Shown here: positions 1 to 64,000 of the stretch, piece by piece
How positions within the stretch are numbered: the first letter of the stretch is position 1
Layout: the number at the start of each line of letters is the position of its first letter
Source: Flexistipes sinusarabici DSM 4947
Lineage (GTDB): Bacteria > Chrysiogenota > Deferribacteres > Deferribacterales > Flexistipitaceae
Direction: 5' to 3'
NCBI RefSeq assembly: GCF_000218625.1
Contig: NC_015672.1
Location: forward strand, 744,001 to 808,000
DNA length: 64,000 nucleotides
The notes under the pieces: model-generated
Seen by the model: the letters and a program-made list of their open reading frames with translations, nothing else
What the model was told of the DNA's origin: nothing
Databases searched by the model: none
Program-made: the position numbers and the translations under genes

Positions 1-19432: not shown

Positions 19433-20942
19433 GACCAACCTCGCTATTAAATAATCGGTCATATTTACTGAAATCAGAATCAACCTTTCTCAATTCAGGA
19501 ACATCAGGTGACAGACTTACCGGCTTAAGCTCAGGCATCCTGCTGATTATACTCCTGTAAACAGAGGATATACTCTCAAAATCACTGGCATTGCATGACA
19601 ATGCATTTTCCAGGGATTTTACTGCCACATCAAACCCCGACTCCTTAGTCATACTTGCAAGCATTTTTAGTGCTGAAGATTTTTCCCCCGGTGATACTTT
19701 ATCAAGCCAACTCCTGATAGAACAGGGGAGCATTTTATAAATACCCGTATATTTCAGGGCACCAGGCTTCTTTGAGAGCTGACTGAGATATGGTAACCAA
19801 TCCATAGATTCCTGTCTCTCTTCTCCATAAAGCCTATTGTGAACAACCACCTCCTTCATATTTTTATCAAGCACTTTGATATTGTTATGGCTCTTTACTA
19901 CTACAGCTCTACCACCTGCAAGGCGTGGAGAGGCTGAATAGGTGTGTTTACCGTCATTCAATGTAAATTTGCCGTAAGCATCAACTCTTACATGCTCATA
20001 ACTCTCCGCCTCAAAAACTCTGGTAGGCAGCGGATTGAGTGCTTTCAAATCCTCTTCAAAAAGACTGGAGATAAATTCCCCTTTACGGTAATGCTCACGC
20101 TTCATATCTTTGTCACACCTTACCAGCAGCTCACGGTTGTACTCTTCCAAATCTGAAAACTCCGGAACGGGAACAAGAAGATTACGCCTTAAATAACCAA
20201 CTTTATTCTCTACATTTCCCTTCTCATGACCGGAAGCCGGATTGCAGAATGCTGACTCGAATCCGTAATGTTCCCTGAATCTTATAAATGATTCTGTCAA
20301 ATTACGGTCTTTGCCTTTTAAGATATCTTTAACTACAGGGGATAAATTGTCATACCAATGCCTATGGGGGACACCGCCCATATGTTCAAAAATATTTCTC
20401 AATCCCTGGGCAAGGCATTCAAAGTTCTCCCCCTTAAAAAGCTGCAGATAACCGCCATTGCTGTTGGGGAATGATACGCTCAGATAAGAGCCAAAAAACG
20501 GTACACCTTTTTCTACAAAGTCAGCCTTACCGAAGTCTATCTGGGCTTCACCCGCTTTATGCTCTAAAGGTAAGTACGACTGCTTAGGGTTGTAAATCTC
20601 CTGCTTCTTCTCTGATACATAACTCGCTACTGTCCGGTAGCTGCACTCAAAATCAGGATATTTTTCCCTCAATCTGTCAAATACCCTTTTGGCTGTATGC
20701 CTTTGTTTGCGCCTTATTCTTCTGTCATCTTCTAACCATCTGTCTATCTCAGGCTTATACGCATCAAGCTTCGATCCCCTGACTTCCGGTAACGGCAGCT
20801 TTACTTCTGTCCAGTTCTCTTTCTCAAGATACTTGTTTACTGTCTTGCGATCAAAGCCGGTTTCTCTGCATATTTCCGACACATTCTTGCCTTTGTTAAA
20901 GTACATATTTCTGATATCTTCAATTTGTAACATACTTAACAT
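19419..20942 (-). CDS. istA: IstA transposase of IS21 no. 2
   Basis: 507-residue IS21 transposase. The N-terminal helix-turn-helix region has KGKNVSEICRETGFDRKTVNKYL. The integrase core has the first Asp in EAQIDFGKADF, the second in WYDNLSPVVKD and the Glu in GHEKGNVENKVGYLRRN. It is longer than the IstA of element 1 and only distantly similar. It appears intact. Confidence 0.92.
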   Translation of the reverse strand: MLSMLQIEDIRNMYFNKGKNVSEICRETGFDRKTVNKYLEKENWTEVKLPLPEVRGSKLDAYKPEIDRWLEDDRRIRRKQRHTAKRVFDRLREKYPDFECSYRTVASYVSEKKQEIYNPKQSYLPLEHKAGEAQIDFGKADFVEKGVPFFGSYLSVSFPNSNGGYLQLFKGENFECLAQGLRNIFEHMGGVPHRHWYDNLSPVVKDILKGKDRNLTESFIRFREHYGFESAFCNPASGHEKGNVENKVGYLRRNLLVPVPEFSDLEEYNRELLVRCDKDMKREHYRKGEFISSLFEEDLKALNPLPTRVFEAESYEHVRVDAYGKFTLNDGKHTYSASPRLAGGRAVVVKSHNNIKVLDKNMKEVVVHNRLYGEERQESMDWLPYLSQLSKKPGALKYTGIYKMLPCSIRSWLDKVSPGEKSSALKMLASMTKESGFDVAVKSLENALSCNASDFESISSVYRSIISRMPELKPVSLSPDVPELRKVDSDFSKYDRLFNSEVGHVSN

Positions 20943-21087
20943 CCTCTCTTTTTGCCTCCTGTAAGTTTTTTATAACAACTTACAGGGTTTAGCAGTTGTG
21001 AAAATTGTTGCAATTATTTCTTGCAAATTTCGGGAATTCCTCTTGCAACTTTCGGGAATTCCTCTTGCAACTTTGTCCATTTTTAGT

Positions 21088-21828
21088 ATGCAACAAATAG
21101 CCGGAGTTATATTGGAATATCTTTATGAGAAGGATCTGAGTTTTATAATAAGAAGCGTTGGTAACCGTCATGTAACTCACAGAGGCAAGAAGATACTTGT
21201 TTCTAAGTTGTGCAAATCTGTCATAAATAAACGTTACAAAAAGCACAGTTTTTCTTATGGCTATGCGAAATGTTATTATAAGGGTCGTCCTATAACGGTA
21301 ATAAGTGCTAAGGGGGCAGAAAAGGATAATTATGTATACCTTCTTTGCGAAGGTCATATAAGAAAGAGTAAGGAAGCCTTTTTCCGGGTGAAGAGTTACT
21401 TTAAAAGATGGAAAGTTGAGGAGAGCTTCAGATTTATGAAGCAGCAGTTGGGCATAGAGAAATGCATTGTGAGAAAATTTGATTCTATAAAGACAATGCT
21501 TGGTATAGCCTCTTTTTGCTGGAATTTATTGTCCCGGATAGAGTCAGACAGATTGTTGGCGGCGGAACTTGAGAGAATGTCGAGACGTGAGAAATATAAT
21601 ACAAAGAACAAGACAGTGTGCACTTTCATGAATTACAGGATATCAGACGGTATCAGGAATATGTTATTGTCTTATAATAAGAGGCTTTTTAGATTTAGAG
21701 ATAAAAAATATAAATCAGATATAGTGTATTATATGAAGATACCGTATTATTTAGAAAAACATAGGGAAAGAGAAATTATAGATGGTATTCCTGTTGTCAG
21801 AAGGAAAAAAAGTTTACTCGTGGCATAA
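21088..21828 (+). pseudogene. C-terminal part of an IS4-type DDE transposase
   Basis: The frame contains VKSYFKRWKVEESFRFMKQQ, the typical (Y/R)-(2)-R-(3)-E-(6)-K region around the catalytic Glu, and IASFCWNLLSRIES. The catalytic Asp regions and the N-terminus are missing, and the upstream end of the open frame lies in the terminal repeat of IS21 no. 2. The missing 5' part may be represented by the start codon and hairpin at 16841-16909. Confidence 0.7.
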
Positions 21829-21865
21829 GTCTGCAAAAAATGGGGTGACGCTAGTTGATGCTATG

Positions 21866-21894
21866 TTGACTTTATATCAATATTAAGTTATTTA
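21866..21894 (+). promoter_or_regulatory. Possible sigma-70 promoter of the polysaccharide export genes
   Basis: TTGACT at 21866-21871, a 17-bp spacer, then TATTTA at 21889-21894, 34 bp upstream of the next start codon. It lies just beyond IS debris, so it could be original or delivered by the old IS end. Confidence 0.45.
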
Positions 21895-21927
21895 TCTAAC
21901 GTTTAATTAATTCTCGGGAGTTTTTCA

Positions 21928-24900
21928 ATGAAAAAGCTTATTCTTACTCTTATATGTTCTTTTGCATTTATATTTTTATTAAATGGTGTTTCTTACAGTA
22001 TTGATAAGCAAAATATTCCGGCTGATGTGATACAGAAAGCCAAGGAGAATCCTGAGCTGGCAAAAGAAATGCATAAGAAACAGCAGGAACAAAATCAGGA
22101 AAAAGACGATGATGATAAAGATAAAAATTTAAGCATAGATAAATCTATTTCTCCAGGACAATCCACAACCCCTAACAAACAAGCGGAAAAAGCTCCGGGT
22201 AAAGTGGACGCCGGAGTTTCAGCAAATTTTAAAAAAATAATAAAACAAGAAAACTTTAATTTCAATAATCTGAAACTGTTCGGGGCTTCGATTTTTTCTG
22301 GAGCCGGAGGAACAATTCCTGACCAAAATGTTATGGTCAGTGGTGATTATGTTATAGGACCATCAGACTCAATAGTAGTTTATTTATGGGGTAGAATAAG
22401 CGCCACCATCAATATGACCGTAAATCCTGACGGTTCTGTCTACAGTGACAGGTTTGGTAAAATTTATGTGGCTGGTAAAAAATTTAAAGAAGTCAGAGAG
22501 ATATTTGAAGGTATCATATCAGGTATGGAAGGTGTAAAAGGAGATGTTTCAATAGGTAAGCTGAGAACAAAAAGGGTAATGGTTCTTGGGGAGGTTGAAA
22601 ATCCGGGTTTTCAAACGCTAAGCAGTTTATCCACTATTGCTACGGCAATTTCATTTGCAGGCGGTGTCAATAAAAATGCAAATATCAGAAATGTAAAATT
22701 AAAAAGAAATGGAAAAGTGATTAAAGAGGTAGATTACTACGACTTGGCTTTATATGGAAAAACATTTAATGACACATATTTGCAGGCAAATGATGTAATA
22801 TTTGTTCCTGATAGTAACAAACAGGTGTTTGTTGCCGGCGAAGTAAACAGGGATGCCATTTACGAGCTTAAGAAAGGAGAAACGCTTGGTGATGTTCTGA
22901 AGATGGCTGGAGGTGTTAAACCTACGGCTTTCGGGAGCAGGATAAAGGTGAAGCGTTTTGTAAATAATAATACTACTAAAATAATTGATGTTTCTTTGAA
23001 AAATGCTGAAAATATTAAATTGAAAGATGGCGACCAGATTTCAGTAATTCCTATAACCACGCCTGAAGAAAATGTTGTTTATTTGAAAGGTAACGTTTAT
23101 TTTCCTGGATCATATGCCATTGGTACAGATACAAATGTATCCGACATTATTGGATCGAAAGAGAATCTGAAGCCTAATACTGCTACCTCTTATGCATTTA
23201 TCAGGCGCTTACATGGAGTTGGCAAGGAAACGAAGGTTATATCGTTTAAATTGGAAGAGGCTTTAGAAAATCCAAAAAGTAAAGAGAATATAGATTTAAA
23301 AAGCGGTGACGAAATATACGTACTGAACATAGCGGATATAACCCCTAAAAAGGTTGCGGAAATTACAGGCGAGGTAGTAAAACCTGGAATTTATTCAATT
23401 GAGGATAATGTCACTCTTAAAGATATTATAAATAAAGCAGGTGGATTTAATTTTCAGGCGGACAGAAGTCTTGTGGAGATTATAAGAAAAGTTGAAGGCA
23501 AGTTTATTACTAAGTTTACCAATTTTAAAGAAAATAAAAACTTTTCTGTTAAACCTGATGATCAAATTATTGTTCATTCAATCTATGAGAAGAACCCCAA
23601 AAAATATGTGGAAATTACAGGGGAAGTAAAGCAACCTGGCTCTTATCTTTTAACAAAGAATATGACAATTGAGGATTTGATAATAAAAGCAGGTGGTTTG
23701 ACTCGAATGGCATATCCTAAGATTGCCAGTCTGCAGCGATTTGATAAACTGCTTACGGTAAATCTTTTTAGTGTTATTAATTCTGATAAATCTGTAGCTC
23801 TTAAGGATAAGGACAGGGTTTATATTTATAATTGGGAAAATTTTGAACCGCTGAGAACTGTTCAGATAGTAGGCGGTGTTAATGAGCCGGGTAAATATCA
23901 ATATTCAACAGATATGATGCTTAAAGATTTGATATTTTTAGCGGGTAATTTAACAGACAAAGCTTATCTGAAACGGGCTGAAATTGTTAGAATGAAAGTT
24001 GTAGAAGGGGAAGTGTCTCATAAGATTTATAATGTGAATTTGAGTAAAATCATGATGGATAATGGGTCATTCAGGCTGGAACCTTATGATACTGTTAAAA
24101 TAAGGGATATCAGAGATTTTAATGAAAGTAAGACTGTAGTTATTAAAGGAGAGGTAAAATTTCCGGGTGAATACGTTATAAGAGATAATGAAAAACTTTA
24201 CGATGTGATAATGCGTGCCGGAGGTGTGACTCAAAAGGCATTTATGGAAGGCCTTGTTTTTAAAAGGGACTCGGTAAAAGAGATACAAAAAGAAAACCTC
24301 CTTCGTTTAAGGGACCGGTTGCAATCAACTCTGGCTTCTGTTTCAAGTCAGGAGATTGCCAGCTCTTTAGACAAAGCAGATATTGCTGCGCAGAAAAGTT
24401 TACAGAGTAATCTGCAGCGTCTTATAAACCGTCTTGGCAACGCGGAGCCGGAAGGAAGGATAGTCGTGGATATCGACTCGGTAAAAGATTTAAAAGATTC
24501 AAAGTACAATGTGACTCTTGAAGACGGGGATGAGATTGTAGTACCTCAAAAGCCGAATACTGTTAATGTTGTCGGTGAAGTTTATAATCCTTCCAGTTAT
24601 ATTTATACAGGTGAAAACACAACCGTTAAAGATTATCTGGATAAAAGCGGTGGCATTACAGATCTCTCCAGTGAGAAAAATATATATGTTGTAAGAGCGG
24701 ACGGAAGTATAGTTTCCAACAATTATGTGCAGGAGAATTACTGGTGGAAAAATATATATTCTGTACAAGTTAATGTTGGAGACACAATTGTTGTTCCACG
24801 AAAACTCAGATTTCCGAGCTACATGAAGAATGCAAAAGATATAACCCAGATTCTGTATCAGTCTGCTGCTACCCTTGGTATTACTATGGCGGCGTTTTAG
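21928..24900 (+). CDS. Outer-membrane polysaccharide export protein with eight SLBB repeats (Wza-like)
   Basis: 990 residues. An N-terminal signal peptide (MKKLILTLICSFAFIFLLNG) precedes an acidic/charged linker and a polysaccharide-export domain near 135-215 (GDYVIGPSDSIVVYLWG). Eight SLBB repeats of the form V-x-GEV-x2-PG-x-Y...AGG follow: VLGEVENPG, VAGEVNRDA, LKGNVYFPG, ITGEVVKPG, ITGEVKQPG, IVGGVNEPG, IKGEVKFPG and VVGEVYNPS. E. coli Wza has far fewer such repeats, so the periplasmic stalk should be much longer here. The protein probably forms the outer-membrane exit of an exopolysaccharide or capsule. Wzz and Wzi follow directly. A helical insertion rich in Leu/Arg/Gln lies before the last repeat. 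Confidence 0.88.
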   Translation: MKKLILTLICSFAFIFLLNGVSYSIDKQNIPADVIQKAKENPELAKEMHKKQQEQNQEKDDDDKDKNLSIDKSISPGQSTTPNKQAEKAPGKVDAGVSANFKKIIKQENFNFNNLKLFGASIFSGAGGTIPDQNVMVSGDYVIGPSDSIVVYLWGRISATINMTVNPDGSVYSDRFGKIYVAGKKFKEVREIFEGIISGMEGVKGDVSIGKLRTKRVMVLGEVENPGFQTLSSLSTIATAISFAGGVNKNANIRNVKLKRNGKVIKEVDYYDLALYGKTFNDTYLQANDVIFVPDSNKQVFVAGEVNRDAIYELKKGETLGDVLKMAGGVKPTAFGSRIKVKRFVNNNTTKIIDVSLKNAENIKLKDGDQISVIPITTPEENVVYLKGNVYFPGSYAIGTDTNVSDIIGSKENLKPNTATSYAFIRRLHGVGKETKVISFKLEEALENPKSKENIDLKSGDEIYVLNIADITPKKVAEITGEVVKPGIYSIEDNVTLKDIINKAGGFNFQADRSLVEIIRKVEGKFITKFTNFKENKNFSVKPDDQIIVHSIYEKNPKKYVEITGEVKQPGSYLLTKNMTIEDLIIKAGGLTRMAYPKIASLQRFDKLLTVNLFSVINSDKSVALKDKDRVYIYNWENFEPLRTVQIVGGVNEPGKYQYSTDMMLKDLIFLAGNLTDKAYLKRAEIVRMKVVEGEVSHKIYNVNLSKIMMDNGSFRLEPYDTVKIRDIRDFNESKTVVIKGEVKFPGEYVIRDNEKLYDVIMRAGGVTQKAFMEGLVFKRDSVKEIQKENLLRLRDRLQSTLASVSSQEIASSLDKADIAAQKSLQSNLQRLINRLGNAEPEGRIVVDIDSVKDLKDSKYNVTLEDGDEIVVPQKPNTVNVVGEVYNPSSYIYTGENTTVKDYLDKSGGITDLSSEKNIYVVRADGSIVSNNYVQENYWWKNIYSVQVNVGDTIVVPRKLRFPSYMKNAKDITQILYQSAATLGITMAAF

Positions 24901-24907
24901 GTGGATT

Positions 24908-25822
24908 ATGGAAGAAAATAAAAACAATATGAATCAACAGGAACCCTATGACGAAGATGAAATTGATTTGGTGGAGCTTTTTGCAGTAATATGGAGACAT
25001 AAGTTTTTTATTTTTATTTTTGTATTTCTGGTGTCTGTAGGTGCAGTTGTTTACAGTCTTATGCAGGATAACATTTATCAGTCAAAGGCTGTTCTTACCC
25101 CACCCATGACGGAAAAAAGTTCGGGACTTTCAAGACTGGCCGGGCAGATGGGACCTTTCAGTTCAATGTTGCCTTCCTCTTTGAGCGGAGGGGCAAATAT
25201 ATATAACTCCATGAAAAATCTTCTCGAAAACCAGAAGTTTCTAACTGGTATTGTTAAAGAAAATAAATTCTATAATAATTTGTTTGAAAATTTCGATGAG
25301 CTCAAAAAAACTGAGGATTTTAACAAACATAAAGATTTTATGTATTTTAAGGCTTTTAAAAATGCAATTTCCTTAAGTCAGGATGAGGAATCCGGTTTCA
25401 TCACATTATCCGTAAAACACGAAGACAGGTTTTTTACAAAAAAGGCGGTTGATGTTCTTCTAAAAAATATAAGCTCCTATATGAAAAAGAATGAATTGCA
25501 GAATATCAACTTAAAGATTGAAAACTATAAGAATGAAATCGCCAATGCTTCAGATATTATTTTGAAAAATAAACTGAGCGAGTTTGTTGCTTCTCTTATT
25601 CAATCAAAAATAATGGCCAAAGCGCAGACCTACTATGGCTTTGAAATTATCTCAGAGCCTTATGTTCCTGATGAACTTGACAAAGTTGGACCAAACAGGA
25701 AGCTGATATGTATAGTAGCATTTGTTACCGCATGCATCCTGTCCGTATTTATGGTTTTTCTTTATGAGTTCGTAAAATCCAACAAGGATCATTTTAAGGA
25801 AACATTGAAGGATAAAAAATGA
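24908..25822 (+). CDS. Chain-length determinant protein (Wzz family)
   Basis: Inner-membrane polysaccharide co-polymerase that sets chain length. It has 304 residues from the ATG at 24908, 7 bp after the previous stop; a longer frame overlapping the previous gene is unlikely. The first membrane segment (FFIFIFVFLVSVGAVVYSLM) follows DEIDLVELFAVIWRHK, the typical Wzz N-terminus. The second is near the C-terminus (LICIVAFVTACILSVFMVFL), preceded by the conserved Pro-rich SEPYVPDELDKVGPNRK. The large periplasmic helical region lies between them. No kinase domain is present, so it is not a BY-kinase fusion. Confidence 0.88.
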   Translation: MEENKNNMNQQEPYDEDEIDLVELFAVIWRHKFFIFIFVFLVSVGAVVYSLMQDNIYQSKAVLTPPMTEKSSGLSRLAGQMGPFSSMLPSSLSGGANIYNSMKNLLENQKFLTGIVKENKFYNNLFENFDELKKTEDFNKHKDFMYFKAFKNAISLSQDEESGFITLSVKHEDRFFTKKAVDVLLKNISSYMKKNELQNINLKIENYKNEIANASDIILKNKLSEFVASLIQSKIMAKAQTYYGFEIISEPYVPDELDKVGPNRKLICIVAFVTACILSVFMVFLYEFVKSNKDHFKETLKDKK

Positions 25823-27333
25823 GAATTTTTTACAGTTTTCTTTTTGTTTTGATTTTTGTTAATGCTGGATTTTGTCTTACAAAAAAGACCACCGATGATA
25901 TACCCGCTTCAAACGAATATTTGTACCGGTTGTCTGACAGAACAATGGCAATTTCTCCCAGTAAGTTTTATTCCGATACCTTCAAACCTGTTTCATACCG
26001 GGAAGCTGCTGTATTGTTTCTCCAGGATAAGAATTATGCTGAGCTTTTCGGAGCAAACGATAAAATTGAAATTATAGCAAACAGGGTAAATAACATTTAT
26101 AGTTTCGAGAGTGATTACAATGAGTTCTCCAATATTGTTCCACTGAAATTTGCAAAAATGTCAGGTTTTTATTCAGGTGAAAAAGATACGCGCTATTATT
26201 CGTCTTTCGGCAAAAAATCGGAAGAAAAATATTATTTTGATACTTCCGGTTACGGCTTTGGTTATATCGGTGACGTAATTTTAGGAGCATATGAGATAAA
26301 GTTTGAACTTAACGAAAATGAAGATGTGGAGTTATCAAGATTCAGAGTTAAAAAAGGTTTTAAGCACGTGGGGATAGAGGTAATGAAGGACAATATAGTT
26401 GTCGGCCCGGGGTATTTCGGTCAGCTTTTGGTCAGTGACAATATTGAGCCGGAAATAAGTGTCCTTGCAAAAACTGAGATTCCTTACAACTGGGGTATTC
26501 TCGGCAATTTCCGCTGGTATTTGTGGAATACCTGGTTTGACGATGATGATCGTGTAAGCAGTGATCCAAAACTGTTGGGGATGAGGTTATCCCTGAAACC
26601 ATCAAAGTACTTTGAAATAGGCGCCACTCGGATTAGTTACTACGGGGGCAGCGGACAGCCTGATTATAATAGTTTTAAAGATTACTGGAAACTTTTTACC
26701 GCTGAAGATGAAAATACCGGTAACAAATGGGATACTGACCAGCATTTCGGTCTGGATCTGAGCATATATGTGCCTTATATAAGCAAAATATCGCCTTTTG
26801 ACGGGATGAAATTATATGCTGAGGCAGCATGGAATGATATTACGGCTCCATGGCAGGAAGAAGACAAAGGCAAGACGTTTGCTCTTTTGGGCGACTCATA
26901 TGTTTTCGGGATACTTTTGGTGAGAGAAAATATGGATATTCGTTTAGAGGGTGCAAATATTTACAGGGAAACCTATGCTCATCACAACTATCCGGCGGGA
27001 TACACAGACAATGATTATATAATTGGTCATTTTATTGGCAGAGATGCTGAAATGCTGGGTTTTGAGCTGTATTATGAATTTACGGAAAAATTACACGGAT
27101 ATTTTGGCGATGAGCATATAGAGAGGAATCTGGATACAGATGACAAACAAAAAGAAAACAGAGCTTATGTTGGCGGAAAATATTTCTTTAGTAATAATCT
27201 GTCACTTGAAACAAAATTCACTTATATCAATAAAAATAAAATTAATACCTTTGAATCGCCTGTAAATTATCAGTTTGAGGATAAATCAGAACAAAATTAT
27301 TATTTTAATTTCGAACTTTCATACACCTTCTAA
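25819..27333 (+). CDS. Wzi-family capsule assembly outer-membrane protein
   Basis: 504 residues with a signal peptide (MRIFYSFLFVLIFVNAGFC). The start overlaps the Wzz stop by 4 bp. The body is made of alternating beta-strand-like segments with aromatic girdles, ending in FNFELSYTF with a C-terminal Phe, as expected for an outer-membrane beta-barrel. VVGPGYFGQLLVSDNIEP and MRLSLKPSKYFEIGATR resemble the Wzi core. Known Wzi is an 18-strand barrel that anchors capsule at the cell surface, which fits its place behind the Wza-like and Wzz genes. The family call rests on motifs and context. Confidence 0.8.
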   Translation: MRIFYSFLFVLIFVNAGFCLTKKTTDDIPASNEYLYRLSDRTMAISPSKFYSDTFKPVSYREAAVLFLQDKNYAELFGANDKIEIIANRVNNIYSFESDYNEFSNIVPLKFAKMSGFYSGEKDTRYYSSFGKKSEEKYYFDTSGYGFGYIGDVILGAYEIKFELNENEDVELSRFRVKKGFKHVGIEVMKDNIVVGPGYFGQLLVSDNIEPEISVLAKTEIPYNWGILGNFRWYLWNTWFDDDDRVSSDPKLLGMRLSLKPSKYFEIGATRISYYGGSGQPDYNSFKDYWKLFTAEDENTGNKWDTDQHFGLDLSIYVPYISKISPFDGMKLYAEAAWNDITAPWQEEDKGKTFALLGDSYVFGILLVRENMDIRLEGANIYRETYAHHNYPAGYTDNDYIIGHFIGRDAEMLGFELYYEFTEKLHGYFGDEHIERNLDTDDKQKENRAYVGGKYFFSNNLSLETKFTYINKNKINTFESPVNYQFEDKSEQNYYFNFELSYTF

Positions 27334-27343
27334 TCACTTTTCC

Positions 27344-28915
27344 TTATTCGATTGAAGAAAAATCATTTAGTAGTGAGGCAACTTTCAAGCATTCTTTCCC
27401 CTGACTGGCGTAGCCTTTGTGAATTTGTTTCAAACCAGCTTGTCTTATGGTGTCACTATATGTGGTAAAAATTTTGTTAAGGGGTATACCGGATACTTTA
27501 ATATTTTCAGAGCCTTCTATTTGTAATTGGGATATCTTCTTAAAAAAGGGCTTTATTTGATTATATAGCTCAGAAACTGTCTCAGGATTCATGCTCAAAT
27601 ATTCCACAAGATACTTGTTTGACTGGGAAAGATTGCCCATAGTCAGTTCATTTATAATGAGATTTGCGTAAATTTTATTTGTCTTCCCGAATAAAAGCTT
27701 TTGGAAAATGGGCAAACGGGCTTTTTTGTGATATTCGAGTATAACATACCTTGCTTTTTTATATTTGCCCTCCCCGATATATTCATCTGCCGTTTTTTTA
27801 TAGGAAATGGGGGATATGTATTTCGTGTAGTTTATTTTATAACTGCTGTTCATTTCTTTATAAAATGAATGATAAAAACCGTAAGGCATTGAGATTAGAA
27901 TAATCAGCAAAAAAGCAATATGATATCTGTAATATTTATATCTTGAGGTAAGTATAGCCTTGTTGGGATAGTACATAATTATCGTTAAAGATAGTGCAAT
28001 GAAATTATTGACGATAGTTGTATCATTCATCAAACCAATCATAAATAGTCCGTAGATTGCCAATATTTCCATGGGATTGATAAGGAGGAAGTCCAGGCGT
28101 TTTTTTAGAACGACCTTCAACATCAGCAAAAGAACCAGAAGACAGTAAACAATGAAGAAATCGTCAGCCAGATTATTGTTAACGATAAAATAATTGATAT
28201 AGTATAAGAACCAAAAAACCAAAAAATTAACAAAATCATTCTTTATATTTAATATTTTGGACAGCCAAATGGACATTGAAACAACACTGGCAAAAATCAG
28301 AATGGTAATTACTTCTGCATAGTTCCAGCTGGTTTTATTAGCAGCTATCACTATCAAAAAAACATATGTTATCCATGAAATGATGTAGTTTAAGCAAATG
28401 ATTAATTTACTGTCAGCTTTGTTATCTGTTGCTATTTGTTTTATATACCTTATCTTGTCATTTACCTTTAAGACTATTTGATTAAGATTAAACAAACGGC
28501 TGATTTTTAATATGATTAAGAATGCATAAATCAATATAAAAGCAGTTATTAATCCGTATTTTACTTCCTTATTGTTAAATATAACGGCTATAGCCCCAAG
28601 CAGGGCTGAAAAAAAATAAAAAATCAAAAGCGTTTGCTTTGGCGTGAAGTGAAGCTCCAATAACCTGTGGTGCAGATGTTCTTTATCGGCTGAGAACGGG
28701 TGTTCACCTCTGTTCAAGCGCCTTATTATTGCAAGAAAAGTGTCTAAAACCGGGATGGAAATAAACATTACAGGTATAAGCACTGAAAAAACTGTGCCGG
28801 ATTTATAAGATATGATTAAGGATAATACTGAGATCGTGAAGCCGAGAAAAAGGCTGCCGGTATCCCCCATGAAAATTACTGCCGGAGGAAGGTTGAATCT
28901 GAGAAAACCTAAGAA
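27344..28915 (-). pseudogene. WecA/MraY-like polyprenyl-phosphate sugar-1-phosphate transferase, 5' end lost, with a long unusual C-terminus
   Basis: The surviving frame begins FLRFNLPPAVIFMGDTGSLF, which includes the catalytic MGDTGS motif. It continues through PVLDTFLAIIRRL and HPFSADKEHLHHRLL, the sugar-specificity loop of the WecA/TagO family. The N-terminal half, with its first membrane helices and the D-D motif, is absent; the sequence breaks at 28914-28942, where a copy of the GGGGACAGGTAAACTATG motif lies. After the transferase come about 10 further hydrophobic segments and a soluble tail of about 150 residues with helical-repeat character (DEYIGEGKYKKARYVILEYH). Such an extension is not usual for WecA. 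It converges on wzi, 10 bp apart. Confidence 0.8.
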
Positions 28916-28942
28916 ATAAATGGGGACAGGTAAACTATGCAT
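28914..28942 (+). repeat. GGGGACAGG motif copy at the broken end of the glycosyl transferase gene
   Basis: A 29-bp AT-framed sequence containing GGGGACAGGTAAACTATG. It is nearly identical to the copy at about 9739-9764 and similar to 63521-63545 and 63738-63763. It sits exactly where the transferase homology stops, so it probably marks the deletion or insertion junction. Confidence 0.8.
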
Positions 28943-29042
28943 ATCAGCGAAGCTAATATCTAACAGGGTGAACAAAGACTTACAACAGGTACAAGTGTGA
29001 AACTTGAAAAGTATGTCAATAGGGGAACATTGTTATAAGCAC

Positions 29043-29205
29043 ACTTGCATAATTATTTGCTATATCGTTTATTACGGTAGAGACCTCTCCGCTTCGGTCG
29101 AGGTGACAGCTTTCTAACTCCTCGACCGGGAACAATGTCATCCCGAGCGAAGCCGAGGGATCTCAATCTATATGCTAATGATTTCTGCGTTTCTGCTTAG
29201 TGAAA
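29043..29205. repeat. Dispersed palindromic repeat of about 160 bp, copy 1
   Basis: Contains GAGACCTCTCCGCTTCGGTC and TCATCCCGAGCGAAGCCGAG, which pair as imperfect long inverted arms, flanked by CTTGCATAATTATTTGCTAT and ATGCTAATGATTTCTG. The same block occurs in opposite orientation at 53040-53200. The GAGATCCCTCGGCTTCG-type core resembles palindromic repeats widespread in bacterial genomes. No coding potential. Confidence 0.85.
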
Positions 29206-29318
29206 TGGGGAAATGGGGAGGTAGTGAAGTTGCTAAAATAAGTGGCATTGCTGTAGGTTGATAAGTAGTGATACGTTTTAACTTTACATTTTTGTATCAA
29301 TTCATTAAACTACTATTT

Positions 29319-29705
29319 ATGAACAGAGTACATTTTATTGTTTACAGAATTTTTGTTAATGTAATAGGGGTGGGTCTGGCTGCTATACTTTTTAAGCATA
29401 TACAGATAGACACCTTTCTTACGCTGATGATAAGTGCTCTTTTGCTGACGGCTCTTAATGCGTTTGTAAAGCCTGCGCTCCTGCTTATGACTTTGCCGCT
29501 ACAGCTTGTAACGTTTGGACTGTTTTATCTGGTTGTTAATGCTATTGTTTTAGAGCTTACTTCGTTTTTTATAAGCGGCTTTGTAGTGGATGGTTTCTGG
29601 ACTGCAATAGGTGGAAGTCTTATAATTTCTATTGTAAACGTTTTATTTGACGTTTTTTCCACAAATTCGGATATGAGGTATATCTATTGGACCCGAAGGA
29701 AGTAA
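29319..29705 (+). CDS. Four-helix membrane protein of the phage-holin superfamily IV type
   Basis: 128 residues from the ATG at 29319; a GTG-initiated extension to 29268 is possible but would begin beside repeat DNA. Four hydrophobic segments are visible: FVNVIGVGLAAILF, FLTLMISALLLTALNAFVKP, QLVTFGLFYLVVNAIVLELT and FWTAIGGSLIISIVNVLFDV. The N-A-F-x-K-P turn after the second helix is typical of this widespread chromosomal family, which is usually not phage-derived. Its role is unknown, probably envelope-related. It overlaps the next gene by 19 bp and leads a run ending in lptF-lptG. Confidence 0.75.
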   Translation: MNRVHFIVYRIFVNVIGVGLAAILFKHIQIDTFLTLMISALLLTALNAFVKPALLLMTLPLQLVTFGLFYLVVNAIVLELTSFFISGFVVDGFWTAIGGSLIISIVNVLFDVFSTNSDMRYIYWTRRK

Positions 29706-30169
29706 GGGAAGATCTGGACAGATTTGAAAATCTTATTAAAATGATCAATTTTGAGTATACCCAGTTTTTTGCCGGGAACAAACAGCATCCTCCCATTGTC
29801 TATGAAAGAGAGATAAACAAACTGATAAAAAAATACAATATTACTCAGCTCACAAATACCACTCTGAGATTCAGGTTTAACAATCTCGTGGCAAGATATA
29901 TCACTTTCAGAGAAAAGTGGTCGCGAAAAATGATGGAGTATGAGGGTGCAAGAAAACCAATAACCGAGAAAAAGCCTGTTAAAGGCAGCACCAGGCCGTT
30001 TTATCAGAAAGAACTCGATAAAATTCCGGAAAAATACGACAAATCAAAAGTTGTGGATGCCATTGAATCCAAAATTGATAAACTGAAAAGTAAAGGGTAC
30101 AATAATGTTGATGTCAACATCGATATGAAAAATGGGAAAGTGAAGTTAAAAATAAGGCCTAAATCATGA
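29687..30169 (+). CDS. Conserved soluble protein, resembles the MXAN_5187 C-terminal domain family
   Basis: 160 residues, starting at a TTG inside the 3' end of the previous gene. The segments NFEYTQFFAG and PPIVYEREINKLIKKY, then LRFRFNNLVARYITFREKW, recall a helical domain found in delta-proteobacterial proteins (MXAN_5187 C-terminal family). The C-terminal 60 residues after a basic linker form a small alpha/beta module (DVNIDMKNGKVKLKIRPK). No signal peptide or membrane segment is seen. Function unknown. The start overlaps upstream and the stop overlaps the next gene by 4 bp, indicating tight translational coupling. Confidence 0.65.
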   Translation: MDPKEVREDLDRFENLIKMINFEYTQFFAGNKQHPPIVYEREINKLIKKYNITQLTNTTLRFRFNNLVARYITFREKWSRKMMEYEGARKPITEKKPVKGSTRPFYQKELDKIPEKYDKSKVVDAIESKIDKLKSKGYNNVDVNIDMKNGKVKLKIRPKS

Positions 30170-30447
30170 GAAAAATATACAAATTGCAGTTTTATCAGGA
30201 CAAAGACATTCTTACGCTGTATGCCGGCACTGTGAATCCTCCATCTTTTTTAGGACTTATAGAAGTGAGCGACATTATGTTTATGGGGGAATCGGATATT
30301 CTTGTGACGCCCAATGAAGATAAAATAAGAAATGAGTTTAAGAATGTAGAGAGCACTTATCTGCCGGTTAATTCCATTGTCAGAATTGATTATGTGAATC
30401 TGGAAAAAGAGACACCTGTAATAAGACTGCACGATAAAAATAAATGA
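30166..30447 (+). CDS. DUF1820 family protein
   Basis: 93 residues. The family pattern is seen as KLQFYQDKDILTLYAGTV, then LGLIEVSDIMF, a charged strand LVTPNEDKIRNEF, and the typical end YLPVNSIVRIDYV. DUF1820 proteins are small, soluble and of unknown function. It overlaps the preceding gene and lptF by 4 bp each, so it is expressed with the LPS export permeases. Confidence 0.8.
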   Translation: MRKIYKLQFYQDKDILTLYAGTVNPPSFLGLIEVSDIMFMGESDILVTPNEDKIRNEFKNVESTYLPVNSIVRIDYVNLEKETPVIRLHDKNK

Positions 30448-31481
30448 ATCTTTTGGATAAATATGTATTAAAGCAGGTGCTGCCGGTTTTTATACTGGGG
30501 AATATCTTTTTTATTTTCCTGCTGCTTCTTGATAAACTGGTTCAGCTTGCCGAGCTTTTTTTTGCAAAGAGTGTTCCCGCTTACCTTATTATACAGACTG
30601 TGATTTATTATCTTCCCTCTTTTCTTGCCATAACGATACCTACTGCTACACTTTTGAGCATTCTTATCATTTTCTCCAGAATGTCTGTTGATTCGGAACT
30701 GATTGTGATCAGGGCAAGCGGTGCAGGGTTCAGACAAATTTTTAAGCCTGTTTTCCTTTTCGGTGTTTTTGCAGCCTTTTTAACGCTGTTTATGACGGGT
30801 TATTTAATGCCACTGGGAAATAAGGCAGCGGTTGGGAATTTGAAACAGATTGCCAAATCAGTGTCAATAAATGATCTCAAAGAGAAACAGCTTTATAAAG
30901 ATATTCCCGGCGTATTGATTTATGTGAAGAAAATTTTTGACAAGAATTCGTTTGGTCAGTTGATAGTGGTTGATAAAAGGCAGGGCTATGTGATTACTGC
31001 CAATAAAGGGAATATTATTACAACTGATCAAAGTGAGATTGTTTTTGACTTCCGTGAAGGTACTTTGATGAAAAAATCGGGTGAGGCCTATTCAAAAATA
31101 GGGTTCAATGCTTTTAAGGTAAGGATACCTATACCCGTGATGGAAGATTTTGAAATACAGGGTGAGCGTTTCATGTTTTTATCCCAGTTGGTAAAAAACT
31201 TTGGTGAAAAAATATATAAATTTGAGTTTTCAAAACGTTTTGCCATTCCCTTTGCTGCTTTTATTATGGCCGCACTTGGTCTGACATTCGGCTCATTTTT
31301 TCAGAGGGCTGGTAAGTCCTTGGGAGTTTTTTTCTCGCTGGTGGTAGTATTTTTGTATAACCTTATTCTGATTTTTTCTGAAAATATGATAGATGTGATT
31401 AATCCTTTTCTTGCGGCATGGATTGCAAACATTATTTTTTCGATAATTGCTGTAATAATGATTAAAAAGGTTTTTAAATGA
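30444..31481 (+). CDS. lptF: LPS export ABC transporter permease, LptF family
   Basis: 345-residue YjgP/YjgQ family permease. With LptG and the ATPase LptB it extracts LPS from the inner membrane and feeds the periplasmic Lpt bridge. It starts MNLLDKYVLKQVLPVFILGN. A cluster of membrane helices precedes a periplasmic beta-jellyroll (VIYVKKIF through EDFEIQGERFMFLS), and C-terminal helices follow (FAAFIMAALGLTFGSFFQRA). The conserved start LLDKYVLKQ and the PFAAFIMAALGLTFG block fit LptF/LptG. Which of the two adjacent permeases is F and which is G is assigned by order only. It overlaps the next gene by 4 bp. Confidence 0.85.
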   Translation: MNLLDKYVLKQVLPVFILGNIFFIFLLLLDKLVQLAELFFAKSVPAYLIIQTVIYYLPSFLAITIPTATLLSILIIFSRMSVDSELIVIRASGAGFRQIFKPVFLFGVFAAFLTLFMTGYLMPLGNKAAVGNLKQIAKSVSINDLKEKQLYKDIPGVLIYVKKIFDKNSFGQLIVVDKRQGYVITANKGNIITTDQSEIVFDFREGTLMKKSGEAYSKIGFNAFKVRIPIPVMEDFEIQGERFMFLSQLVKNFGEKIYKFEFSKRFAIPFAAFIMAALGLTFGSFFQRAGKSLGVFFSLVVVFLYNLILIFSENMIDVINPFLAAWIANIIFSIIAVIMIKKVFK

Positions 31482-32563
31482 TATTCAACAGATATCTTAT
31501 AAAAATGTTTTTCAGAAAACTTATTTTTGTTCAGGCGTTTATTCTTGTAATTTACACATCTTTTTTAGTATTGCAGCATACAGAATATATCAGTGAATAT
31601 AATAGCAGTGTCTTTGAAATACTCATTTTTGATCTTATGAAAATGCCTTACTCCCTATATCAGACTATGCCGGTTGCCGTTATTGCTGCGACTATATTTA
31701 CTGTCCTTGCCATGATAAAAAATCATGAGATTTTGGCTTATGTGAGTCTGGGCGGCAGAATTAGGAATATAGCGGCTGTTTTTTTCGGGGCAGGTTTGGT
31801 TGTGGGGATTTTTTTATTTTTTATCGGTGAATATGTGAATCCAAAAGTCGAATTTGCCAGGGATAAATACGAAAAAGAAGTTATTGAAGGCAAAGAGTAC
31901 AATCCAAGAGGAGAGCTTTCCGATTTGTGGGTAAAGGAGTCGGATAATCGCTTTATCAACGTTTCTGTTGTGGATCCTGTCGATAAAATACTGGTGAATG
32001 TTGTGGAATACTTCTATAACTCTGAAGGTAAAATTGTTAAAATTGTAGATTTTGATCGTGGTGTTTATAACGGTTCTGAATGGGTTTTAAAGGATTATAA
32101 GGTTTACGATACAACAAATATTCCAAAAATGGTGGATAATGTTTCCTCAAGGGTTGTTAAAAGTGAGGCTTATAATAATATCGTTTCTATTATTAATACG
32201 AATCCGAAACTTCTTACAGTGGATGAGCTGGACAATCTTATCAACCTTTACCGGTCAAAAGGGCTGAATGCTGATAAATATAAACTTCTTTTCTATAATA
32301 AATTTGCTCATCCCTTAAGTATTATTATCCTTATCCTTTTAATTGTTCCGCTAACGATAAGCTTTTCAAGACAACACTCCTATATTACGCTGGCTGCAAG
32401 GGCGATGTTTGCAGGTTTCGGGTTCTGGCTTGCGGTGGCCTCATGTGAATCCATGGGCAGAGCGGGTATTATAACACCCTTTTTGGCTAATTTTATCCCT
32501 CATATTATCTTTTCCCTGTTTATTGTTTTCATGCTTTATAAAAAAGAGCATGGGAATAATTAA
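31478..32563 (+). CDS. lptG: LPS export ABC transporter permease, LptG family
   Basis: 361 residues, YjgP/YjgQ family. It starts MIFNRYLIKMFFRKLIF. The conserved FEILIFDLMKMPYSLYQTMPVAVIAATIF region contains the first helices, a periplasmic domain runs from about 100 to 255, and the helices HPLSIIILILLIVPLTISF and AMFAGFGFWLAVASCESMGR follow. It pairs with the preceding LptF to form the LptB2FG core. It is the last gene of this overlapping run; no strong terminator follows. Confidence 0.85.
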   Translation: MIFNRYLIKMFFRKLIFVQAFILVIYTSFLVLQHTEYISEYNSSVFEILIFDLMKMPYSLYQTMPVAVIAATIFTVLAMIKNHEILAYVSLGGRIRNIAAVFFGAGLVVGIFLFFIGEYVNPKVEFARDKYEKEVIEGKEYNPRGELSDLWVKESDNRFINVSVVDPVDKILVNVVEYFYNSEGKIVKIVDFDRGVYNGSEWVLKDYKVYDTTNIPKMVDNVSSRVVKSEAYNNIVSIINTNPKLLTVDELDNLINLYRSKGLNADKYKLLFYNKFAHPLSIIILILLIVPLTISFSRQHSYITLAARAMFAGFGFWLAVASCESMGRAGIITPFLANFIPHIIFSLFIVFMLYKKEHGNN

Positions 32564-32585
32564 GTATTATTGAAAAAAATCTGAT

Positions 32586-32614
32586 TTGACTTTACTAAAA
32601 AAATACCATATTTT
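32586..32614 (+). promoter_or_regulatory. Sigma-70 promoter of leuB
   Basis: TTGACT at 32586-32591, a 17-bp spacer and TATTTT at 32609-32614, 57 bp upstream of leuB, with AGGAGG-like CCGGAGG preceding the ATG. Confidence 0.6.
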
Positions 32615-32670
32615 ATCCGCTAAGAAAACTTTGGTAATATTCTAAAAAAGTAAATATCCGGAGGTAGTTT

Positions 32671-33747
32671 ATGCATAAAATAGCGGTATTGCCTGGAGAC
32701 GGTATTGGACCGGAAGTTATGGAGCAGGCAGTTAGAGTTTTGGATAGTATAGCAGAAAAATATTCACAAACATTTGAGTACAGCTTCTCTGAGGTCGGCG
32801 GTATTGCAATAGACAAATTTTCCACCCCTTTACCTGAGAAGACATTAAAGATTTGTGAGGATTCCGATGCAATACTTTTCGGGTCTGTGGGGGGCCCGAA
32901 ATGGGAAAATCTTCCTCCTGAAAAGCAGCCGGAAAGGGGAGCTCTTCTGCCTTTGAGAAAGCATTTTAAGCTTTTTGCCAACCTGAGGCCTATTAAGGTG
33001 TTTAAACCCCTGAGCCAGGCATGCTCCCTTAAAGAGGAGTTTTTTGAAGAGGGTATTGATATCGCAATTTTCAGAGAATTGACAGGCGGCATATATTTCG
33101 GCGAGCCTAAGTATGTATCGGAAGACGGTACTCATGCTGTGGATACAATGAAATATTCGAAAGATGAAGTAATACGTATAGCAAAACTTGCTTTCGAAGC
33201 TGCAAGAATAAGAGGGAAAAAGGTTATGAGTGTTGATAAAGCTAATGTCCTCATGAGCAGTGTTTTGTGGAGAAAAGTCGTTACTAAACTGAGGGATGAA
33301 CAGTATCCTGATATAGAACTCAGCCATATGTATGTTGATAATGCAGCAATGCAGCTTGTCAGAAATCCTTCTCAGTTTGATGTAATCCTTACCGGGAATA
33401 TGTTTGGTGATATTCTAAGTGATGAGGCAGCGATGCTAACCGGTTCCTTGGGCATGCTTCCTTCGGCATCCCTTAATGAAGAGGGGTTCGGACTTTATGA
33501 GCCTATTGGCGGGACTGCTCCGGACATTGCAGGGCAGAATATTGCCAATCCCACAGCGCAAATTCTCTCTGCTGCTTTGATGCTCAGATATTCGTTTGGA
33601 ATGGATGAGGCAGCTACGGATATTGAGTGCGCAATAGAGAAAACGCTTGCCGAAGGTTATAGAACGGGGGATATTTTTTACGGCAAGGATTCTGAAAAGA
33701 GGGTATCAACTACAGAGTTTGCCGATGCTATACTTGAAAAGCTTTGA
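32671..33747 (+). CDS. leuB: 3-isopropylmalate dehydrogenase
   Basis: NAD-dependent oxidative decarboxylation of 3-isopropylmalate to 2-oxoisocaproate in leucine synthesis. It has 358 residues, usual for the family. The N-terminus is [17 protein letters not shown]. The substrate arginines are in [13 protein letters not shown] and [11 protein letters not shown]. The catalytic Lys is in [10 protein letters not shown], and the metal-binding Asp residues are in [14 protein letters not shown]. It ends [14 protein letters not shown] and then the C-terminal helices. It is monocistronic here with its own promoter, separate from the ilv operon. Confidence 0.97.
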
Positions 33748-33924
33748 AATGTCGTGATGCGTAATACCGTTATGCGTCATGAGTGATGGTGATGAGGAGA
33801 ACATTGGGGAGGGGTTTAACTTATCTCACTACTTCACTAAGCCACCTAACTATTTTTCCAATATTGTTCCACGCCCGGCAGAGCTCGGGGGATAAAAAAT
33901 TCAAATTCCTCGCTCACTTTGTAC

Positions 33925-36057
33925 TCATATTTCAATATATTCATCCAGAAACTGCGATAAATGCATCACTTTTATATCGACTCCAGTTTTCATAAGCCCG
34001 CCTTCGATTTGCATAATACATCCGGGACAATCTGTAATCACAATTTCTGCTTCGGTTTTTCTGATATTTTCTATTTTTTTATCCAGTATCCCTGATGAAA
34101 TTCCTGCAAAGTCAATGGAATAGGTACCGCCGAAACCGCAGCATACGTCACTGTCTTCAAGCTCGACAAAATTGTTTCCGAAGATTTCCTTCAGCATCTC
34201 GCTGGCAGAAGAACCCAGTCCTCTGGCCTGATGGCAGGGCGAATGATATGTAACTTTCACCCCGTTTTTAACCTTGAGGCTGATATTTTCTTTTTTCAAA
34301 AACATTCCAAGCGACAATGTTTTTTGTGCGATTTCTGTAGAAAGCTTATATAAATCGGGGTTGTCTGCTGTATGCTCGGGAAATTCTTCTTTTGCAGCCA
34401 TTCCGCAGCTCGGGCAAAGCACAAGATAAGAATCATAATCTGCCGGGTTGCCCATTTGTTTCAGGTTTTTGTGAATAGTTTTTCTTCCGTCTTTTCCATC
34501 CCCGGAGGCTATTGCAGGCAGACCGCAGCAGACAGGTTTGCCTGGTATATCAACCTTTACACCGGCTTTGTTTAAGATTTTTACTAGTGATTCGCCCATT
34601 TCCGGATAAAAATATTCCACAGCACATCCCGGATAAAACAGCACCTTCTTTTTGTAATCCTTCTGCCTTTTGTAATTTTTTTTGAATTTTTCAGTAAAGA
34701 AAGATGAGGCCACTGCAGGGAGAGTTCTGAAATCTTTGCTTTTAGGCATAAATGGGATGGATTTCAGGTGTCTGCCGTCTTTTGCTATAAGCGGCTTTTG
34801 AAAATATGAAGCGGTTTTAAGGGCTGTTGAAAAAACTCCGGAATTTGGAATTACAGAGGAATAGATGGTTTTTTTCACAGGGTTGATGCCGTACTCTTCA
34901 CCAACAATCACTTTGAGCTTTGAAATAATACCCTGAAGATCTATGCCGGCCGGACATATTGAAGAACAGGCCTTGCATCCAATACACAGTTTCAGTATAT
35001 CTTTTGCTTTTTCTTCCCCGTGGTAAAGGGCTGTAAGAATAAGCCCAATAGCTCCAATATAAATATGTCCGAAAACATGACCCCCGACCATTTCGTAAGG
35101 CGGGCATATGTTTGCACAACTGCCGCAGCGAATGCATTTCAGGGCTTCTCTGAATTCAGGGTGCTGAAAAAACGCAAGACGGCCATTATCCAGAAAAACA
35201 TAATGCACTTCCTTGATATTTGTCTGGTTATTGACAGAAGGGTAACAACCCTTCATCCAGGTAACGTAAGTGCTGATATTCTGTCCCGTGGCGCTTTTGG
35301 GGAGTAAATTAATTATATCAAAAGCAGTATCAAAATTTTCAACAAGTTTTTCGTATCCCAGTAAAACAATGTGGACAGGTGGTACAGTTGATGTCAGCCT
35401 GGCATTTCCTTCATTGGTTACTGTGGCAATAGCACCTGTTTCGGCAACGGCAACATTAGCTCCGGTGATACCAACACGGGCTTTAAAGTAGTAGTCTCTG
35501 AGAAATTCTCTTGCCGTTTTTACCATTTCATCGATATTGTCCTTGTCTATCTCTTTTCCTGTAAACCTGCTGAATATTTCAGCTACCTGCTTTCTGGATT
35601 TATGTATTGCAGGCATTACCATATGGGAGGGATGTTCGCCTGCAATCTGAAGTATCCATTCTCCCAAATCTGTTTCCACAGGTTTTAATTTTTCCTTTTC
35701 CAAATAGTCATTGAGCCTTATCTCCTCAGATGTCATGGATTTTGATTTTACGATATATTCTGTTTTGTGAGTTTTGCATACCTCTGTAATGTATCTGCAT
35801 GCATCGGTACCGGTTCTTGCTCTGAAAACCCTGGCACCACTTTTTTCAGCATTATTTTTAAAACGCTGAAACAGAGTCTCCAGATATTTAGGGGAGTAAG
35901 TCCGTTTGCTGTTTATTTCCATTCTGAGATTTTCAAAATCCAGTCCGTTTAAAGCCGCTGAGCGTGATTTTTTATAAGAAGCGGCAAAATTTTTCAGATT
36001 GTTGTAAAGTATTTCATCGCTGAGTTTACTGTTAATCTTGTTTCTGAATGAGTTCAT
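33925..36057 (-). CDS. L-lactate oxidation Fe-S protein, LutB-LutA fusion
   Basis: 710 residues combining two proteins that are separate in Bacillus (LutB and LutA). Residues 1-290 form a LUD domain (RVGITGANVAVAETGAIATV). Two ferredoxin-type 4Fe-4S motifs follow (CIRCGSCANICP and CIGCKACSSICP). The C-terminal third has the twin CCG motifs of heterodisulfide-reductase-like subunits (VLFYPGCAVEYFYPE with PVCCGLPA, and SPCHQARGLG with VCCGFGGTYS). With LutC it should oxidise L-lactate to pyruvate and pass electrons onward. It lies 8 bp after lutC on the same strand and faces away from the TRAP transporter. Fusion order is LutB then LutA. Confidence 0.88.
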   Translation of the reverse strand: MNSFRNKINSKLSDEILYNNLKNFAASYKKSRSAALNGLDFENLRMEINSKRTYSPKYLETLFQRFKNNAEKSGARVFRARTGTDACRYITEVCKTHKTEYIVKSKSMTSEEIRLNDYLEKEKLKPVETDLGEWILQIAGEHPSHMVMPAIHKSRKQVAEIFSRFTGKEIDKDNIDEMVKTAREFLRDYYFKARVGITGANVAVAETGAIATVTNEGNARLTSTVPPVHIVLLGYEKLVENFDTAFDIINLLPKSATGQNISTYVTWMKGCYPSVNNQTNIKEVHYVFLDNGRLAFFQHPEFREALKCIRCGSCANICPPYEMVGGHVFGHIYIGAIGLILTALYHGEEKAKDILKLCIGCKACSSICPAGIDLQGIISKLKVIVGEEYGINPVKKTIYSSVIPNSGVFSTALKTASYFQKPLIAKDGRHLKSIPFMPKSKDFRTLPAVASSFFTEKFKKNYKRQKDYKKKVLFYPGCAVEYFYPEMGESLVKILNKAGVKVDIPGKPVCCGLPAIASGDGKDGRKTIHKNLKQMGNPADYDSYLVLCPSCGMAAKEEFPEHTADNPDLYKLSTEIAQKTLSLGMFLKKENISLKVKNGVKVTYHSPCHQARGLGSSASEMLKEIFGNNFVELEDSDVCCGFGGTYSIDFAGISSGILDKKIENIRKTEAEIVITDCPGCIMQIEGGLMKTGVDIKVMHLSQFLDEYIEI

Positions 36058-36065
36058 AACGCCAC

Positions 36066-36539
36066 CTATAAGTCTTTGATTATAAAAACGGTCATTTTAA
36101 CCGGACCATGGACACCGATTGTCAATATGCGTTCTATATCCGCTGTTCTGCTTGCGCCTGTGATAAACGCAATATAAGCATTGTCCTTTTCCGTCTGTTT
36201 CTTCATGTAGTCTTTTATGTCAAAAATTGTATTTATTAATTTGCTTTTTAATAAAACCACCTGCAAATGCTCAGCCAAAGAAGAGGCGAGTCTGATTTCT
36301 TCTTTGCTGCTGTCAATTACTACGGTTCCACTATTTGCCACTCCCCAGTCAGCTTCAATGCAGGCTGTGGAAATGCCGTTTTTATCTATTTCACATCTTT
36401 TATACTGCTCAAACGATGGTAAATGAACAAAGGGCACTTCATCCAGGCTTTTTAATAAATCATTTTTTGATAAACAAAAATTTTCGTTTTCCGCCGCCTG
36501 TGAGTTTTTGATAAATTGGTCGAGTTTTGAGTTGGGCAT
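36066..36539 (-). CDS. lutC: LutC-type LUD domain protein
   Basis: 157 residues, short for LutC, which is usually 210-240. It keeps the core: CIEADWGVANSGTVVIDSS, LAEHLQVVLLKSKLINTIFD, FITGASRTADIERILTIGVHGP. This Gly-rich C-terminal signature is typical of LUD/DUF162 proteins. It is the first gene of lutC-lutAB, and its ATG is preceded by AAAGGAG. The transcript should start within about 30 bp of the palindromic operator at 36555-36567. The usual extended N-terminus is lacking, so the protein may rely on the LUD domain in the fusion protein. Confidence 0.8.
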   Translation of the reverse strand: MPNSKLDQFIKNSQAAENENFCLSKNDLLKSLDEVPFVHLPSFEQYKRCEIDKNGISTACIEADWGVANSGTVVIDSSKEEIRLASSLAEHLQVVLLKSKLINTIFDIKDYMKKQTEKDNAYIAFITGASRTADIERILTIGVHGPVKMTVFIIKDL

Positions 36540-36554
36540 AAAAAACTCCTTTAT

Positions 36555-36567
36555 TTGGTAATACCAA
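36555..36567. promoter_or_regulatory. GntR-type operator at the lutC promoter
   Basis: TTGGTAATACCAA is a perfect inverted repeat around one base. It lies immediately downstream of the minus-strand -10. The TGGT-N3-ACCA pattern matches the type recognised by PdhR/LldR-like regulators. A gene for such a regulator ends this gene cluster. Confidence 0.7.
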
Positions 36568-36595
36568 TTTTAGAGATAATGATTAACTAAGTCAA
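36567..36595 (-). promoter_or_regulatory. Sigma-70 promoter of lutC-lutAB
   Basis: On the minus strand: TTGACT (36595-36590), 17-bp spacer, TAAAAT (36572-36567), then the operator. Confidence 0.65.
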
Positions 36596-36731
36596 CCTAT
36601 TTTTTTAAACAGAGACAATATAGATTTTATATATTTGTTAAAATGATTAATATTTGCTTAATAGATTTGTAGTGTTAAACTATTTTGATTGGAAAAATTA
36701 AAACAAATTTATGAAATTTGAATTAAAAGTA

Positions 36732-36770
36732 TTGACAAAGATATTTTGTCTGTTAAAAATGGTCATACCA
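36732..36770 (+). promoter_or_regulatory. Sigma-70 promoter and operator of the dctP operon
   Basis: TTGACA at 36732-36737 and an A-rich -10 (TAAAAA, 36754-36759) are followed directly by TGGTCATACCA at 36760-36770. The layout mirrors the divergent lutC promoter, with the palindrome over the start-site region, so one repressor could control both directions. Confidence 0.65.
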
Positions 36771-36804
36771 AATAATGGTAAAACTTTAAAACTGGGAGGT
36801 TTGT

Positions 36805-37890
36805 ATGTTTAAGAAATTGTTACTTGTTTTAACAATGGTTATGATGATTTTTGCTTTAACAGTTTCCGCTGCGGAAAAGAAGACTTATAACTGGAAACTG
36901 GTTGAGACTTATCCTACAGGGATACCATGGCACGATACGGCTCTGCATTTTGCAGATACCGTGGAAAAGATTACCGAAGGCCAGATCAAAATTAAGGTTT
37001 ACCCTGCAGGGGCTATTGTACCTGCTTTTCAGGTATTCGATGCAGTAAGAAACCGGGTTGCTGAAATGGGTTTTGCATGGCCCGGATACTGGAAAGGCAA
37101 AGATCAGGCTTTTGTGGCTTTTGCTTCTGTTCCTTTCGGGATGAATAATCTTGAGTTTTCCACATGGATGATTGCCGGAGAAGGTATGAAGCTGGCAAAA
37201 GAATTGTACGGTAAATACGGTTTGGTTCCTCTTTTGGGTGGAAACTCCGGACAGGAAATGGGCTTTTTCACAGCTAAACCTTTGCAGGAAGTTGGCGATC
37301 TTAAAGGTAAAAAAGTAAGAACAGTCGGCTGGGGTGCTGATATTCTGAAAGATATGGGTGTTTCTGTTACTCCACTGCCCGGCGGAGAAATTTATCTTGC
37401 TTTTGAAAGGGGAGTTCTTGACTCTGCAGAATTCAGTACTCCTTTTGTAACATATCCTATGGGTTTTCAGGATATAGCTAAGAATGTCATGGTTCCCGGC
37501 TGGCACCAGACTTTTGTTCAGAATATGTTCACAGTAAATAAAAAAGTATGGGATGACCTCCCTGAAAACCTGCAGCAGGCTCTGAAAATTGCATCCCTTG
37601 AAACACAGATGTGGGATATAGCAAGATCTGAGAAGGGGAATGCCGAGTCTATCCTTAAGTACAAAAAGGAAGGTGTGAAATTTAACAAACTCAGCGATGA
37701 GTCTTTAAACAAGCTTAGGAAGACAACCAAAGAGTATCTTGCCGGCTTGAGGAAAAAGAGCGATTTTCTTGATAAAGTTCTTGACTCACAAGAGGAATTT
37801 ATAAAGCTTTATGCAAACTGGAAAGAGCTCAAGAGCGGTGTTTCCGCATATCCGTATGAAGACTATATGGCTGGTCAGCATTACGAATAA
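36805..37890 (+). CDS. dctP: TRAP transporter substrate-binding protein (DctP family)
   Basis: Periplasmic binding protein of a TRAP transporter. It has 361 residues with a signal peptide (MFKKLLLVLTMVMMIFALTVSA). The family motif region is seen in LKGKKVRTVGWGADILKDMG and VTPLPGGEIYLAFERGVLDSAEF, including the conserved Arg that binds the carboxylate. The context (lactate oxidation genes on both sides, LldR-like regulator) suggests lactate or another 2-hydroxy monocarboxylate as ligand; this is inference. GGGAGG precedes the ATG. A hairpin just downstream probably makes dctP more abundant than the membrane subunits. Confidence 0.92.
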   Translation: MFKKLLLVLTMVMMIFALTVSAAEKKTYNWKLVETYPTGIPWHDTALHFADTVEKITEGQIKIKVYPAGAIVPAFQVFDAVRNRVAEMGFAWPGYWKGKDQAFVAFASVPFGMNNLEFSTWMIAGEGMKLAKELYGKYGLVPLLGGNSGQEMGFFTAKPLQEVGDLKGKKVRTVGWGADILKDMGVSVTPLPGGEIYLAFERGVLDSAEFSTPFVTYPMGFQDIAKNVMVPGWHQTFVQNMFTVNKKVWDDLPENLQQALKIASLETQMWDIARSEKGNAESILKYKKEGVKFNKLSDESLNKLRKTTKEYLAGLRKKSDFLDKVLDSQEEFIKLYANWKELKSGVSAYPYEDYMAGQHYE

Positions 37891-37904
37891 TTGAAAAGAA
37901 GGTT

Positions 37905-37928
37905 AAAGGAGGGTGTATGCCCTCCTTT
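37905..37928 (+). terminator. Hairpin after dctP
   Basis: AAAGGAGGG, a 6-nt loop, CCCTCCTTT, then AATTTATTG. A perfect 9-bp stem with a weak T-tract. It probably acts as a partial terminator or 3' stabiliser that raises the binding-protein message above that of dctQM. Confidence 0.65.
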
Positions 37929-37946
37929 AATTTATTGTATTTTGAA

Positions 37947-38071
37947 AGCTTTGAATAATTCAGGAAGCGCGGCTTCAGCCGTGCAAAGTTTATTCTGAGA
38001 TCCAGTATTGTCAAGCTTGCGGGACTAAAGTCCCACTTCCTGAAACGGAGAAAAAGACATTATTCAAAGCT
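37947..38071. repeat. REP-doublet/MITE-like palindromic element inside the TRAP operon
   Basis: 125 bp bounded by perfect 13-bp inverted repeats (AGCTTTGAATAAT and ATTATTCAAAGCT). Inside are two more palindromes, GCGGCTTCAGCCG and GGGACTAAAGTCCC, and a nested TCAGGAAG/CTTCCTGA pair. No coding capacity. It looks like a REP doublet or miniature mobile element, and an RNA copy would fold into a long hairpin between dctP and dctQ. Confidence 0.85.
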
Positions 38072-38102
38072 CACATTTTTAAATAATTCTCAGGGGATTA
38101 TA

Positions 38103-38612
38103 ATGTCAGCTTTAATTAAATTGATAGACTCAATAAGTGAGTTTTTAGGGAAAATAATCAGTTATCTGGTTTATGTGCTGCTGATTGTTGTCGTATTTGA
38201 GGTTATAAGTCGGAAAGTTTTCGGAAGCCCAACTATTTGGGGGTTTGAGTTCAGTTTCATGTTATATGCCCTAATGTTTATGCTTGGATTTGGTTTTACA
38301 TTGAAGCATAAGATGCATATAGGCATAGATATTTTCTACTCAAATATGTCGCCCAGGAAACAGGGTTTTTTGGATTTGTTTACATATATAATTTTCTTCT
38401 TCCCCTTTATCTATTTTGCAGTAACATCTTCCATTACTTTTACCTCTCAATCGTGGCAGATGCTTGAGCACAGCCAATCGCCGTGGGCGCCACCTATTTA
38501 TCCCTTTAAGACAGTTATGCCTGTAGCTTTTTTGTTATTGGGATTTCAGGGGATAGCGGAGTTTCTTAAGGCGATTTATAAAATAAAAACAGGAGAAAAG
38601 TATGGGGCCTGA
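38103..38612 (+). CDS. dctQ: TRAP transporter small membrane subunit (DctQ family)
   Basis: 169 residues with four membrane helices: IISYLVYVLLIVVVFEVISR, FEFSFMLYALMFMLGFGFTL, YIIFFFPFIYFAVTSSI and FKTVMPVAFLLLGFQGIAEF. The DctQ pattern E-x2-R-K-x-F-x-S-P (EVISRKVFGSP) is present. It overlaps the start of dctM by 11 bp and works with it as the sodium-driven permease. Confidence 0.92.
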   Translation: MSALIKLIDSISEFLGKIISYLVYVLLIVVVFEVISRKVFGSPTIWGFEFSFMLYALMFMLGFGFTLKHKMHIGIDIFYSNMSPRKQGFLDLFTYIIFFFPFIYFAVTSSITFTSQSWQMLEHSQSPWAPPIYPFKTVMPVAFLLLGFQGIAEFLKAIYKIKTGEKYGA

Positions 38613-39924
38613 TTTTCTTTCTATAGCGATGTTTGTCGTACTTTTAATTGCAGTGTTCCTGGGTCACCCACTTGGTATAACATTGGGCGGACTGGGGATT
38701 ATTTTCGGTTTAATCGGTTACGGCCCCGGAGCTTTTTTTATACTGACCAGTAAAACTTACGGTCTTATGACAAATTATGTTCTGGTGGCTATACCTTTGT
38801 TTATCTTAATGGCCCAGTTTCTGGATAAATCAGGGGTTGCTGAGGATCTATACGAATCCATGTATATCGTTTTCGGGCCGGTGAGAGGTGGTCTGGCTAT
38901 GGCCACTATTGTCGTTAGTACTGTTTTTGCAGCTACCACAGGGATAATAGGTGCTTCGGTGGTTGCCATGGGTCTCCTTGCGGCACCGACCATGCTTTCC
39001 AAAGGTTATAAGAAGGAACTGACCGCAGGGGTCATTACAGCAGGAGGGACTCTGGGTATACTTATCCCGCCTTCCATTATGCTTGTTGTTTACGGCGGTC
39101 TTATAGGCATGTCTGTGGGAAAACTTTTCCTTGCGGCCTTTATCCCCGGCGTTACTCTTTCAATTCTTTATCTTATTTACGTCGGTATACTGTGTTATTT
39201 TAAACCGGAATACGGCCCTCCTTTGCCAAAGGAAGAAAGAACGCATACATTAAAAAGAAAAATTGGCATGACTCTGAAATCAATGCTTCCACCGCTGTTT
39301 CTTATTTTTGCAGTGCTGGGCAGTATAGCCGGAGGGATTGCAACACCTACCGAAGCGGCCGGTTTGGGCTCTGTCGGTGCACTTATACTTGCAATTTTAA
39401 ACAAAAGAGCCAACTTGCAGTTTTTTAAAGATTCTGCTTATTCCACACTTAAAATTACCTGTATGGTTATGCTGATATTTGTGGGTGCAAACTTTTATAC
39501 ATCAATTTTTATGGGACTTGGCGGCGGTGATATGTTTGAAAAGCTGCTGTTTTCCATTAGTTCTAACAAGTGGATTGTCCTGGCAATTATGATGTTTATC
39601 ATGTTTTTGCTTGGAATGTTTGTGGACTGGCTCGGGATACTGCTGCTTTGTGTGCCTATTTTCACTCCTATTGCGGTAAATCAGCTCGGCTTTGACCCAT
39701 TATGGTTTGCACTGATTGTCTGTGTAAATCTGCAAATGTCATTTTTGACTCCTCCGTTCGGCTATGCCTTATTTTATCTTAAAGGGGTGGCACCGGAAGG
39801 GATGCATTTGAGCCATATTTACAGAGGTATTATTCCTTTTGTGATTCTGCAGCTTATTGGTTTGGTTCTGATCGTAATGTTTCCAGAGATTGTAACCTGG
39901 CTTCCTAACCTGATAATGAATTAA
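38602..39924 (+). CDS. dctM: TRAP transporter large membrane subunit (DctM family)
   Basis: 440 residues, about 12 hydrophobic segments. Conserved blocks are LVAIPLFILMAQFLDKSGVA, TTGIIGASVVAMGLLAAP, GGTLGILIPPSIMLVVYG and IATPTEAAGLGSVGALILA; the last is the DctM signature near the second sodium-site hairpin. It is the transport core for the DctP ligand. The start codon lies within dctQ. Confidence 0.94.
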   Translation: MGPDFLSIAMFVVLLIAVFLGHPLGITLGGLGIIFGLIGYGPGAFFILTSKTYGLMTNYVLVAIPLFILMAQFLDKSGVAEDLYESMYIVFGPVRGGLAMATIVVSTVFAATTGIIGASVVAMGLLAAPTMLSKGYKKELTAGVITAGGTLGILIPPSIMLVVYGGLIGMSVGKLFLAAFIPGVTLSILYLIYVGILCYFKPEYGPPLPKEERTHTLKRKIGMTLKSMLPPLFLIFAVLGSIAGGIATPTEAAGLGSVGALILAILNKRANLQFFKDSAYSTLKITCMVMLIFVGANFYTSIFMGLGGGDMFEKLLFSISSNKWIVLAIMMFIMFLLGMFVDWLGILLLCVPIFTPIAVNQLGFDPLWFALIVCVNLQMSFLTPPFGYALFYLKGVAPEGMHLSHIYRGIIPFVILQLIGLVLIVMFPEIVTWLPNLIMN

Positions 39925-39935
39925 CGGGGGTTGAA

Positions 39936-41309
39936 TTGAAAAAAAATGTGCTGAAAAAGTTCCAGAAGATTGTTGGCAAAGGGAACTGTTTTATCTCCCC
40001 TGAGGAAACATCAGGTTACTGTTTTGATGCTTTTGCTAAAAGTAATGTTTTCCCTGAGGTTGTAGTTGCCCCCGAAAATGCAGAGTGTATCCCTGAAATT
40101 ATCAGGTTGTGTAATGAAGAAAATCTGGCTGTTGTCACACGAGGGGCAGGGACAAATCTAAGCGGAGGAACGCTACCTTTTGAAGGCAGCTGCGTCCTGC
40201 TTACAACGAAGCTTAACAAAATAAAAGAGATAAATAAGGCTGATCATTATGCCGTAGTTGAAGCCGGTGTTATAACAACTGATATTGCAAATGCTGCAGT
40301 AAAAGCGGGTCTTTTTTATCCGCCGGATCCCGGCAGCATGAATATTTCCACAGTTGGAGGAAATGTGGCGGAGAATGCCGGTGGACTCAGAGGCTTAAAG
40401 TACGGTGTTACAAAAGACTATCTGATGGGGCTTACACTTTTTGATGCTGAAGCTAATAAGGTTATAGGCGGAGGCAGAACTGTAAAACAGGTTACAGGAT
40501 TTAATCTGCCGGGACTTTTTGCAGGCTCGGAAGGCCTTTTGGGAATTATGACAGAATTTGTGTTGAAACTGATTCCACCGCCGGAGAGTTCCCGGTCAAT
40601 GCTTGTCATATATGAAAATATTCTAAAAGCATGTGACACCGTTTCAGAGATAATTGCTGAGAATATACTTCCGGCCACAATGGAGCTAATGGATAATTTT
40701 ACCATCAAAACAGTGGAGGAAGCCACGGCAATAGGTCTGCCGGTTGATGCGGGTGCGCTGTTGCTGCTGGAGATTGACGGACATCATGTACAAGTGGCTG
40801 ATGAGTTTGAGAAAGTGAAATATATTTGTGAGAAAAACGGCGGGCATCTGAAAACAGCGGAAGATGAAGAATCCAAAAATAAAATATGGGAAGCCAGGCG
40901 AAAGGCTTTGAGCAGTCTTGCGAGATTAAAACCGACGCTTATTCTTGAGGATGCAACCGTTCCCAGAAGCAAAATTTCCTCCATGATGTCTTCTATTATG
41001 GATATTTCCAGAAGATATGAAATTACTATAGGTACTTTCGGCCACGCCGGTGACGGCAACCTTCACCCGACAATTCTTACCGATAAAAGAGATAAGGAAG
41101 AGATGCTGCGTGTTGAGAAAGCAGTGGATGATATTTTCTCCGTTGCACTGAACCTCGGAGGTACACTCAGCGGAGAACATGGGGTAGGCACTGCAAAAGC
41201 CAAATATCTGGAAATGGAATACGGCAGCGGTACAGTAAAATTTATGAAGAATCTAAAAAAAGGTGTAGATGCAGGAAATGTTTTGAATCCAGGGAAAATG
41301 GGTTTATAA
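39936..41309 (+). CDS. FAD-linked 2-hydroxyacid dehydrogenase, GlcD/D-lactate dehydrogenase family
   Basis: 457 residues, VAO/PCMH flavoprotein. The FAD-binding PP loop is VVTRGAGTNLSGGTLPFEG. YPPDPGSMNISTVGGNVAENAGGLRGLKYG and HAGDGNLHPTI are typical, and GTLSGEHGVGTAK closes the C-terminal domain. Paired with the following Fe-S protein it should oxidise D-lactate or glycolate. The start is a TTG at 39936 with GGGGG ahead of it, 11 bp after dctM. Substrate cannot be read from sequence; context favours D-lactate, complementing the L-lactate LutABC system on the other strand. Confidence 0.9.
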   Translation: MKKNVLKKFQKIVGKGNCFISPEETSGYCFDAFAKSNVFPEVVVAPENAECIPEIIRLCNEENLAVVTRGAGTNLSGGTLPFEGSCVLLTTKLNKIKEINKADHYAVVEAGVITTDIANAAVKAGLFYPPDPGSMNISTVGGNVAENAGGLRGLKYGVTKDYLMGLTLFDAEANKVIGGGRTVKQVTGFNLPGLFAGSEGLLGIMTEFVLKLIPPPESSRSMLVIYENILKACDTVSEIIAENILPATMELMDNFTIKTVEEATAIGLPVDAGALLLLEIDGHHVQVADEFEKVKYICEKNGGHLKTAEDEESKNKIWEARRKALSSLARLKPTLILEDATVPRSKISSMMSSIMDISRRYEITIGTFGHAGDGNLHPTILTDKRDKEEMLRVEKAVDDIFSVALNLGGTLSGEHGVGTAKAKYLEMEYGSGTVKFMKNLKKGVDAGNVLNPGKMGL

Positions 41310-41310
41310 C

Positions 41311-42564
41311 ATGGAAGATCTTGTAAAGGAACTCAAAGAGCTGGAAGAGCTTGTTATAAAGTGTATGAAATGCGGTACATGTCAGGCTCACTGTCCGCTG
41401 TACAAAAAGGATTTCTTTGAGCAGTCTGTTGCCCGCGGCAAAATATCGATGATAGAGTCGGTATATGAAGGTAATTTAAAAGACGCTTCCCGTATTTTAA
41501 AATACATTGATTACTGCTTGATGTGCGGCAGGTGTAAAAATAACTGTCCCAGCGGTGTCAAAACTGATGAAATTTTTCTAAGAGCAAAAAGCGCTTTGCG
41601 AAAAGTTGAAAAGCTGCCTTCCTGGGGCAAATTTGTTTTAAAGATAGTCATGGAGAAACCTGAACTGCTGTCCAGAATATCTCCGCTTATGCATATAGGA
41701 TTAAAATTCGGCAGTAAGCAGGTGAAAGATGATGTGTTTAAACCGTTATTCGGTTTATATTCACGTAATGTTGCTTCCTTTGCTAAAAAAAGCTTTTGTG
41801 ACGATTATGCCGGTTTCCATCAAGCGGAAAATGAAAAATTGCGCGTTATCTTTTATCCCGGGTGTGCAGTAAATTATATGTACAAACATTGGGGAGAGAC
41901 TATTGTAAAGTTGCTGAAAAAACTGAATGTATCGGTATATGTTCCTGATGTGAATAAGTGCTGTGGTATTCCTGCTGCAACTTTAGGTGATATGGAACTC
42001 TACGCCAAAATGGTTGATGAAAACAGACGGCTTTTTAAAAGTCTTGATGCAGGGTATGTTATAACATGCTGTCCCACATGTTCATATGGCCTGTTTGACA
42101 TGGGGGAAACGGTTGCACATGAAACGTTTGATAAAAAAGAGATGGATATCCTGGTATTTTTAAAAGAAGTGATAGGCTTATCACCGAAGCAATTGACTTT
42201 AGAGAAGACTTCACTGCATATACCATGTCACTACAATCACTCCGAAGATGCACTTCTGAAAAACCTTATAACTGATATTTCTGAAAATTATTACGAACTG
42301 AAAGATCAGTCCTGCTGTGGTTTTGGCGGTACTTTTAATTTGAAGAATTACGATTCGTCAAAAAATATTGTTAAAAATAAGACTGTAGAAGTTCGTGAAG
42401 AGAAGGTCAAAAAGTTGTTTACACCTTGTCCCGGCTGTGCTATGCAATTAACCGATGGTATAATTCGTGAGGGCGGCGAGGCGGATGTTTTACATCCTGT
42501 TGAGCTTATTTACAGGGGGCTGATCGATTCAGATGTTTCAGAAGATAAAACCGAAGAGAATTAG
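41311..42564 (+). CDS. Fe-S oxidoreductase partner (GlcF-like, CCG domains)
   Basis: 417 residues. Two N-terminal 4Fe-4S motifs (CMKCGTCQAHCP, CLMCGRCKNNCP) precede twin CCG domains (IFYPGCAVNYMYKHWGE with KCCGIPA, and HIPCHYNHSED with SCCGFGGTF and CPGCAMQL). It accepts electrons from the GlcD-like flavoprotein and passes them to the respiratory chain. It begins 1 bp after the upstream stop. The architecture resembles the C-terminal half of the LutB-LutA fusion at 33925-36057. Confidence 0.9.
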   Translation: MEDLVKELKELEELVIKCMKCGTCQAHCPLYKKDFFEQSVARGKISMIESVYEGNLKDASRILKYIDYCLMCGRCKNNCPSGVKTDEIFLRAKSALRKVEKLPSWGKFVLKIVMEKPELLSRISPLMHIGLKFGSKQVKDDVFKPLFGLYSRNVASFAKKSFCDDYAGFHQAENEKLRVIFYPGCAVNYMYKHWGETIVKLLKKLNVSVYVPDVNKCCGIPAATLGDMELYAKMVDENRRLFKSLDAGYVITCCPTCSYGLFDMGETVAHETFDKKEMDILVFLKEVIGLSPKQLTLEKTSLHIPCHYNHSEDALLKNLITDISENYYELKDQSCCGFGGTFNLKNYDSSKNIVKNKTVEVREEKVKKLFTPCPGCAMQLTDGIIREGGEADVLHPVELIYRGLIDSDVSEDKTEEN

Positions 42565-43267
42565 TGACGAAATATATTTTCAAATAAGGGATTTGATTTT
42601 AAACGGTGAGCTTAAACCCGGTCAGAAACTTCCTCCTGAAAGGGAGCTGGCCGAGAGTATGAGTGTGAGCAGGCCTTCCCTGAGAGAGGCTCTGAACAAG
42701 CTGGTTGCACAGGGATATCTGGAGCAGGTTCAGGGCGGCGGAACGTATGTTAAATCCATAACAGCCACATCAATCGATAATGCCATTGAAGAGTTTGTAA
42801 AACGTGATGATGCCATTTTTGATCTTATGGAAGTACGTAAGATACTGGAAACATGGGCGGCTTATGCAGCTGCAGAAAGGGCTTCTGAAAAAGAAATTAA
42901 TAACATGTTTGAATTTCTGGAAGAGATGAGAATAGCCAAAGAGCACGGTCAAATCGGCTATATTTCCGATACAAATTTTCATTTTGCCATTTCCCATGCA
43001 ACCCATAACGTGCTGCTTGTTCACGTAATGAATAATATTTATCAGTGGATTGAGCGTGTCAGTTATGAGATTAGATCAAGAATGCATAACAAGCCGGACA
43101 GCCACGAACTGCTTTTCAGACATCATACTGATATATTTAATGCTATAAAGTCAAAAGATCACAACCTTGCTTATGGCAAAATGCTTGTTCATATGAATTA
43201 TATAGAGCAGGAACTGGAAAGAATATTTAATAAAGGTAAACAAAAAGAAAGTCTCGAAGATTCTTGA
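42533..43267 (+). CDS. GntR/FadR-family transcriptional regulator, LldR-like
   Basis: 244 residues. The winged helix (about 10-75) has GELKPGQKLPPERELAESM and SRPSLREALNKLVAQGYLEQ, followed by GGGTYV. The C-terminal FCD domain has metal-ligand-like residues in SDTNFHFAISHATHN and HHTDIFNAIKSKD. The FadR/LldR branch senses small organic acids. The gene starts inside the 3' end of the Fe-S gene (32-bp overlap), so it is co-expressed with its likely targets. It is the obvious candidate for binding the TGGT-N3-ACCA sites at 36555 and 36760. Confidence 0.9.
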   Translation: MFQKIKPKRISDEIYFQIRDLILNGELKPGQKLPPERELAESMSVSRPSLREALNKLVAQGYLEQVQGGGTYVKSITATSIDNAIEEFVKRDDAIFDLMEVRKILETWAAYAAAERASEKEINNMFEFLEEMRIAKEHGQIGYISDTNFHFAISHATHNVLLVHVMNNIYQWIERVSYEIRSRMHNKPDSHELLFRHHTDIFNAIKSKDHNLAYGKMLVHMNYIEQELERIFNKGKQKESLEDS

Positions 43268-43299
43268 AATAAAGCTCATTCTATTGTTCAAATCTCAAC

Positions 43300-43437
43300 G
43301 TTTGATGTTAGTGACAGTGGGCGTGAAAGTGAGTCTAATAAGTAAGCTATTGTAAAATTAATACTCGTTTCGACGTCTCTCGTATAACGTATCACATCTT
43401 ACATTTCACAACATTTAACGAATTTTACGTTTACTTT
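43300..43437. repeat. Remnant of short-repeat mosaic between the GntR gene and pgsA
   Basis: Contains GTGACAGTGGGCGTGAAAGTG and, in reverse orientation, an ACGT-rich patch (ACGTCTCTCGTATAACG) resembling the GACGTAATGCGT patch at 9530-9605. No gene seen. Confidence 0.5.
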
Positions 43438-43439
43438 TC

Positions 43440-44018
43440 ATGAAATTATATTTAAAAAACGGTATGTTAAATATTCCTAATACATTAACTATTTTAAGAA
43501 TCATCCTTTTACCTTTGTTTATAATGAAATTAAGCAGGGGGGAGATTGAGCAGGCATTTATTGTTTTTTCTATAGCTGCCTTTACTGATCTCCTGGATGG
43601 TTTTATTGCCAGAAAACTTTCAATGATAACTCCTCTTGGCCAAATTCTTGATCCGCTTGCTGATAAGATTATGATAATAGGCGGTTTTGTGGCCATCTAT
43701 CTTTCAGATTTACCTGTTCAGATCAGTTCCTTTTTTCTGTTTTTTGTCTATCTTAAGGAATTTTACACAATTTTGGGAATTTCTGTAATTTATTTATTTA
43801 AAGGTAAAATCAATATTCAGCCCAATATATTCGGTAAAATGGCCACGTTTATGGAATCTTTGACCATTCTGATTTTGCTTGTTTCCAATCTTACCGGAAT
43901 GTTTGCTCATTTTGTCAACTACCTTGCAATGGCAACAATCGGATTTATTACAGCTGCAATTGTGTCCTACACATTGGACGGCATTGATTATATGACAAAA
44001 AATGAACAGTACTCATGA
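43440..44018 (+). CDS. pgsA: CDP-diacylglycerol--glycerol-3-phosphate 3-phosphatidyltransferase
   Basis: Makes phosphatidylglycerophosphate, the precursor of phosphatidylglycerol and cardiolipin. It has 192 residues if started at 43440; an internal ATG at 43464 (MLNIPNTLTILRII) matches the usual N-terminus better. The CDP-alcohol phosphotransferase motif is DGFIARKLSMITPLGQILDP followed by LADK. Several hydrophobic helices follow. It has no operon partner and is flanked by repeat debris on both sides. Confidence 0.9.
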   Translation: MKLYLKNGMLNIPNTLTILRIILLPLFIMKLSRGEIEQAFIVFSIAAFTDLLDGFIARKLSMITPLGQILDPLADKIMIIGGFVAIYLSDLPVQISSFFLFFVYLKEFYTILGISVIYLFKGKINIQPNIFGKMATFMESLTILILLVSNLTGMFAHFVNYLAMATIGFITAAIVSYTLDGIDYMTKNEQYS

Positions 44019-44188
44019 TAACAAGTTGCAGTCAAGAGAGTAACCCCCAAAAACATAATAATCTTTTAAAAGTGGCGTATTATTATTGGTGAACTGGTGA
44101 AATAGAGAAGTAGAGAAGTGGTGTATTAGTTGAGTCGTTGAGTGGTGTATTTGTATATTGGTTGGTTTAGCATTCAACATTAAATTGT
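44017..44188. repeat. Anchor motif and degraded short repeats after pgsA
   Basis: Begins at the pgsA stop with GATAACAAGTTGCAGTCAA, a variant of the anchor also found at about 9412 and 52827. Runs of GTGAAATAGAGAAGTAGAG and GTGGTGTATTxGT-type words follow, a faded mosaic. No gene seen. Confidence 0.5.
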
Positions 44189-44335
44189 TGTCAACACTGA
44201 AATAGAATCCCCGAAATCACCAGCTGAAAATTCTTCGGTACAGCTAAATTTTTTAAATTATTCATGGCCATTTTATGATACCTTCTGTCAGGAATCCTTT
44301 TTTTGTTCATACATGCGTTAATCTGTTTTCAAAGC
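44189..44335. mobile_element. Degenerate end of an IS21 no. 1-like element
   Basis: From TGTCAACACTGAAATAGAA onward the sequence parallels the left end of the IS21 element at 11833 (CCCCGAAATCACCRGCTGAA, then GATACCYTCTGTCAG) with scattered substitutions and gaps. The rest of the element is absent. It is an old solo end, showing this IS has been in the genome for some time. Confidence 0.8.
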
Positions 44336-44377
44336 TTTTACATTGTGCAAAGACCCCGAAAGATAACGTCTCATAAA

Positions 44378-44406
44378 ATAAAAAAAGGAGGGGAAATCCC
44401 CTCCTT
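44378..44406 (-). terminator. Rho-independent terminator of nifJ
   Basis: On the minus strand a perfect 9-bp stem AAGGAGGGG/CCCCTCCTT with a 4-nt loop is followed by a T-run (TTTTTTTATTTT). It lies 11 bp past the nifJ stop. Confidence 0.9.
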
Positions 44407-44416
44407 AGTGTTGTTA

Positions 44417-47400
44417 CTATTCTTCGTTACTGTTTTGTTTGAAGCAGTCTATATTCTCTGCTAACTGCTTGGTCAGGTTGAACCTGAATCTCGTTTTTTC
44501 CTCGGCAATATCAGCCAGCTCTTTGGCTCTTTCGGGGAACATTTTTGCCACGGCTCTGAACCTGTTTTCGGACTTCATATATTCGGCTACTGAAACAGAA
44601 GGTTCTTTACTGTCTATTTGCAGAGGATTTTTGCCCTGAGCTTTCAACCTGGGGTCGAATCTATACAGCATCCAGTATCCACTCTTAACGGCTGTCCTTT
44701 GCTGCTCAACACCTTTGGACATATCGATTCCGTGAGCGATACAATGTGAATCAGCTATTATCATGGAAGGTCCGTCATAAGATTCGGCTTCTTTAAATGC
44801 TTTGACACATTGTGCCTGATTGGACAGAGAAACTTTGGCTACATAAATATGTCCGTAAGTCATTGCTATCATACCGAGATCCTTTTTCTCCAGATCTTTA
44901 CCGGCGAAAGCGAATTTTGCAAATGAACCGATGGATGTGGCTTTTGAAGCCTGACCGCCTGTGTTTGAGTAAACTTCAGTATCAAGTACGAGTACATTTA
45001 CATCATTTTCCTGAGCGAGCACATGATCAAGTCCGCCGTAACCTATGTCATAAGCCCAGCCGTCACCACCTACAACCCATATGGATTTTTTGATAAGAGC
45101 ATCTGCAACTTCCAGAAGTTTTTTCGATTTTTCGTTATTTATCTCATTCAATTTCTCTTTGAGTTTTGCAACCCTTTCTCTCTGCTCTTCTATTGCAGTT
45201 TGAGTGCTTTGGTCTGCATTTGCTATTTCGTCAACAAATTTACTTCCCAACTCATCCTTAAGTTCATCAAGGAGTTCCAAAGCAAATTCTTTTGATTTTT
45301 CAACAGCAAGACTCATACCATAACCCACTTCTGCGTTATCTTCAAAAAGAGAGTTTGTCCATGCCGGTCCTCTACCGTCCTGTCTCTTTGTGTAGGGTGT
45401 TGTGGGAAGATTACCGCCGTAAATGGATGAACATCCGGTGGCATTTGCAATAAGTGCTCTGTCACCGAAAAGGTGTGCCATCAGTCTCACATAGGGGGTT
45501 TCACCGCAGCCGGCACATGCACCGGAAAATTCGAACAGATGAGGTGTAAGCTGGCTTCCTTTCAGTGTGTTTCTGTTAAATTTGGACGGATCCAGCTCCG
45601 GGATGGTTTGGAAAAACTTGAAGTTTTCTCTTTCCTGAGCCCTTAGCGGAGGCTGAGGCTCCATATTGATTGCTTTATATTTAGGATCTGTTTTGCTTTT
45701 TGCAGGGCAGTTATAAACGCATGCCCCGCAGCCGGTACAGTCTTCAACGGCAACTTGAATACTGAATTTCATCCCTTTGAACTCTTTTCCTCTGGCGTCC
45801 GTGTATTTGAATGTTTCAGGAGCGTTTTTCAACTCACTTTCATCGTAAACTTTCATCCTGATTGTTGCGTGCGGGCAAACAAAGGAGCATATTCCGCACT
45901 GAATACATATTTCGGGATCCCATACCGGTGTCTGTAATGCAATGTTTCTCTTTTCATATTTAGAGGTACCGGTCGGGTATGTCCCGTCATCAGGCAGCCA
46001 GGAAACGGGTACGTCATCGCCTTCGTAAGCCACCATTTTGCTTATAGCTTTTTTAACGAATTCCGGTGCATTCGGATCGTCGATATATTTTTTCATTTTA
46101 ATATCACTGGTTACAGAAGAAGGTACTTTAACCTGATGAAGCTGATTGGCCCCGGCATCTACGGCTTTGTTATTCATCTCAACTATTTCGTCTCCGTATT
46201 TTCCGTAAGTTTTCTTAATGGTTTCCTTGATTGCTTTGACAGCTTCATCGAATGGAAGAATTTCTGAAATTTTAAAGAATGCCGTCTGCAGAATAACGTT
46301 AATTCTGGGTCCTAAACCGATTTCTTCTGCGATATCGTTGGCATTGATAACGTAAAATTTCGCCTCTTTTTCTATCAAGTCTTTCTGAACTTCTGCAGGA
46401 AGCTTGTCCCATACTTCGTCTTTTGAATAAAAGCTGTTCAGAAGGAATGTACCGCCTTTTTTAAGTTTTTTGACTATATCGTAATGCTCCAAAAAAGCGA
46501 AATTATGACATCCGATAAAGTCAGCCTTTTGAACAAGATATGAGCTCTTTATCTCCCTTTGACCAAATCTAACGTGAGATGTGGTCATTGATCCGGCTTT
46601 CTTTGAGTCATACACAAAATAAGCCTGAACTTTGTTGTCGGTCAGATCACCGATGATTTTGGCTGAGTTTTTGTTGGCACCTACTGTACCGTCCGAACCC
46701 AGACCGAAAAACATTCCGTTGAAAACATCGTCCTGGGGTGTAAGCCATTCTGGATTATAATCGATACTTCTGTCTGTTACATCGTCTTTGATTCCCACTG
46801 AAAAATTGTTCAGAGGTTCTTTTTTATCAAGATTATCGAAAACCCCTTTTATCATGGCCGGGGTAAAATCTTTTGAGCCAAGTCCGTATCTTCCGCCTAC
46901 TATTGTTGGGTATCCGTCGTAAGAAATCATCTTTTTCTGCATAGCTTCGCCGATAGCCGTTCTTATATCAAGATAAAGCGGCTCGCCGAGTGATCCCGGT
47001 TCTTTTGTTCTGTCCAAAACTGCCATTTTGTCAGCCGTTTTGGGAAGAGCATCAACAAAAGCTTCAAGAGGGAACGGTCTGAACAATCTTATTTTGATAA
47101 CACCGACTTTTTCTCCCCGGGAAACCATATACTCAACGGTTTCCTCCACAACATCGGCTCCGGATCCCATTATGATTATAACTTTTTCTGCCTCAGGATG
47201 ACCTACGTAATCAACGAGGTTATACCTGCGTCCTGTAAGTTCGAAAAATTTATCCATCTGTTTCTGGAGAATTTGTGGGCATTCGTCATAATACTTATTT
47301 ACTGCTTCCCGGCTTTGAAAAAAAACATCCGGGTTCTGTGAGGTACCTTTAATAGTCGGGTTTTCAGGATTAAGCGCATTTTTTCTGTGATTAGCAATAA

Positions 47401-47998
47401 GCTCATCAGAGATCATGCTTTTCATCTGGTCTTTGGTCAATTCTTCTGTTGTTCTGATTTCATGAGAAGTTCTGAAACCATCGAAGAAATGAAGAAATGG
47501 TACACGTGATTCAAGAGAAGCTGCCTGGGCTATCAGTGCTGAATCCATAACCTCCTGGGGACTGTTTGAAGCCAGCATCGCCCATCCGGTCTGTCTGCAT
47601 GCCATAACATCGGAATGATCTCCGAAAATGGAAAGAGCATGTGATGCTACAGCTCTGGCACTAACGTGAAACACCGCCGGTGTAAGTTCTCCGGCTATTT
47701 TATACATATTCGGTATCATAAGAAGCAGCCCCTGAGAGGCTGTAAAAGTAGTTGTTAGTGCCCCTGTTGTAAGTGAGCCGTGGCACGCTCCGGCGGCACC
47801 GGCTTCTGACTGCATTTCCACAACTTTGGGTACAGAACCCCAGATATTTTTTTCACCTTTTGCACTTTTTTCATCAGCCTTTTCTCCCATATCCGAAGAA
47901 GGGGTTATAGGATAAATGGCAATTACTTCATTAACAGCATGTGCAACATGGGCTGCTGCAGTGTTACCGTCAATGTTTACAAAATTTCGCTCTGACAT
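44417..47998 (-). CDS. nifJ: Pyruvate:ferredoxin (flavodoxin) oxidoreductase, single-chain
   Basis: Oxidatively decarboxylates pyruvate to acetyl-CoA and reduces ferredoxin. It has 1193 residues with the fused domain order. Domain I is at the N-terminus (YPITPSSDMGE). The CoA region and domain III follow. Two 4Fe-4S clusters are in CIQCGICSFVCP and CTGCGACVYNCP, then the proximal-cluster/ThDP domain has CAGCGETPYVRL, NATGCSSIYGGN and GGDGWAYDIGYGG, with NTGGQASKATS for Mg/ThDP. GGAGG precedes the ATG and a strong terminator follows, so it is monocistronic. It would consume the pyruvate made by the lactate genes just upstream on the chromosome. Confidence 0.97.
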   Translation of the reverse strand: MSERNFVNIDGNTAAAHVAHAVNEVIAIYPITPSSDMGEKADEKSAKGEKNIWGSVPKVVEMQSEAGAAGACHGSLTTGALTTTFTASQGLLLMIPNMYKIAGELTPAVFHVSARAVASHALSIFGDHSDVMACRQTGWAMLASNSPQEVMDSALIAQAASLESRVPFLHFFDGFRTSHEIRTTEELTKDQMKSMISDELIANHRKNALNPENPTIKGTSQNPDVFFQSREAVNKYYDECPQILQKQMDKFFELTGRRYNLVDYVGHPEAEKVIIIMGSGADVVEETVEYMVSRGEKVGVIKIRLFRPFPLEAFVDALPKTADKMAVLDRTKEPGSLGEPLYLDIRTAIGEAMQKKMISYDGYPTIVGGRYGLGSKDFTPAMIKGVFDNLDKKEPLNNFSVGIKDDVTDRSIDYNPEWLTPQDDVFNGMFFGLGSDGTVGANKNSAKIIGDLTDNKVQAYFVYDSKKAGSMTTSHVRFGQREIKSSYLVQKADFIGCHNFAFLEHYDIVKKLKKGGTFLLNSFYSKDEVWDKLPAEVQKDLIEKEAKFYVINANDIAEEIGLGPRINVILQTAFFKISEILPFDEAVKAIKETIKKTYGKYGDEIVEMNNKAVDAGANQLHQVKVPSSVTSDIKMKKYIDDPNAPEFVKKAISKMVAYEGDDVPVSWLPDDGTYPTGTSKYEKRNIALQTPVWDPEICIQCGICSFVCPHATIRMKVYDESELKNAPETFKYTDARGKEFKGMKFSIQVAVEDCTGCGACVYNCPAKSKTDPKYKAINMEPQPPLRAQERENFKFFQTIPELDPSKFNRNTLKGSQLTPHLFEFSGACAGCGETPYVRLMAHLFGDRALIANATGCSSIYGGNLPTTPYTKRQDGRGPAWTNSLFEDNAEVGYGMSLAVEKSKEFALELLDELKDELGSKFVDEIANADQSTQTAIEEQRERVAKLKEKLNEINNEKSKKLLEVADALIKKSIWVVGGDGWAYDIGYGGLDHVLAQENDVNVLVLDTEVYSNTGGQASKATSIGSFAKFAFAGKDLEKKDLGMIAMTYGHIYVAKVSLSNQAQCVKAFKEAESYDGPSMIIADSHCIAHGIDMSKGVEQQRTAVKSGYWMLYRFDPRLKAQGKNPLQIDSKEPSVSVAEYMKSENRFRAVAKMFPERAKELADIAEEKTRFRFNLTKQLAENIDCFKQNSNEE

Positions 47999-48007
47999 AG
48001 TTCCTCC

Positions 48008-48501
48008 TTAATTTGATATCTCAACAAAATCTGTTTTGATTAGTTGTGTACGTTCGGGTAATTGCTAATTACCTTAATGGTACTTTAATAATAGTTAATC
48101 TTTTGTTAATTTTTTAACAGACATAACTATAATATTAAACTGCTTTATAACATTGCAAACAACAGCCGTCAACGTTTTTTGCCCTCTGGAATGCACTTTT
48201 AAGTATATTTGAAAAATTTGTTATCGCCTTATTTTTATACAGGTTTGTGAAACTTATTGTTAACTGTTTTGCTCATTTTGGTTCTGGGATATTTTCAGGT
48301 TAAATCTGTTAAGAATGTTTCGAAGGGTAATTAAAATTAGAACATAATTATATTAAACTCCTGATATTATTGCCATTGTGAGCCTCTTTTCTCAGAAATG
48401 GTGAATTTTTGAAAATTATTGAATATTATTCAGATTAATGATAGAAAGTTTCAATTAGATTGTATTTTGTTTGGTGAGACAAAACAAGTTAGGAGGGCTT
48501 T
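48008..48501. other. Intergenic region between divergent nifJ and the acyl-CoA synthetase gene
   Basis: About 490 bp, strongly AT-rich. I find no gene, RNA or clear repeat. It must contain two divergent promoters, but no hexamer pair stands out enough to call. Confidence 0.5.
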
Positions 48502-50160
48502 GTGGAAGGTTTCAGTGAAATTAAACAAACTATGGGCGGACTGCTCGAAGAGATTGCAAAAAATTATCCGGAAAATGATGCCTTGGTATATCCTTTCAGG
48601 AATCTGAGGCTTACATATAAAGAATTAGATAAGGAAACAGACAAGTTAGCAAAAGGTCTTGTTAAGCTGGGTGTGAAGAAAGGTGATCATATTGCGGTAT
48701 GGGCTCATAACATTCCGGAGTGGGTTCTGCTTTTGTATGCCACGGCCAAAATCGGTGCAGTTCTTGTGACTGTGAATACTTTATACAGATCCAGGGAGTT
48801 AAGCTATATTTTAAAGCAGTCCGATGCGAAAATGCTGTTTTTGGTTGAAGGTTTTAAAATGCAGAATTATGTGGAAACCGTTTACGATATTTTACCTGAA
48901 TTGAAAGAAACCAGCGACCAAGAGCTTAATTTTGAAGAATACCCATTTTTGAAGCGTGTTGTTTTCATCGGAGACAGAAAGCATACCGGTATGTTTGATT
49001 ATTACAATCTGTACAAAATAGGCGAGGATATATCCGATGCACAACTGAAGGCGAAAAAAGACGAATGTTCATATCAAGATGTTATCAATATGCAATATAC
49101 TTCAGGTACGACGGGATTTCCAAAAGGTGTGATGCTTACACATCACAATCTCCTTAATAATGCGTATGCAATAGGCCAATGTATGAGATTTTCTGATAAA
49201 GACAGATTATGTATTCCGGTTCCTTTTTTTCACTGTTTTGGGCTGGTTCTTAGTATTCTGGTGTGTCAGACGCACGGAGCAGCAATGATCCCCGTTGAAT
49301 CATTCAACCCTCTGGAAGTTCTCAAATCGGTGGAGAGAGAGAAATGTACTGCTTTACACGGTGTTCCTACAATGTTTATCTCGGAGCTTCAGCTGCTTGA
49401 AAAAGAAAATTTTGATCTTTCACATTTAAGAACGGGTATAATGGCAGGCTCAACCTGTCCTATTGAGGTTATGCGCAAGGTGATAGATAAAATGAATATG
49501 ACGGATATTACTATTGTTTATGGGCAGACGGAATCTTCGCCCGGTATTACACAAACCCGGGTGGATGACGACATTGATGTACGTGTTTCTACTGTTGGCA
49601 GGGAATTACCGGGGATTGAGGCTAAAATCGTGGATCCGGAAACTGGCAGAGAATGTGCTCCGGGTGTCCAGGGTGAAATGTGTGCCCGGGGATATAACGT
49701 TATGAAAGGCTACTACAAAATGCCGGAGGCAACTGCAAAAGCCATTGACAATGAAGGATGGCTCCATACAGGCGATTTAGCGGTTAAAACGGAAGAGGGG
49801 AATTATGTTATTACCGGACGTATAAAAGATATGATAATCAGAGGCGGTGAAAACATTTATCCCAGGGAAATCGAAGAATTTCTTTATACACACCCAGCCG
49901 TGGAAGATGTACAGATTGTGGGGGTACCTGACAAGAAGTATGGTGAAGAGATTATGGCATTTGTGAAAATTTATGAAGAATATGAAGACAAAATTAAAGA
50001 AAAGGATATAATGGAATATTGTAAAGAACAGATTGCGGATTATAAAGTTCCCCGTTATGTGGAATTTGTTAGTGAATATCCAATGACGGCAAGTGGTAAA
50101 ATTCAGAAGTATAAGCTTCGGGAAAAGGCTATTGAAAAATACAGTCTGCAGGAGAGGTAG
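48502..50160 (+). CDS. Acyl-CoA synthetase, AMP-forming (fatty-acid/medium-chain type)
   Basis: 552 residues of the ANL superfamily. It activates a carboxylic acid to the acyl-AMP and then the acyl-CoA. Motifs in order: P-loop YTSGTTGFPKGVMLTHHN near 195, FFHCFGLVLSILVC, YGQTESSPGITQTR, GWLHTGDLA, GRIKDMIIRGGENIYPREIEEF, and the catalytic Lys in TASGKIQKYKLRE at the C-terminus. The start is a GTG with AGGAGGG nine bases ahead. Acid specificity cannot be read. The family resemblance is to FadD-like/AMP-dependent long- or medium-chain ligases, and its genomic neighbour nifJ gives no decisive clue. Confidence 0.9.
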   Translation: MEGFSEIKQTMGGLLEEIAKNYPENDALVYPFRNLRLTYKELDKETDKLAKGLVKLGVKKGDHIAVWAHNIPEWVLLLYATAKIGAVLVTVNTLYRSRELSYILKQSDAKMLFLVEGFKMQNYVETVYDILPELKETSDQELNFEEYPFLKRVVFIGDRKHTGMFDYYNLYKIGEDISDAQLKAKKDECSYQDVINMQYTSGTTGFPKGVMLTHHNLLNNAYAIGQCMRFSDKDRLCIPVPFFHCFGLVLSILVCQTHGAAMIPVESFNPLEVLKSVEREKCTALHGVPTMFISELQLLEKENFDLSHLRTGIMAGSTCPIEVMRKVIDKMNMTDITIVYGQTESSPGITQTRVDDDIDVRVSTVGRELPGIEAKIVDPETGRECAPGVQGEMCARGYNVMKGYYKMPEATAKAIDNEGWLHTGDLAVKTEEGNYVITGRIKDMIIRGGENIYPREIEEFLYTHPAVEDVQIVGVPDKKYGEEIMAFVKIYEEYEDKIKEKDIMEYCKEQIADYKVPRYVEFVSEYPMTASGKIQKYKLREKAIEKYSLQER

Positions 50161-51125
<965 letters not shown>

Positions 51126-51158
51126 ATAAATACTAATTAAAAAGGAAAAGGAGGAGTT

Positions 51159-52571
51159 ATGTCTCCAAAAGAAGTTTTGAAATTTGTGGAAGAAAACAAT
51201 ATTAAAATTGTTGATTTGAGGTTTATGGACTTTATAGGGTTGTGGCAGCATTGTTCCTATCCTGCTCATGAACTTACGGAAGATGTATTTGAGGACGGGA
51301 TGGGATTTGACGGTTCCAGTCTCAGAGGGTGGCAGGCTATCAATAACAGTGATATGATACTGATTCCCGACCCTGCCAGCGCTAAGGTTGATCCTTTTAG
51401 CGAGATACCCACATTAATATTAATATGTAATGTTTTTGATCCTATCACGAAAGAACCTTACACAAGGGATCCTCGGTATATAGCCAAAAAAGCTCAGAAT
51501 TATTTGAAAGGCACAGGTCTTGCAGATACCGCTTTTTTTGGGCCTGAAGCTGAATTTTTTATCTTTGATGATATAAGATACGGCTATAGTGCAAACAGCG
51601 GTTTTTTCTATTTTGACTCTGAGGAAGGAAACTGGAACAGCGGTGCCGACAGAGGTCCCAATCTCGGTTACAAAATCAGGCACAAAGAGGGATATTTCCC
51701 GTGCCCGCCGCATGATACTCTGATGGGAATAAGAAGCGAAATGACGCTTTTAATGGAAGAGATGGATATTACTGTTGAGGCTCACCACCATGAAGTGGCA
51801 ACCGGCGGACAGTGTGAGATTGATATCAAATATGCGCCTTTGCTTGAGCAGGGAGATAATCTTTTGCTTTACAAATACATTGTCAAAAATGTTGCCAGAA
51901 AACACAATAAAACCGCTACCTTTATGCCGAAGCCTATGTATGGTGACAACGGCAGTGGAATGCATGTGCATCAGTCGTTGTGGAAAGACGGCAAACCTCT
52001 TTTTGCCGGTGATGAATACGGCGGTCTGAGTGAAATGGCTCTGTATTATACAGGCGGAATTATTAAGCATGCCAAAGCGTTAGCCGCTTTTACAAACCCA
52101 ACCACCAATTCGTACAAAAGGTTGGTTCCCGGTTTTGAGGCGCCTGTTAACCTGGCTTATTCCTCAAGAAACAGAAGTGCATCTTTGAGGATTCCAATGT
52201 ACGATTCTTCACCGAAAGCCAAAAGAATTGAAGTGAGATTTCCCGATCCTTCATGCAACAGTTATTTAGCTTTCACTGCTATGCTTATGGCAGGTCTTGA
52301 TGGGATTGAAAATAAAATAGATCCGGGGGATCCTATGGATAAGAACCTTTACGACCTCGACCCTATTGAACTTTCAAATGTACCTCAGATGCCAGCTTCT
52401 CTGGATGAAGCTCTGGATGAGCTGGAAAAAGACCATGAGTTCCTTTTAAAAGGAGATGTATTTACTGAGGATGTTATCAGCACCTGGATAGAGTACAAGA
52501 GAGAAAATGAAGCAAATGCTGTAAATATGAGGCCTCATCCGTATGAATTTATGTTGTATTTCGACTTTTAA
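51159..52571 (+). CDS. glnA: Glutamine synthetase type I
   Basis: ATP-dependent ligation of ammonia to glutamate. It has 470 residues, the length of GSI-beta. The N-terminus is followed by [12 protein letters not shown]. The metal and ATP sites are in [33 protein letters not shown] and [12 protein letters not shown]. Glutamate is bound by [10 protein letters not shown] and [24 protein letters not shown] near residue 400 is the adenylylation-site loop, so activity is probably covalently controlled. AAAGGAGGAG precedes the ATG. Confidence 0.97.
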
Positions 52572-52592
52572 ATAATGTTCAACATTATTTTG
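52571..52592 (+). terminator. Weak hairpin after glnA
   Basis: AATAATG, loop TTCAA, CATTATT, then TTGTTG, immediately after the stop codon. AT-rich and weak; a tentative terminator. Confidence 0.4.
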
Positions 52593-52629
52593 TTGAATCA
52601 GCTTATATAATATTATACGATATTTTTAA

Positions 52630-52702
52630 GCGGGCATAGCTCACCAGGTAGAGCGTCAGCTTCCCAAGCTGAAGGTAGCGGGTTCGAGCCCCGTTGCCCG
52701 CT
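52630..52702 (+). tRNA. tRNA-Gly (anticodon CCC)
   Basis: 73 nt fold into a complete cloverleaf. The acceptor is GCGGGCA/TGCCCGC and the D-arm GCTC/GAGC. The anticodon stem TCAGC/GCTGA encloses loop TTCCCAA with anticodon CCC (reads GGG). The variable region is AGGTA, and the T-arm GCGGG/CCCGT encloses TTCGAGC. The discriminator base is T and the CCA end is not encoded. Confidence 0.95.
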
Positions 52703-52826
52703 TTTCAAACACTTCCAACTAATTCCGACAAGTTAAATATTCTAACTGATTATCAGTATGTTATATCCTATCTCTCTTCCAATAAGTTCCAACGAATTAA
52801 AACTAAAACCACACTTAATGTGAGTA

Positions 52827-53037
52827 ATACCAAGTTGCAGTCAAAAAAATAACAAACTTATTAGTATTAAGTACTAAGTTTTAAGGCAAAGTCAAAGGTA
52901 GAGGTAGAGGTAGAGTTAGTGCTAAGTGCCAAGTGTTAAGTGTTAAGTGTTAAGTGCCAAGTGCCAAAGGCAAAGGCGTTACTGGTAGTATGGGTAGTAC
53001 GGGTAGTACGGGTATTACAGGTATTATGGGTTGTAGA
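52827..53037. repeat. Modular short-repeat mosaic after tRNA-Gly
   Basis: Opens with ATACCAAGTTGCAGTCAA. It then has GAGGTA 6-mers (about 52898-52917), six in-phase 7-mers AAGTGTT/AAGTGCC (52924-52965), two AAAGGC 6-mers (52966-52977), the spacer GTTACT, and six 9-mers of consensus GGTAKTAYG (52984-53036). The same order of modules is seen twice in 63669-63925. No gene is present in 52703-53165. Confidence 0.9.
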
Positions 53038-53039
53038 CG

Positions 53040-53200
53040 TTAAGCAGATACACAGAAATCATTAGCATATAGATGGAGATCTCCCGGCTTCGATCTTGAT
53101 GAAATTTTTCCCGGTCGAGGAGCCAGAAAACTGTCACCTCGACCGAATCGGAGAGGTCTCTACCTTTGAGTAACGATATAGTAAATAAATATGCAAGCTC
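53040..53200. repeat. Dispersed palindromic repeat of about 160 bp, copy 2 (inverted)
   Basis: Reverse-complement match to 29043-29205, with CAGAAATCATTAGCATATAG at one side, the CGGTCGAGG/CCTCGACCG arms in the middle and GGTCTCTACC...AACGATATAGxAAATAA at the other. The two copies differ by scattered substitutions. Confidence 0.85.
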
Positions 53201-53452
53201 TTTATTTATAAAAAGTTTAAAAGACTTACAAAAATTTACTAAGTATGGTATAATAAAACAAGGTTGTATAATTGGATTAACTCAAGTCTTCGGAAGAGTG
53301 GCTTTATCCCCCCGAATTCTTGAAAACATTAAATTACTACTTGTAAAAAACGTCCAGCTAATAAGATTAATAGTTAAGGAGTGAAAATTAGCAATGCCTT
53401 TGTTATTATGGATGGTGTTCTTTACAATTCAAACTCCGATGGATTAATAACA

Positions 53453-53995
53453 ATGAACAACAATAAAAAAACAGTAGAACTTCAAATGGATGAATTTGTA
53501 ACTACCGGGCACCTCGCCACAGGCTCCCAAAACGGCAAGATATGCACATCGCCATTAGGCTCCTGTATGGCAGTTATTGCTTACGATAAAACTTCAAGAA
53601 CCGGTGGAATTGCCCACATCATGCTTCCCGGCAAATCACCAACGGAAGACAAGGCGGAGGAAAACAAATATGCCGAAAACGCTATTGAAAATTTATTGGA
53701 TGATTTAAAAAGCTTAGGCAGCAAAAAAGCAAACATCGAAGTTTGCCTCGTTGGCGGGGCAAATGTTCTTAAGAAAGAAAATGATGCAACTGCTGATAAA
53801 TTGATTTTTAATATCTTTGAAATTATGGATCGGAAAAAGTTAAGCATAAGAAAAACATCCACAGGCGGATACGAAAGACGCACGGCAAAATTGTGTTTGC
53901 ATTCGGGAATTGTTACTTTTACATTTGGAGATAAATGCGAAGAGGAATTATTTAATTTCATTTCCGGTAATGCTGGAGGTCTGAGTCATGAATAA
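53453..53995 (+). CDS. cheD: Chemoreceptor glutamine deamidase CheD
   Basis: Deamidates glutamines of chemotaxis receptors and in some bacteria partners CheC. It has 180 residues from the ATG at 53453. The catalytic Cys is in TSPLGSCMAVIAYD, the catalytic His in GGIAHIMLPG, and the third residue lies in the Thr/Ser just ahead of the Cys motif. C-terminal blocks are VCLVGGANVL and RKTSTGGYERRTAKLCLHSG. A GTG at 53381 would lengthen it by 24 residues, without family support. No other chemotaxis gene is in the window, and the next genes are multidomain PAS/histidine kinases, so it may serve signalling proteins in general. It overlaps the following pseudogene by 8 bp. Confidence 0.88.
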   Translation: MNNNKKTVELQMDEFVTTGHLATGSQNGKICTSPLGSCMAVIAYDKTSRTGGIAHIMLPGKSPTEDKAEENKYAENAIENLLDDLKSLGSKKANIEVCLVGGANVLKKENDATADKLIFNIFEIMDRKKLSIRKTSTGGYERRTAKLCLHSGIVTFTFGDKCEEELFNFISGNAGGLSHE

Positions 53996-54586
53996 AGATA
54001 GCGATAAAACCAAAGAACAATTACTTGCCGAACTGGATAATTTACGCAAAAAAAGTAAAGAGAAGGAAGATAAACTAAAGGCTGCGAACCGGCAACTCGA
54101 AAATGAAAACAAGCGTTTTCTCCTTACTATGGATACCATAGATGCCGGAGTATATGTTAGCGATATGCAAACGCATGAACTTATATTTTTAAACAAATAT
54201 CTTACTGATTTAGTTGGGGAAAAACAGGCGAAAAATGTTATAAGGCTTTACAGAACTTAAACAGCCCCTGCGATTTCTGCACAAATCATTTCCCGTTAGA
54301 CCAAAACAATAATCCAAAGGAGCCTTATGTTTTTGGAACATAAAAATAGAATTATCAATAGATGGTATCACGTTAGAGACCAGGCCGTACAATGGACAGA
54401 CGGAAGGCTGGTGAGATTGGAAATTGCGACAGACATCACCAAACGCAAGCAGGCGGAGGAATGAACTTCAGCGCGCATTTGCCGAGACTGAGTGGATGAA
54501 GCGGCTGATTCGGGGTTCGAGGACCGCGTGCTGGAACTTAAAAATGAGGTTGAACAGGGGCGAGAACAAAAGTATGGGAGCGTGAT
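53988..54586 (+). pseudogene. PAS-domain sensor protein, broken by several frameshifts
   Basis: The start (MNKDSDKTKEQLLAELDNLR) gives a coiled-coil leader and the beginning of a PAS domain (DTIDAGVYVSDMQTHELIFL). The frame breaks near 54235. Another frame continues the same domain as SPCDFCTNHFPLDQ and NRWYHVRDQAVQWTDGRLVR, ending DITKRKQAEE-stop at 54463. A third frame then has LQRAFAETEWMKRLI, and yet another has [14 protein letters not shown]. All are parts typical of PAS-coiled-coil sensor proteins. The gene once linked cheD to the giant kinase in one transcription unit. The CGCAAGCAGGCGGA string at its PAS end recurs three more times in the island. Confidence 0.8.
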
Positions 54587-57500
54587 ATGATGAGTAAGGG
54601 TAAACTATCTTTTACAGACTTGCAGTTTGACAAAAAATGGGAATACCATTCCGCCGATGGCAAGGCTTCGTATATAAGCGGCATCATTCCGGGACATCTC
54701 CTTTACTCGAAACTATCGGGGAATGCTGCTGAATATATGGTGGATGAGATTGTTCCATTCCTCGAGGCCGCTTACCGTGACGGTGGTTTTACGGGGACGG
54801 AATTTATCAGGTTTGCCGATTATTCCGGTGTGAACGAGGCTTCCCTGAATGCGCGTCGTGCGTATGGGCGAGCGATAAATCAGCTCAATGAAAAATATCA
54901 CTGTCATCCCTGTGTAACCTATATCATTGGTGCCAATTTCAAGATGCGTACACTCTTGAAATTCTTCGGCAAATTTATGAAACAAGACTATATTTTTGTA
55001 GACAATATAGAGGACGCCTTTGAACACTTGAATTCCACTGAAAACCGGAAGGTTTCTGACCTGCCCCCTGATGAAGAGAATATGGAAAACGATAATCTCA
55101 CTATTACCCCAAAGCATATTTCCGAACTTACTTCCGCGTTGGGCTATATTCTCTGGGAGAGGGAGTCGATCACATCTGATGACTGGAAACGCTTTTTCTC
55201 AGAGGACAACCCTCTACGTTCGGTTGAAGATCTTCTCTCTGTGACGGCTGACGATATTACCGAACTGCGACAAAATGAAAAAAAGAGGACAGAAGAATTA
55301 AGTGAATCATTGTCGCTGATCGAAGCCACGCTCGAATCAACGGCTGACGGCATCCTCGTGGTTGATACTGAAGGCAAGGTATTGCGATACAACAACAGGT
55401 TCGCAAAAATGTGGCGCATCGATAAGGATGTCCTTGCTACCGGCAGGGACGAGGATCTGCTCAACGCGGTGCTTGGTTACTTCGACGACCCGGAGGCGTT
55501 TCTGGCCGGGGTCAGGTCACTCTATGCCACACCGGAACAGACCAGTACCGACGAGCTGTGTCTAAACGACGGCCGGATATTTGAACGGTACTCCTGCCCA
55601 CAATGGCATGACGGCGAAGTAACCGGCCGTGTCTGGTCGTTCCGAGATGTCACCGAACAGAGAAAAGCAGAGGATGCGTTGCGGGAGAGTGAGGAAAAAT
55701 TCCGTAATCTCGCTCAGACAACATCTACTGCTATCATGGTTCATCAGAATGATAAATGGGTTTATGCAAATCCCGCAGCCGTGGAAATCGGCGGCTACAG
55801 TTCTGAAGAATTGAAAACGATGAATTTTTGGGATCTTGTAGCCCCTGAATTTAAAGAGAAGGTCAAGGAAAGAGGAAAGAAACGTGAGAGGGGCATTGAG
55901 GTTATCTCTGAATATGAATCGAAGATTATCACAAAACAGGGGGAGGAGAGATGGGTCCAACTGGAGGCAACCTCTACAGAATACAAAGGTGAACCAGCAG
56001 TATTAGTCTCTGCTACTGATATCACCAACCGAAAAGAAGCTGAAAAAGAATTGGAAGAAAGAGAAGAGTACTACCGCTCGATTTTCCAACAATTCCAGGA
56101 TCTTTACTATCGTACGGATATGGATGGAACTCTTGTGGAGCTCAGCCCTTCTGTACAACCTCTAGCAGGCTACGAGAGGGAGGAACTCATTGGAAAACCA
56201 GTTAAGACCGTTTATGCGAATCTTGAAGACCGGGAAGATCTTCTCCGAGAATTGCGCGAAAAAGGTAGTGTAGAAGACTATGAGTTAACGCTTCAAAGGA
56301 AAAATGGAGAAAAGGTAGTTGCCTCCACAAATTCCCATATTGTGTTTGGAGAGAACGGAGAGCCAGTAGGAGTCGAAGGCACCTTACGAGATATCACCGA
56401 GCGCAAGCAGGCGGAGGAAGAACTGAAAGAAAGTGAACAACGCCTCGATAGCCTGATATCCAACACACCAGCCGTTATCTTTTCATACAAGTTCATTGAT
56501 GGTGAACAAAAAATAACTTATATCAACGATAATATACAGAATGTACTCGGTTTTGAACCCGATGATTTTATTGGGAATGAGGAGTTTCATCAGAGTTGTA
56601 TCCATCCCGATGACAGAGAAGAATCATTTAAAGAAATCCAGAAACTGATCCAGGGCAAGGCCGATTCTATAACTATGACCTATAGATTTAAAGATAGTTC
56701 AGGAGACTATCACTGGCTGAGAGACACCCACAGGGTAATCTCCCGGGAAGATAATGAAATAGAAATAGTGGGAGCCTGGTGGGATATCTCCGAGCGCAAG
56801 CAGGCGGAGCAGGAATTCCAACGCTTGCTTGCCGAGAGCGAGCGGGTCAACCGGCTGATGTCTGGTCGCGAAACACGCATACGAGAGCTGAAACAGGAGG
56901 TCAACACCCTGGCAGAGGAGCTGGGCCGGAAACGTGTGTACGCAGACGAGGACGAGGATAGCGCGGCGCGCGTGGAGATCGTCGAGGAGCGGGCCGCAGA
57001 GCCCCTGTCCGCGCCGGAACCTTTGACGGGACAAGCTTACGAAATCGCTGACCGCGGCCTGGAAAAGCCGGAAGTGTCCATGGCGTTTATCCCCATCCTC
57101 TGCTGTGCCCCGCTGCTCTACGCCAAGACCCACGGCATTTTTGCCAAAAACGGTCTGGAGGTAGCGCTATCGCCCGCCCCGGGTTGGAGCGGTGTGAAGG
57201 ACCTGCTCTCCTTTGGTCACTGCGACGCGGCGCATCTGCTCTCACCCATGCCGCTGGCCATACGTCAGGGGCTGGACGGCCGACCCGCGCCCATCCGCCT
57301 GGCCTCCATCCAGAACGTCAACGGCCAGGCACTGACATTGGCCAGCAGGCACAAGGAGATCGCAGATGTGCGCGAGATGAAGGGATTCACCTTTGGCGTG
57401 CCCTATCATTTTTCCATGCACTATTATCTGCTTTGCCTCTTTCTGGCCGAGCATGGGCTCGATCCGCTCCGGGATGTGAGCATAATTGAAGTTCCGCCGC

Positions 57501-60500
57501 CACGCATGCCGCATTTTCTGGCCACGAACCGGGTGGACGGCGTATTCGCTCCCGAGCCGTTCAACCAGCTTCCCGCCTACCAGGGGACGGGTTTCATCCA
57601 TACGCTCTCGCGCGACATCTGGCCGGGCCATCCCTGCTGCTGCTTTGCCTCCACCGAGGATTTCATCGAAAAGTATCCCAGGACTTACCGCGTCATGCTT
57701 AAAAGCGTCATGGAAGCGGAGCTGTATTTGCACCAGGCGGGGCCTGAGGAGATGCAGAAAGTGGCGCGGGAACTCTCGCAGCCGGACATCCTGGGTCAGG
57801 ACGACCCGGAGCCGGTAGCGCAGGCCCTGTCCGGCGAGTACGACGACGGCCTGGGCAATCAGCGCATTGTTCACGACCGCATGGATTTCCTGCCCACGCC
57901 GTGGCAGGAATACGGCGTCTGGATCCTCTCCCAGCAGCAGCGTTGGGGGCAGCTCCGCCGACAAGTGGATTACCGCGAAGTGGTCGAACAATGCTTCGAA
58001 AAAGAGACCCGGGACATCGCCGCGGCCATGGGTTTTGATGAGCCTGGGGCCTCCCTCGAGCCAGTCGCGCCCTTTGACGGGACCAACGCCTTTGCATACA
58101 TGAGCGCACAACCCTTCTGCGCCTTTGCCCAGGAAGAACCCGCGCCTGCCGACAGTATGGAGGAACGTATCGCGCACCTAAGCCGCATCGTCTCCGCCAA
58201 AGCCGGCGGCCGGGACCCTGAGGAGATTCGCGTCCAGGCGGACGATGTCCTGGGGTGGCTGGAGCAGTGTATCCACGATTTGATAAAAAATCTGGACTTT
58301 GCCGCTGATGCCCTGACCGAGAGCAAGGAAACCCTTGAACAGGAGGTACAAAAGCAAACAGCGAAGCTCGAAGAGGCACGGAAGAACGCCCTGAGCCTGG
58401 CGGAAGATGCCGAGGCAGCCAATAAATCCAAATCGGAATTTCTTGCCAATATGAGCCACGAGATCCGCACCCCGCTCAATGCAGTAATGGGTATGGGACA
58501 ACTACTTGCAGATACGCCGCTCAACGACCAGCAACGGAATTATCTGGCAAAAATAGACCGTTCTTCAAAACTCCTGCTCGGCATCATTAACGATGTGCTG
58601 GATGTTTCAAAAATTGAAGCCGGTAAGCTTGAACTGGACCCCCATTCCTTTAATCTTCACGATGTGGTAAATGATATGCGGACGATGTTTAGCAGTAAAG
58701 CCCAGAAAAAAAGGCTGGAACTTATTATTGAAGCCGATCCAGATCTCCCCCGTGCACTGGTGGGGGATTCCATGCGGCTGGAGCAGGTTATTGCAAATCT
58801 ATTGAGTAACGCCCTGAAATTCACCGAAAGCGGTCATGTCAGCCTGCATATCAATAAAGCCAGAGAGGCAGCTACTTCACCGGATTCCTGTCGTCTTAGA
58901 TTCAGTGTCACAGACAGTGGTATCGGTATGAATGAAGAACAGATGGGGCGTCTATTTAATCCATTTTCACAAGCGGACAGTTCTACCACCCGTAAATACG
59001 GCGGGACAGGGTTGGGGCTGGTTATCAGCAGGCGTCTGGTGGAAGCAATGGGCGGGAGGCTTGAGGTGACCTCCGCCCCTGGTGAGGGAAGTACTTTTTT
59101 CTTTACCATTGAACTTCCTAAAGCATCAGATCAAACCGGGCTTGCCGATCGTCCCGCTTCCTTGTCGGATAACATGAAATTTCTGGTGGTGGATGATCAG
59201 GAACCTGCTCGTATAGTCCTGCGGGAAATATTGGAGAGCTGGAATGGTGATGTGGTTGAGGCGGCCGGCGGAAGAAAAGCCGTAGAGGAAGTTCTTGCGG
59301 CGCAAAAACAGAACAGACCATTCGATTTTATCCTTATGGACTGGAAAATGCCCGGAGAAATGGATGGGCTGGAGGCGATTCGCCACTTGAAACACTTGCA
59401 TGAAACCGGCACTTTAACCGGAGATGAGACACCAGTATTTATGATCAGTGCCTATAGTGAAGATGAAATACCCCGGAGCGAATCGGATTTATACCAGGCC
59501 TTTCTCGAAAAACCGGTTACCGCATCAGAGCTTTTCGATGCAATCATGCAGGCCACAGGCAAAGAGATGGGAACTGTTCAACAAACGAACAGCGCTACAA
59601 CTCCATCCTTTGCTGGATATACCGTATTACTGGTGGAAGATAATGAAATGAATCAGGAAGTGGCAACAGCGTTTATTGAAAAAACCAAGGCAAAAGTTAT
59701 TACGGCAGAAAACGGAACGGATGCGTTACAATGCTATGAGGAAAACAGTATCGATCTGGTTCTGATGGATCTGCAGATGCCGGTTATGGACGGGTTTGAT
59801 GCCACCGCTGAAATCCGCCGGCGTGAAAATGACTCTGAAGGCAACGCCCATGTTCCGATTATTGCACTCTCTGCGGCAGTTTTGGATGCTGACCGTAAAA
59901 AAGCCGCTGAAGCAGGAGCCGATGGCCACCTGGGTAAGCCGATTGATTCACAGGAACTCTATGCTGTTATGGGACAATATCTGAAAAGCTCCGGCAGCAT
60001 CTCAGAAGAATCTGCTTCCCCGGAAGAAGAAGCGGCGGAGGAGTTTCCTGTCCTTGAGGGGTTTGATCTATCACGGGGCAAGGCATCAGCACAAGGAAAA
60101 AGAGATACCTACCTGAAACTGCTCCGGAATTTCTATACCCAAATAACCGGTGCATTTGCTGATTTCCCCGATCGGATAAGTTCCCTGACCTTTGAGGAAA
60201 TTCACCATGAAGCCCACACCATAAAAGGAGTTGCCGCAACAGTCGGCGCGCTGCGGGTCGCAGATGCCGCCGCAGCCATTGACATGGCAGGCATTGAACA
60301 GACTGCCCCGACAGAATCTATGATAAATGAACTTCGCGATGCTCTCCTTTGCGCAAAAGAGCAGATCGCCCCGCATCTTTCGATTGAGAAAAGCACCGTG
60401 GCGGTGGGTGAAGAGGAAGGACGCAAGGCAATGGATACGCTGCTGGAGATCTTACGCAATAACGAACTGCCTGAAGATGACCTGGTTGAAACGGTTGTGG

Positions 60501-60616
60501 CATTTGTGGGAGCAGAGGCAGGCAGTGAAAAGGCCGGTGCCCTTCGCAGCAGTATCGAACAATTTGATATGGACAGTGCTGTTGATTTACTGGAAAAATT
60601 TCAGCAAGGAGAATGA
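54587..60616 (+). CDS. Giant cytoplasmic hybrid histidine kinase with four PAS domains and an embedded NrtA/THI5-like binding domain
   Basis: 2009 residues, no signal peptide or membrane helix. Order: N-terminal alpha/beta domain (1-170, [19 protein letters not shown], perhaps STAS/SpoIIAA-like); four PAS domains (about 244-360, 368-485, 494-610, 618-738); coiled coil (740-800); an NMT1/NrtA-type ligand-binding domain (about 826-1120: [51 protein letters not shown]); coiled coil; HisKA ([11 protein letters not shown], 1288); HATPase ([23 protein letters not shown]); two REC domains (MDWKMP, MDLQMP); HPt ([13 protein letters not shown], 1876); and a helical tail. The DNA of about 56780-58330 is far more GC-rich than its flanks. 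It overlaps the next gene's first ATG. The ligand is unknown; NrtA/THI5 relatives bind nitrate, bicarbonate, sulfonates or pyrimidine precursors. Confidence 0.88.
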
Positions 60617-60618
60617 CT

Positions 60619-61599
60619 ATGACTTCTTTAGAAACCAATAACGATATTGGCAAAAAAGCAAATATACTCATTGTTGACGATCAGCCGACAAACATTCGAT
60701 CCTTGTCTGCCATATTGACCGAAGAGTACACGATTATGGTGGCAACCAGCGGCGCAAAGGCACTGGAAATTGCCCGGGGTGAAAAAAAACCGGATCTTAT
60801 TCTATTAGATGTGCTAATGCCGGAAATGGACGGCTATGAAGTGTTGCGCAGGCTTAAAGCCGATGAAAACACCCGGGATATTCCGGTTATTTTTGTGACG
60901 GCAAAAGATGCTGACGATGACGAGGAGTTCGGCCTGGAACTGGGTGCAGCGGACTATATTACCAAGCCAGTACGCGCCGCAATTGCGAAGGTTCGCATAC
61001 GCAATCTCATTGATCTTAAAAGAAAAACAAATCAGATGGAATATATTTCGATGCATGACGGTCTTACCGGTATTCCCAATCGCCGGTTATTTGACGACTA
61101 TTGTCGCCGTGCATGGGGGCAGGCACAACGTAATTCGCAGCCCCTTTCTGTTATTCTGATGGATATCGACTATTTTAAAGAGCTCAACGATCATTATGGA
61201 CACAGCGCAGGAGATGAGTGTTTAAGGCTGGTAGCGCAGGCTCTTGCTGAACAGGTAAACCGAGCAGCGGATATGGTGGCTCGGTATGGGGGAGATGAAT
61301 TTGCTGCCGTACTCCCCGAAACTGATACTGCCGGTGCAATGCAAATAGCCTGTAGATTTAAGGACGCTGTGGCAAAACTCGCTATTCCTAATGCCTTTTC
61401 AAAGACCACCGATGTTGCTACATTGAGTATTGGGACGGCAACCTCTGATACAGTGTTTAAACCCATTTCAATGGATATGTTGATCAGTGCATCTGATGAG
61501 GCCTTATATTTGGCAAAAGAGGGCGGTCGTAACCGTATCGAACAATTTGACATAAACGCGGCGTCTGATTTTTTTGAAAAATTTCAGAAAGGAGAATGA
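60619..61599 (+). CDS. Response regulator diguanylate cyclase (REC-GGDEF)
   Basis: 326 residues from the ATG at 60619, seven bases after AAGGAG (an ATG at 60613 is too close to that site). The REC domain (1-125) has NILIVDDQP, the phospho-acceptor in LLDVLMPEMDG, VIFVTAKDA and the Lys in DYITKP. The GGDEF domain (about 150-320) has SMHDGLTGIPNRR and YGGDEFAAVLPETD. The inhibitory I-site RAAD lies five residues before GGDEF. It should make cyclic di-GMP when phosphorylated, presumably by the hybrid kinase upstream. The last residues EQFDINAASDFFEKFQKGE copy the tail of that kinase, a sign of duplication-driven assembly. Confidence 0.92.
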   Translation: MTSLETNNDIGKKANILIVDDQPTNIRSLSAILTEEYTIMVATSGAKALEIARGEKKPDLILLDVLMPEMDGYEVLRRLKADENTRDIPVIFVTAKDADDDEEFGLELGAADYITKPVRAAIAKVRIRNLIDLKRKTNQMEYISMHDGLTGIPNRRLFDDYCRRAWGQAQRNSQPLSVILMDIDYFKELNDHYGHSAGDECLRLVAQALAEQVNRAADMVARYGGDEFAAVLPETDTAGAMQIACRFKDAVAKLAIPNAFSKTTDVATLSIGTATSDTVFKPISMDMLISASDEALYLAKEGGRNRIEQFDINAASDFFEKFQKGE

Positions 61600-61601
61600 G
61601 T

Positions 61602-63524
61602 ATGAATTCTTTAGAAACCAACAACACTCTTTGCAAAAAGCCAAACATACTCATCGTTGACGATCAGCCGGCAAACATTCAAGCCTTGTCTGGCATTTTG
61701 CAGGAAGAGAACACGATTATGGTGGCAACCAGCGGCGCAAAGGCACTAAAAATTGCCCGGGGTGAAAAGAAGCCGAATCTTATTTTATTAGATGTGCTAA
61801 TGCCGGAAATGGACGGCTATGAAGTGTTACGCAGGCTTAAAGCCGATGAAAAGACCCGGGATATTCCGGTTATCTTTGTGACGGTAAAAGACGCCGAAGG
61901 CGACGAGGAGTTTGGCCTGGAACTGGGCGCGGAGGACTATATAAGCAAACCTTATATTCCCGGCGTGGTGAAAGTGCGTGTGAAACAGCTGCTGGAACGC
62001 AAGCAGGCGGAAGAAGAGCTAATCAAACTCTCCACAGCAGTGAATCAAAGCTCCTCAGCCATTGTAATAACCGACACAGAGGGGATTATACAATATGTGA
62101 ACTCTGCATTTGAAAAACTTACTGGTTACTCCAGTTCTGAAGCTTTAGGAGAAAACCCCAGGATTCTAAAAAGCGGTAGACAGAGTAATGAATTTTATGA
62201 AGATTTATGGGATACCATTTCCGGCGGAAATACTTGGAAGGGGAAAATTGTTAACCGCAAAAAGGATGGCAGTTTTTACACTGAAGATACTTCAATATCC
62301 CCTGTTTTCAGTGAAAAAGGTGAAATCACGAATTATGTGGCAGTAAAAATAGATATTACAAAGGAAGAGAACCTCCAGGAACAACTGAGACAGTCCCAGA
62401 AGATGGAGTCTGTGGGTAGATTGGCCGGAGGTGTTGCTCACGATTATAACAATATGCTGACTGTTATCCTGAACTATGTGGAGCTTACCCTCAGGAAATT
62501 AGATAAATCGGATGATGTGCATGAATTCCTTGTCCGGATTAAAGAAGCAGCAGAACGTTCCGCAAGAGTGACCAACCAGCTCCTGGCTTTTGCCCGTAAA
62601 CAGGTATACACCCCCAAAGTACTCAATCTCAACACAGTGATTAAAGATATGACAAAAATGCTGGAAAAGTTGGTGGGGGAAAACATAACGATTCAGTGGC
62701 ACCCTCAGGAGAATCTGTGGCCTGTTAAAATGGACCCGTCCCAGGTGGATCAGATTATCGCAAATTTATGCATCAACGCCAGAGATGCAATAGAAGGCAA
62801 CGGAATAATAACTATAGAAACCTCAAACGCTTCCATAGATGAAAATTATACAAAAGAAAAACAATATTTTTCACCCGGCGACTACACAGTTATTACCGTC
62901 AGCGACAACGGATGCGGAATGGACAAAAAAACAGTTGAAAACATTTTTGAACCGTTTTTTACCACAAAAGAAGTCGGTGAAGCCACGGGGCTTGGACTTG
63001 CAACGGTTTACGGTATTGTGAAGCAGAACGGCGGGTTTATTAATGTTTACAGTGAAATAGATGAGGGAACCACTTTCAGGATTTATCTGAAACGTGAATC
63101 AGAAGAAGCGGAGAAAGCTGAAAAAGTACAAAAGGTGGTACCCACAGAGAGTAAAGGGGAAACGGTACTGGTGGTGGAAGATGAAGAAGCTATTTTGCAG
63201 ACTATCGAAAAAGTGTTTGAAACTCTTGGCTATAATTTACTAACGGCAAACAATCCGCTGGAAGCTTTAGATATTGCAGAAAAGCACAGTGGGGACATAG
63301 ATGTTATTGTTACTGATGTGGTCATGCCGGATATGAACGGCAAAAAGATGTCGGAAAAAATAACTAAGCTGCATCCGAATGCAAAGGTATTATTTATGTC
63401 GGGATATCCCTACAGTGTTATCGGGCAGCACGGCTTATCTGAAGAGGATGTTAATTTTATTCAGAAACCCTTTCAAGTTAAAGATTTGGAAATGAAAATA
63501 AGGGAAATTCTGGATAAAGAATGA
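61602..63524 (+). CDS. REC-PAS-histidine kinase-REC hybrid protein
   Basis: 640 residues from the ATG at 61602, again seven bases after AAGGAG. The N-terminal REC domain (1-125) is nearly identical to that of the preceding gene (ILIVDDQP, LLDVLMPEMDGYEVLRRL). After the RKQAEEEL linker comes one PAS domain (about 145-260, AIVITDTEGIIQYVNSAFEK). A kinase with the H-box GGVAHDYNNMLTVI, the N-box NLCINARDAI, DNGCGM and GLGLATVYGIVKQ follows. The C-terminal REC has VLVVEDEEAI, VTDVVMPDMNGKKM and the Lys in IQKPF. The REC at both ends suggests a relay step in which the protein is both receiver and kinase. Its stop codon overlaps a GAGGACAGG motif copy. Confidence 0.92.
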   Translation: MNSLETNNTLCKKPNILIVDDQPANIQALSGILQEENTIMVATSGAKALKIARGEKKPNLILLDVLMPEMDGYEVLRRLKADEKTRDIPVIFVTVKDAEGDEEFGLELGAEDYISKPYIPGVVKVRVKQLLERKQAEEELIKLSTAVNQSSSAIVITDTEGIIQYVNSAFEKLTGYSSSEALGENPRILKSGRQSNEFYEDLWDTISGGNTWKGKIVNRKKDGSFYTEDTSISPVFSEKGEITNYVAVKIDITKEENLQEQLRQSQKMESVGRLAGGVAHDYNNMLTVILNYVELTLRKLDKSDDVHEFLVRIKEAAERSARVTNQLLAFARKQVYTPKVLNLNTVIKDMTKMLEKLVGENITIQWHPQENLWPVKMDPSQVDQIIANLCINARDAIEGNGIITIETSNASIDENYTKEKQYFSPGDYTVITVSDNGCGMDKKTVENIFEPFFTTKEVGEATGLGLATVYGIVKQNGGFINVYSEIDEGTTFRIYLKRESEEAEKAEKVQKVVPTESKGETVLVVEDEEAILQTIEKVFETLGYNLLTANNPLEALDIAEKHSGDIDVIVTDVVMPDMNGKKMSEKITKLHPNAKVLFMSGYPYSVIGQHGLSEEDVNFIQKPFQVKDLEMKIREILDKE

Positions 63525-64000
63525 ATGAGGACAGGTGAACTATGTTTAATGAGTGAGTGAGGGAGATAGTGAGATGGTGAGATGGTGAGATGGTGAGATG
63601 GTGAAATGGTGAAATGGTGAGATAGTAAGATAGTGAAATGGTGAAATGGTGAGATAGGGAAGTAGTGTTAAGTGCAAAGGCAAAGGCGTTACTGGTAGTA
63701 TTGGTAGTACGGGTATTATGGGTATTACAGGCAGGATAATAAATGGGGTCAGGTAAATTATGCTTGTGAGATAGTGAGGTAGGCAAAGGTAGAGGTAGAG
63801 GCAGAGGCAAAAGGCAAAGGCAAAGGCAAACCGCTAAGTGCTAAGTGTTAAGTGTTAAGTGTTAAGTGTTAAGTGTTAAAGGCGTTACCGGTAGTATTGG
63901 TAGTATGGGTTGTACGGGTATTATGGTAGTAGGGGTATTACAGGTCGTAGGGGTTGTACGGGTTTACCTTTTGGGTCATTACGAAGAGTCCGCTTGTTAG
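63521..64000. repeat. Large modular short-repeat mosaic at the window end
   Basis: No gene is visible. In order: a GAGGACAGGTGAACTATG motif at 63521-63545; about ten GTGAGATG-type 8-mers (63560-63660); AAGTG-AAAGGC-AAAGGC-GTTACT and four 9-mers (63669-63729); a second GGGGTCAGGTAAATTATG motif (63738-63763); GGTAGA and AAAGGC 6-mers (about 63785-63830); six 7-mers AAGTGCT/AAGTGTT (63836-63877); AAAGGC-GTTACC and four 9-mers (63878-63925); then imperfect 9-mers to about 63965. The module order equals that at 52924-53036. Confidence 0.9.

Follow-up and report, generated by a model that had tools for sequence, protein, structure and literature searches.

The window analysed here is a stretch of 64 kb from the genome of Flexistipes sinusarabici, which consists of one contig of 2,526,590 bases. 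An intergenic region (36540-36804) lies between two divergent operons. The left operon is on the minus strand and contains ldhG (36066..36539), coding for a small LUD-domain, LutC-like subunit (PF02589, positions 91-189 of 189), and ldhH (33925..36057), coding for the large subunit of a quinone L-lactate dehydrogenase, a LutB/LutA-like fusion. The initial annotation had named this operon LutABC. A LutABC operon has the three genes lutA, lutB and lutC, and only two genes were found here; because LdhH exceeds the cutoff of NF045670 (963 bits, cutoff 800) and unites LUD and CCG domains in a single chain, the operon is LdhGH.

The right operon is on the plus strand. Domain and family profiles identified dctP (36805..37890), coding for a TRAP solute-binding protein that also has PDB sequence matches, followed by the TRAP membrane subunit genes dctQ (38103-38612) and dctM (38602-39924). 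Next are a glcD-like gene for an FAD subunit (39936..41309) and a glcF-like gene for an Fe-S/CCG subunit (41311..42564), the products of which score below the glycolate-oxidase cutoffs (GlcD, 498 bits, cutoff 568; GlcF, 92.5 bits, cutoff 333). The last gene of this dctPQM-glcDF operon, gntR (42533..43267), was assigned from profiles and alignment to an LldR-like GntR/FCD regulator; its 5' end overlaps the 3' end of glcF by 32 bp.

Operators and promoters

Exact copies of TGGTN3ACCA occur only twice in the 64 kb window, at 36556-36566 and at 36760-36770, and each lies directly after a -10 element, as the initial annotation had stated. The left operator reads TGGTATTACCA on the minus strand (TGGTAATACCA on the forward strand) and covers the predicted start point of ldhGH. 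It follows a promoter (36567..36595, minus strand) with TTGACT (36595-36590), a spacer of 17 bp and TAAAAT (36572-36567). The right operator, TGGTCATACCA on the plus strand, covers the predicted start point of dctPQM-glcDF-gntR behind a promoter (36732..36760, plus strand) with TTGACA (36732-36737), a spacer of 16-17 bp and TAAAAA or AAAAAT. At the usual distance between a -10 element and the start point, the centre of each palindrome falls at about +1. Matches with one mismatch numbered 17 in the window, fewer than the roughly 21 expected, which leaves the exact pair as the only informative one.

The promoter scan gave TTGACT-17-TAAAAT (minus strand) and TTGACA-17-AAAAAT (plus strand) as its two best matches, with 10 of 12 bases each. 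The near-consensus hexamers that had been claimed are borne out, except that for the right -10 TAAAAA behind a 16-bp spacer, which keeps the palindrome in register, appears the better reading. Hexamers alone are weak evidence, since the scan returned 6 matches where 2.4 were expected. The layout also bears on the mode of action. A regulator that activates, or that activates as well as represses, has precedents in the LldR of D. vulgaris, which is a predicted activator of its own operon according to PMC6456213, and in that of E. coli, for which the title of a 2008 paper, as given in the reference list of the same article, speaks of a 'dual role'. For the Flexistipes protein this is improbable, as both sites cover a predicted start point right behind the -10, the -35 elements are near consensus, and in the window each promoter has a single exact site, with no exact site farther upstream than either -35.

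Conservation and specificity of the sites

Among 45 genomes of the order that were searched, 18, F. sinusarabici included, contain an orthologue of the regulator (at least 53% identity). Twenty stretches were compared, namely the cluster from 17 other genomes and three second regulator copies (L085, L088 and L090). The initial annotation would have been contradicted by a lack of the palindromes in orthologous clusters, and no such contradiction emerged. An exact palindrome was found at 17/17 visible ldhG promoters of the 18 orthologue-bearing genomes; the promoter of G007 is not visible because the contig begins too late. On the linked second branch an exact site precedes dctP or glcD in 10 of 14 genomes, where a site before glcD was counted if the TRAP genes are missing or present only as a remnant. 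The exceptions are G018, with one mismatch, and G015-G017, in which the N3 palindrome at the TRAP promoter is replaced by GTGGT-N11-ACCAC arms in 3/3 members of that genus (L087, L089 and L084).

Of the 33 listed sites, 29 have a TTGACA with no more than one mismatch at a distance of 26-33 bp upstream. Offsets of 26-30 bp account for 22 of the 33, compared with a mean of 1.0 and a maximum of 6 in 2000 shuffles, a result that is descriptive and overstates independence, because the shuffles preserve nothing but base composition and the sites share ancestry. The four sites that do not follow a TTGACA at this distance are weaker sites, TGATANTACCA, located directly before gntR in all four Calditerrivibrio-like genomes (L074, L075, L076 and L078); these sites may be autoregulatory. 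The regulators of F. sinusarabici (G000) and G011 are 99% alike. Between F. sinusarabici and G010, 42 of 46 bases are kept in the operators and promoter elements, while the remainder of the intergenic region keeps 113 of 219.

In the Calditerrivibrio-like genomes (G001-G004) the regulator lies beside ldhGH, and no glcDF genes occur in the stretch examined. A glcD-glcF-dctPQM cluster is located elsewhere in the genomes of G001, G003 and G004, and an exact TGGTAATACCA was found before glcD in each of the three (3/3 searched, G002 excluded); therefore the site follows both branches. TTGACA or TTGACT stands 34-36 bp before these unlinked sites, so that its distance to the -10 slightly exceeds that in the window. 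In G003 two exact palindromes, separated by 183 bp, precede glcD (L096:2881 and 3064).

The genomes without an orthologue number 27, of which 18 gave no LdhH match at 1e-60 and nine carry LdhH-like genes. No exact palindrome was found upstream of the LdhH-like genes in the four of these nine that were examined (G029, G031, G043 and G044); the single exact copy among the four, in G044, is inside ldhH. The short stretches of G028 and G030, with the promoters outside the view, held no exact copy; G035, G038 and G040 (39% over about 377 residues) are outside this comparison. In G044 (L118), which is without the regulator, ldhG and a PFOR (nifJ-like) gene are transcribed away from each other, and the DNA between the two contains no exact palindrome. 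At the second regulator copies of G015-G017 (L085, L088 and L090) no site was found in bases 3000-17000; in L090 a single exact copy occurs, at position 686, 9 kb from the second regulator copy.

The start-to-start spacing of the two operators is 204, 204, 212, 196, 116, 78, 101 and 178 bp in eight cases and 1541 bp in G008, where a transposase gene (PF01609) is situated between the operators and both operators are retained. At 78-1541 bp, with the transposase gene of G008 in between, the spacing is unconstrained, and a loop between the operators was rejected as a requirement.

Genome-wide, exact TGGTN3ACCA was counted 26 times, against 17 for the reversed control. The longer pattern with one mismatch gave 48/42 against 36/32, and WWTGGTNNNACCAWW in 10 relatives gave a summed 64 against 50 for the control. 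Such counts are only modestly above the controls and alone say little, as would be expected if chance or composition had produced palindromes in an AT-rich promoter region. That explanation is nevertheless hardly credible, given the preservation of the palindrome at all of the visible ldhG promoters and on the unlinked branch, and the uneven identity of the intergenic region described above. Scored with a symmetrised matrix built from 25 sites outside the Flexistipes genus, the window pair takes the first place (23.8 bits) and the second (20.8 bits) among the 26 exact sites, and the next one reaches 17.1 bits. It is conservation and flanks, not counts, that single out the window pair. Judged on exact sites, these ranks suggest that the regulon of F. 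sinusarabici probably comprises just the two promoters in the window.

Of the 24 exact sites outside this promoter region, 22 fall inside mechanically called ORFs longer than 90 aa; the site at a betaine promoter (see below) counts among these 22 by way of an upstream start. Thirteen stretches with sites from relatives were also inspected, and in those of G001, G003, G004, G005 and G008, apart from the glcD promoters, the copy is mostly inside an ORF. A search for further sites, for example near nifJ (PFOR, 44417-47998), had been suggested. Only a one-mismatch match at 48472, 474 bp before the start and outside the eight best matrix scores of the window, was found there; it is not convincing, and nifJ was rejected as a target. 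A lactate-type site that scores 22.0 bits and has TTGACA at 29 bp is present at a 3-hydroxybutyrate operon of G013 (L102:6484-13333), with genes for TRAP, dehydrogenase, thiolase and CoA-transferase. In the remaining two genomes with this TRAP protein, G008 and G009, the 4-kb stretches compared contain no exact site, and an extension of the regulon to 3-hydroxybutyrate use is a lead from G013 alone.

Regulator and predicted control

The 42533 protein matches PF00392 (82 bits) and PF07729 (80 bits), both above the cutoff, and with its HTH and C-terminal FCD domains belongs to the FadR subfamily of GntR regulators. Its predicted operators conform to the rule given for this subfamily, a TKGT/ACMA palindrome in which GT and AC are separated by 3 nt (PMC4494728). 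Family scores are level between LldR (NF007741, 168 bits, cutoff 311) and PdhR (NF007001, 167 bits, cutoff 330), both under the cutoff, which makes the protein LldR-like but not an equivalog. PMC9600882 gives TGGTNNNACCA as the consensus operator of LldR in A. woodii, C. glutamicum and P. aeruginosa and lists five residues, R/D/H/H/H, for the zinc site of the LldR FCD domain. Operators of the form TGGTNNNACCA stand at the lactate genes of Flexistipes, and R102, D146, H150, H198 and H220 correspond to the zinc residues, as matched by order and spacing and not by structure. These residues are present in 16/16 aligned LldR-like sequences (14 in-cluster and two second copies); the alignment is without the in-cluster rows of G010, G014, G015 and G017.

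Likeness to PdhR extends beyond the level scores, as the best PDB match of the HTH domain is PdhR (5kvr). The D/H residues are not a clean separator of LldR and PdhR, because a PDB chain that bears the name PdhR, 9jpj, shares D and H at the first two of the metal positions; in contrast, 5tpm, also named PdhR, has N and Q aligned with D146 and H150 and a two-residue insertion between them, and the genome context in Flexistipes is lactate. Together, the operator consensus at lactate genes and the five zinc residues favour LldR over PdhR, and the view that the cluster ends in an LldR-like GntR gene is upheld. The protein resembles the LldR regulators of C. glutamicum (2DI3), P. aeruginosa, A. woodii and E. 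coli in domains, operator, metal-site residues and location beside lactate dehydrogenase genes. Unlike these, it is under the NCBIfam cutoff, comes from a different phylum, and is predicted to control LdhGH as well as TRAP-GlcDF, with one operator per divergent promoter.

A betaine operon (FCD GntR, BetA, BetB and OpuAC) is located 3.6 kb past the window (L021:3624-3773 and 3793-8721, that is, C1:811624-816721). The promoter of its regulator (C1:811.8-812.5 kb) has the same layout and core, with TTGACA at 29 bp and TGGTACTACCA after the -10, the latter found also in G011; with the lactate matrix this site scores 17.1 bits. Binding of the betaine regulator to the lactate sites, alone or in competition, might be considered on these grounds, yet it is quite improbable. 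The betaine sites have ACT or GCT as their central triplet, whereas 24 of 28 exact lactate sites have ATT, AAT, AAG or CTT; the betaine regulator is without H150 and H198; and the lactate sites track the in-cluster regulator. The triplet and the missing metal residues suggest a separate system, with some cross-talk possible.

The preferred reading is that the 42533 protein is an LldR-type repressor of both divergent promoters, acting as a roadblock at +1 and released by lactate; a probability of roughly 80% is assigned to it. A dimer of the protein would bind TGGTN3ACCA at each of the two divergent sigma-70 promoters and, centred on about +1, would block RNA polymerase, so that the ldhGH and the TRAP/GlcDF operons are both shut when no inducer is present. 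As the last gene of the TRAP/GlcDF operon, gntR would limit its own expression. Lactate, by analogy either isomer, would occupy the metal site in the FCD domain, release the dimer and open both promoters. The initial annotation had predicted one repressor for both branches, released by a 2-hydroxyacid. Apart from the name LutABC, its two-branch scheme agrees with the three unlinked sites and with the lack of upstream sites in four orthologue-less genomes, and one lactate-sensing repressor of known type very probably controls both operons.

The predicted 2-hydroxyacid is probably lactate, by analogy with P. aeruginosa, in which both lactate isomers relieve repression by LldR (PMC11389411, as far as available). 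It should not be assumed that any 2-hydroxyacid will serve, because glycolate lowers expression in P. aeruginosa in an LldR-dependent manner (same source); in Flexistipes, too, glycolate may work against induction. It is possible, if rather unlikely, that the sites are of LldR type and the natural inducer is another 2-hydroxy or 2-oxo acid that the TRAP system imports and GlcDF oxidises. Both GlcD and GlcF fall short of the glycolate-oxidase cutoffs, and the closest PDB sequence to DctP is 7ug8 (5.9e-53), named as a ketoacid-binding protein. The lactate-binding chains are lower, namely 2zzv (5e-43), which we take to be the same protein as the lactate-binding TTHA0766, and 7e9y (2.2e-35), named as TTHA0766; fusions of a lactate-binding protein are among the PDB relatives of DctP. 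Moreover, F. sinusarabici MAS10T is reported not to grow on lactate (PMC3236037). Against such an inducer, LdhH is above the L-lactate dehydrogenase cutoff, and in the Calditerrivibrio-like genomes the regulator adjoins ldhGH alone. Furthermore, excerpts of published descriptions report lactate use by Deferrivibrio strain V6Fe1 and list lactate in two of four Deferribacter columns of a table.

With lactate as the probable effector, a puzzle is that a conserved and apparently intact lactate regulon is found in a species whose type strain reportedly does not grow on lactate. The comparative evidence for extending the LldR-type regulon to the Deferribacterota is strong; no description of such a regulon in this phylum was found in the literature searched, most subscription journals being outside the scope of the search.

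Desulfothermus and the third half-site

The only locus with the cluster that was found outside the order, by one search that reached close relatives only, is in Desulfothermus okinawensis (L020), a member of another phylum. It contains the whole cluster with an exact site on the ldhG side and no exact copy on the other side. In 149 genomes of the class of Desulfothermus only one other match was obtained at 1e-40, with 37% identity, which suggests lateral transfer of the cluster. Several genes in L020 match in shifted pieces, perhaps owing to assembly errors.

The Flexistipes LldR-type system is of a well-known kind; its modestly interesting feature is an asymmetry caused by a third half-site. 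In the window TGGTA follows the right operator at 36776..36780 (plus strand), with 16 bp from the start of the operator to that of the half-site. At this fixed phase it is exact in 5 of 10 right operators and within one mismatch in 6 of 10; three of the five exact cases are from the Flexistipes genus and one each from two other families. It was found at 0/18 left operators, 0/3 unlinked operators and none of 1332 other downstream positions. Extra boxes 7-12 nt from the centre are described for GntR operators in a 2015 survey, the consulted part of which leaves their function open (PMC4494728). The Flexistipes half-site resembles these as a weaker third box, about 12 nt from the centre, but differs in being confined to one of the regulator's two predicted promoters.

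Tentatively, the operators may be unequal in function as well, with a plain palindrome at ldhGH and TGGTN3ACCA-N5-TGGTA (in one genus GTGGT-N11-ACCAC) at the uptake/GlcDF promoter, where a second dimer might be recruited and a different inducer threshold result. If this is true, the third half-site would set a threshold for uptake that differs from that for oxidation. The locus provides a natural comparison in itself, as the same regulator and promoter layout occur with and without the third half-site.
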